A DNA stretch of 64,000 nt from Desulfobaculum xiamenense (GTDB lineage Bacteria; Desulfobacterota; Desulfovibrionia; Desulfovibrionales; Desulfovibrionaceae), in assembly GCF_011927665.1 (NCBI RefSeq), contig NZ_JAATJA010000002.1:620001-684000 (forward strand). The letters run 5' to 3'. The translations under genes and the position numbers were made by a program. Shown here in pieces: positions 1 to 64,000 of the stretch (position 1 is its first letter; each line of letters starts with the position of its first letter). Under the pieces are notes generated by a model that saw nothing but the letters and a program-made list of their open reading frames with translations, was not told the origin of the DNA and ran no database searches.

Positions 1-908
1 ACGAGGACGCCTACTTCGTCCAGAACATTCTGGGGCTGAAGAACGAACCCGAGGACGTCACTCCGGTGCTGGTTACGCAGGACTTCAAGGTCCGCGCGTT
101 TTCCGGCCAGTGCGGCGACCTCATGTCCGGCATCCGCGACGCCTACGCCAAGATCAGCGCGGGCAACGACATTACCGTGGTCGGCGGCTCCGGCAGCATG
201 TACTCCGGCAAGTACTGCAACGTGGACGGCATCACCGTGGTCCGCGAGCTCGGCCTTAAGGCGGTGGTCATTGACCGCTACCAGGAGGAGCTGAAGTACG
301 ACTACCTCATGGTCATGAAGGAGACCCTCGGCGATGCGCTGGCAGGTGTCATCCTCAACGATATTCCGCCGTCCTTTATGGACGAGGTGGAAGGCATGCT
401 GCGCCCCTGTCTGGAGCGCGCGGGCGTGAAGGTGCTGGGCGTTATCCCCAAGGATCCGCTCATGGGTGCCATCAAGGTGTCCGACCTCGCCGAACGGCTG
501 GGCGGCAAGGTCATCTCCGCGCACAATAAGGCGGACAAGGTGGTCGAGAACTTCCTCATCGGCACCATGCAGGTGGAGAACTTCATGACCCACTTCCGCA
601 AGAACAAGAATTCCGCGATCATCGTCGGCGGCGACCGCTCGGACGTGCAGCTTGTGGCGCTGGAGGGCAATTGCCCCTGCCTCGTGCTGACCGGCAACCT
701 CTATCCCAACGACATCATCCTCACCCGCTCCGAGGTGCTGGAGGTGCCCATCGTCATCGTCCGCGACGACACCTACTCCGTGGCCAAGAAGATGGAGACC
801 ATCCTCTCCCGCCACAAGCTGCGCGATGTGATCAAGATACGTCAGGGCGCGCAGTTGGTCAGTTCCAGCATCGACTACGACTACCTCAAGTCCAATCTCG
901 GTCTGTAG
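1..908 (+). CDS. BioD-like / DRTGG-domain protein, 5' end cut by window
   Basis: The frame is open from base 3 to a TAG at 906-908, so the gene starts outside the window; the GTG at 66 is internal. About 301 residues are visible. The first part resembles the P-loop family related to dethiobiotin synthetase (AAA_26; the P-loop itself would be off the edge). The last ~100 residues look like a DRTGG domain, as found at the N-terminus of some phosphotransacetylases. In sulfate reducers such proteins often lie beside acetate-activation genes; that neighbourhood cannot be checked here. A regulatory role in acetyl-phosphate/acetyl-CoA metabolism is inference. A strong terminator follows. Confidence 0.72.
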   Translation, partial: EDAYFVQNILGLKNEPEDVTPVLVTQDFKVRAFSGQCGDLMSGIRDAYAKISAGNDITVVGGSGSMYSGKYCNVDGITVVRELGLKAVVIDRYQEELKYDYLMVMKETLGDALAGVILNDIPPSFMDEVEGMLRPCLERAGVKVLGVIPKDPLMGAIKVSDLAERLGGKVISAHNKADKVVENFLIGTMQVENFMTHFRKNKNSAIIVGGDRSDVQLVALEGNCPCLVLTGNLYPNDIILTRSEVLEVPIVIVRDDTYSVAKKMETILSRHKLRDVIKIRQGAQLVSSSIDYDYLKSNLGL

Positions 909-930
909 GAACTGCCGCAATCGTAAAATG

Positions 931-962
931 AAGGGCGCTCCCCATGGGGAGCGCCCTTTTTC
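931..962 (+). terminator. Rho-independent terminator, probably bidirectional
   Basis: A perfect hairpin (AGGGCGCTCCCC with its complement) is followed by a T run at 957-961. It lies 23 nt past the DRTGG-protein stop and also sits between that gene and the convergent flgE, so it may end both transcripts. Confidence 0.85.
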
Positions 963-1022
963 GTGCGTGGTGGCGGCAGAGCACGGGCCTGCCTCGAATA
1001 TCGCGTGGGCGGAAAGGTTTGC

Positions 1023-2582
1023 CTAGCGCTTCATGTTGACCAGCGTCTGAAGCAGCATGTCCGCCGTGGTGATGACCTTGGAGTTGGCCTGGAAGCCGCG
1101 CTCTGTGGATATCATCTTCACGAACTGTTCGGCCATGTCCACGTTGGAGGTCTCCAGCGTCTGCGAGGTGATGGCACCCAGATTGTCCGTGTCGGGCGTG
1201 CCTTCCACGGCGGCACCGGACTGGGCCGTCTCCGAGAAGTGGTTCGACCCCTCGCGCCGAAGCCCCCAGTTGCTCTGGAAGGTGTACAGGGTGAGCTGGC
1301 TGAGATCCTTGTGCACGCCGTTGGAGAAGTTGCCGACCATCATGCCCGTGCGGTCGATGTTGATGCTCATCAGGTAGCCTTCGGGGCTACCGTCCTGACT
1401 CTGGACGATGGTCGAACTGGTGCCCTCGTAGGCCGTGGAAGCGAGGTTGCGGACCGTGGGCGTGGACATGGAGGGCAGGCTGCCCGCGTTGCTGCCGACC
1501 TCTGCGGCGGTGGCCGGAGCGCCGGAATCCCATGCCGTAGCCGACAGGCCGAGGTCCAGCGCGATGGTGCTTTCGCCGGAGGTCGTGACTTCGCCGGTGG
1601 TGAGGTCCGTGTTGCGGAAGGTCATGGAGAAGACGGGAAGCCCGTCGGCGGACAGTTCGGCGAGATTCCAGTTGGCCGGGTCCGTGGCGTCGCCTTCGCC
1701 GGAATAGCTGAAGGCGGACATGTCGACGAGCTGGCCGCTGGTGTCGAAGGTGAGCGTGCCGGACATGGCAAGCCCCGCCCCAGCCGCCGAGGACATGCCC
1801 GTGCGGCCGTCCTCGGCCGGGTCGAAGCCCGCCACGAATTCGAAGGTGCGGCGACCGCTGGCGTTGCTGGCCGAGACGGGGTCGAAGTGTACGGTCAGCG
1901 TGTGGGCTTCGCCTGCGTCGTCATAAACCTTGATGGATGTCGAGTAGGACGATGAGCCTTCGGACAGTGGTCCGTCCGTGGCGTTGGCGTTCCAGCTCTT
2001 GAGCATCGCGAAGAAGGGGTCCGTGGCGTCGGTGACGGCTTCGTCCTGTGTGTTGGTGCCGAGGTTTAGGCTCAGGCTCACTTCGCGCGTGGCGAAGGGC
2101 GGTACGGTGATCTGTCCGTCGTCGCCGATGTTGAGCGAGATGTCCGACGATGCGCCGGACACGACGCCGTCGTCGGACACGGTACGTCCCTGCACGCGGA
2201 AGCCGTTGGGATCGACGAGGAAGCCGTCTTCGTCGAAGCGGAAGTTTCCTGCGCGGGTGTAGCGGATCTTGTCGCCGTTGACCACGCGGAAGAACCCTTC
2301 GCCAGCGATGGCGAGGTCCGTGGATGCGGTTCCTGGTTCGAAGCCGCCTTCGTTGAAGTCCGTGAGGATGGCACCGAGGCCGACACCGAGGCCCCGTTGG
2401 GATACGGCGACATCAGGCGAGGCCCCCGTCGTCGTGAACTGGCTCATGAGGGTTTCGAAGTGGACCTCCGATCCCCTGAAGCCGAGGGTGCTCACGTTGG
2501 CGAGGTTGTTGCCGATGACACCCATCCGCTCGCCGTGGGACTTCATGCCCGTCGTCCCGACGTAAAGGGATGAAAAACTCAT
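1023..2582 (-). CDS. flgE: Flagellar hook protein FlgE
   Basis: A 519-residue axial flagellar protein that polymerises into the extracellular hook. The N-terminus carries the rod/hook signature around residues 20-40 (GNNLANVSTLGF), the centre has the FlgE D1/D2 region, and the C-terminus ends with the heptad-rich axial motif (SNVDMAEQFVKMISTERGFQ). The ATG at 2582 was chosen because AAGGAG lies just upstream and the hook signature starts there; the frame extends further 5' without homology. The gene stands alone here, with no other flagellar genes beside it. A sigma-54 promoter lies about 70 bp upstream. The family also includes FlgF/FlgG-like proteins, but the length fits FlgE. Confidence 0.9.
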   Translation of the reverse strand: MSFSSLYVGTTGMKSHGERMGVIGNNLANVSTLGFRGSEVHFETLMSQFTTTGASPDVAVSQRGLGVGLGAILTDFNEGGFEPGTASTDLAIAGEGFFRVVNGDKIRYTRAGNFRFDEDGFLVDPNGFRVQGRTVSDDGVVSGASSDISLNIGDDGQITVPPFATREVSLSLNLGTNTQDEAVTDATDPFFAMLKSWNANATDGPLSEGSSSYSTSIKVYDDAGEAHTLTVHFDPVSASNASGRRTFEFVAGFDPAEDGRTGMSSAAGAGLAMSGTLTFDTSGQLVDMSAFSYSGEGDATDPANWNLAELSADGLPVFSMTFRNTDLTTGEVTTSGESTIALDLGLSATAWDSGAPATAAEVGSNAGSLPSMSTPTVRNLASTAYEGTSSTIVQSQDGSPEGYLMSINIDRTGMMVGNFSNGVHKDLSQLTLYTFQSNWGLRREGSNHFSETAQSGAAVEGTPDTDNLGAITSQTLETSNVDMAEQFVKMISTERGFQANSKVITTADMLLQTLVNMKR

Positions 2583-3045
2583 GACCGTACTCCTTGCACG
2601 CAACCGATTATGCCCGGAAGGAAAAAATTGCCTTCGCTTCGACATATCGCAAACACCGTGCCACGCGTGCCGCGCGCGGGCGGTATCGAAGTGGATCCCT
2701 CGTCTGCAAGCGCCCACGCAGGAAGGAATGTGCTCCTCCCATTACGCACGCGACCATGCATGCCGACAGATGGTGTACCGTGTTGAGCATCAGATGATGC
2801 ATATGAGCAGGCATGGAGTATGCAATTCGTCACATTGTGTTCCCGATATTGTAATATTGTGAAAAAACTTGCCTTTCTCGATGATTCGGTTGTATCCACA
2901 ATAACAGCTTTATGCATATTGTTCGATATACCCGATTCTCTGGAGGGGGATATCGGGAACGTATCCAGCATGCGTGCGCCGCCACGTATGCATGACTGGT
3001 TGCGCAACATTCTGACGCCGTTGGTGACAACGCAGGAGAGAGGGA
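2583..3045. other. Divergent intergenic region, AT-rich
   Basis: This 463-bp gap between divergent flgE and the chemotaxis receptor is clearly AT-richer than the flanking genes, mainly at 2755-2960. It holds the flgE sigma-54 promoter (2649-2664). It also contains short dyads near 2832-2867 (CACATTGTG, and ATTGTAATATTG). I see no convincing gene and no confident promoter for the receptor. Confidence 0.6.
2649..2664 (-). promoter_or_regulatory. Sigma-54 promoter of flgE
   Basis: On the minus strand the sequence reads TGGCACGGTGTTTGC: a TGGCAC -24 box, exactly 10 bp between the invariant GG and GC, and a TTGC -12 box. This is almost the sigma-54 consensus. It predicts a transcript start near 2637 and a leader of about 55 nt. 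Sigma-54 control of hook genes is known in many polarly flagellated bacteria. Confidence 0.8.
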
Positions 3046-5016
3046 ATGACCGTCAAGACAAAGTTGCTTCTCATAGCTGGAATTGCCGTTGGTGGCCTTG
3101 CCGTTATGTTCGCGATCGGTGCATTCGGATGCAGCCAGATTCGCGCGGCCATGCAGCTGGAATCCCTCGCGCGCGAGGGCGAAAGCGCAATGCTTCAGGC
3201 GCGCAGGCACGAAAAGAATTTCCTGGCGCGCAATGAAGCGGTCTATGAGGAAAAGACCATCGCAGCGCTGGATGACGTGCGCGTCAAGCTGAAGCGCATT
3301 GCCGAGGTTCATCCCGATTCTGCCGAGAAGGTCGGGGGCATCGTGGCGCTCATCGGCGACTACGAGAAGGCGTTTCGTTCCATGGCTGGGGTGCAGCGCG
3401 ATCTGGGCCTGACAGAAAAGGACGGCATGCGTGGCGAACTTCGCGCGGCTATTCACTCCCTTGAAAGCGAAATCGAAGGACTCGGTGATGCGTCGCTCAT
3501 GACGGAATTGCTCCAACTGCGTCGTCACGAGAAGGATTTCATCATCCGAGGCAGGCAGGAGTACGTCGCGGCCTTTGAGTCGGAACTGGCGCGGTTCCGT
3601 ACGCAGATCAACGTGGCGGAGAGCGTTTCCGAAATGGACCGTGCGGACTTCGCGGCCTATCTCGATCGCTATGCCCGAGCCTTTGGGCGCTATGTGGATG
3701 GCCGGGGCGAAAGTGCCGCACAGCAGCAGGTGTTCACGGATGTGGCGCGCAAGGTGGAGCCTGCCGTGCTGGAGATGGCCGACATGGCGAGCGCCCGACA
3801 GAAGCGGGTCTTCGTGGGCGTCATATCCGCAGCGGTGCCCGCCACGCTTGGCATCGCGGTTGCGCTTCTGGTGTGCGTGGTGCTTGTGGCGCGGTCCATT
3901 TCGAGACCGCTCGACAGGCTCCAGCAGTGCTCGCGTGATGTGGCAGGCGGAGATTACGAGGCCGTGGGCAGGGAAGCCTTCTCAGGCGAATTCGAGAGCC
4001 TGCGGCACGACATCGAGATGATGGTCGCCGGAATCCGCAGGGCCATGAACGAGGCCCATGCCAAGAGCGACGAGGCCGCCGAGCAGGCTCGCGCGGCCAA
4101 TGAAGCCATGGAGGAGGCGCGCGAGAACGAACGGCACGTGCGTTCGCTGCTTGAGAAGATCAAAGAGGTCTCCGCGCAGGCCGCCGAAATTTCCGAGGGC
4201 CTGTCCGCAGCCGCGTCGCAGCTCGCCGCCGAGGTGGAGCAGACCTCGCGCGGGGCCGAGATACAGCAGCGTCGCGTTACCGAAACCGCCACCGCCATGG
4301 AGCAGATGACGTCCACCATCCTTGAGGTGGCACGCAACTCGTCCTCTGCGGCTCATACGGCGGACCAGAGCAAGCATGACGCGCTGGAAGGTAGAAAGCG
4401 TGTCGTGGACACCGTGCAGGATGTGGCGCAGGTGCAGACGAGCACCGAGGAACTCTCCGCCGTCATGAACGACCTGAGCGAAAAGGCCGATTCCATCGGC
4501 GAGGTGATGACCGTCATCGCCGACATCGCGGACCAGACCAACCTGCTCGCCCTCAACGCGGCCATCGAGGCCGCCCGCGCTGGCGACGCCGGACGTGGAT
4601 TTGCCGTCGTCGCCGACGAAGTGCGCAAGCTGGCCGAGAAGACCATGGCCGCTACGCAAGAGGTCGGCCGGGCCATCGCCGGGGTGCAGCAGTCCGTGCA
4701 GAGCACCATCGCCAAGCGTCGCGTGGCCGAGGAGGCCCTTGCCGCCACGGTCATGCATGCCCGCGAGGCCGGGGACATGCTTGGAAGCATCGTGAGCAGC
4801 GTGGAGCAGACCGCCCAGATGGCGCAGAGCATCGCCACCGCCGCGGAGGAGCAGTCCGCCGCGTCGGAGCAGATCAACAGCTCCGTCGAGGAGATCAGTC
4901 AGGTTTCGGCCGAGACCGCCCGTGGAACAGAGGAATCCGCCCTGGCCATTCGCGGCATCGCTTCGCGAGCCTCGCAGTTGCAGGGACTTATCAGGGAGCT
5001 TCGCGCAGCGGGCTGA
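3046..5016 (+). CDS. Methyl-accepting chemotaxis protein with HBM-type sensor
   Basis: A 656-residue inner-membrane chemoreceptor. TM1 is about residues 7-27, the periplasmic domain ~30-255, TM2 ~256-282, HAMP ~283-337, then a coiled coil and the signalling domain with the highly conserved hairpin tip ([18 protein letters not shown]). The periplasmic part repeats a helix motif, [10 protein letters not shown] near 53-62 and [11 protein letters not shown] near 159-169, typical of helical bimodular (HBM) sensors. Ligand unknown. There is no C-terminal CheR-docking pentapeptide. The start follows a GAGAGAGG ribosome site, and a terminator follows the stop. Confidence 0.92.
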
Positions 5017-5045
5017 AGAGGGCTTTAGCTGACGGGAAGAACGTC

Positions 5046-5077
5046 ACGGCCCGGGGATACGTCTCCGGGCCGTTTTC
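5046..5077 (+). terminator. Rho-independent terminator after chemoreceptor
   Basis: A hairpin of ACGGCCCGGGGA with TCTCCGGGCCGT, loop TACG, is followed by TTTTCG. It lies 29 nt after the receptor stop codon. Confidence 0.85.
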
Positions 5078-5537
5078 GTTCGGCGGACGGGGAGGAGATG
5101 TCGATGGACATCGCTCGGCGGGGGAGATGGCCCAACCAGAGGGCTGTGGGAATTCCCCGTCGGTCAGGCGTGCCTACGGAATTGGTTCCGCCGAAGACCT
5201 TCATCGGTGCCGCGATGGACACCGCGCGGCAATCCATACTCAGCGACACACTTCGCATCATGATTTGAATATATCCGATGTCGGGCAGCGGACGTTATCC
5301 GTGGGTGAAAGGAGCGGAAAAACAGATGGTTGTGGTCTGTTTTCTCGCTTGCGTGGCGCGAATTGACAAACTGGAGCAAAATACTATGATAATTGCCAGC
5401 CGCAAGAAGTCCTATTAGAGATTATCAAGCAGTCTGTACGTGCAGCTGGGGTGTGCCGAAACGGAAGGTCGCGGATATGTGCCGCGACGTTCGTGTCGGG
5501 CGCTTTGGTTGTGCCGTCCCTGTCGGCAGGTGCTGGT
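5078..5537. other. Gap between chemoreceptor terminator and HTH gene
   Basis: I see no convincing coding sequence here. The one notable element is a good sigma-70-like promoter on the plus strand at 5363-5390. Short open frames on both strands have no recognisable features. Confidence 0.5.
5363..5390 (+). promoter_or_regulatory. Orphan sigma-70-type promoter
   Basis: TTGACA at 5363-5368, a 16-bp spacer and TATGAT at 5385-5390. Transcription would start near 5397 and run towards, and antisense to, the HTH gene at 5538-5837. No plausible gene with a ribosome site follows, so the product may be an untranslated or antisense RNA. Confidence 0.5.
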
Positions 5538-5837
5538 TCATCCGAGAAAGGGGATGGATGGCGCGACGGGTGTGCTCTGCTTTTTTGCAGAGGGGCGTCC
5601 GGGAGGACGCGACGGCTCCGGAAGGAGGTGGCGCGGGATGCCCAGAGCGACGAGCTGTTCGATGCGTTTGGCCGGTGATCTGTTGCCCTTGACGATGTGC
5701 GTCATCATCGAGGGATGAACCCCTATCATCCGTGCGAGGTCTTTCATCTGCACGCCATGATAGGCGAGCCATGCACGCAGCGCGGCCTGACGGTTGGCTG
5801 GATTTTGGTCAAGGATTTTACCGATTTCATTTTCCAT
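5538..5837 (-). CDS. Small XRE/Cro-like DNA-binding protein
   Basis: A 99-residue protein whose helix-turn-helix lies at about residues 28-55 (QMKDLARMIGVHPSMMTHIVKG), followed by a basic, proline-rich tail with no recognisable domain. It is transcribed divergently from the S24-type regulator 71 bp away, an arrangement like a phage cro/cI switch. The ATG at 5837 was chosen because it sits 13 nt downstream of the predicted transcript start and begins just before the HTH fold. It probably binds the shared intergenic region. No other phage gene lies nearby. Confidence 0.75.
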   Translation of the reverse strand: MENEIGKILDQNPANRQAALRAWLAYHGVQMKDLARMIGVHPSMMTHIVKGNRSPAKRIEQLVALGIPRHLLPEPSRPPGRPSAKKQSTPVAPSIPFLG

Positions 5838-5856
5838 AATATTCTCTGGTGGGTGG

Positions 5857-5885
5857 ACTATATAGGCATGTACATATGCTGTCAA
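5857..5885 (-). promoter_or_regulatory. Promoter and dyad operator of the Cro-like gene
   Basis: On the minus strand TTGACA (5885-5880), a 17-bp spacer and TATAGT (5862-5857) form a near-consensus promoter. The spacer contains a dyad centred on ATGTACAT with flanking GCAT/ATGC, a likely operator for one or both divergent regulators. Confidence 0.7.
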
Positions 5886-5908
5886 CTTGCCCGGGGAAAG
5901 AAAAGGAT

Positions 5909-6637
5909 ATGCGAATGAGCAAGACTGGTTCCAAGTACGGGCAAGGATTCGGTCCGGTTGTCGAACGAATAAAGGACGCGACTGCAACGCGTACGCAGGT
6001 CGAGCTGGCGACGGTCCTCGGCATCCGGCAGTCGAGCATTTCCGACGCGAAGCGCAGGGATTCCGTTCCTGCCGACTGGTTCCTCACCCTGTTCCGCAAG
6101 TACGGGCTCAATCCCGATTGGCTGGCCATGGGGCGCGGACCCAAGTTCATAAAGACGAAGGAAGGCTATCAGCCCTTCGATCAGCCTGCCCTGTCCGAAA
6201 CCCTGCACGAGGAAGGCGCGCCCTATGGTGATCCCCTCGCGTCGGGTAAGGTGGTCACCTATTACGGCATGAGTGGCGAGCTGACCGAGAAGGGCCAGTG
6301 GAAGCCCATTGCCGCCGGCAAGATCATCATTCCTGCCAGCTTCGACCGTGAGGCCCTGCTGGTGGTGAAGATGGACGGTGCAGGCATGGAGCCGCTCATC
6401 CGCCGCGGCGCATTCATCGGTCTCGACAGGGATCAGAAGGGCGTTACCTCCGGCGAGATATACGGCGTGCTCGTCCCCTACGAGGGGCTTGTCATCCGTC
6501 GCGTGTACTTCGACGCCCAGCAGGGCGGCTTCATCCTCAAGGCCGAGAACCCCAGCCACGCCGATCAGCGCCTCTCCATCGAGGAGTATGGCAGCAAGGT
6601 CGTGGGCCGCATGGTGTGGATGATGCAGGAGGCCTAG
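5909..6637 (+). CDS. CI-like repressor with degenerate S24 domain
   Basis: A 242-residue regulator: N-terminal phage-CI-type HTH (~15-65, with TQVELATVLGIRQSSISDAK) and a C-terminal LexA/S24 peptidase-like fold (~125-240). In cleavable members the nucleophile sits in a G-x-S-M motif; here the site reads DGAGMEP, with Gly in place of Ser. The general-base Lys position appears to be Arg (VIRRVYF). Self-cleavage is therefore unlikely, and release may depend on a ligand or partner. The start is ATG 5909, but ATG 5915 is equally placed behind AAAAGG. It is divergent from the Cro-like gene. Confidence 0.8.
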   Translation: MRMSKTGSKYGQGFGPVVERIKDATATRTQVELATVLGIRQSSISDAKRRDSVPADWFLTLFRKYGLNPDWLAMGRGPKFIKTKEGYQPFDQPALSETLHEEGAPYGDPLASGKVVTYYGMSGELTEKGQWKPIAAGKIIIPASFDREALLVVKMDGAGMEPLIRRGAFIGLDRDQKGVTSGEIYGVLVPYEGLVIRRVYFDAQQGGFILKAENPSHADQRLSIEEYGSKVVGRMVWMMQEA

Positions 6638-6680
6638 CCTCTCCTTTCGATGCACGCTCCAGTGCCGAGTCTGCATTTTG

Positions 6681-6718
6681 ATGGCGCAGGGAAACCCGAC
6701 GGGGTTTTTCTGCGCCAT
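6681..6718 (+). terminator. Extended hairpin, probable terminator
   Basis: Outer arms ATGGCGCAG/CTGCGCCAT enclose an inner AAACCC-GACG-GGGTTT hairpin, giving a nearly continuous 17-bp stem 43 nt after the CI-like gene. The T run lies inside the outer stem rather than after it, so termination is likely but not certain. Confidence 0.55.
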
Positions 6719-6837
6719 TGTTGTCAGTGCTCGTGTGGCCTGATACCGTGCCGGGACGAATGCGCCACGCAGCGGTGCGCCGTCTGTGTAGCGTATTGCG
6801 CAATGCCTGACATTCCAGCACCCCACGGATTGCAACG

Positions 6838-7791
6838 ATGGACCTGAACACGCTCTGGCACGGATTTGGCTGGCCTTTGTGCCGCCTCGTCTTCCTCATC
6901 TCCCTCGGCCTGCTTATCGGCAACCTTATCGAGGCCCTCAACTGGACCCGCGCCGTGGCACGCGTGGCCGAGCCGCTTACCCGCGTGGCGCGGCTCAAGG
7001 ACATCACCGGGGCCAGCTTCTCCATGGCCTTTTTCTCCGGCATCGCGGCCAACACCATGCTTGCCGAGGCCCACGAGAAGGGCACGCTGTCCGACAGGGA
7101 ACTTATGATTTCCAACCTGTTCAACAGCCTGCCCACCTATTTCCTGCACATGCCGACCCTTTTCTTCATCACCGTCCCCTTCATTGGGCAGGCGGCGGTG
7201 ATCTACGTCGGTCTCACCCTTTGCGCCGCCTTCCTGCGCACCTCGTTTATCATCCTGCTCGGTCGCCTCGTCCTGCCCCCGCTTCCGCCGGGGTGCGTCG
7301 TGTGTCGGCTCGACGAGCAGGCCTCCACCTCGTGGCGCGAGGCCATTGACCGGACATGGAAGCGCTTCCGCCAGCGCATCAGCCGCATTCTGCGCATCAC
7401 CGTGCCAGTCTACGTCGCCATATTCTTCTTGAATCGCTACGGCGCGTTCGCCGCCTTCGAGACCTTCCTCGCCGACCACGTCACCTTTATCTCGTGGCTC
7501 CCGGCCGAGGCCCTCTCCATTGTCGTCTTCCACGTTGCCGCAGAGTTCACCGCCGGACTTGCCACCGCCGGAGCGCTCCTGCAGGGCGGTACCCTCGCCG
7601 TGCGCGAAATCGTCCTTGCCCTGCTCCTCGGCAACGTCTTGTCCACACCCATGCGTGCCTTCAGGCATCAGCTCCCCTACTACGCGGGCATGTTCCGCCC
7701 GAGCATTGCGCTCAAGCTCATCGCCGCCAACCAGACCCTGCGCGCCGCTTCCGTTATCCTCGTCGGCATCGGCTATTACGCCGTTTCCTAG
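6838..7791 (+). CDS. Gate-domain (nucleoside-recognition-like) membrane protein
   Basis: A 317-residue polytopic inner-membrane protein with about seven to eight hydrophobic segments and two copies of a Gate-like fold (residues ~10-150 and ~185-310), the fold also present in FeoB and concentrative nucleoside transporters. The substrate cannot be inferred. The ATG at 6838 begins immediately before the first hydrophobic segment, with only a weak ribosome site. It is followed by the tandem 227-bp repeat, so it appears monocistronic. Confidence 0.75.
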   Translation: MDLNTLWHGFGWPLCRLVFLISLGLLIGNLIEALNWTRAVARVAEPLTRVARLKDITGASFSMAFFSGIAANTMLAEAHEKGTLSDRELMISNLFNSLPTYFLHMPTLFFITVPFIGQAAVIYVGLTLCAAFLRTSFIILLGRLVLPPLPPGCVVCRLDEQASTSWREAIDRTWKRFRQRISRILRITVPVYVAIFFLNRYGAFAAFETFLADHVTFISWLPAEALSIVVFHVAAEFTAGLATAGALLQGGTLAVREIVLALLLGNVLSTPMRAFRHQLPYYAGMFRPSIALKLIAANQTLRAASVILVGIGYYAVS

Positions 7792-7810
7792 TGGCCATAG
7801 GGGGAAATCC

Positions 7811-8283
7811 GCTGCGCGGGGCTGGGCCTCCGGCGGCCGGGCTCTGCCCTGGACCCGGTCAAGGAAATGATTTCCTTGACAATTCTCACTAGGGCTTCGT
7901 CGCGCTAAGCCGTACGGCTCGCCAAGGGCAGACGGCCCATCGCATGTCGAGGGTCCAGGGGGCCAGCGGCCCCTTGGCCGGCGGAGCCTCCGTCTTGCAT
8001 GTGGCAACGAACGATACGCCCTGCCACAGCGCCCGTCGCTGCGCGGGGCTGGGCCTCCGGCGGCCGGGCTCTGCCCTGGACCCGGTCAAGGAAATGATTT
8101 CCTTGACAATCCTCACTAGGGCTTCGTCGCGCAAAGCCGTACGGTCCGCTAAGGGCAGACGGCCCATCGCATGTCGGGGGTCCAGGGGGCCAGCGGCCCC
8201 TTGGCCGGCGGAGCCTTCGTCTTGCATGTGGCAATGAACGATACGGCTCGCCACAGCGGCGGTGCGCTAGCCGCTGCGCGGGG
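7811..8283. repeat. Tandem 227-bp intergenic element, two copies plus the start of a third
   Basis: Copy 1 starts at 7811 and copy 2 at 8038, both with GCTGCGCGGGGCTGGGCCTC; the first 11 bases recur at 8273-8283. Copies differ by scattered substitutions and a small terminal change. Each contains a hairpin GTCAAGGAAAT/ATTTCCTTGAC (11-bp arms). Each also has ends that can pair imperfectly (CCCTGGACCC near the left, GGGTCCAGGG near the right). This resembles REP/BIME-type noncoding repeats. It fills the gap between the Gate protein and the next gene, and short open frames through it look spurious. Confidence 0.85.
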
Positions 8284-8291
8284 CGCGGCAA

Positions 8292-8327
8292 CGAAAACGG
8301 CCCACCTCCTTGCGGAGGCGGGCCGTT
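8292..8327 (-). terminator. Terminator of the minus-strand operon
   Basis: On the minus strand ACGGCCCGCCTCC, loop GCAA, GGAGGTGGGCCGT is followed by TTTTCG. It sits 25 nt past the stop of the anchored unknown protein. Confidence 0.85.
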
Positions 8328-8351
8328 GTGCGTTTGTGTCGTGGGCCGAGG

Positions 8352-9434
8352 TCAGGGCTGGGCCTGTGCCGTGTCGGCCTGCGGGGTGGGGGTGGCGGAG
8401 CGCAGGGACGTGGAGAGTTCCTCACTGAGTGAGGCGAGTGCACCGATACCGTTGATGTTATCGGGGTTGGTGGCGAGTCGGCGGGATATCCATGTGGCGA
8501 TATCCATGACGTCGCCGCCGGTGAGGAGTTTGCGGGATTTGGTGGGCATGGCCATGGCGAGGATGGTGTTGCGCAGGCGGTCGCGTTCCGTGAGTGCTTG
8601 CTTGATGTCCTGCGCCACGGCGTCGAGCTTGGCTTGTGCGGCGTCGGAGGCTTCGAGGTCGGCGTAGGTGCCGTAGGCGGCGTTCACGTTGCGCGCGGCG
8701 AGAGTGTAGTTGCGCATGGCGTCCACGAGCTTGGGCTGGCGGGCGAAGGTGCGGAAGCAGAGTCCGATTTCGTCCACGAGCTGGGCGTAGAGGGTGAGCA
8801 TGCCGCGGGCCTCGGCCTCGGTGAGGCTGCGGAACGCATATCCGCCGTCGTCGAGGCGGTATTCGCGGGTCTGGGCCAGCGCCTCTTCGCCGAGCGCCTG
8901 CACGAAGGCGTCGGCATAGAGGCCGTAGACCAGCCGCAGGGCGATGGGCGACATGAGGTGATTGAGGACGGCGGTGCGGCCTTCGAGGACGTCGCGGGTG
9001 CCGGTGTGTAGGCCAGTGAGGTTCACGCCGTAGTGCATGTTGAGCTTCTTGAAGGTGAGCGTGGTCATGCCGATGGCGGAATCGTTGTTGCGGGTGTGCG
9101 CGGGATGGTAGTTCGTGGCGCACAGGCGCGCGATGTCACGCACGAAGTCGGGCGTGACCACGGCGTCGTCCTGCGGATGCTCCGGTGCGGCCACGCCGCG
9201 AACCTGCGAGGCATTGACCTCTTCCGCAGGGGGCGCGCTCTGCTCTGCCGTCGCGTTCTGGTCATCGGAAACGGGTGCGGGAAGCTCGGAGACGTAGTCC
9301 GTCGCCGGGGCTTCGACCACGGGGGCGGGGGCCTCAACGGCTTTCGGCTTGAGGGAGTTCCATACCCAGAAACCGGCCACGAGAGCGGCGAGGACCACGA
9401 CGAGGAGGAGAGAGTTTCTGCGGGTGAGTGTCAT
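8352..9434 (-). CDS. Membrane-anchored protein of unknown function
   Basis: A 360-residue protein with one N-terminal membrane segment (~8-28), an Ala/Pro-rich linker (~35-85) and a soluble, mostly helical C-terminal domain that should face the periplasm. I do not recognise the family and see no cofactor motif; Cys residues are sparse. The ATG at 9434 follows AAGGA and opens directly into a signal anchor. It lies 26 nt downstream of the radical SAM gene on the same strand and ends at a clear terminator, so it is probably the last gene of that operon. Confidence 0.7.
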   Translation of the reverse strand: MTLTRRNSLLLVVVLAALVAGFWVWNSLKPKAVEAPAPVVEAPATDYVSELPAPVSDDQNATAEQSAPPAEEVNASQVRGVAAPEHPQDDAVVTPDFVRDIARLCATNYHPAHTRNNDSAIGMTTLTFKKLNMHYGVNLTGLHTGTRDVLEGRTAVLNHLMSPIALRLVYGLYADAFVQALGEEALAQTREYRLDDGGYAFRSLTEAEARGMLTLYAQLVDEIGLCFRTFARQPKLVDAMRNYTLAARNVNAAYGTYADLEASDAAQAKLDAVAQDIKQALTERDRLRNTILAMAMPTKSRKLLTGGDVMDIATWISRRLATNPDNINGIGALASLSEELSTSLRSATPTPQADTAQAQP

Positions 9435-9460
9435 GTAGGCCGTCCTTGATTGTTCGGTGC

Positions 9461-10465
9461 TCAGTTGTTGCGGAAGAAGGCCGAGGGGCCGTCGAGCACG
9501 CCACAGTCCGCGTCGCGGAACAGGTCGTGGCACTTGGCGACGGTGAAGCCTCTGCCTTCCTCGGTGTTTTCGCGGATGTCGCGGGGGTTTGCGCCCAGTT
9601 CCGCCCAGAAGAGGTTGGCTCCGGCGGCAGCGCCGAGAGAGTAAGGCTCATGGGTGCAGTTGCCGATGACGGAACGCGGCATGGCCAGACGGGCGACCGC
9701 CACGATGTGCGCCATGCGCAGTTCGCTGATCATGCCACGCTTGGCGATGGCCGTTCCGGGAATGGTGATGCGCCGCGCCGCGCCGCTGAAGGCCGGATTG
9801 ATGGACGCGGTGAAGAGGATCATGTCCGCGAGTTCGTCGTTGGTGTGCTCGGGGCCGACGGGTTCGACGCAGGTGCCGACCACCAGTCCGGCGTCCTGAA
9901 AGGCGCGGATGCTCTGCTTGCGCAGCTCGGGGTCGATGCCGGTGTCGATGCCTTCGCGTAGGCGCAGGGCGTGGTAGACGCCGTCGAGCCCGGCGTCGCG
10001 CAGGCGGGGGGCCGTGTCGGATGTCTGGTCGCCGAGGTTGCCGATGAGGACGGTCTCCGGGCGCAGGTGGCGGCGGACTTCGGTGGTGACCTCGCAGAAT
10101 TCGTCGAAGGAATAGTTGGCCGTGACCATCATGTAGACGGCGTTGGCTCCCTGTTCCTCAAGCAACGTGGCGTGCTCCACGGCCTGCTCGACAGTGAGCT
10201 TCATGGGCTTGGGGAAGACCTTGTTCATGGCCGCAAACGAGCAGTAGGCGCAGTTTTTGGGGCAGGGGGCGAGGTTCAGGGCGAACTGTGCGTGGATTTC
10301 GGCGCGGTCGCCGGTCAGCTCGCGCGAGATGCGCGCCGCCTCGGCCATGATGAGGTACGCCTCGGGCGAGCTAGGCGACAGGGCGAGCATGTCGATGATC
10401 TGCTGGCGGGAGAAGGGGACCGCGTCCCGGGACTGCTTCAGAATGTCGTGGATGTCGATGGTCAT
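9461..10465 (-). CDS. BioB/HydE/HmdB-like radical SAM enzyme
   Basis: A 334-residue radical SAM protein. The [4Fe-4S] cluster motif Cx3Cx2C is C68-C72-C75 (CPKNCAYC), followed by the TIM-barrel core typical of biotin synthase relatives, including the GTCVEPVGPEHT strand in the region where BioB carries a second-cluster ligand. The HALRLREG stretch is more like HydE/PylB than BioB, so the substrate is open. The start at ATG 10465 has AGGAAA upstream. It is downstream of a Cys-rich small protein gene, suggesting they act together. No other biotin genes lie nearby. Confidence 0.78.
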   Translation of the reverse strand: MTIDIHDILKQSRDAVPFSRQQIIDMLALSPSSPEAYLIMAEAARISRELTGDRAEIHAQFALNLAPCPKNCAYCSFAAMNKVFPKPMKLTVEQAVEHATLLEEQGANAVYMMVTANYSFDEFCEVTTEVRRHLRPETVLIGNLGDQTSDTAPRLRDAGLDGVYHALRLREGIDTGIDPELRKQSIRAFQDAGLVVGTCVEPVGPEHTNDELADMILFTASINPAFSGAARRITIPGTAIAKRGMISELRMAHIVAVARLAMPRSVIGNCTHEPYSLGAAAGANLFWAELGANPRDIRENTEEGRGFTVAKCHDLFRDADCGVLDGPSAFFRNN

Positions 10466-10569
10466 TGATGTTTCCTGTTCTGACGGTGAGGGCATACTTG
10501 CCATTTGTTTTTTCAATGCGGCCAATAGGCGGGCATCATAGTGGCAATCCTTCGATCTGTGAAGGGCCG

Positions 10570-10836
10570 TCAGTCGTTGTCTCCGGTTCGCCTGCGCCGG
10601 TCGAACTCGACCTTGAGGCGAGCGATGATGTGGTCGTAGCCGTTTGGCGAGTGCGGGAGCGTGCAGTTCGAGCAGTCCTTGATGCCGTGGAGGTCCGTGG
10701 GGTTTCCGCCGCAGTCTTCGAGGAAATAGAGCGGGCAAAAGCAGAACAGGCAGTTGAAGCTGTCTGGATCGGCCTTGGCGTGGCAGGGGAAGTATGCGCA
10801 GTCCGTGTTTCGGAAGAAGCGGTAGCTGTGTTTCAT
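10570..10836 (-). CDS. Cysteine-rich small-domain protein
   Basis: An 88-residue protein with eight cysteines between residues 13 and 58, including the CLFCFCPLYF stretch and a C-x2-C pair. It matches the Cys-rich small domain seen in methanogens and sulfate reducers, thought to bind metal. Its start ATG (10836) overlaps the stop of the YihY gene as ATGA, implying translational coupling. The radical SAM gene follows after 104 bp. Function unknown; a metal-handling or scaffold role for the radical SAM protein is inference. Confidence 0.78.
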   Translation of the reverse strand: MKHSYRFFRNTDCAYFPCHAKADPDSFNCLFCFCPLYFLEDCGGNPTDLHGIKDCSNCTLPHSPNGYDHIIARLKVEFDRRRRTGDND

Positions 10837-12188
10837 TTCTCGTCCGTATGCTGTGCGGGGCCGGTGTCGGGCGCGCAGAAGGGCAGGTCGGCACAGGCGG
10901 TGGCGAAGGCTTCGAGGGTGAGGTTCGAGGGGCTTTCGGCAGCGGCTGTGCGCAGTCCGTCGAAGATGGGGGCCAGCGCTTCGGCGTGGGCGTCGAACAT
11001 TTCGCGTCCTGTGGTCTCGCGATAGCGGGCCAGTGCGCGCATGACGTCGAGCACGTGGACCGTGGTCGGAGGGCTGGCGAGGGCGTATGCCTCGCCGCCG
11101 GGGCGGTCCACCTTGACCACGATATTCGCCTTGCCGAGCATGAACAGCACGTCGTTGACCAGCTTGACTGGCGCGCCGAGGCGGCTGGCGATGGCCTCGT
11201 TGGACGGTGTGGGGCGCGCGTCGATGAACGCGCGGGTCAGCAGGGCGAGGATGAGCGCGCCGAGCTTCTGGCGGTCGTCGAAGCTGTATTCGTTCATGCG
11301 GGCTTCGCTGTAGTAGGTGTCGCTACGCTGGAGGGCGAAGCAGATTTCCGCGCCGAGCAGCACGATGGTCCAACTGATGAACATCCAGATGAGGAAGAGC
11401 GGGACCTGCGCGAAGCTGCCGTAGATGGCGTTGTAGTTGGTGCTCACCGCCTGATAGCGGATGTAGCCCGCCTGCACGATCTGCCACAGGCTTCCGGCGA
11501 GGATGGCCCCGCCGAGGGCGGAGGTCAGGCGCACCCGCGTGTTGGGGATGAACACGTAGATGAACAGGAGCGCCAGCCACGTGGTGACGTAGGGCAACAG
11601 CTTGAGCGCGGCGAGGTACAGGGCGCTCAACACCGACACGCCGAGGATGCGCTGGACGATTTCGTTGTTTTGCAGGGAGGCCGTGGAGCTGATGGCCACG
11701 AGAATGAGCAGCGGACAGACCATGGTCACCGCGAGGTAGTCCGAGAACTTGCGCCACAGGTTGCGCTGTGCCTTCACGCCGAAGATGGAGTTGAAGCTGG
11801 CCTCGATGTTTCCCAGAAGGGAAATGACCGTCATGAACAGAAGCGCCACGCCAGCCACGCCGAGGGTGCCGACGTTGGTGTTGTTGATGTAGCCGATGAT
11901 GGCTTCGACCACATCCGGATTTCCGGCGGTGGCCTGCATGAGCATCTCGCGGATGAATTGCGAGTTCTGGATGCCGAAGCCCTTGGAAATGGAGAAGGCC
12001 ACGGCCAGAAGCGGAACGAGGGAGAGCACCGTGGTGTAGGCCAGCGCCGAGGCGCGAAGCAGACACTGATCCGCCACGAAGCCGTGCCCGACCATGTACA
12101 CCCAGCGTAACAGCCGGGCGAACTGGTGGCGGACAAAGGACGCCTCCGCGCCCGCATGCGTCAGAGACGGTATGGAGAACCGGTTCAC
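10833..12188 (-). CDS. YihY/BrkB-family inner-membrane protein
   Basis: A 451-residue protein with six predicted membrane segments in residues ~35-275 (the YihY core, once misnamed RNase BN), then a ~150-residue soluble tail that looks like a winged helix plus a helical extension. The GTG at 12188 is preferred: GGAGG sits 5 nt upstream and homology starts there. It follows the HD-domain gene by 35 nt and overlaps the Cys-rich gene by 4 nt, so all belong to one minus-strand operon. Its substrate is not known. Confidence 0.85.
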   Translation of the reverse strand: MNRFSIPSLTHAGAEASFVRHQFARLLRWVYMVGHGFVADQCLLRASALAYTTVLSLVPLLAVAFSISKGFGIQNSQFIREMLMQATAGNPDVVEAIIGYINNTNVGTLGVAGVALLFMTVISLLGNIEASFNSIFGVKAQRNLWRKFSDYLAVTMVCPLLILVAISSTASLQNNEIVQRILGVSVLSALYLAALKLLPYVTTWLALLFIYVFIPNTRVRLTSALGGAILAGSLWQIVQAGYIRYQAVSTNYNAIYGSFAQVPLFLIWMFISWTIVLLGAEICFALQRSDTYYSEARMNEYSFDDRQKLGALILALLTRAFIDARPTPSNEAIASRLGAPVKLVNDVLFMLGKANIVVKVDRPGGEAYALASPPTTVHVLDVMRALARYRETTGREMFDAHAEALAPIFDGLRTAAAESPSNLTLEAFATACADLPFCAPDTGPAQHTDEK

Positions 12189-12223
12189 TGCACCCTCCCT
12201 GTGGCGTCGCGCCGACGGGGGCG

Positions 12224-12778
12224 TCAGGCGATGCCCGTTTCCGCGGCGACGTCGGCTATGGCGGCGATGGACAGCGCGAGGAAGTCCGAGAGGTCCATGC
12301 CGAGGCGTTCGCATTCCTGAATGCGTTCGCGGCTGACGTTGGCGGCGAAGGACTTGTCCTTCATCTTCTTGCGCAGGCTTTTGGGCTGCATGCCCTCCAT
12401 GCGCGTGGGACGGACCAGCGCGGCGGCCGAGACGAGTCCGGTGACGGTCTCCGCGGCGCGAAGCGCGTAATCGAAGGGGGCCTGCGCGGCAACGCCGGTG
12501 CATTCCTCGTTGTGGGCGGAGATGGCGTGGAGCGCCTCGGCGGGCAGCTCCTGCGCGAGCATCTCGGCGGCCACGAGGCCGTGGCGCTCCGGCGTGTCCT
12601 TGGTCATGGGATAGTCGAGGTCATGCAGCAGGCCGGTCGTGCCCCACAGCTCGGGGTCGGCGTCGAAGCGCGGGGCGAGGGCGCGCATGACGGCTTCTGT
12701 CTGCACGGCGTGGTGCACGAGATGGAGTTCGGGATTCTGGGCCTTGACGAGGGCGAGGGCCGCGTCTCTGGTGATCAT
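12224..12778 (-). CDS. HD-domain phosphohydrolase
   Basis: A 184-residue cytoplasmic protein of the HDIG-type metal-dependent phosphohydrolases. The HD pair is in LLHDLDYP (near residues 46-53), with an upstream His near 20-21 and a later His in HAISAHNEEC. The family hydrolyses nucleotides or other phosphoesters; the substrate is not apparent. The ATG at 12778 follows GGAG. It is the first gene of the minus-strand operon reaching to 8352, divergent from the muramidase-like gene. Confidence 0.82.
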   Translation of the reverse strand: MITRDAALALVKAQNPELHLVHHAVQTEAVMRALAPRFDADPELWGTTGLLHDLDYPMTKDTPERHGLVAAEMLAQELPAEALHAISAHNEECTGVAAQAPFDYALRAAETVTGLVSAAALVRPTRMEGMQPKSLRKKMKDKSFAANVSRERIQECERLGMDLSDFLALSIAAIADVAAETGIA

Positions 12779-12950
12779 GTCGTAATGCTCCTGTGGGTTT
12801 CGTGGGGCAAGAGTACAGGAAAGGGGACCGGAAGGGCAAATGGTTCCGCGCTGTTGTCGAGGACGGAAAGCCGGGCATGGTTCTTGCTGCTTTCGCAGCG
12901 GCACCACGTGTGTCGTCTTTTTGGCGGACAGTCGTTGTCGAGGTGGAAGC

Positions 12951-14243
12951 ATGGTAAATTTAAGTAGTATTTCCAGTCAGCTGGCGGCATTGCAGAAGGT
13001 GGCCGAACTGCGTCGGACCCGTGGGGACATGGGCGGCGCGGCAGGCGATCCTTTCGCGACCATGCTGCGGGGCATCATGACGGGGGGACCGTCGAAGCTT
13101 TCGGGAATCGAGGCGCAGCTCATGCTGGGCGGGCAGTTTCTCGGCGCGATGAGCGGCGCTGACGCCGGGCGCGAGGCCGGGGAACTGGCCGGGCTTGGCG
13201 ATGCCGCGCTTTTTATGGATTCTCTGTCGGAATTTGCGCCGAAGGGCGGGGCTGGTGGGCTCGCCGGGCTTGGTGGGGGGACGCTTGCGTCCGGACTGCC
13301 GGGCGGTGCGGGAGCGCTGGCCACGGTGCTCGAAGCCATGAATGGCGGGCGGGATGCCGCACTGGCATCGGGTGGCGCGCTGTCCGGGCGGGGAATCGCC
13401 GGGACGGGACGCGTATTGAAGCCTTCTGGTGCGCATGCGGCCGTGATTTCGCCCAAGGCCGAGGAGCCGACGGTGATCGCTTCGCCAGCGCAGTCGCCGG
13501 GGCAGACTATGGCCAGCGCGGCAGGGCATGTCGGGAAAACGTCACCGGTTCATGATGCCGGTCATGCGGAGATGGTCCGGCGTGCCTACGGCAGCGGTGA
13601 GGCCGCGAAGCTGGCCGGACTGCTGGCCGCGCGCTTCGAGTCCGGTGGGGACCCCGGCGCGGTGGGGCATGACCGCGTGGGTGGGACGTCCTACGGCATG
13701 TATCAGATAGCCTCGCGCACCGGGACTTTTGGAGAATTTCTGACCTTCCTCGACCGCCGGGAGCCGGGGTTCGCGGCTGAATTGCGTGCCGCGGGCAATC
13801 CCGATACCGGGTCGCGCAGCGGAGGCGTGCCGGATGCGTGGCGGGGCATCGCCGCGCGCGAGCCGGACCGCTTCGCCGACTTGCAGCACGAGTTTATCCG
13901 CACGACGCATTTTATGCCCGCCGCCAGAAAGGTGGCGCAGATGACGGGGCTTGATTTCGCTGGCGAGGGCGGCGTGCTGGCGCAGGTGCTGTGGAGCACG
14001 GCGGTGCAGCATGGCGCATCGGGTTCGGCGCGCATTTTCGCGCGGGCCGTGGACAGCGCCCGCGAGAGCGCTCCCGACGACTTCGGCCGTGCCCTCATCA
14101 AGGAGGTCTACCGCGAGCGCGGCGGACAGTTCGGCTCCTCCACGCGACAGGTGCAGGCCGCTGTCCACAACAGATTCGATAGTGAAATGGAACTGGCGCT
14201 GGCCATGTTCGACGATTCCGGTTCAGCGGATTTCATGGCGTGA
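12951..14243 (+). CDS. Muramidase-like protein with low-complexity N-terminus
   Basis: A 430-residue protein. Residues ~1-200 are Gly/Ala-rich and lack a signal peptide. Residues ~210-400 resemble the lysozyme-like domain of VgrG-related and phage-tail muramidases: a candidate catalytic Glu in ARFESGGDPGA, then SYGMYQIAS. A peptidoglycan-cleaving role is inferred from that. The short N-terminal FATMLRGIM region faintly recalls rod-binding FlgJ proteins, but this is weak. The ATG at 12951 follows GAGGTGGAAG. It is monocistronic, ending at a bidirectional terminator. Confidence 0.65.
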   Translation: MVNLSSISSQLAALQKVAELRRTRGDMGGAAGDPFATMLRGIMTGGPSKLSGIEAQLMLGGQFLGAMSGADAGREAGELAGLGDAALFMDSLSEFAPKGGAGGLAGLGGGTLASGLPGGAGALATVLEAMNGGRDAALASGGALSGRGIAGTGRVLKPSGAHAAVISPKAEEPTVIASPAQSPGQTMASAAGHVGKTSPVHDAGHAEMVRRAYGSGEAAKLAGLLAARFESGGDPGAVGHDRVGGTSYGMYQIASRTGTFGEFLTFLDRREPGFAAELRAAGNPDTGSRSGGVPDAWRGIAAREPDRFADLQHEFIRTTHFMPAARKVAQMTGLDFAGEGGVLAQVLWSTAVQHGASGSARIFARAVDSARESAPDDFGRALIKEVYRERGGQFGSSTRQVQAAVHNRFDSEMELALAMFDDSGSADFMA

Positions 14244-14267
14244 TGTCGGGTTGAGGGCGACCCGATG

Positions 14268-14302
14268 CGACGGCCCCGGCGCTTTGGCGTTCGGGGCCGT
14301 CG
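14268..14302. terminator. Bidirectional terminator between convergent genes
   Basis: Stem GACGGCCCCG (14269-14278) pairs with CGGGGCCGTC (14292-14301). It lies between the muramidase-like gene and the convergent HDOD gene. T runs are short on both sides. Confidence 0.65.
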
Positions 14303-14320
14303 TCGTTTGTGGTGGCTACG

Positions 14321-15367
14321 TCAGCAGGTGTGCAGACCGGCCAGCGCGCGCAGGGTCGCGTCCATCTGCTCTGTGCAGGAATGGAAGGCCTCGGCAAGCT
14401 GGTCCGGGTCGAGCTCCAGTGCGCTCCACGCCTGCGTGTCGAGCGGCGGAACGTAGACGCGGGGACCGGGGTCCGTGTCGAGGCCGCGGGCCATGATGTC
14501 CGCGAGGTGGATGATGGTCGTCTTGTGGCCGTCCTGCTCGGCTTGCGATGGGGCGTGGTGGTTGAGCACCGCGCTGACGAGGGTGAACGGCAGGTTCCAC
14601 TTGCGCAACAGCATGCCGCCGAGGGTAGCGTGGTCGAACCCCAGCACGCCGCGTTCCGTCTCGTGGAGCAGGGCGTGGTGTTCGTCCGCGTAGGCGATGA
14701 CGGCCGCGAAGCGCTCGGGGATGAGCTTGCACATGGCCAGCCGTCCCACGTCGTGCAACAGTCCGGCCACGAAGAAGCGTTCCGGCTCCCCGCCGCCCGC
14801 GGCGCGGGCCAGACTGCGTGCGATGATGCCCACGCGGATGCTGTGCCGCCAGAACTCCTCCATGTTGGCGAGGGCCTCTGGAATGCCGGTGAACATGCGC
14901 ATGACCGACGTGCCGAGCGCCAGCGTCGAAAGCTGGCTGGTGCCCACGACGGCCACGGCGCGGGAAATGGTGTCTATCTGTGAGGGAAAGCTGTAGAATG
15001 CGCTGTTGACCAGCCGCAGCAGAAAGGCCGTGAGGCTCGTGTCGCGGCTGATGACGCCTGCCACGTCGCTCGCCGAGGAGTCCTTGTCGGCGATGACGGC
15101 CTGCAATTCGGCATAGACCGAGGGCAGGGACGGCAGGGTGAGGTCGCCGCGCAACAGGTCGAAGGGGTCAATCGCCTGCTCCGGGATGCTTGGCGGGTCC
15201 ATGGGCGGCATCGGCAAGAGCGGCAGCTCTATGCCACCTTCGAGGGCCGTGGCGATGTGGCGGCAGGCCAGCCTGTAGATGGCGCTCATGGCTGGATGCG
15301 CGGTATCGACATGGGCGAAGCGCCTGTCCGCGATGGCGACGGCGTTGGAGAGCAGTTCCTCGTTCAT
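14321..15367 (-). CDS. HDOD-domain signalling protein
   Basis: A 348-residue cytoplasmic protein with a short N-terminal region and an HDOD domain spanning ~75-280 (LPSLPSVYAELQAVI at its start, LLHDVGRLAM in the middle). HDOD proteins are non-catalytic or degenerate HD relatives linked to motility, biofilm and cyclic nucleotide signalling. I chose the ATG at 15367; a GTG nine bases upstream (15376) is the alternative, and AAGGA lies 11 nt from the ATG. No partner genes adjoin it. Confidence 0.82.
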   Translation of the reverse strand: MNEELLSNAVAIADRRFAHVDTAHPAMSAIYRLACRHIATALEGGIELPLLPMPPMDPPSIPEQAIDPFDLLRGDLTLPSLPSVYAELQAVIADKDSSASDVAGVISRDTSLTAFLLRLVNSAFYSFPSQIDTISRAVAVVGTSQLSTLALGTSVMRMFTGIPEALANMEEFWRHSIRVGIIARSLARAAGGGEPERFFVAGLLHDVGRLAMCKLIPERFAAVIAYADEHHALLHETERGVLGFDHATLGGMLLRKWNLPFTLVSAVLNHHAPSQAEQDGHKTTIIHLADIMARGLDTDPGPRVYVPPLDTQAWSALELDPDQLAEAFHSCTEQMDATLRALAGLHTC

Positions 15368-15549
15368 CGCTGGCACCGTCCTTCACGTTGTGTGTCGCGT
15401 GGGGCGTTGCGCAGGGGAGCGGTCCGGTCGCGGCCTCGTGCACGGTTGACGGTTTTATTTGTGGGCAAGCTCATGTAGAACACCCCTTGTGCCCGAAATT
15501 GAAAGATAACGACTGCCGCCTTGCCCATGGCGCGTAGCGGGAGGAATCA

Positions 15550-18444
15550 ATGACGATGATACACGGATTCGAGCTGCTTGTTGAGAAGGAAATCCCCGAA
15601 GTGGGGGTGAAGGCCCGGCTGTTTCGCCACGCGCGCACCGGCGCCGAACTGATGAGCCTGATTTGCCCCGACGAGAACAAGGTCTTCGGCGTGAGCTTCC
15701 GCACGCCCCCGCGCGACTCCACCGGCGTGCCGCACATCCTCGAACACTCGGTGTTGTGCGGGTCGGACCGGTACCCGGTCAAGGAGCCGTTCGTGGAGCT
15801 GCTCAAGGGCTCGCTGCAAACTTTTCTCAACGCCTTCACCTACCCGGACAAGACCTGCTATCCCGTGGCCAGCACGAACCTGCAGGATTTTTATAACCTC
15901 GTGGACGTCTACATCGACGCTGTGTTCCACCCGCGCATCGACGAGAGCGTGTTCCGGCAGGAGGGCTGGCACTACGAGCTCGACTCCCCCGAGGGCGAGC
16001 TGACCCGCAAGGGCGTGGTGTTCAACGAGATGAAGGGCGCATACAGCTCCCCGGACGGCCTGCTTCAGGAGCATTCCCAGCGCGGCCTGTTCCCGGACAC
16101 CACCTACGGTCTCGATTCCGGCGGCGACCCGGAGCGCATCCCGGACCTCACCCACGAGCGGTTCCTGCATTTCCACCGCACGCTGTACCATCCGTCCAAC
16201 GCGCGGTTCTGGTTCTATGGCGATGACGACGAGAACAGGCGGCTGGAGATTCTCGCCGCCGCCCTCGATGGCTACGACGCCATAACCGTGGATTCCGAGG
16301 TAGAGGTGCAGCCGCGCATCGAAAATCCCCGCCGGATCGACATCCCTTATGCGGGTGGAGACGACGCGCGTACCATGTTCACCGTGAACTGGCTTCTGCC
16401 CGAGACCTTCGACCGCGACCTCGCCCTACGCCTCGAAGTGCTGGAGCATATCCTCATCGGCCTGCCGTCCTCGCCCCTGCGTCGTGCGCTCATGGAGTCC
16501 GGCCTCGGCGAGGATCTGACCGGCGTGGGCCTTGAGGACGAGCTGCGTCAGATGTCCTTCTCCGTGGGTCTCAAGGGCATGGACGCCGAGGACGTGGCCG
16601 AGGCCGAAGGTATCATCTTCGACGTGCTGCGCGACATGGCCGACAACGGCCCCAGCATCGAAATGGTCGAGGCCGCCATGAACAGCGTGGAATTCGACCT
16701 GCGCGAGCAGAACACCGGGCGCTTCCCGCGTGGGCTGTCGCTCATGCTCATGTCGCTGACCACGTGGCTGCATGGCGGCGATCCCTTCGTCCCGCTGGCC
16801 TTCGAGGCTTCGCTTCGTGCGCTCAAGACCGATCTGGCTGCGGGCAGGCCCGTGTTTTCCGAGTTGGTGCGCTCGTTCCTGCTGGACAACGCGCACCGCA
16901 CCACGGTGGTCCTTGAGCCGAAGGACGGCCTCGCCGCCGAGCGCGACCGCCGCGAGCGCGAGGAGCTCGCCGCGCGCAAGGCAGCCATGACGCCCGAGGA
17001 GATCGAGACCGTGATCCGCACCGCCCGCGAACTTCGCGAGGCGCAGGAGCGTCCGGACAGCCCCGAGGCGCTGGCCACCATCCCCACCCTGTCCCTCGAC
17101 GACATCGCGCGCGAGGAGAAGATCATCCCCACCGAGGAGCGCGAGGTGGGCGGCGTGCGCACCCTGCTGCATGACCTGCCCGCGCAGGGTATCGTCTACC
17201 TCGACGCAGGCTTCGACCTTGGCTGCGTGGCGCAGGAGGACCTGCCGTTGGTGCCGCTCTTCGGACGCGCCCTGTTCGAGATGGGGACGCAGACCGAGGA
17301 CTTCGCCAGCCTGACCATGCGCGTGGCCCGCAAGACCGGCGGCATCGAGCCGGAGACCTTCGTGGCCGATACGCTGGACCGTGAGGGCTTCGTGGCCCGT
17401 CTGTTCCTGCGCGGCAAGGCTATGGCTGCCAACACTGGCGACATGCTCGACATCCTGCGCGACGTGCTGCTGACCGCGCGCTTCGAGGACCGCGAGCGTT
17501 TCCGCCTCATGGCCCTTGAGGAGAAGGCGCGGCTGGAGGAACGGCTCATTCCCGCCGGACACATGGTTGCGCTCACCCGTCTGCGCGCCCGCCACGGCAT
17601 GGCCGGATGGCTGGGCGAATTGATGGGCGGCGTGAGCGCCCTGACCTACGCGCGCCAGCTCATTCGCGACATCGACGCGGATTGGAACGGCGTGCTGGAG
17701 CGGCTGGAGCGCATCCGCAGGGCCGTGGTGTCCCGCAGGGGGCTTCTGCTCAACGTCACCGCCGCCGGGCATGATCTGCCCGGTGTGGTGGACGGGCTTT
17801 CGTCCTTCGTCGCCGCGCTGCCGGAATCCGGTTCCGAAATGGCGCAGTGGCTGCCGGGCACCTTCCCCGAGGCCGAGGGACTGGCCATTCCCGCGCAGGT
17901 CAATTACGTGGGCCGCATCGTGGACCTCGCGCAGGCTGGTTACGAGTTCAGCGGGGCGCATCTGGCCGTGAACCGTCACGCCCGCATGGGCTACCTGTGG
18001 GACCGCGTTCGCGTGCAGGGTGGCGCGTACGGCGCGTTCAGTTCGCTGGACCGCGCGGGCCGCACCATGGCCTTCGCGTCCTACCGCGACCCGAACCTCG
18101 ACACCACCATCGACGTGTTCAACGGCACTGGCGAGTACTTCCGCACCCTGCGCATGGACCGCGAGGAACTGGTCAAGAGCATCATCGGCGCGGTGGGCGA
18201 AGTGGATACCTACCTGCTGCCCGACGCGCAGGGCTACGTGGCCATGGCGCGGCTGCTGATGGGCGACACGCCGGAGATGCGTCAGACCATGCGCGACGAG
18301 CTTCTGGGCACCACCCTCGCCGACTTCAATGCCTTCGGCGAGCTTTTGGCCTCCGTGGGGCGCACCGGCTCCACCGTGGTCATTGGTTCGGGCGACGCCC
18401 TCGCCGCCAGCGCTGCCGGGCTTGAGGTGAAGAACATCCTCTAG
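15550..18444 (+). CDS. M16 metalloprotease, PreP/Cym1-type
   Basis: A 964-residue zinc peptidase of the presequence-protease subfamily, acting on unstructured peptides inside a closed chamber. The inverted zinc motif HxxEH is H62-I-L-E65-H66, and the distal zinc-binding Glu is probably in GVVFNEMKGAYSS. The length matches single-chain M16C enzymes with four homologous domains. The ATG at 15550 has GAGG 5 nt upstream. It is monocistronic with its own terminator and has no signal peptide, so it is cytoplasmic. Confidence 0.93.
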   Translation: MTMIHGFELLVEKEIPEVGVKARLFRHARTGAELMSLICPDENKVFGVSFRTPPRDSTGVPHILEHSVLCGSDRYPVKEPFVELLKGSLQTFLNAFTYPDKTCYPVASTNLQDFYNLVDVYIDAVFHPRIDESVFRQEGWHYELDSPEGELTRKGVVFNEMKGAYSSPDGLLQEHSQRGLFPDTTYGLDSGGDPERIPDLTHERFLHFHRTLYHPSNARFWFYGDDDENRRLEILAAALDGYDAITVDSEVEVQPRIENPRRIDIPYAGGDDARTMFTVNWLLPETFDRDLALRLEVLEHILIGLPSSPLRRALMESGLGEDLTGVGLEDELRQMSFSVGLKGMDAEDVAEAEGIIFDVLRDMADNGPSIEMVEAAMNSVEFDLREQNTGRFPRGLSLMLMSLTTWLHGGDPFVPLAFEASLRALKTDLAAGRPVFSELVRSFLLDNAHRTTVVLEPKDGLAAERDRREREELAARKAAMTPEEIETVIRTARELREAQERPDSPEALATIPTLSLDDIAREEKIIPTEEREVGGVRTLLHDLPAQGIVYLDAGFDLGCVAQEDLPLVPLFGRALFEMGTQTEDFASLTMRVARKTGGIEPETFVADTLDREGFVARLFLRGKAMAANTGDMLDILRDVLLTARFEDRERFRLMALEEKARLEERLIPAGHMVALTRLRARHGMAGWLGELMGGVSALTYARQLIRDIDADWNGVLERLERIRRAVVSRRGLLLNVTAAGHDLPGVVDGLSSFVAALPESGSEMAQWLPGTFPEAEGLAIPAQVNYVGRIVDLAQAGYEFSGAHLAVNRHARMGYLWDRVRVQGGAYGAFSSLDRAGRTMAFASYRDPNLDTTIDVFNGTGEYFRTLRMDREELVKSIIGAVGEVDTYLLPDAQGYVAMARLLMGDTPEMRQTMRDELLGTTLADFNAFGELLASVGRTGSTVVIGSGDALAASAAGLEVKNIL

Positions 18445-18470
18445 CTGTGCGCTGTGCGCGTCATGCTTCA

Positions 18471-18503
18471 AGGCCCGGTTCGCATGTGCGGACCGGGCCT
18501 TTT
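18471..18503 (+). terminator. Rho-independent terminator after M16 protease
   Basis: AGGCCCGGTTCGCA and TGCGGACCGGGCCT form a strong hairpin ending in TTT. It is 26 nt past the stop. Confidence 0.82.
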
Positions 18504-18511
18504 CTGTCGGA

Positions 18512-19159
18512 TCAGCGGGGTGTGTCGGGCCACAGCACGGCGCGCACGGGCGATGCCTCGGCGTCGGGAATGGACAGAGGCAGGCAGCACAGGATGTAGC
18601 GACCGGGCGTGGCCGCGTGGAGATTCAGATTTTCAATGATGGGCAGGCCTGCGCCGAGAAGAATGTGGTGGGCGGGCAGGTCCTCGGCGTCGAAGGGGTC
18701 TGCCGATGGGCCGTCGATGCCCGCGAGGCGTGCGCCGCGTTCGACGATGAGGCGTGCGGCGCTTGGGGCGAGGGCCGTGAAGTCCGTGCGGAAAATGCGG
18801 TCTCCGGGCAGACCGTGGCGCGTGTTGCGCGTGCGCAGGAGTACGGCGTCTCCGGGGTGGATGGCGGCGTCTTGAAGCAGTTGTGCCGTGACGAGCGCAG
18901 CGTCCCCGACGTCCACGACGATGGCGGGCAGGAGGAAGTCCGCCGGGGCGTAGTCCCCGAGGGTGCGGGCAGCGTCCATGACGTGGGCCGGAGTGTCGAT
19001 GTGCGTGCCACAGTGGGCGCTCATGGTCAGCGTGGATGTGCGCCCGCCGCAAGGGGATGTGGGGACGCCTTCGAGGGCGAAGGGCCTGTCGCCGGGCCAT
19101 GGTGCGTCCTCGCGCCCGAGGGCGAGGGTGATGTCGATGATGGGGCCGGGAATGGTCAT
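18512..19159 (-). CDS. Cyclase-family (kynurenine formamidase-like) metal hydrolase
   Basis: A 215-residue protein with the family metal-binding motif HxGTHxDxP (HCGTHIDTPAH, near residues 48-58). Family members hydrolyse N-formylkynurenine or related amides; the substrate here is not evident because no tryptophan-catabolic gene lies nearby. The ATG at 19159 fixes the usual N-terminus (IIDITLALG). It is divergent from a Fur-family regulator 82 bp away, so shared control is possible. Confidence 0.85.
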   Translation of the reverse strand: MTIPGPIIDITLALGREDAPWPGDRPFALEGVPTSPCGGRTSTLTMSAHCGTHIDTPAHVMDAARTLGDYAPADFLLPAIVVDVGDAALVTAQLLQDAAIHPGDAVLLRTRNTRHGLPGDRIFRTDFTALAPSAARLIVERGARLAGIDGPSADPFDAEDLPAHHILLGAGLPIIENLNLHAATPGRYILCCLPLSIPDAEASPVRAVLWPDTPR

Positions 19160-19186
19160 GGGGACTCCGTGCGCGGGGGAGCGAAC

Positions 19187-19215
19187 TTGACAGAACTCCC
19201 GAGGCTTGAATAAAT
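19187..19215 (+). promoter_or_regulatory. Sigma-70 promoter of the Fur-family gene
   Basis: A perfect TTGACA (19187-19192), 17-bp spacer and ATAAAT (19210-19215). The start codon lies 27 nt further on. Confidence 0.65.
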
Positions 19216-19241
19216 GCGGTAAACCGATCAGGGGACGAAGC

Positions 19242-19685
19242 ATGAAAGAGCCGCTAGAAGTCTTTTCCGACTACCTCTCCCGCAAGAATCTGAAGATGAC
19301 GCCGCAGCGTCGGCTGATTCTGGATATCTTCCTGCGCGAGAAGGGGCATCTTGCGTCCGAGGATCTGTATACCATCGTCAAGAGATTCGACAAGTCCATC
19401 GGGCAGGCCACCGTCTACAGGACGCTCAAGCTGCTTTCCGAATCGGGCCTCGCCAAGGAAGTGAAGTTCGGCGACGGTGTAACGCGCTATGAACAGAAAT
19501 ATGGTAACTCCCATCACGATCACATCATTTGCGAGGAATGCGGCAAGGCCCTCTCCGTGGTGGATGAGAAGATCGAGGAGTTGCAGGAGCGTCTGGCCGA
19601 GGAGCACGGATTCGTGCTGACCGGGCACGAGATGTATCTTTACGGCCTCTGCGCGGATTGCCGCAGGAAGAAGGGCGGGCACTAG
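19242..19685 (+). CDS. Fur-family metalloregulator
   Basis: A 147-residue repressor: winged helix (~10-85, with KMTPQRRLILD and QATVYRTLKLL) and a dimerisation/metal domain containing HHDH (near 89-92), a C-x2-C pair (CEEC) and a second C-x2-C (CADC). These are the usual Fur regulatory and structural-zinc positions. Whether it is Fur, Zur or PerR cannot be settled by eye. A Fur-type box in front of the feo genes at 36.6 kb makes ferric regulation plausible. The ATG at 19242 follows AGGGGA. Confidence 0.88.
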   Translation: MKEPLEVFSDYLSRKNLKMTPQRRLILDIFLREKGHLASEDLYTIVKRFDKSIGQATVYRTLKLLSESGLAKEVKFGDGVTRYEQKYGNSHHDHIICEECGKALSVVDEKIEELQERLAEEHGFVLTGHEMYLYGLCADCRRKKGGH

Positions 19686-19722
19686 CCCGCCGCCCCGGTC
19701 CGCCTCGTATTCAGTAACGAGA

Positions 19723-19752
19723 AACGCCGCCCATGTGGGCGGCGTTTTTTTG
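19723..19752 (+). terminator. Rho-independent terminator
   Basis: AACGCCGCCC-ATGT-GGGCGGCGTT followed by seven T. It lies between the Fur-family gene and the convergent hybrid kinase and may act on both strands. Confidence 0.88.
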
Positions 19753-19766
19753 TGCTCGATGGTGCG

Positions 19767-21713
19767 TCACTGGCAGGGCGTTTCGCAGGCCTTGGCCTCG
19801 GGCGGGAGCCTGCGGGGGATGGTGATGGTGAACGTGGTGCCCTGCCCGGGCTGGGAATCGACAGCGATGTCGCCGCCGTGCTGGCGGATGGATTTGTCCG
19901 AGACGAAGAGGCCAAGCCCAGTGCCTCGGCAGCCCTTGGACGAGAAGAACAGCGTGAAGAGCTTCTCGCGCGTTTCGCGGTCCATGCCTGTGCCGTTGTC
20001 GGAGATGGTGATGCGGATGCGCTGTGGTTCTGCTGTGAGGCCGAAGGTCACGGCATGTTCCTTGTCGCCTGTCGTGTCGGAAACGCAGGCGTCCACGGCA
20101 TTTTCGAGAAAGTTGACAAACGCGGCGGACAGCACGTGCGCGTCGGCTTCGATGAATCCCGGCTCGCCATCGGTTTCGCGCACGAAGCGCACACCAGTCT
20201 TGGTGGCCTTCGGCTCGACGAGGGCGGCCACGGCGTCGTAGAATTCCGCAACGTCCACCCGCTCCCAGTTCAGGTCGCGATTCTTGGCGTAGTGCAGCAT
20301 CTGCAGCACCATGCTCCGGATGCGTCCGGTGAGGTCCTTCACCGTCTCCCAGCCGGAGGCGATCTTGTCGCGGTCGTCGCGGCGCATGCCCGATTCCACG
20401 CGGTAGATGCCGCCGTCCAGCGCGGTGAGCATGCCCTTGATGCCGTGGCTCATGGACCCGATCATGAGGCCGAGCGAGGCCAGATGGTCCTGCAGTTCGC
20501 GGATCTGCGTGATGTCCGCCGCGAGTTCCATGACCTCCGCCACCTCGCCCTTATCGTTGCGTAGCGGGGCGGTCCAGACCAGCACGTTGTACTGCCTGCC
20601 GTCGCGCGAGGTGATGACCGTTTCGCGCTGGTGGGTTTGGCCGTCCGAGAATGTCCGCGCCGCAGGGCAGTTGTCGCACGGGGCGTCGCGGTGGGCGAGG
20701 ACCTGATGGCAGGGCAGGCCTGGTTCGCCGCCGAAAAGCTCGTTGTAGAGACGGTTGGAGGCCGTGGTCCGGAACTGGCGGTCCAGCACGGAGATGAAGC
20801 AGGGCGTCTCGTCGAAGAGGACCTGATACTTTTCGCGGGTGGCGCGAAGTTCTTCCTGCAGGCGCTTGATTTCCGTGACGTCCACGGTGATTTCCAGCAC
20901 GAGGTCCACCTCGCCGTCCTGATCGAGGATGGGAGCCGTGTGGACGATGACCGGAATCTCCCCGTTGTCCGGGGTGCGAAGCGTCATGCGCGCCCGCTGG
21001 CCGCGGCCCGTGGCGAAGGTGCGCCCCACGGGGCAGCCTGCGTCCTTGGCGTTGGGGTCGGCGTAGAGATCCCACGAGTTGCGGCCCACCATGTCTCCGA
21101 GCTTGGCGCGGTAGAGTTGGTTGACGGCTACAATCTCCATGTAGGCGTTATGGACGGAGATGAAGCAGGGCATGGCGTTGAAGGTGTCGCCGTCGTCCAC
21201 GAGGTCCGTTATGCCCCGGATGGCGCTGGCCAGCCCGTCCACCACCTGTCCCACTGCCACCTGACGCTCCAGCTCCACCACGCGGGCGGACTTCTCCTCC
21301 ACCAGCCGTTCGAGGTTCACAGTGTACTCGTGCAGCTTCTCGCGCATGGTGATCTTTTCCACCACGCGGCCAAGCGCAGCTTCGAGCACCTCGTCGTTGA
21401 TGGGCTTGGTCACGAAGTCCGCAGCGTCGAACTTGAGGCTCTGAATGGCGAGGTCCATATCGCCGTGGCCGGAGATCATGATGACCTCCGCGTCGGGCTT
21501 TTTGGCCTTTATGGCCTTGAGCAGCTCGATGCCGTCCATGCCGGGCATCTTGATGTCCGTGAGCACGATGGGCGGGTGAGCCTCGTCGAAGACGCGTAGG
21601 GCGTCCGGTCCGTTTTCTGCGGTGAGCACCTCATAACCGAGGTCAGTGAGGGACAGGCCGAGAAAGGTTCGTATTCCGGGTTCGTCGTCCACGAGCAGCA
21701 GTTGTTTCTTCAT
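19767..21713 (-). CDS. Receiver-PAS-PAS histidine kinase
   Basis: A 648-residue soluble hybrid sensor: N-terminal receiver (~3-120, phospho-acceptor D53 in LTDIKMPGMD), a coiled coil, two PAS domains each with a Cys-x(n)-C-P style insert (GCPVGRTF and CDNCPAARTF), then a His-box (MSHGIKGML) and HATPase with NFLENAVDA and the G1/G2 boxes. The Cys-bearing PAS inserts recur in the haem kinase at 31.2-33.5 kb. It is downstream of two Rrf1-like receivers; a 265-bp gap suggests its own promoter. Confidence 0.9.
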   Translation of the reverse strand: MKKQLLLVDDEPGIRTFLGLSLTDLGYEVLTAENGPDALRVFDEAHPPIVLTDIKMPGMDGIELLKAIKAKKPDAEVIMISGHGDMDLAIQSLKFDAADFVTKPINDEVLEAALGRVVEKITMREKLHEYTVNLERLVEEKSARVVELERQVAVGQVVDGLASAIRGITDLVDDGDTFNAMPCFISVHNAYMEIVAVNQLYRAKLGDMVGRNSWDLYADPNAKDAGCPVGRTFATGRGQRARMTLRTPDNGEIPVIVHTAPILDQDGEVDLVLEITVDVTEIKRLQEELRATREKYQVLFDETPCFISVLDRQFRTTASNRLYNELFGGEPGLPCHQVLAHRDAPCDNCPAARTFSDGQTHQRETVITSRDGRQYNVLVWTAPLRNDKGEVAEVMELAADITQIRELQDHLASLGLMIGSMSHGIKGMLTALDGGIYRVESGMRRDDRDKIASGWETVKDLTGRIRSMVLQMLHYAKNRDLNWERVDVAEFYDAVAALVEPKATKTGVRFVRETDGEPGFIEADAHVLSAAFVNFLENAVDACVSDTTGDKEHAVTFGLTAEPQRIRITISDNGTGMDRETREKLFTLFFSSKGCRGTGLGLFVSDKSIRQHGGDIAVDSQPGQGTTFTITIPRRLPPEAKACETPCQ

Positions 21714-21978
21714 GTCGCGTCCAGGGCGTGGGCCGGGTTGCGGTTGGCTGGTGCCGAGCCGCGAGGCGGCATTCCGTGTAAAATGGTAGGGATTTAGCCG
21801 ACACACGAGCGCGAAGAGGGCTGGTGAGGCCCGACAGAAAACCGGGGTGATCCGGTTCCCCGTGAGAAGGCAGGCACGGCGGAGGTTGGCCCCCCCGCCG
21901 CGCCGCCGATGACGACTCGTTGCGGGCAGTGTCCTGCCGCCTTGGGGCCGCTAGGCGGCCCTATGGGTGTTCCGGTGC

Positions 21979-22335
21979 CTAGGCACCGATGGTTTCCCTG
22001 ACTATGGCAATGACCTTGTCGGCATCGAAGGGCTTCTGAATGGTGGCGACCGCCTTGCGAATGGCGAGGTGGATGCCGGAAAGCCCGCTGATGACGATGA
22101 CCGGAATGTCGGCCAGTGCCGGGTCCTGCGAATACTTCCTGTAGAACCGGGGACCCCATTCGTTCGGCATTTCGAGGTCCAGGGTGATGAGATCGGGCAT
22201 CTCGTTGCCGATGATGTCCAGCGCGTCGGCTCCGTCGATGGCACTGCACGTGGCGTAGCCGTTGTCCTCGAAGAGGCTGACCAGATAGTCCACGATGGCG
22301 GGATCGTCGTCCACGACCATGATCTTCTTCGGCAT
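21979..22335 (-). CDS. Rrf1-like single-domain response regulator (copy 2)
   Basis: A 118-residue stand-alone receiver. The acidic pocket is DDD at 9-11, the acceptor is D53 and the conserved Lys is in ATIQKPF. It is a close paralogue of the receiver 66 bp upstream, sharing the stretch DLITLDLEMPNEWGPRFYRK. The Hmc locus of Desulfovibrio vulgaris also carries a receiver called Rrf1, so these are probably its counterparts. With no output domain it must act through protein contact. Confidence 0.88.
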   Translation of the reverse strand: MPKKIMVVDDDPAIVDYLVSLFEDNGYATCSAIDGADALDIIGNEMPDLITLDLEMPNEWGPRFYRKYSQDPALADIPVIVISGLSGIHLAIRKAVATIQKPFDADKVIAIVRETIGA

Positions 22336-22400
22336 ATCGTACCTCCCGGTATGAAGTCCCGTTGGGACGTATTCGTCGCTCCGGTTCTACCCTACCACGG

Positions 22401-22757
22401 CTATTGGCCGATGGTCTGCCTGACGATGGAGATGAGTTCGTCGGGATTGAAGGGCTTGGTCAGGCTGGCGATGGCCTTGGGCACCGCGTACTTGTTCCCG
22501 GCAAGGCCACTGATGACGATGACGGGAATGCGCTTGTACTCGGGTTCCTGCGAGAGCTTGCGGTAGAAGCGCGGACCCCACTCGTTGGGCATTTCCAGAT
22601 CGAGGGTGATGAGGTCGGGCTTCTCGGCGAGCACCACGTCCATGGCTTCCGAGCCGTCGCCTGCCGTACACGTTTCATATCCGTTGTCGGTGAAGATGTC
22701 GGTCAGATAGGAGACAATGTTCGGGTCATCGTCGATGATGAGAATCTTCTTGGCCAT
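22401..22757 (-). CDS. Rrf1-like single-domain response regulator (copy 1)
   Basis: A 118-residue receiver with DDD at 9-11, acceptor D53 and Lys in ASLTKPF. It is nearly the same length as, and highly similar to, the next gene, indicating tandem duplication. Divergence is mainly after the ISGL motif, where partner specificity often lies. It follows the double UspA gene by 57 nt and so may be read through from the hmc operon. Confidence 0.88.
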   Translation of the reverse strand: MAKKILIIDDDPNIVSYLTDIFTDNGYETCTAGDGSEAMDVVLAEKPDLITLDLEMPNEWGPRFYRKLSQEPEYKRIPVIVISGLAGNKYAVPKAIASLTKPFNPDELISIVRQTIGQ

Positions 22758-22814
22758 GTCTTTCCTCGCTTCGCGTTGTCCGGCGGGTCCGCCGGAGTTG
22801 TGACGTGTGCGGTG

Positions 22815-23732
22815 CTAGAGATCCTGAACCTTGTCCGGCCGGTTCACGCTGACCACGGGGCAGTTGGCGCGAACGATGACCTGTTCCATGGTGCTGCCGA
22901 TGCGGGCGCGCTCGGCGTCCGTCTCGCGGATGTGGTGGGCCAGGACGATGAGGTCGGCCTGCCGCTCGCGCGCGTACTTGACGATTTCCACGTAGGGAAC
23001 GCCTTCCCACGCTTCGACGTTGACCTTCTTGAACTCGCCGAGCTTGGAGGCGTATTCGCTATGCATCTTGCGCCGCGCGGCGATGAGGGCGTCCTCGATC
23101 TCCTCCTGATCCATGACCTTGCCTGCGGCCATGGCCGAGATGTCGAGGGCGTGGAAGATGGAGAGTTCGCAGTCGAGGTCGCGGGCGAGGGATGCTGCGA
23201 AGCCGAAGGCGTTTTTGGCCGGAGCGGAGAAGTCCGTGGCGAAGACCACGCTGGAGAATCCGCCCCAGTAGGAGGCCGAGGGACGGCTGACGGTGAGCAC
23301 GGGGCAGCGGGCGGCCTTGGCCACGCGCTGGAGCGTGCTGCCGGGAATGCCGTAACGGTAGTAGGGGGAATCCTCGCGGGCGCTTGCGCCCATGATGATG
23401 AGGTCTGCGGAGGTTTCGCGGGCCATGCGAAGAATCTCGCGGTGCGGCCAGCCGGTGGCGACTTCGATGCGGGCGTTGTCGAACTCGTCGAACTGCTTCA
23501 GGTAGAAGTTCTTGATCTCGTCCTTGACCGAATCGAGGTAGTCGTCATCGAGGGTCACTTCCTCGCCGGTACGGACATCCTTGACCACCTGGCTGAATGC
23601 GCGGGTGGGAATGCCCAGAACGTGGAAGGCTATGAGTTCTGCCCCGTGTCGCTTCGCCAGTTCGAAGGCGACTCGTGCGGCATGGTCGCACGCGGGGGTT
23701 GCGGAAGTCGCGAACAGAATCTTCTTGAACAT
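22815..23732 (-). CDS. Tandem universal stress protein (UspA x2)
   Basis: A 305-residue protein with two Usp domains (~1-155 and ~160-300). Both carry an ATP-binding style loop: IIMGASAREDSPYYRYGIPGSTLQRV in domain 1 and IVLAHHIRETDAERARIGSTMEQV in domain 2, with the glycine/serine pattern best kept in the first. The role is usually stress or energy-state signalling. The ATG at 23732 opens the classical MFKKILFATS start. It lies 64 bp below hmcF, separated by a hairpin that could attenuate read-through. Confidence 0.9.
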   Translation of the reverse strand: MFKKILFATSATPACDHAARVAFELAKRHGAELIAFHVLGIPTRAFSQVVKDVRTGEEVTLDDDYLDSVKDEIKNFYLKQFDEFDNARIEVATGWPHREILRMARETSADLIIMGASAREDSPYYRYGIPGSTLQRVAKAARCPVLTVSRPSASYWGGFSSVVFATDFSAPAKNAFGFAASLARDLDCELSIFHALDISAMAAGKVMDQEEIEDALIAARRKMHSEYASKLGEFKKVNVEAWEGVPYVEIVKYARERQADLIVLAHHIRETDAERARIGSTMEQVIVRANCPVVSVNRPDKVQDL

Positions 23733-23756
23733 AGGCCACCTCTTGCTTTGGAGAAG

Positions 23757-23777
23757 GGGGGAGCGAAATGCTCCCCC
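23757..23777 (-). terminator. Intercistronic hairpin after hmcF
   Basis: Perfect GGGGGAGC/GCTCCCCC stem with a 5-nt loop, followed on the minus strand by TTCTCC rather than a T run. It is more likely an attenuator or stability element than a full stop. Confidence 0.5.
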
Positions 23778-23796
23778 ATTGATGCGCCTTTGCCAG

Positions 23797-25185
23797 CTAT
23801 TCCTTGGGCTGCAGATGCTCGGGAATCTCAACCATGCCGATCAGCAGGGGCTTGAGGAACGACCATCTGATGCCGATCTCGTATTCTTCCTCCAGGTCGC
23901 GGATTGCGTCCCAGCAGTTGTGACAGGGCGAGATGACCAGCTTCGCGCCCGTGGCGAGAATCTGATCGCGCTTCGTCTGGAGCGCCTTGTTGCGCTGCTG
24001 GCGGTAACGGCCGATGCCGTTGAAGCCGCCGCCACCACCGCAGCAGTAGTTGTACTCCTTGCACGGGGTCATCTCGACGAAGTACCCGGGCTCGACCATG
24101 TACGACATGATCTCGCGGGTGATTTCCGCCAGACCGTGGTTACGTACATAGTTGCAGGAGTCCTGCAGGGTTACAAGCTCCTTGATGCGCTTGGACGGGT
24201 CGATCTTGAGCTTGCCGGTGCGCAGGGCCTCGGCCACCCACTGCACGTAGTGGATGTAGGGTGCCGGGGGTTTGCCGCTGGCGCGGCCCGCCCAGTAGGG
24301 GCCCTCGACCACGGTGGCGCGGTGCGCATGGCCGCATTCCGTGCCGATGACGCGCTTGGGCTTCAGGCGCTCGATGGCGGCGTAGACGTTGTCCACCTGC
24401 ATCTTCGCGCCTTCCCAGTCGCCAGCGAACATGGTCAGCGAGGTCTGTTCCCAGCCCTCGCTCGGCACGGTCCAGTTCTCTCCGGCGATGTGGAACAGGA
24501 TGGCGGCTTCCGCGAGATCCTCGGGATAGTGCTTCGGCTCGCGGGCGTTACATGTGTACATGATGTCCGCGCCTTCCTTATCCACGGGGATTTCGAGGCC
24601 GGGCCATTCCTCTTCGTTCTCCTCGGCCATCCACTCGCAGGTTTCCACCCAGTCTTCGGTGGTCACGTCCATCTGCGCGCGGTAGACGCGGTGCATGCCG
24701 GAGCCGATCTTCATCTCCCACGGCACGAAGCCCTGCGAGAACAGAAGGCCGCGGATGTAGCTGTTCATCTGGCCCATGTCGATGCCATGGGGGCAGAACT
24801 GTGCGCAGCGCGAGCAGCAGGTGCACTTGGACCATGCGGTGTTCATGCATTCGATCATGAACTCGGTGGTCACGTCGCCCTTCTTCTCGATCATGGTGCG
24901 CAACATGCTCTGGATCTTGCGGCTGGGCACCTGTTCGGGGTCACGGTCGTTGACGAGGTAGAGGAAGCAGGAGTCGGCGCACAGGCCGCAGTGAGCGCAG
25001 ATGTCGAGCCACGTGCGCATGCGCGACTTGCAGGTCTTCTGGATGCGGTTCCAGAGGTCTTCCTTGTTGACCTCCAGAGACTTCATTTCCTCGTAGTACT
25101 GGGTACCCCGCGTGTCGGACAGAAGGCTCAGCAGGGCCTCTTCCGTCTGAATCGGGGTCTTGTTGCAGAATTTCCCTTCAGGCAT
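23797..25185 (-). CDS. hmcF: HmcF, cytoplasmic iron-sulfur subunit
   Basis: A 462-residue subunit of the Hmc complex. Two ferredoxin-type clusters lie near the N-terminus ([11 protein letters not shown] and [11 protein letters not shown]), followed by two CCG-type domains; the second has [10 protein letters not shown]. This is the HdrD/GlpC-like architecture and is thought to face the cytoplasm and accept electrons from the membrane subunits. The length is about that of the Desulfovibrio vulgaris protein. It is the last canonical hmc gene, 33 nt after hmcE. Confidence 0.95.
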
Positions 25186-25218
25186 GTGTTTGCTCCTTAC
25201 CCAACGGGTCGAGGTTGT

Positions 25219-25896
25219 TTACCAGACGAGGCCGCGGCCTCGTTCGCCGCCGCGCTTGATGCCGAAGTCCATGCCCAGCTGGGCTCTGGAGCAGAAGAAC
25301 AGCACCATGTGCGACAGCTTGGTGAAGGGAATGGCCAGAAGCATCACGTGGCCGGACACCAGATGCGCCAGAAGCCAGCCCTCGTAGCCGGGCACGTGCA
25401 GGCGGCACAGGATGCCCGTGATGAAGGGGGCCATGGCGATGGCGAGCATCAGGTAGTCGTTGGCGGTGGTCAGCACGCGCACCTCGGCGAGGAGGATGCG
25501 GCGCAGGATGAGCATGACGCCAGCGGCCAGCATGGCCACGGTCAGCGCATCGGCAAGGCCTGCGGGCATGGCGGGCCAGTTGATGCCCAGATGCTCGCGC
25601 GCGATGACGGTGTGGGCTTCCAGGAACAGCGGCACGAAGACGATGCCCACATGGAAGATGAAGAACAGGGACATCATGCCGGGCTTGCGGCGCCAGCTGA
25701 AGGTGCCGAAGGGCAGCAGCCAGTGGTAGATGGACTTCCATGCCCACTTGAGCCCGAGACCCATGTCGGCCTTGTAGGCCACGCGGTCGAGCTTCCAGTC
25801 GAGGCCCCGGAAGTACCAGACCACCCGGTAGATGCACCCGAGGATGAAGACGGTGAACGTGACCCACAGCATGGGGCCGGTCAGGAACTCATACAT
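25219..25896 (-). CDS. hmcE: HmcE, cytochrome b-like membrane subunit
   Basis: A 225-residue integral membrane protein with about five helices and conserved histidines in helices (for example FHVG and HLVSGHV) that could bind b-haem, similar to the NarI/DsrM family. In Hmc it links the periplasmic cytochrome module to HmcF. It lies between hmcD and hmcF with short gaps, confirming operon order. Confidence 0.93.
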   Translation of the reverse strand: MYEFLTGPMLWVTFTVFILGCIYRVVWYFRGLDWKLDRVAYKADMGLGLKWAWKSIYHWLLPFGTFSWRRKPGMMSLFFIFHVGIVFVPLFLEAHTVIAREHLGINWPAMPAGLADALTVAMLAAGVMLILRRILLAEVRVLTTANDYLMLAIAMAPFITGILCRLHVPGYEGWLLAHLVSGHVMLLAIPFTKLSHMVLFFCSRAQLGMDFGIKRGGERGRGLVW

Positions 25897-25950
25897 TCGA
25901 GTCTCTCCTTGACGTATCGGTGGGAGGGCGCGACGCGCCTTCCCTGATCG

Positions 25951-26094
25951 TTAGTATTTCCTCGGCGCCTCGTCGCGGCCGGTCAGGAAGAGCCAGTAGC
26001 CGAGGTAGAACACGAGAGCCGCTCCCATGAGGGTGTAGGCCCAGCCCTTGGAGTAGACCATGAAGTCGTGCAGGGTGTAGAACATCTGTTCCAT
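25951..26094 (-). CDS. hmcD: HmcD, 47-residue membrane subunit
   Basis: A 47-codon gene starting at ATG 26094 behind GGGAG and ending at TAA 25953-25951. The product starts MEQMFYTLHDFMVY, has one membrane helix (~19-38) and ends in a short charged tail. Size and position match HmcD of Desulfovibrio vulgaris. Confidence 0.92.
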   Translation of the reverse strand: MEQMFYTLHDFMVYSKGWAYTLMGAALVFYLGYWLFLTGRDEAPRKY

Positions 26095-26118
26095 GTCGAA
26101 ACTCCCTTGTTTCGCGGG

Positions 26119-27291
26119 CTAGTGGCCGCTCTTGTATTCGGGGTGTTCGTAGAAGATGGGCATGTGCGTCACGATGAAGCGGTACGCCAGCACGCCGATG
26201 GTCACCACGAACACGGAGATGCCGATCTCGGAGAGAGTCGGGAAGTACTTCTGGGAGGACGGCAGGTACCAGTTGAACGCCACGAGAGAGACGTTGAAGC
26301 GGTTCAGCACGATGCCCAGAACGGTCCACAGGGCGGTCTTGCGGATGAGCGGCAGGTTCTTCTCGCGAGCGCCGATGGCGTAGGCCAGTGCGGGCATCAC
26401 GATGAAGCCGATCATCTCGACCCACCACCACATGCCCCAGCTGGTGAACAGGTAGCCCCACTTGTTTTCCACGGCCAGCGCCAGGAACTTGATCACGAAG
26501 TAGCCCATCATGATCCACGAGCAGGCTTTGGCGAAGCCGAGGGCCACGCCCTCGCTCTCGCGCTTGTGCTCCTCGTCCATCAGGTGATGGAAGGCCTTGT
26601 GGGCCAGCGTGGACTCGAAGAGCACCATGGACATGCCGGCGAACATGGAGCTGATGAAGAAGAACAGCGGCAGGTAAATGGAGTACCACAGCGGATGCAC
26701 CTTACTCGGGGCGATGAGGTACAGCGCGCCAAGCGAGCTCTGGTGCATGGTGGAGAGCACAACGCCCATGATGGTCAGGGGCAGGGTGAGCTTGACCACG
26801 ACGTTCCTGATCTTCTTGAAGCCCAGCCACTCGAAGGCGGCGGGGGTGGACTCGATGAAGAGCACGTTCAGGTACAGGAACACGCACAGACCCACTTCGA
26901 ACAGCAGGGACGAGGTGCCCTGCGAGTAGAAGATGGGGTAGACCAGCCGCCACGGACGGCCGAGGTCGTAGTGCAGGGCGAAGACGACCAGCGCGTAGCC
27001 GAGGAAAGCCGTCAGCAGCGCGGGACGCACCGCCGAGTGGTAGCGCTTCATGCCGAACAGGTAGCAGGCCGCGGAGGTGGTGTAGCCGCCCGCCGCCAGC
27101 GCGACGCCGCAGAGCAGGTCGAAGCTGATCCAGATGCCCCACGGGTAGTTGTTGTCCAGATTGGTGATGGTGCTCAGGCCGCCCACGAAGCGAAGTCCGG
27201 AGAGGATGAGCCCGATGATGACGATGATGCCGGCGACGACGGTGAACGGCGTCAATGCCGATTTGCCGGCGCTTTTGACTTCAGCGGACAT
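26119..27291 (-). CDS. hmcC: HmcC, NrfD/PsrC-type quinone-side membrane subunit
   Basis: A 390-residue protein with about ten transmembrane helices, of the NrfD family (also HybB-like). These subunits normally exchange electrons with menaquinone or pass them through a complex partnered with a four-cluster ferredoxin subunit, here HmcB. Its ATG directly abuts the hmcB stop, so the two are coupled. Confidence 0.95.
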   Translation of the reverse strand: MSAEVKSAGKSALTPFTVVAGIIVIIGLILSGLRFVGGLSTITNLDNNYPWGIWISFDLLCGVALAAGGYTTSAACYLFGMKRYHSAVRPALLTAFLGYALVVFALHYDLGRPWRLVYPIFYSQGTSSLLFEVGLCVFLYLNVLFIESTPAAFEWLGFKKIRNVVVKLTLPLTIMGVVLSTMHQSSLGALYLIAPSKVHPLWYSIYLPLFFFISSMFAGMSMVLFESTLAHKAFHHLMDEEHKRESEGVALGFAKACSWIMMGYFVIKFLALAVENKWGYLFTSWGMWWWVEMIGFIVMPALAYAIGAREKNLPLIRKTALWTVLGIVLNRFNVSLVAFNWYLPSSQKYFPTLSEIGISVFVVTIGVLAYRFIVTHMPIFYEHPEYKSGH

Positions 27292-28359
27292 TTAGGCTTC
27301 CTCCTCGTCTTTCTTGTCCTTCGCCGTGGAGGCGAGGGCGTCTTCGACGGCCTTCTTGACCTTGACCTCGATCTTGCGCTTGTGCGCCACGTCGGCCTTC
27401 TCAAGCTCGCTGCGGAGCTTGGATTCGGCCTGATCGGCGGCCCTGCGCAGCGCATTGGAGACGGCCTCGGCCTTCTCTTCCTCGGCGATCTTGTCGCGGC
27501 GCTTGTTCATGGCGTAGACGCCGGTGAGCAGCACCGGCCACAGGCCGGTGACCATGGGCACCAGCGCCAGCGCGCCGGAGGTCATCTCGGGAGCGCTGGT
27601 CACGCCGAGGTCCTCGCGCATGCCGATTTCGTTGAAGGGGGAGCCGGAGATGGTGAGCCAGTTGGTTCCACCCATCTCGGTCTCGCCGTAGATGTGGTCG
27701 ATGTAGCGGCCCGGGTGCGCCTCGATGCGGTTGCGGGCCAGCTTGATAAGGTCCTCGCGCTTGCCGAAGGTCAGCGCCTGCTTGGGGCAGGCCTCGACAC
27801 AGCCGGGCAGCTTGCCTTCGAGGATGCGGGGATGACACATGGTGCACTTCATCACCCGCGGGGTCAGCGGCTCGTCGTACTCGTACGCGGGCACGTTGAA
27901 GGGGCAGGCGATCATGCAGTAGCGGCAGCCCACGCACAGAGATGCGTCGTACACCACTGCGCCTTCGGGGGTCTTCTTGAAGGCCTTGACGAAACAGGCC
28001 GACGCGCAGGCGGGTTCCTTGCAGTGCATGCACTGGATCTTGCGGAACACCGGGCGCGAGGAACCCTCGGGCTGGTACTTGTTGACCACGGTGAGGGCCT
28101 TGTCCGTTGTGCGGCGCTCGGTTTCGAGCACGTTCATGTCGTCGAAGGGCTTCTCGGGCGCGGGCAGTTCGTTGACCTTGTTGCAGGCCTCCTCGCACTT
28201 GCGGCAGCCGATGCATTCGGTGGCGTCGAAGAGGACGCCCATGCTGTCCGGGTAGCCGTCGAAGTGGACGTTGCCCGCGGCGTGGGCCTCGGTGCCCAGC
28301 GTGGCGGCAACGCCGGCAGCGCCGACCAGCCCCAGGAATTTTCTACGATCAATAGCCAT
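27292..28359 (-). CDS. hmcB: HmcB, periplasmic four-cluster ferredoxin subunit
   Basis: A 355-residue protein. A Tat-type signal ([12 protein letters not shown]) opens it, followed by cysteine motifs for four [4Fe-4S] clusters between residues ~45 and ~205 ([35 protein letters not shown] with a later CVEAC). A membrane helix lies near 255-280 and then a Lys/Glu-rich tail that would be cytoplasmic. The ATG at 28359 was selected to give the Tat signal. It sits between hmcA and hmcC. Confidence 0.95.
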
Positions 28360-28388
28360 ATTCGAATACCTCGTCTTGGAATCCGGTC

Positions 28389-30011
28389 CTACTTCTTGCG
28401 TTCCTTGTGACACTCCACGCACGCGGTGGCCTTGGGCTTCTCCACGGCCATTGCCTCGTGGCAACCGATGCACTGCCTGTGGTAGGCGGCCTTGAGGCCG
28501 GGCTTCACGGAGGCGTCATCGTTCACGCCCTGCTTGTGGCAGCTGGCGCAATTCGGCGGAGTGGCCGAGGCGGGGCTGTTGTGATGGCAGCCCTGGCAGA
28601 AGGTGCCCTTGTCGGTGTGGAAGGTGCCTGCAAGGTCGCTGTCCTGGATCTTGGCGAACATGGCGTCGACGATCTTGCGGTGGGGGAACTCGGCTCCCTC
28701 GTACTGGTCCACAAGGCCGTCGATGGTGACCTTCTCGGGGATGAGCTTGGCCTCGTAGATGCCTGCGTGAGGCTTGCGGGCGGCGATGAGCATGGAGGCG
28801 GCAGCCTTCTTCTCCTCGTCGCTCAAGCGGGCGGGGTTGGTTCCCGCGTGCTCGGGCAGGGCCACGTGGCAGGTGGCGCAGTTCTTGGGATCGGTTTCGG
28901 CGGAGGTCATGACGGTGTGGCAGCCAGCGCAGGTCTTGTCGGTCTTGCGCTCGTTGTGGCAGCCGATGCAGCTCCGGTCGGAATCCTTCTTGTGCATGGC
29001 CGCCTCGAAGGTCACGAAGCCGCCCTTCTCGTTGCCCTCAAGGGTGTGGCAGGTTTTGCTGCAGGATTCGATGGCCTTGTGATGGCAGGAGCGGCAGTTG
29101 TCCACGTAGGCCTCATGGGCCTTATGGTCGAAGGCCACGGGTGCCATGGCGGCGGGCTTGTCGGCCTTGGCGGCCTTCTCGCCGGGAATGGTCAGCAGGA
29201 CGGCGTCGGCCTGTCCGCGCATGAGGCGCTCGGGGGCCTCGGCCTTCTTGATGGCCGTGCGGGTGGTGGAGTCATGGCATCCGGCGCAGGTCACGGGGCC
29301 GGTCTCGGCCTTGGTGGCCTTGACGTCGAGGTGACAGGTCACGCAGGCGGCGTGGGCTGCCTGACGGATGGACTTCACGTCCTTGGTGGCCTTTTCCTCG
29401 TGGCAGTAGCGGCAGGAGCCTTCCTCGCCCTTGGCGTAGACGAGCTTGTCGGTCGCCTTGTCGAGGACGTGGTGGCAGGCTGCGCAGTTGGCGTCCTGTC
29501 CCTCGGCTGCCGGGATGGCCTTGGAGGCGACGTGACGGTAGTGCAGCGAGGTGTCGAAGCCAGCGGACACGCGGCCTGCGGCGGCGGGTGCCTCGCGGTG
29601 GCAGCTGCGGCACTGGGCGTCGGTGGGTCCGGTCTTCAGGCCTGCGGCGGCCTGATCGGAGTGACAGCCGATGCAGTTGTCGTGATAGACGGCTTTGTCG
29701 GCGTCCAGCGAGACGTTCGCCAGCCGCTTGAAAGCTGTGGACATGCGTCCGTCGGCGTCCTTCTCATGACAGGAGGCGCAATCCTTGCCCTGCTGCGCCA
29801 GCGCTTCGGTGTGCTTGTCATGGAAGAACGGGACGGGTTTCTCGTCCAGTTCCCCATATGAGGCGAGCGCGTCGATGACCAGAAGGTCGGCGCGCTTCTC
29901 CTTGGGTGTTGCGGGCTTGGAAACCGCGCCGGCCTCGATTCCCCAAACGGAGAAGGCGGCGAGAAAGACGATCATTCCAGCCCATCGCAACAGGGATCTT
30001 CCCTTCATCAT
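28389..30011 (-). CDS. hmcA: HmcA, 16-haem high-molecular-weight cytochrome c
   Basis: A 540-residue exported cytochrome with a Sec signal peptide (~1-31). I count fifteen CxxCH motifs and one CxxxCH (ESCSKTCHT), giving 16 haem sites, the number known for Desulfovibrio vulgaris HmcA, whose precursor is about the same length. It takes electrons from periplasmic hydrogenase/cytochrome c3 and passes them to the membrane subunits. The ATG at 30011 has GAGGGG 8 nt upstream. The first gene of the operon, with its own promoter downstream of the rrf2 terminator. Confidence 0.96.
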
Positions 30012-30271
30012 GTTGTTGCCCCTCATCAAACTTGGCTGATGTTCCGTACCAGCGACCACGGCTGAGCGTTGAGACCATTCGGGCGGCGTGTGGCGTGCGC
30101 CCGTACCAGAGCCGGACCATCCCCGCGGTGGCGTGCGGGCCTTTGCGAAAAATGGCGCATTTTCAAGAGGGGGACCCCCTTGAGCATTTCCCCGGCAAAG
30201 CAAAGTCGTGCCGAAAGCGGACCGGAAAAATGCTTGAATTACAGCAAGTTACGCCTAAAAAAGCGTAAAAC
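30012..30271 (-). other. Long hmcA leader region
   Basis: If the promoter below is right, hmcA has a leader of about 260 nt. It contains a G/C-run hairpin at 30163-30184 (GGGGG/CCCCC core) that is not followed by T residues on the minus strand. I see no open reading frame with a ribosome site and no recognised riboswitch. Confidence 0.4.
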
Positions 30272-30314
30272 ATACCGCGAAGGTATAGAATCTTTCCCTA
30301 CCAGTCAAGTAGGG
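30272..30314 (-). promoter_or_regulatory. hmcA promoter with two operator dyads
   Basis: On the minus strand TTGACT (30308-30303), a 15-bp spacer and TATACC (30287-30282). The -35 lies inside a perfect dyad CCCTAC-N7-GTAGGG (30296-30314). The -10 overlaps a second dyad, ATACC-N5-GGTAT (30272-30286). The rrf2 promoter region carries a related dyad, so Rrf2 is the likely ligand. Confidence 0.6.
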
Positions 30315-30403
30315 AACTCCGGACGGCAGGGTGCCGAAATGGCGGCGCAAAGCTAGATTTGGCGAGGGATTTGTGCTGAAAGTGTCAAGCGGACGACAGG
30401 ACG

Positions 30404-30436
30404 AAAAAAAGGCCAAGGGGGAGATACCCCTTGGCC
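30404..30436 (-). terminator. rrf2 terminator
   Basis: On the minus strand GGCCAAGGGG-TATCT-CCCCCTTGGCC followed by seven T. It begins right at the rrf2 stop codon and isolates rrf2 from hmcA. Confidence 0.92.
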
Positions 30437-30895
30437 TCAAGCATTGCGCCGGGCGGGAGCATCCCGCAGGCAGCAGTGCGTTTTCGTGCATTTGCGCGCT
30501 TCTTCGACGAGTTGCGCGAAGGTGATGGAGTCGAGCTTTTCGAACATGGCCCGTCCGGCCTCCATCCATATCCTGCGGGTGAGGCAGGATTCGTCGCCGG
30601 CGTGGGGGTCGTCGTCTCCGCAGATGGCGAGAGGGTGTTCGCCTTCCAGTATGCGGACGATGGCTCCCACGGAAATGGCATCGAGCGGCATGGCGATGAG
30701 GTGCCCACCTCGGGGCCCCCGCTTGCTCTCGATGTACCCTCCGTTCTTCAACGTGCGTATGAGCTTCTCAAGATACTTCACCGAGATGCCCTGACGCCGT
30801 GAAATGTCACAGACCCGAACGGGTCCATCCTCGCTGTGCAGGGCGATGTCCAGCAGCAGCTTCGTCCCGTATCGGCTCTTCGTAGTCAGGCGCAT
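30437..30895 (-). CDS. rrf2: Rrf2-family transcription regulator
   Basis: A 152-residue winged-helix protein with the Rrf2/IscR fold (recognition helix ~28-50, wing KRGPRGGH). In IscR the cluster ligands are C92, C98 and C104. Here C92 and C104 are kept but position 98 is His (ICGDDDPHAGDESC), with further cysteines at 136, 141 and 142. It could bind an unusual [Fe-S] cluster or sense redox directly. In Desulfovibrio vulgaris rrf2 regulates the hmc operon and lies at its 3' end; here it lies upstream with its own promoter and terminator. Confidence 0.9.
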   Translation of the reverse strand: MRLTTKSRYGTKLLLDIALHSEDGPVRVCDISRRQGISVKYLEKLIRTLKNGGYIESKRGPRGGHLIAMPLDAISVGAIVRILEGEHPLAICGDDDPHAGDESCLTRRIWMEAGRAMFEKLDSITFAQLVEEARKCTKTHCCLRDAPARRNA

Positions 30896-31006
30896 GGCGC
30901 ATTCCTTCGCCCGGGCGCTTTGCACCCGGGCCTCCTGTGGGCCGTGGTCGCAACCCAATATTCGCTCCGGACTGACGCCGCACCGCGTATCCGAAAGCAT
31001 ACCGGG

Positions 31007-31031
31007 CTAGTAGGTTATAATATCCTACTAG
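31007..31031. promoter_or_regulatory. Operator dyad upstream of rrf2
   Basis: A perfect inverted repeat CTAGTAGG-N9-CCTACTAG encloses TATAAT on the plus strand and TATAAC on the minus. It lies 112 bp before the rrf2 start and shares the GTAGG half-site with the hmcA dyad, suggesting autoregulation. Confidence 0.6.
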
Positions 31032-31154
31032 TCAACAAGGATTTAGCGCGAAAGGAGGCTCTGGATGGAGTGGAGATGCGGCGTGCGACGTTGCGGCTGT
31101 GGCTGCGAGCGGCGCGTACCACGTGGGCGGGAAGCGTGTGCGGGGAGGGGGCGG

Positions 31155-33476
31155 TCAGGCCGGGGACGGCGTATCGTCGTCTTGCGCCACGGGGAAGCTG
31201 ATGATGAAGCGCGCGCCGCCGTCCGGGGCGTTTTGCGCGCGGATGCTGCCGTTGTAGTCCGTGACGATGCCGTAGCTGATGGACAGCCCGAGTCCGGTGC
31301 CGCGGCCGACTTCCTTGGTGGTGAAGAAGGGCTCGAAGAGGCGGTCCGCGATGGCGTCGGCGAATCCGGTGCCCGTGTCGGCGATGCTGATCTCGACGCT
31401 GTCGCCCGTATGCCTCGTGATCAGGGTGATGCGCCGGGGGGCGTTGGCATCTTCGGCCGTGCGGGCTTCGATGGAGTCGCGCGCGTTGAGCAGCAGGTTG
31501 ATGAACACCTGCTCCAGCCGGTTCGGCTCGGCCATGACGCGGGGCAGGTCCGGCGCGAGGTCGCGTTCCACGGCGACGGAGCGCAGGCGGAGCTGCTGGT
31601 CGAAGATTTCGAAGGCCCGTTCGAGCACGGCGTTGACGTCCACGCATTCGCGCCGGATGTCGGACTTGCGGCCGAATTCACGCATGTGGGTGATGATCTT
31701 GGAGGCGCGTTCCACATGGGCGCGGATGCCCTCGGCCATTTCGGTCATGGCGGCATGGTCCACGGTTTCGTTTTTGCGGACCTTGCGTAGCAGGTAGCTT
31801 GCGATGGTCTGGATGACCGTCAGCGGCTGGTTGAGCTCGTGGGCGACGCCGGTGGCCATCTCGCCGAGGGTGGCCATTTTCCCGGCCTGAATGAGTTGCT
31901 GCTCGGTTTCGAGGCGCTTGGTGATGTCGCGGGTGATGGCGAGGATGATTCGCCGCTCGGGCAGTTCCGAGGGCGAGGCCATGATGTCCACGTAGATCAT
32001 GCGGCCCGAGGCCGTGCGGTGGCGTGCGCGGTTGATGGGGCGGAAGGCCTTGAGGCGTTCGCCGAAGGTGGCGTCCTCACCGTCGGCGAACAGGTCCGGG
32101 AACGGTCGCCCGGCGAGCTGCGCGCGCGTCTGCTCGTAGACGCGGCCTACGGCGTCGTTGCAGTCGATGATTGCGAGGGTTTCGGCGTCGAGCACGAAGA
32201 CCGGATTCGGGATGTGGTTGAAGATGTCGTGGTACTTCTTTTCCGACTTTTCGAGGCGCTGTTCCAGCGTGCGGCGTTGGGTGATGTCGAGGCACATTTC
32301 CATGGCGGCCACGATGGTACCGTTCTCGTCGCGGATGGGCTGGGTGGTCACGATCCAGTGCGCGGGCGAGCCGTCCGGGTGCACGCCGGATTCCTCGCTG
32401 CACCGGGAGCGGCCGTCGATGAATGTGTCCTGCACGGGGCAGTGCTCGCAACGTTCGTCGCGTCCCTTCCACGCGTGGTAGCAGAAGTCCCCCGACTTGG
32501 GGCTGAAGCGGTCCGCGAATTCGCGGTTGAAGTCGATAAGCCGGAGATCTTTGCTCAACACGGTGATGAGGCAGGGCACGTTGTCGAAGAAGGCGCGGTA
32601 CAGGTCGCGCTGCTTGTTTAGCTCGGACTGCTTGGCGGTGATGTCGCGCCCCATGCGGTTCAGCGCGGCCACCAGCTGCCCCATCTCGTCCTCCATGTCC
32701 AGCGTGTCGGAAGGAATCTCCCGACCGGCCGCGATGAGCCGCGTTCCTGCGATGAGTTGCTTCACCGGCTCCTTCACGAAGCGCAGCACGATGAAGATCA
32801 TGATCCACGACGTGGCGAGGAACACGAAGGCGGCCATGGCCATGGAGTTCAGCTCGAAATTGGCGAGAACCGCGTCGGCCTGCTTGAGGGACATCACCAT
32901 GTCCAGCGCGCCGAGGACCTTGGTGTCCTCAGGGTGGAAGTGACAGGGCGGTCCGGAGCAGGTCGGCTCGTTGTAGATGGGAGTCAGCACGGCGATGCTG
33001 CGCGCGCCGTCGGCGGCGGTGAAGATGCGGGTGCGGTCCTCCAGCGGAACGCGCGTGAGCGGCGGTTCGTTGCTGTGGCAGACGTGGCAGGCCTCGTTGC
33101 GGATGTTTGTGCGAGAACCTTCCTCGGTGGAGCGGCTGGAGAACTGGATGGTGCCCGTCTTGTCGTAGATGCGCACCACTTCCACGCTCTTTTGGCGGCC
33201 GGTGTTGCGCACGATCTGGCGGATGTCGTCGCGCGAGTTGTGGAGCATGGCGTAGTGCAGCGCGAGGCGCGTGGTGTCCGACAGGCGGTCGGAGCCGTCC
33301 ACGATGGTGCGCATGGTGTTTTCGCGCTGGAAACGGATGCTGAAGTAGGACCACGCGGACACGCACAGCAGAAGCGTCAGACCGACCGAAAGGATGATCT
33401 TGAACAGCAGGCTGTGGCGGAATTGCTGAAGCTGCGAGCGCATGGTCCGTGTGGGTTGAGGGTGTGTCTCATCCAT
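31155..33476 (-). CDS. Haem-c sensor histidine kinase
   Basis: A 773-residue membrane kinase. TM1 is ~22-42; the periplasmic domain (~43-205) contains a CxxCH site (130-134, CHVCH) and a Cx4CH site (173-179), both suited to covalent haem c. TM2 is ~209-231, then HAMP, two PAS domains (the first with a CEHCP insert), a His box (GVAHELNQPL) and HATPase. It probably senses redox state in the periplasm. The start is uncertain: ATG 33476 has GGGGG close by, and an ATG at 33443 is the alternative. It lies upstream of rrf2 on the same strand, with no response regulator adjacent. Confidence 0.9.
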   Translation of the reverse strand: MDETHPQPTRTMRSQLQQFRHSLLFKIILSVGLTLLLCVSAWSYFSIRFQRENTMRTIVDGSDRLSDTTRLALHYAMLHNSRDDIRQIVRNTGRQKSVEVVRIYDKTGTIQFSSRSTEEGSRTNIRNEACHVCHSNEPPLTRVPLEDRTRIFTAADGARSIAVLTPIYNEPTCSGPPCHFHPEDTKVLGALDMVMSLKQADAVLANFELNSMAMAAFVFLATSWIMIFIVLRFVKEPVKQLIAGTRLIAAGREIPSDTLDMEDEMGQLVAALNRMGRDITAKQSELNKQRDLYRAFFDNVPCLITVLSKDLRLIDFNREFADRFSPKSGDFCYHAWKGRDERCEHCPVQDTFIDGRSRCSEESGVHPDGSPAHWIVTTQPIRDENGTIVAAMEMCLDITQRRTLEQRLEKSEKKYHDIFNHIPNPVFVLDAETLAIIDCNDAVGRVYEQTRAQLAGRPFPDLFADGEDATFGERLKAFRPINRARHRTASGRMIYVDIMASPSELPERRIILAITRDITKRLETEQQLIQAGKMATLGEMATGVAHELNQPLTVIQTIASYLLRKVRKNETVDHAAMTEMAEGIRAHVERASKIITHMREFGRKSDIRRECVDVNAVLERAFEIFDQQLRLRSVAVERDLAPDLPRVMAEPNRLEQVFINLLLNARDSIEARTAEDANAPRRITLITRHTGDSVEISIADTGTGFADAIADRLFEPFFTTKEVGRGTGLGLSISYGIVTDYNGSIRAQNAPDGGARFIISFPVAQDDDTPSPA

Positions 33477-33516
33477 ACCCCCGTGGTAGGGCTTTGGCAA
33501 GGCGGCGTGGAGCATG

Positions 33517-33555
33517 GCCCATCATGTGCGCCCATCATGTGCGCCCATCATGCGC
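33517..33555. repeat. Three tandem 13-bp repeats
   Basis: Units GCCCATCATGTGC, the same again, and GCCCATCATGCGC, lying between the haem kinase and feoB. Too short and few to be CRISPR. Confidence 0.85.
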
Positions 33556-33603
33556 GGTGCGTCGTGTGTGGTGGTCGTTGCGTCATCAGGCGGGAGGCGC
33601 AAG

Positions 33604-33639
33604 CGAAAGCGCCCCGCCCGGCAGTGCCGGACGGGGCGC
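33604..33639 (-). terminator. feo operon terminator
   Basis: On the minus strand GCGCCCCGTCCGGC, loop, GCCGGGCGGGGCGC then TTTCGCTT, beginning 25 nt after the feoB stop. Confidence 0.82.
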
Positions 33640-33663
33640 GTGATGTGCTTCTGTGCGGATGGC

Positions 33664-35850
33664 TCAGCCGAGGCCGACGAGCCTGCCGCCCTGATAGACG
33701 GCCACGGATACGGCAAAGGCGAAAGCGGTGTTGAAGGCAAGGGAGAACAGCGCCCATTTCCACGATCCCGCCTCGCCGCGGATGGCGACCAGCGTCACGA
33801 AGCAGGGGGCGTAGAGCAGGATGAACAGCATGAGTGCCGTGGCCCGCAGAGGCGACCACTCCGGGGACATGGCCAGGCGCTCGGCGAGGGAGGCCGAGGC
33901 GGAATCGCCGCTACCCAGCGAATATGCCGTGCCCAGCGTGGAGACGATGACTTCCTTGGCAGCCACGCCGCCCACGAGGGCGATGTTGGTGCGCCAGTCG
34001 AAGCCCGCCAGCGACGACACGCCCTCAAGGGCAGTGCCGATGCGTCCGGCGAAGGAGGTGCGAAGCGCGGCTTCGGCGCGCTGGCCCTCAATGCGGTCGC
34101 GCTGTCCGGCAAGGACCATCTCCGCGGACGAACCCGGCGTGGCCTCGGCCAACTGCGCGGCCACCTCGGCGGAGGCGGCGTCGAAGCGGGCGGCCTCGTC
34201 GTCGGGCAGGCCGGGGAAGGTCATCATGGTCCACAGCAGGACGGAAATGGCGAGAATGACCGTTCCGGCCTTCTTGATGTACTGCCACGTGCGTTCCCAT
34301 GTGTGGATCATCATGCCGCGGACGGTGGGGAAGCGGTAGGGCGGCAACTCCATGACGAACGGCGTGCTTGGGCCCTTGATGACCGTGGAGCGCAGGATGC
34401 GGGCCACCACGAGGGCGGAAGCCCATCCGGCGAGGGTGATGAGGAACAGCGCCGGGGCCTGATGGCGCGGGAAGAACACCCCGATGAGCAGGATGAACAC
34501 CGGCAGCTTGGCTCCGCAGGTCATGAATGGCGCGGTGAGCAGCGTGGCGAGCTTCTCGCGGCGGCTGCGCAGGGTGCGCGCGGCCATGACGCCGGGAACG
34601 GCGCATCCGCCGGCAATGCCGCCGGAGACGATGAAGGGCATCACCGAGCAGCCGTGCAGGCCGAAAATGCGGAACACGCGGTCCAGCATGTAGGCGATGC
34701 GCGCCATGTATCCTGAGTCTTCGAGGAAAGAGATGAAGAGAAAGATGAGCAGGATGAGCGGGACGAAGCTCAGTACGCCGCCCACGCCGTCGATGACGCC
34801 GGATACGAGAAGCGACTTGAGCAGACCGTCCGGCAGCGTGGCGGATACGGTGTCCGCCATCCATGCGAACAGGGCTTCCATCCAGCCCATGGGGATTTCG
34901 CCGAGGGAGAAGGTGAGCTTGTAGACGGCGAGCAGCACGCCGAACATGCCGAGCGGCCCGAGGAAGCGGTGCGTGAGCACGCGGTCCAGCTGGTCCGAAA
35001 AGTCGATGCGCTGGTGGTCCGTGCTACGGGTGAGCACGCCCTGCTTGAGCAGCGACGTGATGAAGCCGTAGCGATAGTCCGCGATGATGGCCTCGGGATA
35101 AGTCTTCAGCGTCTTCTGGCAGTGGTCGGCGACGTCGGCGGCCATGGCTTCGAGGCGGGCGGAAAGCTCTCCGGCGGCGCGGCCGTTGGCGACGATCTCC
35201 TCGTCGCCCTCCAGATACTTGAGCGCCAGCCAGCGCGCGGGATAGCGCTCGGCAAGGAAGCCTTCGGCCTCGATGAGCGCGGTCATCTCGCCAAGCGCGT
35301 GGTCGAGGTCCGGGCCGTAGGAGATGACGAGCTGTTCCCACCTGCCGCCGCGTTGCCGAGAGAATTCGGCGGTGCGACGCAGCAGAGTTTCCACGCCTTC
35401 GCCGGTGCGGGCCACGGTTTCCAGTACGGGCAGGCCCAGCAGTTCGGACAGGCGGGCGGAGTCGATGGTCATGCCATGGCGACGGGCCTCGTCCATCATG
35501 TTCAGGGCGAGGACCACCGGGATGCCCATCTCCAGAATCTGGACGGCGAGGTAGAGATTGCGCTCGATGGCCGAGGCGTTGAGCACGCTCACCACCACGT
35601 CGGGGCGTTCGTCCACCAGCACGTTTCGCGCGACGATCTCTTCCTGCGTGTAGGCGGTGAGGGAATAGGTGCCCGGGAGGTCTATGACCTGGAAGCGGGT
35701 CCCGTTGACCGAGGCCTGACCTTCCTTCTTCTCGACGGTGATGCCCGGATAGTTGCCCACATGCTGGCGCGCGCCGGTGATGGCGTTGAACATGGTGGTC
35801 TTTCCGGCATTGGGGTTGCCGGCGAGGGCGAGGCGGATGGTCTCGGTCAT
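33664..35850 (-). CDS. feoB: FeoB ferrous iron transporter
   Basis: A 728-residue inner-membrane protein. The N-terminal G domain has a P-loop near 10-18 (GNPNAGKTT), DLPGTYSL and NMMD. A spacer region (~170-270) leads to two Gate domains and about eight to nine helices. It imports Fe(II), needed heavily by a cytochrome-rich sulfate reducer. It follows feoA with a 3-nt gap. Confidence 0.96.
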   Translation of the reverse strand: MTETIRLALAGNPNAGKTTMFNAITGARQHVGNYPGITVEKKEGQASVNGTRFQVIDLPGTYSLTAYTQEEIVARNVLVDERPDVVVSVLNASAIERNLYLAVQILEMGIPVVLALNMMDEARRHGMTIDSARLSELLGLPVLETVARTGEGVETLLRRTAEFSRQRGGRWEQLVISYGPDLDHALGEMTALIEAEGFLAERYPARWLALKYLEGDEEIVANGRAAGELSARLEAMAADVADHCQKTLKTYPEAIIADYRYGFITSLLKQGVLTRSTDHQRIDFSDQLDRVLTHRFLGPLGMFGVLLAVYKLTFSLGEIPMGWMEALFAWMADTVSATLPDGLLKSLLVSGVIDGVGGVLSFVPLILLIFLFISFLEDSGYMARIAYMLDRVFRIFGLHGCSVMPFIVSGGIAGGCAVPGVMAARTLRSRREKLATLLTAPFMTCGAKLPVFILLIGVFFPRHQAPALFLITLAGWASALVVARILRSTVIKGPSTPFVMELPPYRFPTVRGMMIHTWERTWQYIKKAGTVILAISVLLWTMMTFPGLPDDEAARFDAASAEVAAQLAEATPGSSAEMVLAGQRDRIEGQRAEAALRTSFAGRIGTALEGVSSLAGFDWRTNIALVGGVAAKEVIVSTLGTAYSLGSGDSASASLAERLAMSPEWSPLRATALMLFILLYAPCFVTLVAIRGEAGSWKWALFSLAFNTAFAFAVSVAVYQGGRLVGLG

Positions 35851-35853
35851 GCG

Positions 35854-36093
35854 CTACTCCGCGATTTCGACGGTAATGTGGTCGGCCTCGTTGTTGCGAA
35901 GCGAGAGGGTGAAGCCCTTCATGCGCAGGGCCACGGGGTCGCGCAGCGGGGCGCGGCCGGTCACCTCGACCTCGGTTCCGGGGACGAGCCCCATGTCGCG
36001 GATGCGGCGGCCAAGCTCGCCGCTGGCACCGACGGTGCGGATGATGGCCTTCTGGCCGACCTGAAGTTGGCGCATATTGATGATGGTACCCAT
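35854..36093 (-). CDS. feoA: FeoA
   Basis: A 79-residue SH3-like protein with the typical DMGLVPGTEVEV motif. It is the cytoplasmic partner of FeoB. AAGGAG lies upstream of ATG 36093, and the stop is 3 nt before feoB. Confidence 0.92.
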   Translation of the reverse strand: MGTIINMRQLQVGQKAIIRTVGASGELGRRIRDMGLVPGTEVEVTGRAPLRDPVALRMKGFTLSLRNNEADHITVEIAE

Positions 36094-36308
36094 GTCGGGC
36101 GCTCCTTGGGGGCTGTGAACTGCGGCCTGCTGGCCGTGGCGAGGATTCGGGCGAAAACGATAAGATGCCGTGCTACGGCTTGTGGTGCCGTGTTGAGCTG
36201 GCGGGCCTAGCGGGCCTAGCGGGGGGAGCCTTTTCCCCGGACGGGGGTGTTCGCTCGGAGCGGGTCGCTCCGGTGCGCAGAGGGGACGAAAGGCGTGGAA
36301 ACATGGCG

Positions 36309-36518
36309 TCAGGCGGTCCGGGAATCCATGTCGGATACGAGCGTGGCCAGAATGTGCCGGGCCATGCCGTCTCCGAGGACGAGGTCGCAGTCCCGCACGC
36401 GCAGGCAGCACGAGCCGGGACCATTGGAACAGATCTCCGCGACGGTGCCCGGCGTGAGGCCCATGGCCAGCACGCGGCAGCGCTCGCGCGGGCAGACCCG
36501 GATTTCCGAGATGGTCAC
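36309..36518 (-). CDS. Second, cysteine-rich FeoA-domain protein
   Basis: A 69-residue FeoA-like protein (VTISEIRVCPRERC start, AMGLTPGTVAEI core) with six cysteines, unusual for FeoA. The GTG at 36518 is chosen: GGAAG lies 4 nt upstream and it aligns with normal FeoA starts. The in-frame ATG at 36587 is the alternative but lies at the predicted transcript start. It is the first feo gene after the Fur-box promoter, 215 bp before feoA. Confidence 0.75.
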   Translation of the reverse strand: MTISEIRVCPRERCRVLAMGLTPGTVAEICSNGPGSCCLRVRDCDLVLGDGMARHILATLVSDMDSRTA

Positions 36519-36594
36519 TCGGCTTCCGCCTGGATAGTCGCACAGAGAACGACCTGCGAGGTTGCGATGACACTTGCGTTTCCACATGAGTTGA

Positions 36595-36623
36595 GAACTA
36601 GTTTCAATGAGAATGAATGTCAA
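36595..36623 (-). promoter_or_regulatory. Fur-box promoter of the feo operon
   Basis: On the minus strand TTGACA (36623-36618) with a weak -10 17 bp on. Overlapping it, TGAGAATGAATGTCA (plus strand, 36608-36622) matches the TGATAATNATTATCA Fur dyad at 11 of 14 positions. Confidence 0.65.
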
Positions 36624-36754
36624 GAGCCGTGGATGGAGAAGGGCGAGAAGCCTTTGGGAAACAAGCGGATTGCATGTCGGAACAGGGGGTTGCGTCTGCG
36701 GAAAAAGCTTGGGGCGACGGATGCCCTGAAGAGGGCGAATGGCGTTGACGGCGG

Positions 36755-37903
36755 CTACGAGGATGGTGGGACAAGGATGGAGAGTCCGTCGTCGCTTTTC
36801 TGCACGGTCGGTTTGCGTGACGGCGGAGCCGTGAGGTCGAGCACGACGCGCAGCTTGTCGGCATGGATGCCGGTGCGCACGGCGCGGACGATGCCTTTGT
36901 CCACGGGAATGCGCGTGGCACCCCGGTATTCCCACGTACCGGGGAGATCCACCACCAGCCGGGGAGGATCGGCGAGGAGATAGGACCGGACGCTTTCAAT
37001 GGGGGCTGTCGAGCGCAGGGTGATGGTGACGACGCGCGCGCCGTCGGCGCTGGCGATAGTGGTGGCCACGGCGGGGCTGGTCGGCTGCTTTGGGCGTTGC
37101 GTTGGGCTGGCCGGAACGGCTGGCGCGGCCTTCTGCGTCGCCGGGGGCGCTGTCGGGAGCGGCTTGGGTGCTTGCGCCGTACGGGTCGTGTTGGAGGCGA
37201 GGGGTGTGGGGGCTGGCGCTGTCGCCACAGGGGCTGGAGCCTGCATGGAGCGGGCTGGCGGTTCGGGAGTCGCGATGTGGCGCGGGGATGGGGGCACCGG
37301 GGCGGTGCCGGATGGCGACGCCGACTGGCCGGGCATGGCGATGCCGCGCAGAATGTCATCATCGTTGGGCAGGGCGGAAGCGATGGGCGCGGGGGCGTCC
37401 GCCAGTGTGGTTTCCGTGACGCCGAGGGCGTCGTGGCGCGTCGGCGTGGCAGATGGGGCGGCAGGCTCGGCTGCTGGGGGGGCGAGCGGGGGCGACGCCG
37501 AGTGATCCGGCTGGGCGGGGCGAGCCGGTGATGTCTTGGCGGCGGGCTGTTTCGGGGCTGGCGCGGCGTCCGCAACGTGGGCCGGGGCCTCGGCGATGGG
37601 GAGCGTGGGCTGAGAGATGGGCTGCGGCGCGGGGGCCGTGTAGTGCGTGATGAGGCGTTCGATGGTGGCGAGCGGCGCGTTGAGTGAGTCGGTCAGCCAG
37701 AGTACGCCGCCCGCGGCGGCGATGAGCCATGCAAGAGTGAACAGCAACGCCGTCTGTGGCGTGTATCCGCCGGACACGCGCCAGTCGCTGTTGCCGCAGC
37801 GGACGCAGCGATAGGGCGCGTAGGGAAGCATGTTGAGAATCCGACCCAGTCCGGACGGAACGATGGCGACCATGAGGTCGTGGCCGCATTCGCTGCATTT
37901 CAC
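36755..37903 (-). CDS. Zinc-ribbon, membrane-anchored AMIN-domain protein
   Basis: A 382-residue protein: N-terminal zinc ribbon (CSECG and CVRCG, residues ~3-36), one membrane helix (~46-66), about 220 residues of Pro/Ala-rich linker, and a C-terminal AMIN domain (~290-380) of the type that binds cell-wall or secretin components. The GTG at 37903 was selected (AGGAAG 6 nt upstream). The topology would put the zinc ribbon in the cytoplasm and AMIN in the periplasm. Function unknown. Confidence 0.8.
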   Translation of the reverse strand: MKCSECGHDLMVAIVPSGLGRILNMLPYAPYRCVRCGNSDWRVSGGYTPQTALLFTLAWLIAAAGGVLWLTDSLNAPLATIERLITHYTAPAPQPISQPTLPIAEAPAHVADAAPAPKQPAAKTSPARPAQPDHSASPPLAPPAAEPAAPSATPTRHDALGVTETTLADAPAPIASALPNDDDILRGIAMPGQSASPSGTAPVPPSPRHIATPEPPARSMQAPAPVATAPAPTPLASNTTRTAQAPKPLPTAPPATQKAAPAVPASPTQRPKQPTSPAVATTIASADGARVVTITLRSTAPIESVRSYLLADPPRLVVDLPGTWEYRGATRIPVDKGIVRAVRTGIHADKLRVVLDLTAPPSRKPTVQKSDDGLSILVPPSS

Positions 37904-37978
37904 GGCGCGCTTCCTGTGTGGGCTGTGTGTTGCTGATGAATGGGTTGCGGACGATGTGTCCGTGGAGTAACATCGCAT

Positions 37979-38006
37979 AGTGTAACGCCTTTCGGCGTGA
38001 GTTCAA
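37979..38006 (-). promoter_or_regulatory. Candidate promoter of the AMIN gene
   Basis: TTGAAC (38006-38001), 16-bp spacer containing a small hairpin (ACGCC/GGCGT), and TACACT (37984-37979) on the minus strand, about 70 nt before the start codon. Confidence 0.45.
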
Positions 38007-38132
38007 GGGCTTTGTGGACGCACGGGCGGCGAGTCCCGCATCCCGGAGCCGAGGACGGGCGCAGGCGAAGGCTGGATCCGGCGAAAAGGCATGCGCATGG
38101 AATCCTTGCCGACAAATTTTTGCGAACTCTGC

Positions 38133-38161
38133 TTGACAAACCGGCCCCGAAGCACATATTC
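38133..38161 (+). promoter_or_regulatory. tRNA-Ser promoter
   Basis: TTGACA (38133-38138), 17-bp spacer and ATATTC (38156-38161), placed 41 bp before the tRNA. Confidence 0.55.
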
Positions 38162-38202
38162 GAGACGTCCGTTCGCTACGGAATCCGTGGCGACGTTTCC
38201 TT

Positions 38203-38293
38203 GGAGAGGTGGCCGAGCTGGCTGAAGGCGCACCCCTGCTAAGGGTGTATAGGGGGAACCCTATCGAGAGTTCAAATCTCTCCCTCTCCGCCA
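38203..38293 (+). tRNA. tRNA-Ser (anticodon GCT)
   Basis: A 91-nt class II tRNA. The acceptor arms GGAGAGG and CCTCTCC pair, the discriminator is G and CCA is encoded. The anticodon loop reads CTGCTAA with anticodon GCT, there is a long variable arm, and the T arm contains GTTCAAATC. It reads AGC/AGU serine codons. Confidence 0.96.
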
Positions 38294-38300
38294 AGATTGC

Positions 38301-38333
38301 AAAGGGCCACGGCATACGCCGTGGCCCTTTTGT
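38301..38333 (+). terminator. tRNA terminator
   Basis: AAAGGGCCACGGC-ATAC-GCCGTGGCCCTTT followed by TGTATTTT, immediately after the tRNA. Confidence 0.92.
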
Positions 38334-38436
38334 ATTTTCATTAGGGCAGTTTCTGTCTATCCAACGTATGCTTTGTGTGTATTATGATATGATGCGGCTT
38401 TATATGTTGCTTCGGAAACATAGGAGTCGTGTTCTA

Positions 38437-38724
38437 ATGGGTAAGAAAAAGGATACATGGAGAGCGTTTGCGGCGCGGCATCATTTGAAGGTAGAGCATG
38501 GGGCATGGCGTGATGGAGGGGCGTGGTTTCATCCTCTAAAAGCGTTTCCGGCTTTTTTGGGGGATGAAGGTGGATACGTTTGGTTTGAAACAAAGCAAGA
38601 GTATGAAAATGCTGGGAAAGCTGGGTACATTAGAATCGGTGTGGAAATAAATGTGCCCAAGGGTATTAGACATATTCCAGGTTATATTAAAATTATGAAG
38701 GACTTCGAACAAAAATACGATTGA
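38437..38724 (+). CDS. Small protein of unknown function, AT-rich
   Basis: A 95-residue basic protein with no signal peptide or membrane segment. It contains a Trp/Gly-rich centre and a C-terminal block ending IPGYIKIMKDFEQKYD. I do not recognise the family. The ATG at 38437 has TAGGAG 10 nt upstream. Codon usage is much AT-richer than the flanking genes, and it lies directly behind the tRNA-Ser, a common landing site for integrated DNA, so recent acquisition is likely. A terminator follows. Confidence 0.6.
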   Translation: MGKKKDTWRAFAARHHLKVEHGAWRDGGAWFHPLKAFPAFLGDEGGYVWFETKQEYENAGKAGYIRIGVEINVPKGIRHIPGYIKIMKDFEQKYD

Positions 38725-38757
38725 GTTGTCTGTTCCCTTTCTTCAAATTTAAGCAGG

Positions 38758-38795
38758 AAAGGCCTACGGTTTCGAATCAAGCTGTAGGCCTTTGT
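38758..38795 (+). terminator. Terminator after the small unknown gene
   Basis: AAAGGCCTAC and GTAGGCCTTT form a 10-bp stem around a 15-nt loop, followed by GTTGT. Confidence 0.75.
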
Positions 38796-38975
38796 TGTAT
38801 TTTTCGATGGGATTTTTGGGCGTTGGCGTTTGGGCGCTGTTTTCAGGGTGCATCTGCGCCGACGGGGAGTGCGTAAGCGTAGTTGCGGTTGCACCTGTCG
38901 ATGGGGCGTGCGTTTCGCGGTACAACTCCAAGCTTTGAAGGCCGCGCTGCATTTCGTTGTCGCTGACGGAAGGGA

Positions 38976-39018
38976 ACCCCCATGGTCTGCGCCTGTTGCG
39001 GCGCGGACCATGGGGGTT
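38976..39018 (-). terminator. Hairpin ending the exported-protein operon
   Basis: AACCCCCATGGTC and its complement with a further GC-rich inner stem form a very stable hairpin 13 nt past the last gene of the minus-strand cluster. The following sequence is only modestly T-rich. The rest of the 38796-39030 gap holds nothing I recognise. Confidence 0.65.
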
Positions 39019-39030
39019 GAAGCTGAGGAA

Positions 39031-40674
39031 TTACCAGACCATGTCGTCCTGGCCTGCTCCGCTGTATGCTCCACCGTTGGCTGGAGAACTCCCTGCAGGA
39101 GCCTGATGGTTTTGTTGTGTGGGGTTGTTTCCGCCTGCGGCCGTTTGATCACCGGTTGCGCTGGTTGTTTTCGCTGTCGTGTATGCGGATGTGTTGTGTT
39201 CCGCCCGGTCGATAGCCTCTTCGTGTCCTGCCTTGGTTCCCTTCGCCGTTTGCTGCGCCTTGATGTCCAGTATTCGTGAAATGTAATTGGATTCTTCCAT
39301 GAACAAGGCGTCGCGGGCAGAGCTTCCGCTGGCGGCATAAATCGCGACGTAGATATTCTGACCGGACAACGGGTGCTTGAGTACATTCCCGTATATCCTT
39401 TGGATTCCGTTTATGTGCCGGCCTTCGATGCTTTGCTTCAGCGTGGATGCATAGCTTTCCGCGGCGGCCGATGTGTCGTGTTCGGTTCCCGAATAGGTTT
39501 CCATCATCTGCTCGGCGACCTTGTGCGAGCTTACGTCTGCAAAGATGGCCGTGGCCACTTCCTTCTTGGCAATTTGTTCGGCGATGCCGCGTCCCCGTTT
39601 TTCCGAACTTGCCGAGCCGCCGACGGCTGCTGCGCCGATGCCGATGAAGTGGACCTGTCCCTGATTGTCGCGAAAACGGCGGCCGCCAGTGGACGTTGCC
39701 CAATTGTTGCCCTTGACCCACTGACTCAATGTGCATTTGCCGGGAGGAACAGGGGTGGGCTCGCCCTTGAGAAAACTGCGGACCACGGATTCCATCTTTT
39801 TGCTCCATAGCGTGATGATGGCGATACGATAGCGCTGTTCCGTTTCATCCCACGCTTCGAACTGGGCACAGGTCGTGGCTCCCAATAGGGGCATGGAGGA
39901 CATGGTTTCGACCTTGCTAGAGAGCGTTTCCTGCTTTGCGCCCTTGCGCGTCTTGAGTTCCGATTCTATGCGTTGGTAGTCGTTTTGCGCTTCGGCGTAG
40001 CGAGCTTTGACTTCCTCGTATCTCTTCTTTTTTTCATCGGCGATTTGTTGGCTTGAGTACTTGCCGTCAAGTTTTTTGATCGCCGCATCCATGAGCGCCT
40101 TGAAGCGGTCGCCGAAGGTGATTCCCTGCAGTACGTTGGCCTCCGAGGCATCGACCTCGGCCAGTAATTTCGCGACGCGAGCGCGCTGCGCTTCCATCTT
40201 GCGTTCGAGTTTGTCGAGCTCTTCCTTGAAGAGAGCATTGAGATCTGTGCCGGGGGTGCTCGCTTCATCCATGACACTCATCTCGGTGCGAATGAATTCG
40301 ATGATGCGGGACTTTCCGTCGAGAACCGCCTCCATGCTCTTCAGTGAACGCTTTGTGATGAACGTGTCGTCGTATGACGGGTCCTCGGAGTCGAAGGCCG
40401 CTTCACCGATTGAAACGTAAACTTGTTTGTCTTCATTCCATCCTTCGTAAACGCCGGAGCGCTCAAGGTACTCGTCAACCATGTCCCGGATACTTTTCTG
40501 GGGGACGACTTCCGGCGCTTGGGCTTCGGTGATTTTTTGGGTGACCTGAAGTTCTGTGCTCTGAGTCGCGTCATTGGGCGTGTATTCGACGCATTCGGCT
40601 GTACAGGGCCAGACGCAGCCGAGTGTGAGCAGGCAGAGAATCGAGCCGAGGACGAGATTCCTTGCTGGTTTCAT
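39031..40674 (-). CDS. Exported protein with two LPP20-like modules
   Basis: A 547-residue protein with a signal peptide (~1-25; LTLGC could be a lipobox). Two segments fit the LPP20-like pattern: one near 80-135 (KQVYVSIGEAAF onward) and one near 345-460 (VHFIGIGAAAVG onward). They flank a coiled-coil centre (~150-250). The C-terminal ~60 residues are low-complexity Ala/Gly/Gln/Asn. Similarity to a DUF6844-type family is possible but I cannot verify it. Its ATG overlaps the stop of the preceding gene (ATGA). It is the last gene of the six-gene operon. Function unknown; a periplasmic or outer-membrane location is inferred. Confidence 0.8.
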   Translation of the reverse strand: MKPARNLVLGSILCLLTLGCVWPCTAECVEYTPNDATQSTELQVTQKITEAQAPEVVPQKSIRDMVDEYLERSGVYEGWNEDKQVYVSIGEAAFDSEDPSYDDTFITKRSLKSMEAVLDGKSRIIEFIRTEMSVMDEASTPGTDLNALFKEELDKLERKMEAQRARVAKLLAEVDASEANVLQGITFGDRFKALMDAAIKKLDGKYSSQQIADEKKKRYEEVKARYAEAQNDYQRIESELKTRKGAKQETLSSKVETMSSMPLLGATTCAQFEAWDETEQRYRIAIITLWSKKMESVVRSFLKGEPTPVPPGKCTLSQWVKGNNWATSTGGRRFRDNQGQVHFIGIGAAAVGGSASSEKRGRGIAEQIAKKEVATAIFADVSSHKVAEQMMETYSGTEHDTSAAAESYASTLKQSIEGRHINGIQRIYGNVLKHPLSGQNIYVAIYAASGSSARDALFMEESNYISRILDIKAQQTAKGTKAGHEEAIDRAEHNTSAYTTAKTTSATGDQTAAGGNNPTQQNHQAPAGSSPANGGAYSGAGQDDMVW

Positions 40675-42087
40675 TTCGTGCAGCTCCTAAATTTTGAAGA
40701 GATTTTCAGCAAAGTCGGATTGTCGCGATCGAGATTTGCGTTGTGGGCAAAGGCGATGATGCGACGAGCGGTTTCAGTTTGCCCGAGTTCGATGTGGGCC
40801 TGTGCAAGATGACCCAGTGTTTCGGCGTCGAGCGGGTTGAAGTGGAGCATTTCGAGATACGTGAAAATGGCTTCTCGCCATTGGCGTTCAGCCATGAGGA
40901 TGGCTCCGAGATAGTCCCAGATCTCGCGGTTCGCGGGAGAGGACTCAAGCGACTTGAGGAGGAGGCGTTTCGTGGCGGGGAGGTCGGTCCCTGCGTGGAA
41001 GAGCCGTTTTGCCTCGTCGAATTCGGACGTGGATGCGCTGGATATGTCGTCTCCGAAGCGTAGCCCCCCAAGTGAGGTGTATGCAGTCGTGAATACGTTG
41101 CCGTCTGGTGCATGGGGCGATGTCCGAGCAAGGCTGGCAAAGTCGCGGTCGTTTCCGGTCAGCGCGATCATCTTGTTGATAAGTTTGGAGTGCGCCTGCC
41201 CACTGTCGGCCAGCGCCAATTCAAGCAGGGCAAATGCCTGCTCCGGGATGTCAGTTCGTTCTGCAATTCGTTCGAGGACTTCGTGGCAGCCGGGCAGGAG
41301 TTCCAGTATGTCGTCATTCGGTTGCAGATGGCCCTCCAGGAGTGCGCGGAGGCTTCTGCGTTGTTCGAATGCGTTGGGGTGGAAGGTATAGTTTACAGTG
41401 TGTTGTGCACTGTTCATGTCCTGGAGGGCACAACGCGCGGCGAGCTGGTGCAGACCAGATTCCCAGAGGATGCACGCGAGGGTTTTGAAATCGCGGTGTC
41501 GTACGGCCTCGGACGTGATTGCGGCGAGTAGCGCCTGTGGGTTGTCTTGTTTGGACTTTGCCTCTTGGCGCAAGGAGTTGAGTTCTCGGGTGGGAATGGC
41601 GATTGCGTATCGGTAGGTTCCCCGTGAAAGCGAGTCCTCAAGGATGTGGCCAGATGTCGTGAGTGCGGAGGGCAGGCGCGTCGATCTTTCCCATTCTCGC
41701 GTGAGGAGCGTGTTGAGTCGCGCGGAAATGCCTTGATCCGTTCGAAAAGAGGGCAATGCTGTGCTGGCGATATGCTTTCGAATGAGCTTCCGAAATTCAA
41801 TCAGAGCTGCATTGTGCAGTTCTCGTCGGGTTTTTGTTTGTCTGGCGGCGGGGATTTCGATGATGAAACAGGTGCACTCCTGAAGTTGATAGGTGCCTTG
41901 TGAGCGTTCGGACAGTGTCCGTCTGTATTCGCCAGCGAGGTTCATCGCCTCGTCGGGCGGAGTGCAATGGCCCTGCCCCCCCCGCCGCAAGGCAGAGAAG
42001 GATGGCGATCACCGCTGCATACAGATGCCGAGGCATCACGCGGGGGGCAGGGCCTTTATGATGTGTTTCTGGCGCAGGCAGCTGCAT
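40671..42087 (-). CDS. TPR-containing exported protein, split by a G8 tract
   Basis: The main frame (to 40671) encodes ~430 residues ending in about three TPR-like repeats (~residues 330-425 of the joined protein), but it has no signal peptide or ribosome site. The overlapping frame from 42087 (or ATG 42036) encodes a clear signal peptide (MPRHLYAAVIAILLCLAAGG). The frames meet at eight consecutive G on the minus strand (41983-41976); seven G would join them. This could be a real mutation, phase variation or an assembly error. Without a shift, translation might begin at ATG 41945 as a cytoplasmic form. It starts 4 nt after the CsgG-like gene and overlaps the next start. Confidence 0.65.
41976..41983 (-). 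repeat. Homopolymer G8 tract at signal-peptide junction
   Basis: Eight C on the plus strand (eight G in the mRNA sense). It lies exactly where the signal-peptide frame must switch to the TPR frame. It is a candidate slipped-strand site. Confidence 0.8.
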
Positions 42088-42091
42088 GTTG

Positions 42092-43390
42092 CTACCAGTC
42101 GTTTTCGGTTTGCTTTTTGAAGTCGGCGGTCTTTTTCTTCATTTCCGCCTTTCGGTTTTCAAACTTTTTCTTTGCGGCCTGCTGGGCCTGCCCCGGATTT
42201 GCCTTCATGGGGCGGACAATGAACCGGCTCGATTGGAAGTCCTGTTCGATATTTGCGGAGCACTTGATGATGTTGGCGCGGGAGGTCTTGGGTTGGACAT
42301 CCACAACTTCAAGGGTGCCGACCTCAATTTCTTCGGCTCCAAGTACTTCCTTGGTGTAGGGATCCGTCAGCATTTTGCCCAGTTTGATGAGGCGCAGCCT
42401 CTGACCATTGCGGAGCGTGTCGCCGCCCTGGCCGAGGACGACGGATTTTCCAGATGCCGAGACGACGCGGACGGGCGCGATGGCCTCAATGAGCTGTGCG
42501 CCCATGGCGCTGGCGGCTTGTTGAGCCATCTGTGCTGCGGATGGGGGATTGCCTTCTGCTGTCTTGATGTTGCTGAAGACTTTCGAATAAGTGACCTGGC
42601 CTGTCGCAACATCGATGACCCTGAGGGAAATTTCAGTGCCGTATTTGCATTCGGGGAATTTGCGCCCGGTGCTCTTCATGGTCTTGTACCATGCGTCCCG
42701 AACAATCTGATTCACCTGTCCGACAACGATGAAGTCTGCACCGAGGGTGTTGCCGAGTTTGGCCATCTCTTGCATGGGGGCGTCGCTTTGCTTGAGGAAG
42801 TCGACTTCTTTCTGATGTTCGGCAAGGAAGTCTCTGTCAAGAATGGCAAAACGACGAGTTTGGGTCAGATAGCTCGTAAGGTTGTGTCCGTATGTTTCGG
42901 CAAACTGGGCGGATCCGTCGGCCTTTGCCGCTACACGGAAAGGGATCACGGCAAGGCGCATCCGGTTGCTTTCGGGGGACGCCTTGTATTTGGCGATTTG
43001 TGCGTCTACGGCAACATGCCAAATTCCGGGACGGGCAGGGTCCTCGTTGCATGACAAAATCGTGTAGCTGCTGACGAGTCCTTTTGTTTTGGTTGCGACG
43101 TCCTGCTGGAAGGATTCCTGTGACATTTCTGCGGAAACGTTGGCCTTCCTTCCGTTGACGGCTACGGTGGCGTCAGTCTTGACTGAAGAGAATGAGGCGG
43201 CAGACTCGGATGCCATCTGCATCCCGTTTACCTGACTGATGGCTTGCGTCAGGGCGTCATACAGTGCCGCTTTGGCTGATTCGCCTTCGCCTTCGCCGTG
43301 AGCAGTCACCATTTCGACCTTTGCGTGCGCGTTCAGAGCGGGCAGGCAGAAGAGGGCCACGAGCAACGCGCAAAAGATTCTTCTGATCAT
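42092..43390 (-). CDS. CsgG/FlgT-like exported protein
   Basis: A 432-residue protein with a Sec signal peptide (~1-23). Residues ~25-135 look like a FlgT-N/LPP20-type module; ~145-330 carry a CsgG-like fold (RRFAILDRDF, LGADFIVVGQVNQI, GTEISLRVIDVATG). A Lys-rich tail follows ~400. CsgG relatives form outer-membrane or periplasmic oligomers in curli export, holdfast anchoring and the Vibrio flagellar FlgT ring; there is no lipobox, so FlgT is the closer analogue. GAGG precedes ATG 43390. Confidence 0.8.
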   Translation of the reverse strand: MIRRIFCALLVALFCLPALNAHAKVEMVTAHGEGEGESAKAALYDALTQAISQVNGMQMASESAASFSSVKTDATVAVNGRKANVSAEMSQESFQQDVATKTKGLVSSYTILSCNEDPARPGIWHVAVDAQIAKYKASPESNRMRLAVIPFRVAAKADGSAQFAETYGHNLTSYLTQTRRFAILDRDFLAEHQKEVDFLKQSDAPMQEMAKLGNTLGADFIVVGQVNQIVRDAWYKTMKSTGRKFPECKYGTEISLRVIDVATGQVTYSKVFSNIKTAEGNPPSAAQMAQQAASAMGAQLIEAIAPVRVVSASGKSVVLGQGGDTLRNGQRLRLIKLGKMLTDPYTKEVLGAEEIEVGTLEVVDVQPKTSRANIIKCSANIEQDFQSSRFIVRPMKANPGQAQQAAKKKFENRKAEMKKKTADFKKQTENDW

Positions 43391-43452
43391 CGTAACCTCG
43401 AAGGGGGATGGCGGCCGCCGAAGCCGGTGGCGTTTCGACGACCGCCGAACTG

Positions 43453-44130
43453 TTACAGGTCGCCGAGGGCGTCCTCGGCATTGGATACTTCAAGATCGTT
43501 GCTCTTGCAGAAGGCGATGAGCTCGCCTGTCGTGCCAGCCATCTGGCTGCCCAGCGTCGGAATCTTGGGACCCACGTTCATGCCGAAATCGAACTTCGAC
43601 TTGAGGGAGCACAGCGCGGTCGGGGCGGCTTCGGCAAGGGCGTCCTTCGCCTTGGATATCCACTGGGCGAAGTCCTTGCCGACCTTGACCGTCAGTGCGC
43701 TACCCTTGGCATATGGGACGAGTGCCTCGGCCAGCTTCTTCTTGCTTTCCGCGTCGAGGGAATTGTAGCTTTTCTGCTTTTCCTGAATGTTCTTGTCGTT
43801 TTCCTCGGTGGTGGCCACCGCGCGTTCGACGTCCTCGTCCTGGACGTTGCCCGATTGCAGGGTATCGATCAGCACTTTTGTTTGAGCCGCCATTTCCTTG
43901 TCCTGAACGGCCACGGCAATCTGGTTCTGTGCGTCCAGCAGCTCGGAGAGTGCAGCGACCAGATCCTTTTTGATGGATTCCTGTTCGCTGCTCAGCGCCT
44001 GCGTGTCGTGCTTTTCCGTGGATGCCAAAGGATTGGCCGCGCCCACGGAAGGGAGGTTGAATGCGAGCGCACGGTGGGTCGGTGCGACGAGCAGCAGTCC
44101 TGCGATAGTGAGCGTGATGAGTTTCTTCAT
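43453..44130 (-). CDS. Exported helical protein of unknown function
   Basis: A 225-residue protein with a signal peptide (~1-23), then a largely helical, charged region (~50-160) with coiled-coil character and a C-terminal part with two cysteines (near 187 and 207) that could form a disulfide. I do not recognise it. GAGGAAAA lies upstream of ATG 44130. It is the third gene of the operon, 15 nt after its predecessor and 62 bp before the CsgG-like gene. Confidence 0.72.
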   Translation of the reverse strand: MKKLITLTIAGLLLVAPTHRALAFNLPSVGAANPLASTEKHDTQALSSEQESIKKDLVAALSELLDAQNQIAVAVQDKEMAAQTKVLIDTLQSGNVQDEDVERAVATTEENDKNIQEKQKSYNSLDAESKKKLAEALVPYAKGSALTVKVGKDFAQWISKAKDALAEAAPTALCSLKSKFDFGMNVGPKIPTLGSQMAGTTGELIAFCKSNDLEVSNAEDALGDL

Positions 44131-44145
44131 GATGGTTTTCCTCGA

Positions 44146-45243
44146 TTAGTTGATTTTCTTGGCGTTCATCTGGTCCACGATGGTGGTGGCTGCTTCTGCA
44201 GCCGCCTTGCGCAGGGCGTTGCGCTTGGCGACGACGGCATCGGGGCCGAGTCCCGCGTACTGTATGGGACCCACGGCTGCGACCTTGCGAGGAAGCCGAC
44301 CGGAAATGTTCCAGACGTTGGCGTTGACGGAGACGTAGACGCGTTTCATTCCGCTGACGGGGTCGATGTCGTTGATGCCGACATCCAGCGTTCCTGTGGC
44401 GAAGAACTGGATTTCGCACATCCGGCAGCCGTTGATGGCCTCGCGGCGCGTCTCGTTGGAGAGCTCGCTACCGCAAGCGTATTCGTCCTTGATGGTGTTG
44501 AAATCCGCCCCACCGCATTCACTCAGCACGTCGCGATAGTCGACGACTTCGAATCCTGCGGGGGAGAGAATTTCATTCATTGCCGAATCGACGTCGCTTG
44601 AACTCGAAACGGTGTAGGCGATCTTGTCGGCCTTCTTCTCGACGTTTCCACCGGTAACGGTCTTCTTCATGGATTCCTTGCTGACCGCTTCGGCAGCACT
44701 CCCGCCGTGGCTGGCCGCAGATTCTTCGACAGTGCCGACTTCCTGGGACATCTCGACACTTGTTTCCTTGTCCTTGAAGCTTTTTACGGAGCTCGTTTCA
44801 CGGGCGAGGAATACGAAGCTAAAGAGGCTGCCTTCGCCAGTCGCGTTCGATCCTGCTGCGGAGAATTCGGAGAGCTTCGTCTCTACTGCGACGTCATTGA
44901 TGGTGATCTTGACGCCAACGGTATAGACGAGGTTGTCCGTGTCCGTCTTTTCTTCAAGAATGTTGCAGCTAGAAATGTAGGTGTCCATGGCACCGGTGAA
45001 GGCGTTTTCATTGTCGGAGTACAACTTGTACTTCGGCTTGCTGAACTTCGAGACGTAGCGTTTCCATGCGCTGAGCTTTGCATCTTCCAGAGCCTTACTC
45101 TTGACCTCTTTGGTCGGCTCCTTCGAGAAGGCGTGCTTCTCATATGTGATGCGTGCGGAGCCGATGGAGGATGTCTCGGCAAAGCTTATGCCCGGAACTG
45201 CAATCAGTAGCGCGATGATGAAGAATTGAAGAAGCGTTTTCAT
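44146..45243 (-). CDS. Exported protein with FlgT-N/LPP20-like N-terminus
   Basis: A 365-residue protein with a signal peptide (~1-22). Residues ~28-125 follow the pattern of FlgT-N/LPP20 modules (Ala-rich helix, then a strand ending in VGVKITINDVAV). A Ser-rich middle follows, with a second alpha/beta module from ~195 and four cysteines that could pair. The last ~50 residues return to an Ala-rich helix. Function unknown. It starts 7 nt after the upstream stop. Confidence 0.75.
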   Translation of the reverse strand: MKTLLQFFIIALLIAVPGISFAETSSIGSARITYEKHAFSKEPTKEVKSKALEDAKLSAWKRYVSKFSKPKYKLYSDNENAFTGAMDTYISSCNILEEKTDTDNLVYTVGVKITINDVAVETKLSEFSAAGSNATGEGSLFSFVFLARETSSVKSFKDKETSVEMSQEVGTVEESAASHGGSAAEAVSKESMKKTVTGGNVEKKADKIAYTVSSSSDVDSAMNEILSPAGFEVVDYRDVLSECGGADFNTIKDEYACGSELSNETRREAINGCRMCEIQFFATGTLDVGINDIDPVSGMKRVYVSVNANVWNISGRLPRKVAAVGPIQYAGLGPDAVVAKRNALRKAAAEAATTIVDQMNAKKIN

Positions 45244-45250
45244 TGTGAAC

Positions 45251-46423
45251 CTACATGCACTTTTGGATGGTTTTCTCGAATTCCTCGAACTGTTTTCGTG
45301 TCTTCTCGCCCTCAGCCGAATTCTTGAGCCATTTTCCGTCCTGTTCATGAATTTCCTGCGTCGTCTTGTTGAACAGGCTGAGCAGGCTTTCCTGGAAGGC
45401 CGAGAAGTCGGATGCAGTTGCTTGGCTTTTTGGAACGATTTTTACGGCTGCATTCTTGAGCTTCGTGTCCACCATGGATTCCTGCAGGATGGAATCGACT
45501 CGAAGTCTGGCGAAACATCCGTATGCCCAGGATGTTCCGGTGACATTCTCGTCGAGTTTGACTTTCTTGAAACCGCGAATGGTTAGTTCGATGGGGTAGT
45601 CCGCTTCGGGGATATCCAATTGGAAGACGTCACCGTTTGCGAAACGGCCCGCCATCTTTCCGCCGATGGCTTGGCCCTTGGTGTAGGGGAGGATGCTTGC
45701 GTTGAGATTCTTTGAAAATGCCGAACTGAACTGCTGAGCGACAAAGGTCTTGTACGCGGCGATGGGGGTGCCGTTTGATTGGCTTGCCCAGAAATCCTCG
45801 GCTTTTTGCTCAAGAGTGACGTTTTGCACCTTGAATGTGCAGATGGCGTCTCCCGTGTTCAGCCGTACGTGGGAAAGTGCGGTGCATGCTTCGTCGAAGA
45901 AGTTGATTCCGCCGATGTTACCGAGGTACAGATTTCTGATTATCCCAAGTTTTTTATCTTCAGTGGGTTCTGTATCCGAGGAATCCGTAACGCGAGTACC
46001 GAAAGGATAGCATGCTATGATTTCCATTTTTGAGAAATCGAATAGCAGTATTTGCCCGTGCAGGTTGTATACTGTCTTGAAGAGGTTGTCCTCAAGCTGT
46101 TCTGTAGAGACGTCTTCCCAGTCTAGTGCAATAGCTACCGAGATGCTTTCGCCATGTTTCAGATCTCCAAGGCTTGTAAATTGTAATTCGATATTCTTGT
46201 TGTCTACAGTTTGAGCCTTTTTGATGAGTGAAGTTTCAAGTAGTGATCTTTCGGCGTCAAGCTCTTTAATTATTACGCCTGTATAAGGATAGTTGCTTGA
46301 AATAAACTGGTGGTCACCGAGGAATGCAAACCCTGCGTAATAAACAGGTGTCGCAAATGCGTATGTGTTAGTAAAAAGAACTATGGCAATAACAAGGAAA
46401 AATTCTGTTATTTTTCTGTGCAT
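45251..46423 (-). CDS. Exported protein of unknown function, first gene of cluster
   Basis: A 390-residue protein with a signal peptide (~1-24) and a mainly beta-rich body. Residues ~195-330 resemble the other exported proteins in being strand-rich with scattered Cys. The C-terminal ~60 residues are helical and charged. GAGGAG precedes ATG 46423. Its 5' half is clearly AT-richer than the chromosome average here, suggesting foreign origin. No family recognised. Confidence 0.72.
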   Translation of the reverse strand: MHRKITEFFLVIAIVLFTNTYAFATPVYYAGFAFLGDHQFISSNYPYTGVIIKELDAERSLLETSLIKKAQTVDNKNIELQFTSLGDLKHGESISVAIALDWEDVSTEQLEDNLFKTVYNLHGQILLFDFSKMEIIACYPFGTRVTDSSDTEPTEDKKLGIIRNLYLGNIGGINFFDEACTALSHVRLNTGDAICTFKVQNVTLEQKAEDFWASQSNGTPIAAYKTFVAQQFSSAFSKNLNASILPYTKGQAIGGKMAGRFANGDVFQLDIPEADYPIELTIRGFKKVKLDENVTGTSWAYGCFARLRVDSILQESMVDTKLKNAAVKIVPKSQATASDFSAFQESLLSLFNKTTQEIHEQDGKWLKNSAEGEKTRKQFEEFEKTIQKCM

Positions 46424-46590
46424 AAGCTCCTCGGATAAGTTCGTTTGCTCATAATTTCGCGTAAATACGAGAATAATTTTACCATATGATAGACGTTTGT
46501 TTCGATACATCGATAAAAAGGATTCATCAACCGAAACTTTTGTGATGTTTTCGTGATGAGAAAATAGGCTCGGAACTGTTTTTGGTGGGT

Positions 46591-46627
46591 GCAATAGGTT
46601 TCGCGCAATAGGTTTCGCGCAATAGGT
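46591..46627. repeat. 14-bp tandem repeat, 2.6 copies
   Basis: GCAATAGGTTTCGC occurs at 46591 and 46605, with a partial third copy from 46619. Confidence 0.85.
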
Positions 46628-46802
46628 GGGTGGGTGTAAGTCAGGGGGAACAGCGTTCTCTCGTGCCCGCTTTCACAAAGTCTTGTCATTTCCATTTATC
46701 CGCAGTAAGGCGGCTGTGAGCGTCCACTCGCGAGCCTGCACCGGGCCTGGGGCGATGTTTGTCCCTCGCGGCTGCTTTCCCGACACTTCCTCGTCGTGCC
46801 TT

Positions 46803-46879
46803 CGTCATCCCGTCCGAGGTCGAAATAGTGCGGCGCCATCCAACATAACGTCATCCCGGCGGAAGCCGGGTTCTGGGAT
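46803..46879. repeat. REP-like extragenic palindrome
   Basis: CGTCATCCCG occurs twice (46803 and 46849). The second belongs to CCCGGC-GGAA-GCCGGG, a hairpin of the type found in dispersed proteobacterial REP sequences. It ends 7 nt before the kinase start codon. Confidence 0.65.
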
Positions 46880-46885
46880 CGTGCC

Positions 46886-48700
46886 ATGTACGACATCACT
46901 CGCGGCGCTCTGCGCCTGTGCGTGGCGTGTCTGGCCGTGGTCTTCTGCGCCGTCCTGCCGCCTGCGCGGGATGCTTTCTGCTCGACCAACGCCACCGCGC
47001 CCGAACGCCTGACCATCACCATCGGCGGAGATCTGCACTATCCGCCCTACGAATTCCTTGACGCGCTCGGCGAGCCGAACGGCTTCAACGTCGAGCTTTC
47101 CCGTGCCCTCGCGCGTGTGACCGGGATCAATGTCCAGATCCGCCTCGGCCTGTGGCAGAACATGCGCGAGGCCCTCGACAAGGGCGAGATCGACGTGTTG
47201 CAGGGCATTTCGCATTCCGCGGAGCGCGCCCAGAAAATCCGCTTCTCGGACCCCTACACCACGGTGGAATACTCCATCTTCGCCCGCGAGGATTCGCCCA
47301 TGGCCGCGTCGCTTGCCGATATGGCGGGACGGGCCGTCCTCGTGGAGGAGGGCGGAGCCATGTTTGACATGCTGCGGCGCTTCTACCCGCGCATCAGCGT
47401 GTCCCCGGCCTACAATCATGAGAACGCCCTGCGCCGCCTCGCCGCCGGACACGGCGACTTCGCGCTGGTCTCCAAGACCGCGGGCAAGTACATGATCCAG
47501 ATGAACGGCCTCAAGGGCATTCGCCCCGTGGGGACGCCCATTTCGCTTGAGCGCTACTGCTACGCCACCACCCCGGACAAGGAGCAGCTTCTGGAGCTGG
47601 TGAACAGCGGTCTCGAAATGCTCAAGGCCAACGGCACCTATGCGGAACTGTGCGAAAAGTGGCTGGTGGTGCCGGAGCCGGATAAGATTTCATGGGCCGA
47701 TGTCTTTCGCTACGGCGCGCTCATCCTCGTGCCGCTGCTGCTCATTCTCGTTGGCAGTCTCGTCTGGTCGCGGATGCTCCAGCGCAAGGTGGCCGAGCGT
47801 ACGCACGAGTTGCAACTGGAAATTGCCCGCCACCTCGAGGCCAAGAAGGAACTGGAGCGCAAGCAGAAGGTCATCATCCATTCCGACCGCATGGCCACCC
47901 TCGGCGTGATGGCGTCGGGCATCGCTCACGAGATCAACAATCCCAATGGGACGATGCTCATGAACCTCCCCATCATGCTCGATTCCTTTGAGGACGCACT
48001 GGAGGTGCTTGACGTCTACTACGAGGAGAACGGCGATTTCCTCATGGGCGGGCTGCCGTATTCGCGCATGCGTAACGAGATTCCCCAGATGCTGACCGAC
48101 ATGATGGAAGGGGCGCAGCGCATCAAGCATATCGTCCATGACCTCAAGGATTTCTCCCGCAAGGGCGAGCAGGCCGACATGGAACGCCTCGACATGAACC
48201 ACGTGGTGGAAGCGTCACTGCGGCTGGTGAACAACGCCATCCGAAAGTCCACCAACGCCTTCACCCTGTCGTTGGGATCGGACCTGCCGCCGGTCTTCGG
48301 TAGCTCGCGGCGCATTCAGCAGGTCGTCGTCAATCTGATTCTCAACGCGTGTCAGGCCCTGCCGGACACGAGCCGCGCACTCACCGTGGCCACCAGCTAC
48401 GACGAGGGCATCAATGCCGTCACCCTTCAGGTGATCGACGAGGGCGTCGGCATTTCGGCCAAGCATCTCGACAACATCACCGATCCCTTCTTCACCACCA
48501 AGCGCGAGTCCGGCGGTACCGGGCTCGGGCTGTCCGTGTCGGCGGGAATCGTCAAGGAGCATTTCGGCGCGCTGGACTTCGAGTCCACGCCCGGAAAGGG
48601 CACCACGGTTACGCTGTCGCTACCCGCCATGACCGATGACAGCGAGGCCGGGGCAGCTTCGGCCTCGACTGGCCCGCAGCCCGATGGAGCACGCATATGA
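46886..48700 (+). CDS. Sensor histidine kinase with SBP_bac_3 periplasmic domain
   Basis: A 604-residue kinase: signal/anchor (~8-32), an amino-acid-binding-protein-like domain (~42-262, IGGDLHYPPYEFL start), one membrane helix (~275-297), coiled coil, His box (GIAHEINNPNG) and HATPase (NLILNACQAL, GTGLGLSVS). The periplasmic fold usually binds amino acids or carboxylates. Its stop overlaps the next gene's start (ATGA). Together they form a two-component system beside aspartate/fumarate genes. The start codon has a poor ribosome site. Confidence 0.93.
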   Translation: MYDITRGALRLCVACLAVVFCAVLPPARDAFCSTNATAPERLTITIGGDLHYPPYEFLDALGEPNGFNVELSRALARVTGINVQIRLGLWQNMREALDKGEIDVLQGISHSAERAQKIRFSDPYTTVEYSIFAREDSPMAASLADMAGRAVLVEEGGAMFDMLRRFYPRISVSPAYNHENALRRLAAGHGDFALVSKTAGKYMIQMNGLKGIRPVGTPISLERYCYATTPDKEQLLELVNSGLEMLKANGTYAELCEKWLVVPEPDKISWADVFRYGALILVPLLLILVGSLVWSRMLQRKVAERTHELQLEIARHLEAKKELERKQKVIIHSDRMATLGVMASGIAHEINNPNGTMLMNLPIMLDSFEDALEVLDVYYEENGDFLMGGLPYSRMRNEIPQMLTDMMEGAQRIKHIVHDLKDFSRKGEQADMERLDMNHVVEASLRLVNNAIRKSTNAFTLSLGSDLPPVFGSSRRIQQVVVNLILNACQALPDTSRALTVATSYDEGINAVTLQVIDEGVGISAKHLDNITDPFFTTKRESGGTGLGLSVSAGIVKEHFGALDFESTPGKGTTVTLSLPAMTDDSEAGAASASTGPQPDGARI

Positions 48701-50121
48701 TCAAGATCGACAATACACCGTATCCATCCTTCGGAATTCTGCTCGTGGACGACGAACTCGCATGGCTTCGCAGCCTGCGCCTGACCCTCGAACGCTCCGC
48801 GGGCATCAGCAATATCAGAACCTGTGCGGATAGCCGGCAGGTCATGGACATCCTTGACGAAGGGGGCATCGGCCTCATCCTGCTGGACCTGACTATGCCC
48901 GGCCTCGGCGGTGAGGAACTGCTTACGCTGATCGGCGAGCAGCACCAGGACATTCAGGTCATCGTCATCAGCGGTCTGAACCAGTTGGAGACCGCCGTGC
49001 GCTGTATCAAGCAGGGTGCCTTCGACTACTTCGTGAAGACCGACGCGCAGGAGCACATCACCAAGGGCGTGCTGCACGCCATTCGCACCCGCGAGATGCA
49101 GAGCGTCAACGACGGCATGCGTCAGCGCATTCTGTCGGGTGAATTGGAGAACCCGGAGGCATTTGAGGACATCGCTTCCGTGTCACCGACCATGCTCGCG
49201 GTGTTCCAGTACGTGGAGGCCGTGGCCGCAAGCTCGCAGCCTGTGCTCGTCACCGGCGAGAGTGGCGTGGGCAAGGAACTCGTGGCCAAGGCCGTCCATC
49301 AGGTCAGCGGGCGCAAGGGCCCGCTGGTGTCGGTCAACGTGGCGGGGCTGGACGACACCAGCTTTTCGGACACGCTTTTCGGGCACAAGCGCGGAGCTTT
49401 CACCGGCGCGGCCACGGCGCGGGCAGGCATGATCGAGCAGGCCTACGGCGGGACGCTGTTCCTCGACGAGATCGGCGATCTGAGCCTGCAATCGCAGGTG
49501 AAGCTTCTGCGGCTGTTGCAGGAGGGCGAATATTTCCCCCTCGGCAGCGACCGGCCAAAGCTCATGCAGGCGCGTGTGGTCGTGGCCACTCATCAGGACC
49601 TTCCGGAGAAGGTGCAGCGTGGCGAGTTCCGCAAGGACCTCTTCTACCGGCTGTGCGCGCATCATGTGCATGTGCCGCCCCTGCGCGAGCGCAAGGCCGA
49701 CATTCCGGTGCTGTTGGACAGGTTCCTCGAAGAGGCCGCGGCGGAGTTCGGCAAGCGCAAGCCCGCCATTCCCAAGGAACTGCCGGTGCATCTGTCCACC
49801 TACGCCTTTCCGGGGAACGTCCGCGAACTGCGGGGTATGGTCTTCGACGCCGTGAGCACGCACAAGGCCAAGGTGCTTTCCATGCAGAGCTTTCTCAAGG
49901 CCATGCGGCGCGAGCACGAACTCGTTGACGAGTCCGCCCTCGCGGGAGGCGGCGCGCGGCCTTTCGCTGGGTTGGAGCCGCTGCCGACCATCGCCGAGAG
50001 CACGGTCCTGCTCATCGAGGAGGCCATGGAGCGCGCCAAGGGCAACCAGACCCTCGCCGCGCGCATGCTTGGCATTTCCCAGCCCGCATTGAGCAAGCGG
50101 CTCAAGCAGCTCAAGTCGTAG
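48697..50121 (+). CDS. Sigma-54-dependent response regulator
   Basis: A 474-residue NtrC-type activator: receiver (~10-130, acceptor D64 in LLDLTMPG), AAA+ domain with Walker A GESGVGKE (187-194), the sigma-54-contact loop GAFTGA (233-238) and a FIS-type HTH at the C-terminus (NQTLAARMLGISQPALSKRL). The kinase is the preceding, overlapping gene. The first downstream gene, aspA, has a sigma-54-like promoter and an upstream dyad, its likely target. Confidence 0.95.
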   Translation: MIKIDNTPYPSFGILLVDDELAWLRSLRLTLERSAGISNIRTCADSRQVMDILDEGGIGLILLDLTMPGLGGEELLTLIGEQHQDIQVIVISGLNQLETAVRCIKQGAFDYFVKTDAQEHITKGVLHAIRTREMQSVNDGMRQRILSGELENPEAFEDIASVSPTMLAVFQYVEAVAASSQPVLVTGESGVGKELVAKAVHQVSGRKGPLVSVNVAGLDDTSFSDTLFGHKRGAFTGAATARAGMIEQAYGGTLFLDEIGDLSLQSQVKLLRLLQEGEYFPLGSDRPKLMQARVVVATHQDLPEKVQRGEFRKDLFYRLCAHHVHVPPLRERKADIPVLLDRFLEEAAAEFGKRKPAIPKELPVHLSTYAFPGNVRELRGMVFDAVSTHKAKVLSMQSFLKAMRREHELVDESALAGGGARPFAGLEPLPTIAESTVLLIEEAMERAKGNQTLAARMLGISQPALSKRLKQLKS

Positions 50122-50142
50122 CCGTCGGCCGCGAATCGCTAC

Positions 50143-50187
50143 GCGAAAAGGCCCGGAAGCACATTGGTGCTTCCGGGCCTTTTCGCG
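50143..50187 (+). terminator. Rho-independent terminator after two-component system
   Basis: CGCGAAAAGGCCCGGAAGCAC, loop ATTG, and its full complement ending in TTTTCGCG form a 21-bp perfect stem. It lies 21 nt past the stop. Confidence 0.92.
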
Positions 50188-50365
50188 TTTTCGGGCCGAG
50201 TCTCGTGATGTTTGGGCGGAGTTCGCTTTCGAATAAATCAGAGTGTTTCAAGGGGAATAGCGAAGGTTATACCATAACGTTTTGCACTTCCTGTGTGTAA
50301 CACGCTGATTTTGGTGGGTTAATTCGACAACCGTCTGAAAAGCCATAATTTTGCGCATACCCCTT

Positions 50366-50396
50366 CGATCGCGGTCAAAAAATGGAACCGTGATCG
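50366..50396. promoter_or_regulatory. Candidate enhancer (UAS) dyad
   Basis: CGATCGCGGT-N11-ACCGTGATCG, 9 of 10 positions symmetrical, centred about 84 bp upstream of the predicted aspA transcript start. This is normal spacing for an NtrC-type activator site. Confidence 0.55.
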
Positions 50397-50437
50397 GAAA
50401 TCCTTGTGTGGCGGGCATTTGTCGGCGTGGGCACGTT

Positions 50438-50454
50438 TTGGCACCGAATTTGTT
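50438..50454 (+). promoter_or_regulatory. Sigma-54-like promoter of aspA
   Basis: TTGGCACCGAATTTGTT has a perfect -24 box and correct GG-N10 spacing, but GT instead of GC at -12. Predicted start near 50465, leader ~70 nt. Confidence 0.6.
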
Positions 50455-50535
50455 CTTACGGGAACAAGCGAGCGGGGAAAGCGACGAAGGCCCGTCCGCC
50501 AACGAATTTCAGCACAACAACATGAGGTTGCACAC

Positions 50536-51939
50536 ATGAAGACCCGTATCGAACACGACTTTCTCGGCGAAAAGGAAATTCCCGCAAACATCTACTACGG
50601 CGTGCAGACCCTTCGCGCCGTGGAGAACTTCAACATCACCGGCTGCTCCATCAATTCCTGCCCGGAGATGATCGAGGCGCTGGCCTACGTAAAGAAGGCC
50701 GCCGCGCAGGCCAACATGGAGCTTGGCGTCATCCCCGCCGAGGTCGCCAAGGGCATCTGCGCCGCGTGCGACGAGATCATCGCCGGCAACCTGCACGAGC
50801 AGTTCCCCGTGGATTGCATTCAGGGCGGCGCTGGCACCTCCACCAACATGAACGCCAACGAGGTCATCGCCAACCGCGCGCTGGAGCTGATGGGCCACGA
50901 GAAGGGCGAGTACCAGTACTGCCATCCCAATAACCACGTGAACTGCTCCCAGTCCACTAACGACGCCTACCCCACGGCCTTCAGGCTGGCGCTTTACAAC
51001 AAGCTGACCACCCTGATGGACGCCATGGGCTACCTCCAGAAGGGCTTTGCCGCCAAGGGCGCGGAGTTCGCGGACGTGCTCAAGATGGGCCGCACCCAGC
51101 TGCAGGACGCCGTGCCCATGACCCTTGGTCAGGAGTTCGCCGCCTACGCCACCACCCTCGGCGAGGACATCATTCGCGTGCGTGAGGCCCGCCAGCTCAT
51201 CACCGAGATCAACCTCGGCGCGACGGCCATCGGCACCGGCATCAATGCCCCGGCCGACTACTCCCGCATCGCCACCACCGCTCTGCGCAATATGACCGGC
51301 ATCGACTTCACCACCTCCGCCAACCTTGTGGAAGCGACGTGGGATACCGGCGCGTACGTCCAGATTTCCGGCGTGCTCAAGCGCGTGGCCGTGAAGCTTT
51401 CCAAGATCTGCAACGACCTGCGTCTGTTGTCCTCCGGCCCGCGTACCGGCTTCAACGAGATCAATCTGCCCAAGATGCAGCCTGGCTCCTCCATCATGCC
51501 CGGCAAGGTCAACCCGGTCATCCCCGAGGTGGTCAATCAGGTCGCCTACGACGTCATCGGCAAGGACGTGACCGTGACCCTCGCCGCCGAGAACGGCCAG
51601 CTGGAACTGAACGTGATGGAGCCCGTCATCGCCAATGCGCTGTTCCAGGGCGTGGACATGCTGCGTCGCGCATGCCTCGTGCTGCAGGATCGCTGCGTGA
51701 GCGGTATCACCGCCAACCGTGAACACTGCCGCGCTCTGGTGGAGAACAGCATCGGCATCGTCACCGCCCTGAACCCCATCATCGGCTACGAGAAGTCCGC
51801 GAGCATCGCCAAGGAAGCGCTGGAAACCGGCGGCTCCGTCTACGAGCTCGTGCTCAAGCACAACGTGCTGAGCAAGGAGAAGCTCGACGAGATTCTCTCC
51901 CCCGAGAACATGATGCACCCCCGCTTCATCAGGAATTAG
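50536..51939 (+). CDS. aspA: Aspartate ammonia-lyase
   Basis: A 467-residue cytoplasmic enzyme converting L-aspartate to fumarate and ammonia. It carries the superfamily signature GSSIMPGKVNPV; QGGAGTSTNMNANEV and the substrate-loop region favour aspartase over fumarase C. The ATG at 50536 lies 8 nt after GAGG. It heads a run with a Dcu transporter and fumarate reductase, so the fumarate produced can be respired. Confidence 0.93.
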   Translation: MKTRIEHDFLGEKEIPANIYYGVQTLRAVENFNITGCSINSCPEMIEALAYVKKAAAQANMELGVIPAEVAKGICAACDEIIAGNLHEQFPVDCIQGGAGTSTNMNANEVIANRALELMGHEKGEYQYCHPNNHVNCSQSTNDAYPTAFRLALYNKLTTLMDAMGYLQKGFAAKGAEFADVLKMGRTQLQDAVPMTLGQEFAAYATTLGEDIIRVREARQLITEINLGATAIGTGINAPADYSRIATTALRNMTGIDFTTSANLVEATWDTGAYVQISGVLKRVAVKLSKICNDLRLLSSGPRTGFNEINLPKMQPGSSIMPGKVNPVIPEVVNQVAYDVIGKDVTVTLAAENGQLELNVMEPVIANALFQGVDMLRRACLVLQDRCVSGITANREHCRALVENSIGIVTALNPIIGYEKSASIAKEALETGGSVYELVLKHNVLSKEKLDEILSPENMMHPRFIRN

Positions 51940-51955
51940 CCCTCACACGCGACAG

Positions 51956-51978
51956 GGGACCGGCCACAGGCCGGTCCC
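51956..51978 (+). other. Intercistronic hairpin between aspA and dcu
   Basis: Perfect 10-bp stem GGGACCGGCC/GGCCGGTCCC without a T run, followed by a second GC-rich hairpin to about 52014. Likely an mRNA stability or processing element. Confidence 0.55.
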
Positions 51979-52056
51979 GCGGCGGGGCGGGCCATGTCGG
52001 GAGGCCCGCCCGCCGAGTCGGGAAGGATGAGGATTCAACCACAAGACAAGGGAGTA

Positions 52057-53397
52057 ATGGACGTGTTCTGGATACAGCTCGCAATCGTACTGGGCGCCAT
52101 CTTCATCGGCGCAAGGCTCGGCGGAGTGGGACTCGGCGTCATGGGCGGCCTGGGACTGGCCATCCTGAGCTTCTTCTTCGGCGTGCAGCCCACCGCACCG
52201 CCCATCAACGTCATGCTCATGATCGCGGCCGTGGTCACCGCCGCTGGCGCGTTGCAGGCCGCAGGCGGCCTCGACTACCTCGTGGACCTCGCGGCGCGCA
52301 TCCTGCGTCGCAATCCGAACCAGATCACCTTCCTCGGCCCCATGGTGACCTACGTGTTCACGTTCTTCGCGGGCACCGGGCACGTCGCCTACTCCGTGCT
52401 ACCGGTCATCGCCGAGGTGGCGCGCAGCACCAAGGTCCGGCCGGAGCGGCCCCTGTCCATCGCGGTTATCGCGTCGCAGCAGGCCATCACCGCCAGCCCC
52501 ATCTCCGCCGCCACGGTGGCCCTGCTGGGCCTCACCGCCAGCGCCGGAATCCAGCTTTCGGACATCATGATGGTCTGCGTGCCGTCCACCTTCATCGCCT
52601 GCATGCTTGGCGCGTTCATCGTCAACCACATGGGCAAGGACCTGATGAAGGACCCCGAATACCTGCGCAGGCTCGGCGATCCCAAGCTGCGTGAGGCCAT
52701 CGAGCGGGCCAACTCCGGCGAGAACGTCGAGACGCGCAAGGTTCCGAGCTACGCCAAGATTTCCGTGGGCCTCTTCCTGCTCGGCACCATGACCATCGTG
52801 CTCTTCGGCTCCTGCCCCGAGCTGCGTCCCGCGTGGAACGTGGGCGGCGAGATCGAGCGTATGAGCATGGCCAGCGCCATCGAGATCATCATGCTGACCG
52901 TGGCCGCGCTCATCCTGCTCATCAGCCGCGTGGACGTGAAGACCCTCACGCAGGGCAGCGTGTTCGGTGCGGGCGTGCAGGCTGTCATCGCCATCTTCGG
53001 CATTGCGTGGCTGGGCGACAGCTTCTTCAGCGGCAACATGGAGTTCCTGAGCGGCAACATTCAGGAGATGGTCACCGCCGCCCCGTGGACCTTCGCCATC
53101 GCGCTGTTCGCCCTGTCCATCCTGCTCTTTTCGCAGGCGGCCACGGTGCGCGCGCTCATGCCGCTCGGCATCGCGCTCGGCATCCCCGCCCCGGCGCTCA
53201 TCGCCATGTTCCCCGCGGTGAACGGATACTTCTTCATCCCCAACTATCCCACCGTGGTCGCGGCCATCAACTTCGACAGCACGGGGACGACCCATATCGG
53301 CAAGTACGTGCTGAACCACAGCTTCATGCTGCCCGGCCTCGTGGCCACCGTCGGCTCCATCGCCATTGGCTTCATGCTTGCCGGAGTCATGTTCTAA
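52057..53397 (+). CDS. Anaerobic C4-dicarboxylate transporter (DcuA/DcuB family)
   Basis: A 446-residue inner-membrane protein with about ten to twelve helices. Conserved family stretches include IGARLGGVGLGVMGGLG, FFAGTGHVAYSVLPVIAEVA, AITASPISAA and FDSTGTTHIGKYVLNHSF. It would exchange aspartate, fumarate or malate for succinate. Features of both DcuA and DcuB are visible, so the symbol is left open. AAGGGAG precedes ATG 52057. Confidence 0.93.
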   Translation: MDVFWIQLAIVLGAIFIGARLGGVGLGVMGGLGLAILSFFFGVQPTAPPINVMLMIAAVVTAAGALQAAGGLDYLVDLAARILRRNPNQITFLGPMVTYVFTFFAGTGHVAYSVLPVIAEVARSTKVRPERPLSIAVIASQQAITASPISAATVALLGLTASAGIQLSDIMMVCVPSTFIACMLGAFIVNHMGKDLMKDPEYLRRLGDPKLREAIERANSGENVETRKVPSYAKISVGLFLLGTMTIVLFGSCPELRPAWNVGGEIERMSMASAIEIIMLTVAALILLISRVDVKTLTQGSVFGAGVQAVIAIFGIAWLGDSFFSGNMEFLSGNIQEMVTAAPWTFAIALFALSILLFSQAATVRALMPLGIALGIPAPALIAMFPAVNGYFFIPNYPTVVAAINFDSTGTTHIGKYVLNHSFMLPGLVATVGSIAIGFMLAGVMF

Positions 53398-53410
53398 CCA
53401 GACCTGCCCT

Positions 53411-53444
53411 GCGGCGTCCGGCCATGCCTCCTGCCGGACGCCGC
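53411..53444 (+). other. Intercistronic hairpin between dcu and frdC
   Basis: GCGGCGTCCGGC and GCCGGACGCCGC form a perfect 12-bp stem without a T run. As in the previous gap, it may set differential stability of the segments. Confidence 0.55.
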
Positions 53445-53491
53445 ACCTCGGCTCGTCTCAACTTTCATAGGTTCCAACGAGGAAGATTGTC

Positions 53492-54142
53492 ATGCAGACC
53501 GAACTTTCCATGCCCGCGTCGATCCGGGGCAACACCTCCGCCTACATGGACTGGGTGCAGATGCTCACCGGAGCGGCCCTCATTGTCTTCATGTGGTGCC
53601 ACATGCTGCTGGTAGCCAGCGTGAACCTCGGCACCGGCGTCTTCGACGCGCTGGCGGCGTTTCTCGAATACACCTACATGGCCCAGATCGGCGGCCCGAT
53701 GATCGGCGTGGTCTTCCTCGTCCACTTCGCGCTGGCCATCCGCAAGATTCCCGTCACGAGCGTGCAGCAGAAGGGCATGTGGAATCAGGCCCGCATGCTT
53801 CGCCACAAGGACACCTGGCTGTGGGTGGTGCAGGCCGTGACCGCCATGATCATCCTCGTCATGGCCGGAGTGCACCTGTGGGCCATTCTCACCAACCTGC
53901 CCATCACCACCGCCAAGAGCGCCCAGCGCATTCAGGAGGGCGGATGGTTCTGGTTCTACCTCGTGCTCCTGCCCATGGCCGAACTGCATGTGGGCATCGG
54001 CTTCTACCGCATCGGCGTGAAGTGGGGATTCGTGGGCCGTCGTGGCCGCAAGCGCTTCCAGATGCTCGAATACGCGATCACCGGCGCGTTCCTCGCCATC
54101 GGTCTCGTCACGCTGTTCACCTTCGCGACGGTCAGCCTCTAG
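53492..54142 (+). CDS. frdC: Fumarate reductase dihaem cytochrome b subunit
   Basis: A 216-residue membrane anchor with five helices. Histidines at 37, 78, 128 and 166 sit in helices and match the four axial ligands of the Wolinella-type dihaem subunit. E164, two residues before H166, matches the glutamate of the proton-compensating E-pathway. It oxidises menaquinol and passes electrons to FrdB. It starts the frdCAB order, 14 nt before frdA. Confidence 0.93.
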   Translation: MQTELSMPASIRGNTSAYMDWVQMLTGAALIVFMWCHMLLVASVNLGTGVFDALAAFLEYTYMAQIGGPMIGVVFLVHFALAIRKIPVTSVQQKGMWNQARMLRHKDTWLWVVQAVTAMIILVMAGVHLWAILTNLPITTAKSAQRIQEGGWFWFYLVLLPMAELHVGIGFYRIGVKWGFVGRRGRKRFQMLEYAITGAFLAIGLVTLFTFATVSL

Positions 54143-54155
54143 GAGAAGAGAGAGA

Positions 54156-56003
54156 ATGTACGACATCATCCATACAGACGTCCTGTGCATCGGTGCCGGT
54201 CTGGCCGGCGAGCGCGTGGCCATCGAGGCCGCCGAGGCCGGATTCCGCGCCATCTGCCTGAGCATCGTCCCCGCGCGTCGCTCCCACTCCGCGGCGGCGC
54301 AGGGCGGCATGCAGGCCGCCCTCGGCAACTGCGCCATGGGCGAGGGCGACTGCCCGGACGTCCATTTCGCCGACACCGTCAAGGGCTCCGACTGGGGCTG
54401 CGATCAGGAGGTCGCCCGCCTGTTCTGCGAAACCGCGCCCATCGTCATGCGCGAGCTGGCCTACTGGGGCGTGCCGTGGAACCGCATCGTCGCGGGCAAG
54501 GACGACTACTTCCAGGGTGGCAAGAAATTCTCCAAGACCGAGAAGCGCGAGAATGCGGGCCTCATCACCGCCCGCAACTTCGGCGGCACCGCCAAGTGGC
54601 GCACCTGCTATACCTCCGACGGCACCGGCCACGCCGTGCTGTTCACCATGGACAACCGCGCCATGCACAAGGGCGTGGAGGTTCATGACCGCACCGAGGC
54701 CATCGCGCTGATTCACGACGGCGAGCGCTGCAAGGGCGCCATCGTGCGCTGCCTGCGCACCGGAAAGCTGCTCGTGTACCTCGCCAAGGCCACGGTCATC
54801 GCCGCTGGCGGCTTCGGGCGCATCTACCGCGAGTCCACCAATGCGGTCATCTGCGAGGGCGGCGGCCAGTCCATCGCTCTGGACACCGGTCTGGTGCCGC
54901 TCGGCAACATGGAGGCCGTGCAGTTCCACCCCACGGGCGTCGTGCCCTCCAACATCCTCGTGACCGAGGGCTGTCGCGGCGACGGCGGAACCCTGCTGGA
55001 CCGCAACATGGAACGCTTCATGCCCGCCTATGAGCCTGCCAAGGCCGAGTTGGCCTCGCGAGACGTGGTCTCGCGTCGCATGACCGAGCACATGCGCAAG
55101 GGCCTTGGCGTGCCGAGCGACTACGGCGACCACCTCTGGCTCGACATCCGGCACCTCGGCGAGCACCACATCTCCACCAAGCTCCGCGAGGTGCAGGAGA
55201 TCTGCAACAATTTCCTGGGCGTTGACCCCATCACCCAGCCCATCCCCGTGCGCCCGACCCAGCACTACTCCATGGGCGGCATCCGTACCGACAAGGACGG
55301 CGCGGCCTACGGCCTGTCCGGCCTGTTCGCCGCTGGCGAGGCCGCCTGCTGGGACATGCACGGCTTCAACCGCCTCGGCGGCAACTCGCTGTCCGAGACG
55401 GTGGTCGCGGGCAAGATCGTCGGCGGCAAGGTCGTCGAGTTCCTGCGCGGCGGCAACGCGGACTATGCCTTCAGCATGGCCGAGGCCGAGGGCTTCCTCG
55501 CCACCCAGCAGGCCCGCATCGATCAGCTGGTGAAGGGCGGCGGTAGGGAGAACATCTACGAACTGCGCCGCATGATGCAGGACACCATGATGGAGGGCGT
55601 GGGCATCTTCCGTAACGAGGAGGGCCTGTCCAACGCCGTGAAGAAGCTGCAGGAGATTCACGCCCGCACTGCGAATATCGGCCTGCGCTCCGACGGCATC
55701 GGCGCCAACGACGAGCTGCGGTTGGCCCTGAACCTGCCCGGCATGGTGCGTCTGGCCCTGTGCGTGGCCTACGGCGCGCTGGAACGCCGCGAGAGCCGCG
55801 GTTCCCACGCCCGCGAGGACTACCCTGCCCGCAACGACCGCGACTGGCTGGTGCGTACCCTCGCCACATGGAAGTCCGATTCGGCGCTTCCGACCCTCGA
55901 CTACGAGGCCGCGTCCCGCGTCTTCGAGATACCTCCGGGAGATCGCGGCTACGGCGGCGGCAAGATCATCAGCGCAGACGACAAGGAGACCCAGCATGCC
56001 TAG
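54156..56003 (+). CDS. frdA: Fumarate reductase flavoprotein subunit
   Basis: A 615-residue cytoplasmic-side subunit. It has an FAD dinucleotide motif (GAGLAGERVAIEA), probable covalent-FAD His44 in RRSHSAAAQGG, an active-site loop (HPTGVVPSNILVTEGCRGDGG) and RPTQHYSMGGI. It reduces fumarate to succinate. GAGAAGAGAGAG precedes ATG 54156, and its end overlaps frdB by 8 nt. There is no twin-arginine signal, so it works inside. Confidence 0.95.
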   Translation: MYDIIHTDVLCIGAGLAGERVAIEAAEAGFRAICLSIVPARRSHSAAAQGGMQAALGNCAMGEGDCPDVHFADTVKGSDWGCDQEVARLFCETAPIVMRELAYWGVPWNRIVAGKDDYFQGGKKFSKTEKRENAGLITARNFGGTAKWRTCYTSDGTGHAVLFTMDNRAMHKGVEVHDRTEAIALIHDGERCKGAIVRCLRTGKLLVYLAKATVIAAGGFGRIYRESTNAVICEGGGQSIALDTGLVPLGNMEAVQFHPTGVVPSNILVTEGCRGDGGTLLDRNMERFMPAYEPAKAELASRDVVSRRMTEHMRKGLGVPSDYGDHLWLDIRHLGEHHISTKLREVQEICNNFLGVDPITQPIPVRPTQHYSMGGIRTDKDGAAYGLSGLFAAGEAACWDMHGFNRLGGNSLSETVVAGKIVGGKVVEFLRGGNADYAFSMAEAEGFLATQQARIDQLVKGGGRENIYELRRMMQDTMMEGVGIFRNEEGLSNAVKKLQEIHARTANIGLRSDGIGANDELRLALNLPGMVRLALCVAYGALERRESRGSHAREDYPARNDRDWLVRTLATWKSDSALPTLDYEAASRVFEIPPGDRGYGGGKIISADDKETQHA

Positions 56004-56739
56004 GACGCTCAAGTTCAACGTTTTCAGATACAACCCGCAGGTCGAGGGCTCCATGCCCAGCATGCGGCACTACGAGATCAACGAGACCGAAAGCATGACG
56101 GTGTTCATCGCGCTCAACAGGCTGCGCGAGGAGCAGGACCCGTCCATGAAGTTCGACTTCTGCTGCCGCGCTGGCATCTGCGGCGCGTGCGCCATGGTCA
56201 TCAACGGCCGCCCCGGATTGGCCTGCCACACCAAGACCATGGACCTGCCCGAGGAAATCACGCTGTTGCCGCTGCCGTTCTTCAAGTGCATCGGCGACCT
56301 GTCCGTGGACACCGGCGTGTGGTTCCAGGACATGAACCGCAAGATCGAGTCGTGGATCCATACGGACAAGGCCTTTAACCCCGAGGCCCCCGAGGAGCGC
56401 ATGGACAACGCCGACGCCGAGGCCATCTACGAGCTGGATCGCTGCATCGAATGCGGCTGCTGCGTGGCCGCTTGCGGTACCGCCCGCATGCGTGACGACT
56501 TCCTCGGCGCGGTGGCCCTCAATCGCATCGCCCGTTTCGTCATTGACCCGCGCGACGAGCGCACCGAGCAGGACTACTTCGACGTCATCGGCACCGATCA
56601 GGGCATCTTCGGATGCATGGGCCTTCTGGCCTGCGAGGACGTGTGTCCCAAGCATCTGCCGTTGCAGGACCAGCTTGGCTTCCTGCGCCGCAAGATGGGG
56701 CTGCACGCCTTCAAGAAGCTTTTCCCTGGCAAAAAGTAG
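55996..56739 (+). CDS. frdB: Fumarate reductase iron-sulfur subunit
   Basis: A 247-residue subunit with the plant-type [2Fe-2S] motif (CCRAGICGACAM), a [4Fe-4S]/[3Fe-4S] pair (CIECGCCVAAC and later CMG with CEDVCPK). It carries electrons from the haem subunit to flavin. It overlaps frdA by 8 nt. A GC hairpin without T run lies just after it. Confidence 0.95.
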   Translation: MPRTLKFNVFRYNPQVEGSMPSMRHYEINETESMTVFIALNRLREEQDPSMKFDFCCRAGICGACAMVINGRPGLACHTKTMDLPEEITLLPLPFFKCIGDLSVDTGVWFQDMNRKIESWIHTDKAFNPEAPEERMDNADAEAIYELDRCIECGCCVAACGTARMRDDFLGAVALNRIARFVIDPRDERTEQDYFDVIGTDQGIFGCMGLLACEDVCPKHLPLQDQLGFLRRKMGLHAFKKLFPGKK

Positions 56740-56862
56740 CCGCCTCGGAATCCCTTGGGGGTGGGCGCGGTCCGCTACCGGAATGGCGGGCCGCGCCCCA
56801 TGGAATCGAACTCCCGCCGGACGGGGCTTTCCCGCCGTAGCGGAACAACACGGGAGGATGAT

Positions 56863-58104
56863 GTGAGACTCTGGATGAAAATACTCATCGGCATGGTTGC
56901 CGGAGTGGCCTTCGGGCTGGCCTGCCCGGATGCGGCCCCGTATGTCGAGCCGCTGGGGACCCTGTTCATCAGGGGCATCAAGCTGCTCATCGTCCCCCTC
57001 GTCTTCGCCTCGCTCGTCTCTGGCATGACGAGCATGAGCGACATGCGAAAGCTCGGGCGCATCAGCGTGCGGACCTTCGCCATCTATTTTGTGACCACCG
57101 CCTTCGCCGTGTCCATCGGCCTTGCTCTGGCGACGCTGGCCGGGCCGGGACAGGGCATGGGCCTGCACGCGCAGGCCGCACAGGCCGTGCGCGAGGCCCC
57201 CTCCGTGGTGGACACACTGCTCGACATCGTGCCGGTCAATCCGCTGCAATCCCTCGTGGAGGGCAATATTCTTCAGATCATCGCCTTCGCGGTGCTTCTG
57301 GGCCTGTCCATGAACATCGCGGGCGAGGCTGCCGCGCCGGTGCGCCGATTCTGCCATTCCCTCGCGGATATCATGTACGTGATGACGTCCATCGTCATCG
57401 CCTTCGCGCCGATTGGCGTGTTCGCGCTCATGGCCAATGTGGTGGCCCGCTACGGCATGGACGCGCTTCTGCCGCTGGCGGAAATCATCCTGCTCATGTT
57501 CGCGGGCAGCGCTTTGCACATCCTTTTCGTCTACGGCGGTGGGGTGGCCCTCGTGGCGCGCCTCAATCCCATGAATTTCTTCCGTGGCATCCTTGATGCG
57601 CAGATGGTGGGCTTCTCCACCTCCAGCAGCTCTGGCACGCTTCCCGCGAACCTGCGCTGCACCGAGCGCAACCTCGGCGTGCCCTCATCCATCGCCAGCT
57701 TCGTGCTGCCTCTCGGGGCCACCATCAACATGGACGGCACCGCCATCTATCAGGGCATCTGCACGGTGTTCATCGCCAATGCCTATGGCGTGGACCTCAC
57801 GCTGGGCAACTTCGCCACCATCGTCCTCACCGCCACGCTGGCCTCCATCGGCACGGCCGGGGTGCCCGGCGCGGGGCTGATCATGCTCTCGCTCATCCTG
57901 TCGGCCATTGGCCTGCCCATGGAGGGTCTCGCCCTCATCGCGGGCATCGACAGAATCCTCGATATGGCGCGGACCACGGTCAACATCAGCGGAGACGCCA
58001 TGACCGCCGTGCTGGTGGCCAGAAGCGAGAACGAGCTGGACCTCGACGTCTACGGCGCGGCGAATCCGCCCGCCAGCGAAGCGGTGGCCCACTCCGCGCA
58101 ATGA
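56863..58104 (+). CDS. Dicarboxylate/amino acid:cation symporter (DctA/GltP family)
   Basis: A 413-residue glutamate-transporter-fold protein: eight helices and two re-entrant loops, with a Ser-rich HP1 (STSSSSGTLP) and NMDGTAIYQ in TM7. Likely substrates are aspartate, glutamate, succinate or fumarate. The GTG at 56863 has GGGAGG 5 nt upstream. With the Dcu protein it gives the locus two routes for the same class of substrate. Confidence 0.93.
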   Translation: MRLWMKILIGMVAGVAFGLACPDAAPYVEPLGTLFIRGIKLLIVPLVFASLVSGMTSMSDMRKLGRISVRTFAIYFVTTAFAVSIGLALATLAGPGQGMGLHAQAAQAVREAPSVVDTLLDIVPVNPLQSLVEGNILQIIAFAVLLGLSMNIAGEAAAPVRRFCHSLADIMYVMTSIVIAFAPIGVFALMANVVARYGMDALLPLAEIILLMFAGSALHILFVYGGGVALVARLNPMNFFRGILDAQMVGFSTSSSSGTLPANLRCTERNLGVPSSIASFVLPLGATINMDGTAIYQGICTVFIANAYGVDLTLGNFATIVLTATLASIGTAGVPGAGLIMLSLILSAIGLPMEGLALIAGIDRILDMARTTVNISGDAMTAVLVARSENELDLDVYGAANPPASEAVAHSAQ

Positions 58105-58230
58105 ATTCCGGGAGGGAAGATCAGCCCTCCAGCGGACAGGAAGCGGGGCGAAAGGGTCGCCCGTACCGGCCCGTCCCACCTCCGAGCGTCAGGCCTCGCT
58201 TCCTCCCCCCGTCCGCCCCTCCCGAATGTC

Positions 58231-58266
58231 AAGAATCCTCCCGTCCTGCCGGATGGGGGGATTCTT
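58231..58266 (+). terminator. Hairpin after symporter gene
   Basis: AAGAATCCTCCC and GGGGGGATTCTT flank a 12-nt loop. No T run follows, so it may be a weak or Rho-assisted terminator. The rest of the 58105-58401 gap holds nothing I recognise. Confidence 0.45.
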
Positions 58267-58401
58267 CGCATGCGCCCGGCACGAACCGTGATCCGCGTAT
58301 GGCGTCTTGCGTGGCGCGGGCGTGTGGCGTAGCGTGGCGCGGATTTCACCGGAGGGATTCCCGCCCGCTTCCGGGCGCGACGGTTCCGGTGCGGAGCGAA
58401 C

Positions 58402-59322
58402 ATGACATTTCACATCCATTCGCAGTTGCTGAAGGACTGCCACGTTCTTGGGCGCTATGCCCTCTGCCACGTCCTGCTGCACCGAAACGCGGCGCTGCCG
58501 TGGTTCATCCTTGTTCCCGAGGTCGAGGAGGAGGATCTGCTGGACCTGCCCGAAGCCTCGCGCGATGCCGTGATGGCCGAGGCCGCCCGCGTATCCGCCT
58601 TCGTCAAGGAGCAGATGGACTGCGCCAAAGTCAACGTGGCTGCCATCGGCAACGTGGTGCGCCAACTGCATATCCACGTCGTCGGCCGCAATCCCGGCGA
58701 TGCCTGTTGGCCCGCGCCGGTCTGGGGCAATCTGAAGGAGGAGGCGTCGTATTCTGAGGCCGAGGTGACCGCCATTGTCGAGGCGCTGCGCTCGCACCGC
58801 TTCGGCGGGATGCGTCCCGTGCCCCACGGCGTGCGCATTCGCGAGGAACGCCCCTCGGACCATGCGGCCATTCGCGAACTGCTGCTTGAGGCCTTTGCCG
58901 ATCATCCCTATAGCCACCAGACCGAACATCTGATCGTTGAGGGCCTGCGCGAGGATAACGCCCTGACGCTGGGCCTCGTGGTCGAGGATGAGCTTGGCGT
59001 GGCCGGGTACGTCGCCTTTTCTCCGGTGGATGTCGCTGGGCGCGAGGGCTGGTACGGGTTGGGGCCGCTGGCTGTGTTCCGACGTTGCCGCCGCGATGGC
59101 CTCGGTTCGATGCTGGTCCGCGAGGGGCTGGACGCCCTGCGTCGGATGGGGGCGCATGGCTGCGTGCTCGTGGGCGATCCGGTCTTCTACGGGCGTTTCG
59201 GATTCCGCAGCGTGCCCGGACTGGGCATGAGCGGCGTTCCCGACGAATTCGTCCTCGCCTTGGCGTTTTCCGATGCGCCTGCCCGTGGGGAGATCGTCTT
59301 CCACCGCGCCTTCAGCCTGTAG
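58402..59322 (+). CDS. HIT-domain / GNAT acetyltransferase fusion
   Basis: A 306-residue two-domain protein. Residues 1-~130 are HIT-like: the motif is QLHIHVVGR, with the Gln-x-His-x-His arrangement of a bacterial Ap4A-hydrolase-like subgroup. Residues ~145-300 are a GNAT N-acetyltransferase of YhbS type (RREE-like start, GLGPLAVFRRCRRDGLGSML for CoA). The domains are in one continuous frame. Substrates unknown; nucleotide hydrolysis plus acetylation is inference. The ATG at 58402 follows GGAG. Confidence 0.85.
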   Translation: MTFHIHSQLLKDCHVLGRYALCHVLLHRNAALPWFILVPEVEEEDLLDLPEASRDAVMAEAARVSAFVKEQMDCAKVNVAAIGNVVRQLHIHVVGRNPGDACWPAPVWGNLKEEASYSEAEVTAIVEALRSHRFGGMRPVPHGVRIREERPSDHAAIRELLLEAFADHPYSHQTEHLIVEGLREDNALTLGLVVEDELGVAGYVAFSPVDVAGREGWYGLGPLAVFRRCRRDGLGSMLVREGLDALRRMGAHGCVLVGDPVFYGRFGFRSVPGLGMSGVPDEFVLALAFSDAPARGEIVFHRAFSL

Positions 59323-59780
59323 GCGCAGCGTCGTCGGTCCGTGCCGCGAGGGCGGTGACCGGCGCGAACTCCATTTTCTTTTTCATCACCGATAGCGCAC
59401 GCGAGACGCCTCGTGGCGTCGTCCCTTCGGGGGCGGCGTCGCGGGGCGTCTTGCATTGCGTCGAGGAGCGTCAGTGCGAGTTCCGCCGCGTATTCCGCAA
59501 GATCGACATCATGCCCGCATGCCGGGCAGACGAGGTGCCCGCCCGCCGCGTCCCTGCGCAGGATGCGCATGCACGGGGCGTTCGAGTTCGTCCAATCCAA
59601 ACCGAGGCAATGCGGACAGGGATACCGGCTTGCGACGTAGAGTGGGCAGGTCTTTTCCGGGCGCAGGCCGTTCGGCGCGGATGCGCAGGGCTGGCCGTCG
59701 ATTTCGCAGCACTGGCGCATCTCGTCGTCGTTCCAGCGGCGTCGGGCACAGCGGGTTCGCAGGAGCAGAGTGGTTTTCAT
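59187..59780 (-). CDS. Zinc-ribbon protein, probable phage origin
   Basis: A 197-residue protein with twelve cysteines in the first ~95 residues, including a CPHC and a CPAC pair suited to zinc. The C-terminal ~65 residues are basic and low-complexity, and they overlap the end of the convergent HIT-GNAT gene by 136 nt, so the real protein may be shorter or frameshifted. No ribosome site precedes ATG 59780; the start abuts a 16-bp inverted repeat and could be leaderless. ATG 59720 is an alternative. Confidence 0.5.
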   Translation of the reverse strand: MKTTLLLRTRCARRRWNDDEMRQCCEIDGQPCASAPNGLRPEKTCPLYVASRYPCPHCLGLDWTNSNAPCMRILRRDAAGGHLVCPACGHDVDLAEYAAELALTLLDAMQDAPRRRPRRDDATRRLACAIGDEKENGVRAGHRPRGTDRRRCAYRLKARWKTISPRAGASENAKARTNSSGTPLMPSPGTLRNPKRP

Positions 59781-59819
59781 GTCTTGACAGGTAGGCGGTA
59801 TTTGCCTACCTGTCAAGAC
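59781..59819. promoter_or_regulatory. Perfect 16-bp inverted repeat operator/promoter
   Basis: GTCTTGACAGGTAGGC-N7-GCCTACCTGTCAAGAC. It contains TTGACA on both strands with TACCTG 17 bp on, and a TAGGCG-N5-TGCCTA core (59792-59808) matching the operators at 60.9 kb. It abuts the zinc-ribbon start codon. Confidence 0.7.
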
Positions 59820-59916
59820 GAGCCTAGGCGAGGAACGATGCGAATTGCGTGTTGGGGTGGGGTGGGGGCTGTGACCAGCCCTGCCGTGAGGACTAATCCG
59901 CTTGCCGGGGATGGGC

Positions 59917-60174
59917 CTAACCTGCGGATGCCGTTTGAGGATTTCGCGATGTCGCCGGGGCGGGGACTTCGTTGTCCCAGAGGTGGGTGGCAATGTCCGA
60001 CGTTCGATTGCCGAGAAGTCCGATAAGATAGGATGCGCCCGCATGATTCGGTTGTGTGTCGATCACTTCGGCCATGGCGAGGATGTCTTGAAGGAAATGG
60101 AGAGCGGAAGCAATGTCGAACAGCTCGGATATCGGGTCTTTGGTTTCCGGGGCGGTGTCGGTCGTATCGATCAT
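59917..60174 (-). CDS. Small hypothetical phage protein
   Basis: An 85-residue acidic, helical protein (core SELFDIASALHFLQDILAMAEV). GGAG lies 6 nt before ATG 60174, favoured over ATG 60186. No family recognised. It lies between the zinc-ribbon and HTH genes on the same strand and is probably part of the early phage region. Confidence 0.6.
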   Translation of the reverse strand: MIDTTDTAPETKDPISELFDIASALHFLQDILAMAEVIDTQPNHAGASYLIGLLGNRTSDIATHLWDNEVPAPATSRNPQTASAG

Positions 60175-60186
60175 GCATGACTCCAT

Positions 60187-60617
60187 ATGGGCAATGAAGG
60201 TGTGTTCGAGATAAACACGTTTGTAGCGGGCGTTATGCCGTGCCATTCGGTGTATCGGATAGCCCATGGTTATGCAACAGTCTAGCTATATTTGTAAAAT
60301 TTGATGCACGGTTGCCAAATTTGTGTTCCGTAAGGCTTTTTCATACGCTTTAAGGTTTTCCCATGTGTATAATGTGCATGAATATACATTGAACATTATG
60401 TATGTGCTGCGCTGTTGCATCCGGTATGCGGTGCTTCGGCGAGGTGGATGCATCCGTGCGTGAATGCATGAGGTGTGTGAAGTTCACACGGAAAGACCGG
60501 GCAGCACGCTCGTGTCGGGTGAAGGGACGCAGTGGCGTCTTGCGTTGGAGAGGTGGTGAAGGGGCGCGGCCATCAGCCGCATCGCGGCGCGGTGGCCAAA
60601 GGGGAGGATGCGGCGTT
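60187..60617. other. AT-rich phage intergenic region
   Basis: A 431-bp gap. The part 60260-60420 is strongly AT-rich with TATAAT (60366-60371) and several ATACAT/ATGTAT dyads, consistent with promoters or operators. I see no convincing coding sequence. Confidence 0.5.
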
Positions 60618-60872
60618 TCAGGAGGAGCGCGCATCCTGCATGGCACGCCAGCACAGGGACGGGAAGTCCTGCTGTACGGCGAAGGCAAGACGGTAGGCGT
60701 CCTGCAGGCGCAGATTCTGGCCGGAGTTTCGGATTTTGCGGTAGGCTCCCACGGGGTCGCGATGTTCGGGAAACGCGGCGCGGGCGATGTCGGAGTGGCT
60801 GCGGCCCAGCGCGATGCGGGCGGACTCGACGGCCTCGAGGAATTGTTGTGTGAAGGCTAAGGCTTCTTGCAT
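60618..60872 (-). CDS. Small HTH-type phage regulator
   Basis: An 84-residue protein with a helix-turn-helix-like region (~22-58, LGRSHSDIARAAF then YRKIRNSGQNLRLQDAYRLA). It resembles compact phage Cro/CI-like regulators. The start ATG 60872 has no clear ribosome site and abuts the palindrome TTGGGATAATCCCAA. It is divergent from the 61002 gene across an operator cluster. Confidence 0.65.
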   Translation of the reverse strand: MQEALAFTQQFLEAVESARIALGRSHSDIARAAFPEHRDPVGAYRKIRNSGQNLRLQDAYRLAFAVQQDFPSLCWRAMQDARSS

Positions 60873-60873
60873 G

Positions 60874-60967
60874 TTGGGATAATCCCAAGATTCCGCGGGT
60901 AATGCAATAGGCGGAATGCGCCTACCGAGACGTTTTGTTACGTCTACCGTTAGGCGAAATTCGCCTG
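60874..60967. promoter_or_regulatory. Phage operator cluster
   Basis: Four dyads in 94 bp: TTGGGATAATCCCAA (60874-60888); TAGGCG-N5-CGCCTA (60908-60924); AGACGT-N6-ACGTCT (60928-60945); TAGGCG-N5-CGCCTG (60951-60967). They lie between divergent phage genes, as in lysogeny switches. Confidence 0.75.
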
Positions 60968-61001
60968 TGAATACGGAGATCGGCAGGAAGGGGGGAGAGA
61001 A

Positions 61002-61478
61002 ATGGCGGGTGTCGATGTCGAGGCCTTGGACTTTGTTCCGGTCCCCGTGGCGGGCATGCAGCTGTGCTTTGAGATGTGTGCGACGGGGCTTGTCCGGAGG
61101 TGTGGCGGTGCGCATCGGACGGGGGCGCTTCCGTGGCTCTTGCCGCATGCCCGTTCGGATGCCGACGCGACGGTTGTGTTCCGGCTGTGCGTCGGTGGGC
61201 GGACCGAGGTGCTTGAGCTTGGGCGGGTGTTCGAGGCGTTCGGGCTGGCCCGTGTGCCGCCCCCTGGCTGGCTGGACCGGGCGCGGGCGACAGTGCGCGA
61301 ACTGAACGTCCGTCACCGCGAAGAGGAGCTGGGCATGGAGCGCAGGCACCGTGTCGAGCGCGAGATCGAGGCCGAGGAGGGCGGCGAACTGCCGGAATAC
61401 ATGATGCAGGGGTGCCCGTGGGAACGCGGGATGGTCGGCGGAGACGCGGCAGGTGCCGATCCCGTCATCGGATTCTGA
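61002..61478 (+). CDS. Hypothetical phage protein
   Basis: A 158-residue cytoplasmic protein. The N-terminal half is compact and Cys/Val-rich; the C-terminal half is a charged helix (RARATVRELNVRHREEELG) followed by a disordered tail. No family recognised. GGGGGGAGAG precedes ATG 61002. It lies 16 nt before the DUF5675 gene and is probably co-transcribed with it. Confidence 0.6.
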   Translation: MAGVDVEALDFVPVPVAGMQLCFEMCATGLVRRCGGAHRTGALPWLLPHARSDADATVVFRLCVGGRTEVLELGRVFEAFGLARVPPPGWLDRARATVRELNVRHREEELGMERRHRVEREIEAEEGGELPEYMMQGCPWERGMVGGDAAGADPVIGF

Positions 61479-61494
61479 ACGAGGAGGAGACGAC

Positions 61495-61959
61495 ATGATG
61501 CTATCGGAAGGGCCGACGCTTCGGCTTGAACGGCTGGAGGACGGTGTTGCCGGGACCTTCGGCGTGCTGGTGATGGACGGGCGGGTGTGCGGCGTGACGC
61601 TGGAGCCGCCGGATCGCGGAAACCGCCGCGACGTGTCGTGCATTCCCGTCGGGCGTTACGCCTGTCGTGGGCGCGTGTCCGCGCGTTTCGGCGAAACCTT
61701 CGAGGTGCTGGACGTTCCGGGGCGGTCGGACATTCTCTTCCACGCCGGGAACACGCTGGCCGACACCCACGGGTGCATCCTGCTTGGCGAGCGGATGGGC
61801 GTGGTGGGCGGGGTGCGCGGCATCATCGGGTCGCGCCGGTCCGTCGCGGCGTTTCGTCACATGCTGACGGGCGTCATTGCTTTCACGCTGGATGTGGCTG
61901 CGCTGCCGGGAAGCCTTGGGGCACACATGCTCAACAACAACGAACAGGGGAGGTCGTGA
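61495..61959 (+). CDS. DUF5675-family phage protein
   Basis: A 154-residue protein with the family pattern: LEPPDRGNRRDVSCIPVGRY, then FGETFEVLDVPGRSDILFHAG and NTLADTHGCILLG. The conserved His/Cys suggest a small hydrolase-like fold; activity unknown. DUF5675 proteins are common near phage lysis genes. GAGGAGGAG precedes ATG 61495. Its stop overlaps the next start (TGATG). Confidence 0.82.
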   Translation: MMLSEGPTLRLERLEDGVAGTFGVLVMDGRVCGVTLEPPDRGNRRDVSCIPVGRYACRGRVSARFGETFEVLDVPGRSDILFHAGNTLADTHGCILLGERMGVVGGVRGIIGSRRSVAAFRHMLTGVIAFTLDVAALPGSLGAHMLNNNEQGRS

Positions 61960-62153
61960 TGTACTGCCCACGCTGCACCGAACGCACAAGAGTGGTCCGT
62001 AGCCGCCATCGCGGAGACGACGAGGTCGAGCGCATCCGCATCTGCGAGGCCTGCGAATACGTGTTTCGCACCCGCGAGCGCGCCGTGCGCTCCGCCGAGC
62101 CTGGAACGGCATCCGGCAGGAGGCACGGGCGCGATGGCGACGAACAGTGGTAG
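61959..62153 (+). CDS. Zinc-ribbon phage protein (Ogr/NrdR-like ribbon)
   Basis: A 64-residue basic protein with CPRC and CEAC pairs (residues 3-6 and ~29-32) separated by an Arg-rich strand, resembling the zinc ribbon of Ogr/Delta activators or NrdR. It may be a phage transcription factor. The start overlaps the DUF5675 stop by one base. Confidence 0.7.
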   Translation: MYCPRCTERTRVVRSRHRGDDEVERIRICEACEYVFRTRERAVRSAEPGTASGRRHGRDGDEQW

Positions 62154-62307
62154 ACAGTCTGCATCCCTGCCACAGCCTGAAATTCCGGGCTGATACAAGC
62201 CCTGTATTGCGACGCGGCGTGGGGGCCGCGTCCAGGGCGGCTTGGCGCCGCGCTCTTGCGCACTGGACGAGCCGGAGCGCGGCGCCGCATCGCGCAAGGA
62301 GGGTGTC

Positions 62308-62817
62308 ATGGCGGACTGGAAGGATGTGGGACGATTTATCGCCGGGGCTGCACCAATTCTGGGCGGGGCGCTTGGCGGGCCCATGGGGGCTGTGGCCGGT
62401 GCCGCTGGGCAGCTTGTGGCCTCGTTTCTCGGGGTGGAGCCGGAGCCTGATGCGGTACTGGCCGCAACGGCCGATCCGCAAACGCTTTTGCGGCTTCGTG
62501 AGTTGGAGGACCGCCAGCGCGAGCGGCTGCTCGACTGGCGCACACGTCAGCTCGACGCCGAGGAGCGGCAGGAGGCCGAGCGCACCCGCCGCCATCAGGC
62601 GGACATGGCGAGCGATTCCGTCCTCGCCAAGAATGTGCGGCCGCTGTGCCTGTTGGTGTTCACGGCGGCCATCGTCGGCGGGACCTTCATGAGCGAGGTG
62701 CCCATGGAGAAGCTCGGGGCGCTGACGGATCTGGGCTACGGCATTTATGGCTATTACTTCATCGGCCGTTCGGCCTTCGACAAGGGGGCCGTGCGCATGA
62801 ACTGGGGGAAGCGGTGA
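62308..62817 (+). CDS. 3TM-type phage holin
   Basis: A 169-residue protein with hydrophobic segments at ~8-45 (Gly/Ala-rich, APILGGALGGPMGAVAG), ~108-127 and ~134-152, and a charged helix between them. This fits the holin 3TM family, which permeabilises the inner membrane at lysis. AAGGAGG precedes ATG 62308. The stop overlaps the next GTG. Confidence 0.78.
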   Translation: MADWKDVGRFIAGAAPILGGALGGPMGAVAGAAGQLVASFLGVEPEPDAVLAATADPQTLLRLRELEDRQRERLLDWRTRQLDAEERQEAERTRRHQADMASDSVLAKNVRPLCLLVFTAAIVGGTFMSEVPMEKLGALTDLGYGIYGYYFIGRSAFDKGAVRMNWGKR

Positions 62818-63023
62818 CGACGACGGACGCCGAGGCCAGAACCATGCTGGCCCGCATTGACGAGCGCGTGCGCGCCATCGCCGAGGATGTGGCGGAGATT
62901 AAATGCACGAGGCGCTGCCATACGCATGCGGAAAAGCTCCGCAACCTCGAAAGGGTGGTCTTTGGCCTCATGGCCGCGCTGGCTGGATTGGTGGGGAGGG
63001 CTGTGTTCGAGATGCTGCACTGA
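62814..63023 (+). CDS. Small coiled-coil phage membrane protein
   Basis: A 69-residue protein beginning at GTG 62814 in a GTGA overlap with the holin stop. The first part is coiled coil with a C-x3-C pair, then one membrane helix (~47-65). It could be a spanin-like or lysis accessory protein; this is inference from position. Confidence 0.6.
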   Translation: MTTTDAEARTMLARIDERVRAIAEDVAEIKCTRRCHTHAEKLRNLERVVFGLMAALAGLVGRAVFEMLH

Positions 63024-63324
63024 ACGTAACGGCCATGCTGGCGTTGTAGTGCGGACATGGGAAAGCCCGGGAGCACCGCGGATGACGCGATCAAGAACGC
63101 ACTTTTGTTTAATGGGGTCGCCCCCTGCGTACTCCCCCCGTGTCGGCCATGCCGAACGGTGGGGACGTCGCGTACTGCATGTGTTCATTCTCAAGATCGT
63201 CGTGCAACGCCTGTGTCCCAGGCACTTAAAGAATTAATCATTTTTCTCCTTTTAGCAAGGGGCAATGCTCGAAAAGCGGCTGGAAACGGGAAAATCGAAG
63301 AAAATGAATGTGATGGGGGAACGC
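63024..63324. other. Gap between lysis and packaging genes
   Basis: A 301-bp region with an AT-rich stretch near 63225-63260 that may hold a promoter for the terminase genes. Two overlapping open frames here lack ribosome sites and recognisable features. Confidence 0.5.
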
Positions 63325-63741
63325 ATGCTCACGACGAGACAGGAACGCTTCGCGGCGGAATACGCCGTGAGCGGCGACGAGGAGCTGGCCGCCATCAGGG
63401 CCGGATACGGGGAGCGTACGGCCCGGAGCACGGGGCGGCGGCTGTTGCGCAACGAGGCGGTGGCCGAGGCCGTCAATGTCCTGCGCGAGGATGCGGCGTC
63501 GCACGACATGGTGACCCGGCAGTGGGTCACGGCGCGGCTCAAGGAGGTTGCCGAACGCTGCATGCAGGTGGTCCCCGCAACGCCCGGAAAGGGACGCGGC
63601 GAGGAGGGCGGCGAGTTCCGCTTCGACGCCTCGAACGCCAACCGGGCGCTTAGCCTGCTTGGCAAGTACCTGCAGATGTTCTCCGACAAGACCGACGCCA
63701 AGGGCGGAACCCACGAAGAAAGTCTGGATGATCTGGAATGA
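63325..63741 (+). CDS. Phage terminase small subunit
   Basis: A 138-residue protein of the Terminase_2 type: opening LTTRQERFAAEYAVSGDEELAAIRAGY with a DNA-binding HTH, then a helical oligomerisation region. It recognises phage DNA for packaging. The ATG at 63325 is preferred because GGGGGA lies just upstream; ATG 63304 and 63313 are alternatives. The stop overlaps the next start. Confidence 0.85.
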   Translation: MLTTRQERFAAEYAVSGDEELAAIRAGYGERTARSTGRRLLRNEAVAEAVNVLREDAASHDMVTRQWVTARLKEVAERCMQVVPATPGKGRGEEGGEFRFDASNANRALSLLGKYLQMFSDKTDAKGGTHEESLDDLE

Positions 63742-64000
63742 CCGAGCGTGAACGAAACATACGGCGGCGGCTGAAGAGCGATCTCGCGCATTACGCGGGG
63801 CGTTGCCTGTGGATCAGGACCAAGGCCGACGGTCTTGCGCCCATGGTGCTCAATCGCGCCCAGACCTATCTGCATGGCTGCCTTGAGGACCAGCGCAGGA
63901 CCACGGGATGCGTGCGCGCGTTGGTCCTCAAGGGACGTCAGCAGGGGTGCTCTACCTATGTGGCCGCGCGCTTTTTTTGGAAGGTGACGCACAGGCGCGG
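63738..64000 (+). CDS. Phage terminase large subunit, 3' end beyond window
   Basis: The first 87 codons of a gene starting at ATG 63738 in an ATGA overlap. The product begins MTERERNIRRRLKSD and reaches LKGRQQGCSTYVAARF, which fits the adenine-binding/Walker A region of terminase ATPases. Position after the small subunit supports this. The gene continues off the edge. Confidence 0.8.
   Translation, partial: MTERERNIRRRLKSDLAHYAGRCLWIRTKADGLAPMVLNRAQTYLHGCLEDQRRTTGCVRALVLKGRQQGCSTYVAARFFWKVTHRR

Follow-up and report, generated by a model that had tools for sequence, protein, structure and literature searches.

What do six consecutive genes, all predicted to encode exported products, build in the cell envelope of Desulfobaculum xiamenense? 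They lie in a 64,000-nucleotide stretch of its genome (the window), where an earlier note, made from the letters alone, had singled them out as a cluster around a CsgG/FlgT-like protein. Taken together, our results for the six-gene set point to an undescribed cell-envelope device, and a search of the literature found no description of this gene set. The features are as follows, in order of transcription for the operon:

45251-46423, minus strand: gene A, 390 aa, predicted exported (ORF P0005)
44146-45243, minus strand: gene B, 365 aa, predicted exported (ORF P0004)
43453-44130, minus strand: gene C, 225 aa, predicted exported (ORF P0003)
42092-43390, minus strand: gene D, 432 aa, predicted exported (ORF P0002), C-terminus ...ENDW
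40671-42036, minus strand: gene E (TPR), main frame 40671-41990 plus a signal-peptide frame with its ATG at 42036
41976-41983, minus strand: G8 tract, coinciding with the frame break in gene E
39031-40674, minus strand: gene F, 547 aa, predicted exported (ORF P0001), C-terminus ...DDMVW
38203-38293, plus strand: tRNA-Ser(gct), bordering the accessory region

All six open reading frames are on the minus strand at 39031-46423, and their coordinates agree with the earlier reading of one operon, the gaps being short (7 bases between A and B, 15 between B and C, 62 between C and D, and about 55 between D and E if E starts at the ATG at 42036) or overlapping (E and F share 4 bases, ATGA). Because the whole order A-B-C-D-E-F is found again in four other genomes, all of another genus (five genomes with the window's own), the operon is more than a chance arrangement. 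Promoter-like and terminator-like sites did not exceed those of shuffled sequences.

Export signals had been noted for all six products, and we find the same: the five intact products each have a hydrophobic N-terminus, and the signal peptide that had been seen out of frame is that of E. Hydrophobic N-termini recur in the products of seven loci, as well as in A-D of Caballeronia and Cupriavidus, so far as computed signals go supporting export of the gene products. A consensus lipobox is present in none of the five intact window products (A, B, C, D and F); among relatives, it occurs only in the C of locus L023 and the D of Cupriavidus.

E is the one TPR protein that had been proposed (TPR_17 match, 3.6e-7), and its frame is split between signal peptide and body at the G8 tract. 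All five relatives examined keep E in a single open frame, which could mean that the operon is inactive in this strain and that the broken E marks its decay. We consider this very unlikely: the remaining five genes are intact and, with the break lying at a G8 tract, a reading error or slippage explains it just as well as decay does.

Predicted folds of the gene products

The CsgG-like protein of the cluster is D, which matches CsgG (PF03783, 1.8e-7, 31.1 bits against a cut-off of 20.8) as well as LpoB (PF13036, 5.2e-7, 30.1 bits against 22.3). Each of these two families is matched by 8 of 9 members of the D family, window D among both. Weak matches to FlgT_M (best 0.0026) and FlgT_C (best 0.033) appear in 3 of 9 members each, and window D has neither. 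A PDB profile search with D gave no firm match, returning a LysM protein (5.8e-4, over two weak stretches) and TsaP (0.54). The Pfam profiles support, by computation, the assignment of D to the CsgG/TolB-N/FlgT fold family, and we read it as a CsgG/LpoB middle domain in a FlgT-like layout. Passages of one study of the FlgP family report a correlation of ring formation with the presence of an insert that separates the SHS2 helix from the second strand, as in FlgT (PMC12222027). On our reading, D has about 48 residues at the apparent equivalent of this ring-linked insert site.

Structure modelling covered B and A. The AF2 model of B (pLDDT 75.1) predicts a Tip-alpha/LPP20-like domain at residues 24-131, followed by a TolB_N/CsgG/FlgT-M-like domain at 137-365. 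The model matches TolB (Z 11.2), PelC (10.4), CsgG (10.3) and FlgT (10.3) (VIA). Its residues 24-131 align with Tip-alpha 2wcr (Z 7.2, which lies in a common range, 3.6 A, 102 aligned) and with Lpp20 5ok8 (E 0.058, probability 0.95). Cysteines 243 and 276 are conserved or missing as a pair among relatives. A PDB profile hit of B to a designed protein (E 0.0029) was taken for chance. The model supports membership of B in the CsgG/TolB-N/FlgT fold family.

A was modelled with low confidence (pLDDT 59.9, and 38-52 in the other four models) as two tandem CsgG/LptE-type domains at residues 24-192 and 193-363, matching CsgG 6lqh (Z 10.0, 3.9 A, 148 aligned) and, over residues 23-191, 5tse (Z 8.5, 3.3 A, 128 aligned) (both VIA). 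A PDB profile search with A gave no match. A and C had both been called unrecognised: for A this no longer stands, as the low-confidence model suggests that it probably carries a CsgG-type fold, and for C it does, with no Pfam family above cut-off; relatives of C were found. The expectation that the predicted structures would share a CsgG/FlgT-M fold is therefore borne out by B and, at low confidence, by A. By contrast, the claim of at least three FlgT-N/LPP20 modules did not survive as stated: no window product exceeds the Pfam LPP20 or FlgT cut-offs, and the claim comes down to the model of B and a reading of D and F. Elsewhere in the same genome there are two matches to LPP20 PF02169, both outside the operon. 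Profile comparisons of B with D, F with D, F with B, A with D and A with B showed no significant similarity.

F contains a long coiled-coil-like stretch. PF20891 (DUF6844) has no match in window F itself; profile-profile comparison with DUF6844-type proteins (98.5%, E 2.7e-15, 346 columns) supports their homology to F. This homology, together with the Pfam LpoB match of D, bears on the idea that the operon encodes a peptidoglycan-synthesis regulator of the LpoB type, derived from an F-D pair beside genes for LpoB and YcfL-like (DUF1425) proteins. Such a pair does adjoin LpoB and DUF1425 in locus L010, and LpoB and YcfL in Azospirillum. However, D falls far below the cut-off of the NCBIfam LpoB equivalog TIGR02722 (17.4 against 110.55 bits), A, B and C are unmatched in loci L010-L012 and L056, and a penicillin-binding protein is absent from the six. 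A regulator of this type is very unlikely in our estimation.

D and F also share a C-terminal feature that the earlier note does not mention, defined here as an aromatic terminal residue with an acid within the three residues before it. It is found in 9 of 9 core D proteins, in 14 of 16 F-type proteins (F or W is the last residue in every one of the 16; the count omits duplicate locus copies and the weak match L044, which extends beyond its locus) and in 3 of 4 short partner proteins, the LPP20-like gene of L023 being the one that lacks it; these counts carry no probability, since related sequences are not independent. None of the 32 other operon proteins has such a tail (A 0/8, B 0/9, C 0/9, E 0/6), nor does any of 93 background ORFs, 8 of which end in F, W or Y. 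The exception lies among the six D relatives in DUF6844-type clusters: three have a terminal W but no acid near it, and three have a non-aromatic last residue.

Distribution and genomic setting

The survey of gene neighbourhoods found the gene set conserved beyond this strain, with recurrences in a second genus, in Geothermobacter and in Betaproteobacteria. The four second-genus operons share 29-56% identity with the window products and occur in 4 of 17 members of that genus. Within the family, 6 of 288 genomes have the operon, the window's own included, and a family-wide trait was rejected on that count. A deltaproteobacterial MAG carries a rearranged relative. The core of A, B, C and D is found in Geothermobacter, on a megaplasmid of Cupriavidus metallidurans and on a plasmid of Caballeronia; the four genes are contiguous in the first two, and in Caballeronia the order is D, short partner, small gene, A, B, C. 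No match to E turned up in the Geothermobacter contig or at the loci of Caballeronia and Cupriavidus, so E may be dispensable. One further locus (L033/L053) has a C relative with a short partner gene alongside. Scanning genome contigs with D confirmed nothing, and a second scan with B gave two loci; weak B matches at loci L028 and L029 were left out as domain-level matches. A phage module was rejected: A is unmatched in phage records, and no B relative was confirmed in viral contigs.

In the window, the operon lies in low-GC DNA (0.548 for the operon versus 0.642) adjoining the tRNA-Ser gene. Over the 19 kb examined, a congener has the same tRNA and a conserved left flank, but the operon is unmatched there. 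The 3' end of the tRNA-Ser (25 bases, up to 3 mismatches) has no second copy in the window, and hence there is no attachment-site pair within it. The module is rare and accessory, and is also present on plasmid records of Betaproteobacteria; in this genome, to judge from sequence, its state is accessory and probably transferred.

This distribution also bears on whether some strains gained, by transfer, an accessory flagellar ring of the Vibrio H-ring (FlgO/P/T) or Campylobacter basal disk type. FlgT is among the model matches of A and B, the D family has its weak FlgT_M/FlgT_C matches, and FlgI is present in 8 of 8 tested genomes carrying the module or B-C relatives. But FlgI is equally present in 13 of 13 tested genomes without the module, and the module is carried by only 4 of 17 members of the second genus. 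The earlier note had remarked that no known substrate gene or flagellar gene adjoins the set; in our analysis, no curli, flagellar or pilus family was found among the six products or the five annotated flank proteins in the window. We regard a flagellar role as quite unlikely.

A candidate periplasmic scaffold

We give about even chances to the reading that the operon is a horizontally spread module building a multi-subunit periplasmic scaffold, most probably on the inner side of the outer membrane. The CsgG/TolB-N/FlgT fold oligomerises into rings in known members such as CsgG, PelC and FlgT. A, B and D would be different proteins of this superfamily and form rings; additional layers would come from F and, at other loci, from the short partner proteins, with C and E as putative adaptors. 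The variable linker of D and F, with its acidic-aromatic end, may be a tail that docks into a pocket of an adjacent subunit. Against a scaffold of rings stand the first-domain insert of B, modelled as helical and not as a beta-hairpin; the lack of a lipobox, which leaves the membrane attachment of the window products unexplained; the low confidence of the A model; the profile comparisons, with no significant similarity between the pairs compared; the broken frame of E in this strain; and the D relatives that depart from the tail rule. Of the ring, export or anchoring device suggested by the earlier note, the CsgG/FlgT fold and the undescribed set hold, whereas ring, export and anchoring are still what we infer. 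More tentatively, the set could be a self-contained, mobile multi-ring envelope machine apart from flagella, pili and curli, in which stacked coaxial or concentric rings of divergent CsgG/FlgT-fold proteins are locked by the acidic-aromatic tails, these serving as a shared plug-in signal on proteins that are otherwise dissimilar.

Alternatively, A, B or D could form an outer-membrane ring fed by E, together a channel that secretes or exports a substrate whose gene lies elsewhere, likened to curli CsgG, Caulobacter HfaB or the PelB/PelC pair. D's CsgG match and the CsgG- and PelC-like models of A and B fit such a channel, as does a low-confidence insert that adds two strands to the B model (160-170 and 187-197), and two related loci have surface-protein genes nearby (one for a 'cell wall anchor protein' at the Caballeronia locus, and a giant Ig-like gene at the one in Azospirillum). 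Yet we saw no substrate-like gene common to the compared loci, the strands of the insert, judged by eye, do not alternate in hydrophobicity as those of a membrane hairpin would, and the missing lipobox argues against a channel too. We think it unlikely.

Comparison with known systems

The scaffold reading is best placed beside the systems it resembles. Over the first two domains, the B model aligns with Vibrio FlgT (3W1E, H-ring; Z 10.3, rmsd 18.1 A over 213 aligned residues), and the D family adds its weak FlgT_M/FlgT_C matches; in contrast to FlgT, A, B and D are three distinct products of an operon that also encodes C, E and F, no flagellar neighbours were seen, and Pfam FlgT matches are below cut-off, with none for window D. 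D, through its Pfam match, and A and B, through their models, resemble CsgG of the curli system. Elsewhere the genome also has a CsgG-DUF4810-GNA1162 lipoprotein operon; from this and from curli CsgG the window proteins differ in having no lipobox and other partner genes. A curli operon was itself rejected, csgA/B/E/F being absent from the six. PelC/PelB is approached by the B model (PelC 5t0z, Z 10.4, 3.2 A, 133 aligned) and by the presence of a TPR partner, but the six include no polysaccharide synthase and no barrel domain was recognised in E. Residues 24-131 of B resemble Tip-alpha among the SHS2-like LPP20/FlgP/Tip-alpha proteins, whereas every window protein is unmatched by PF02169. In the DUF6844 (PF20891)-LpoB-YcfL cluster an F homologue likewise adjoins a D homologue, but A, B and C are unmatched there and window F lacks a PF20891 match.

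CsgG/FlgT/LPP20-type proteins are known as components of flagella, of curli and of polysaccharide exporters. If our reading is true, a stand-alone set that passes as a unit among Betaproteobacteria, Geothermobacter and the lineage of the window would put this type of fold to a new use, and the common C-terminal motif of D and F would give a testable docking rule. The four-gene core is carried by Cupriavidus metallidurans CH34, a laboratory strain in which its function may be open to testing.

The exported operon and its interrupted gene

Six genes, lettered A to F in transcription order, form a tight cluster in a genome of 3.64 Mb, with spacings of 7 bases between A and B, 15 between B and C and 62 between C and D, and with E and F overlapping by ATGA. 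The N-terminus is hydrophobic in all five intact window products, none of which carries a consensus lipobox. The six-gene exported operon described in the earlier note is confirmed, and it is extended here. The relevant features of the window are:

38203-38293, plus strand: tRNA-Ser(gct), 0.7 kb from the operon end and bordering a variable region
39031-46423, minus strand: operon A-F, the six genes filling the stretch
41976-41983, minus strand: G8 tract, coinciding with the frame change in E directly after its signal peptide

E is a TPR protein (Pfam TPR_17, 3.6e-7) whose signal peptide sits in a different frame from its body; in five relatives E is a single open frame. Tracts of G8 are not rare, with 58 matches genome-wide when overlapping ones are counted. 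The break may stem from phase variation, a fixed mutation or a reading error. By eye, a near-perfect long hairpin without a T run lies directly downstream of F (38975-39018), a possible transcript end. Adjoining the operon (46886-50121) are a divergent sensor kinase with an SBP_bac_3 domain and a sigma-54 response regulator.

Fold families of the products

D exceeds the Pfam cut-offs for both CsgG and LpoB; FlgT_M and FlgT_C each match weakly in 3 of 9 D family members, the window D not among them. B has no significant Pfam match, and Foldseek returned nothing for it at E 0.001 or below. In its model (pLDDT 75.1), the second domain superposes on TolB (4pwz; Z 11.2, 3.0 A, 125 residues), PelC (5t0z; Z 10.4, 3.2 A, 133 residues) and CsgG (6lqh; Z 10.3, 4.1 A, 142 residues). 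FlgT (3w1e) aligns over both domains (Z 10.3, 213 residues) at an rmsd of 18.1 A, so that the domains must differ in angle or place. Of 8 B sequences, 7 have the two cysteines 243 and 276 and the Cupriavidus one has neither; that they are kept or lost together suggests a disulfide. The model of A reaches a pLDDT of only 59.9. Its second half resembles CsgG (Z 10.0), FlgT (Z 9.2) and PqiC (Z 9.2), its first half 5tse (Z 8.5), and its 9 Foldseek matches at E 0.001 or below comprise seven LptDE structure chains, the LPHT ring and FlgT; on this model, A probably belongs to the CsgG/FlgT-type fold. No family scored above cut-off for C.

F gave no noteworthy Pfam match. A profile built from six proteins of the F family aligned with one built separately from ten DUF6844-type proteins at a probability of 98.5% (E 2.7e-15, 346 columns). 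Since F is homologous to DUF6844-type proteins, the F-D pair also occurs in a second, DUF6844-type cluster, beside LpoB and DUF1425/YcfL genes. Close to one such cluster, on an Azospirillum plasmid (L056:12053-19155), lies a giant Ig-like gene whose product is a possible surface substrate. The Desulfobaculum genome also holds a separate group of CsgG, small protein, DUF4810 and GNA1162-like genes (L013:8689-11214).

Distribution and probable transfer of the module

Searching 59 relatives with D gave 5 positive genomes and searching 288 family genomes with B gave 6, own genome included in both. Four loci of a second genus (L009, L020, L021 and L022) keep the order A-B-C-D-E-F at 29-56% identity, all six genes of L009 (genome G008) lying at 29-55%; a search for A in 17 genomes of this genus found it in 4. 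L009 has a SecA-like gene (L009:14001-15980) upstream of its operon, separated from it by a 152 aa gene. In the sixth B-positive family genome (L023), the end of A at a contig edge is followed by B-C-F-E-D. A phylum sample yielded B in 4 of 395 genomes, own included: one strong new match, Geothermobacter (G607, locus L027), and two weak, domain-level ones. A class-level search of 277 genomes returned Geothermobacter again and one weak match, G858. In Geothermobacter the order is A-B-C-D; D has an additional domain fused to its N-terminus, and the short protein that follows shares 52% identity with this domain. In G858 (L053:7434-11484), a B-like protein whose long insert is rich in Ser and Ala is grouped with a relative of C and with a short protein whose last residues are VRDF; the locus may be a remote form of the module. 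Among 72,556 plasmid records, A and B each match three, one from Caballeronia sp. SBC2 (pSBC2-3) and two for megaplasmids of Cupriavidus metallidurans; D matches these and an Azospirillum plasmid, and F matches none. In C. metallidurans CH34 A-B-C-D is contiguous, and in Caballeronia the order is D, short partner gene, small gene, A, B, C; integrases lie downstream of this set.

Integrases also lie close to the operon in L009 and L020, and by eye the flanking genes of the four second-genus loci are unlike one another. At 0.548, the GC content of the operon is below that of the remaining window (0.642). Both the left flank and the tRNA-Ser are conserved in the congener G001, but no operon ORF matched within the 19 kb compared there, and B is unmatched in the whole genome; rightward, the first gene with a match is at 60618-61643 of the window. 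Beside the tRNA, a low-GC stretch holds a small ORF without a Pfam family (38437-38724). Taken together, the low GC, the tRNA-Ser border, the lack of a match in G001, the nearby integrases and the differing flanks mark the module as accessory and as a probable product of transfer.

All 21 genomes tested, 8 with the module or B-C relatives and 13 without, have FlgI and secretins. The module is therefore unnecessary for having a flagellum; an added flagellar role may exist.

C-terminal ends and a proposed assembly

On aligning the families we spotted a tail motif, a terminal F, W or Y with an acid among the three preceding residues. It ends 9/9 core D proteins, 14/16 F-type proteins (F or W is last in 16/16) and 3/4 short partners (L027 ADDF, L054 ADEF, L053 VRDF), counts that come from related, non-independent sequences and do not represent a probability. 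BLAST relates these three partners to one another but not to the LPP20-like gene of L023, whose product ends differently. The motif is absent from A (0/8), B (0/9), C (0/9) and E (0/6), and from 93 ORFs outside the operons, though 8 of these end in F, W or Y. D relatives in DUF6844-type clusters have the acid in 0/6 and a terminal W in 3/6; the Azospirillum F terminates ADDF. Because the linkers ahead of them are variable, the D- and F-type ends look selected. They resemble the acidic-aromatic tails used for docking by proteins such as SSB.

The CsgG/TolB-N/FlgT fold builds rings in CsgG, PelC and FlgT. Within the FlgP family, ring formation is stated to correlate with an insert that follows the SHS2 helix (PMC12222027), and the H-ring is given as FlgO, FlgP and FlgT (PMC6375700). 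Read from the alignment, D has about 48 residues at the presumed counterpart of this insert, and the stretch at that place in B is modelled as helices. We propose that A, B and D would form stacked or concentric rings on which F could add a further layer, with C and E as putative adaptors and the C-terminal tails as possible connectors. The analysis revealed neither a pore nor a substrate.

The literature searched for the set did not yield a description of this combination of parts. Within the reach of these searches, the earlier proposal of an 'undescribed envelope system' holds. What appears to be undescribed is the combination; the parts come from known fold families.
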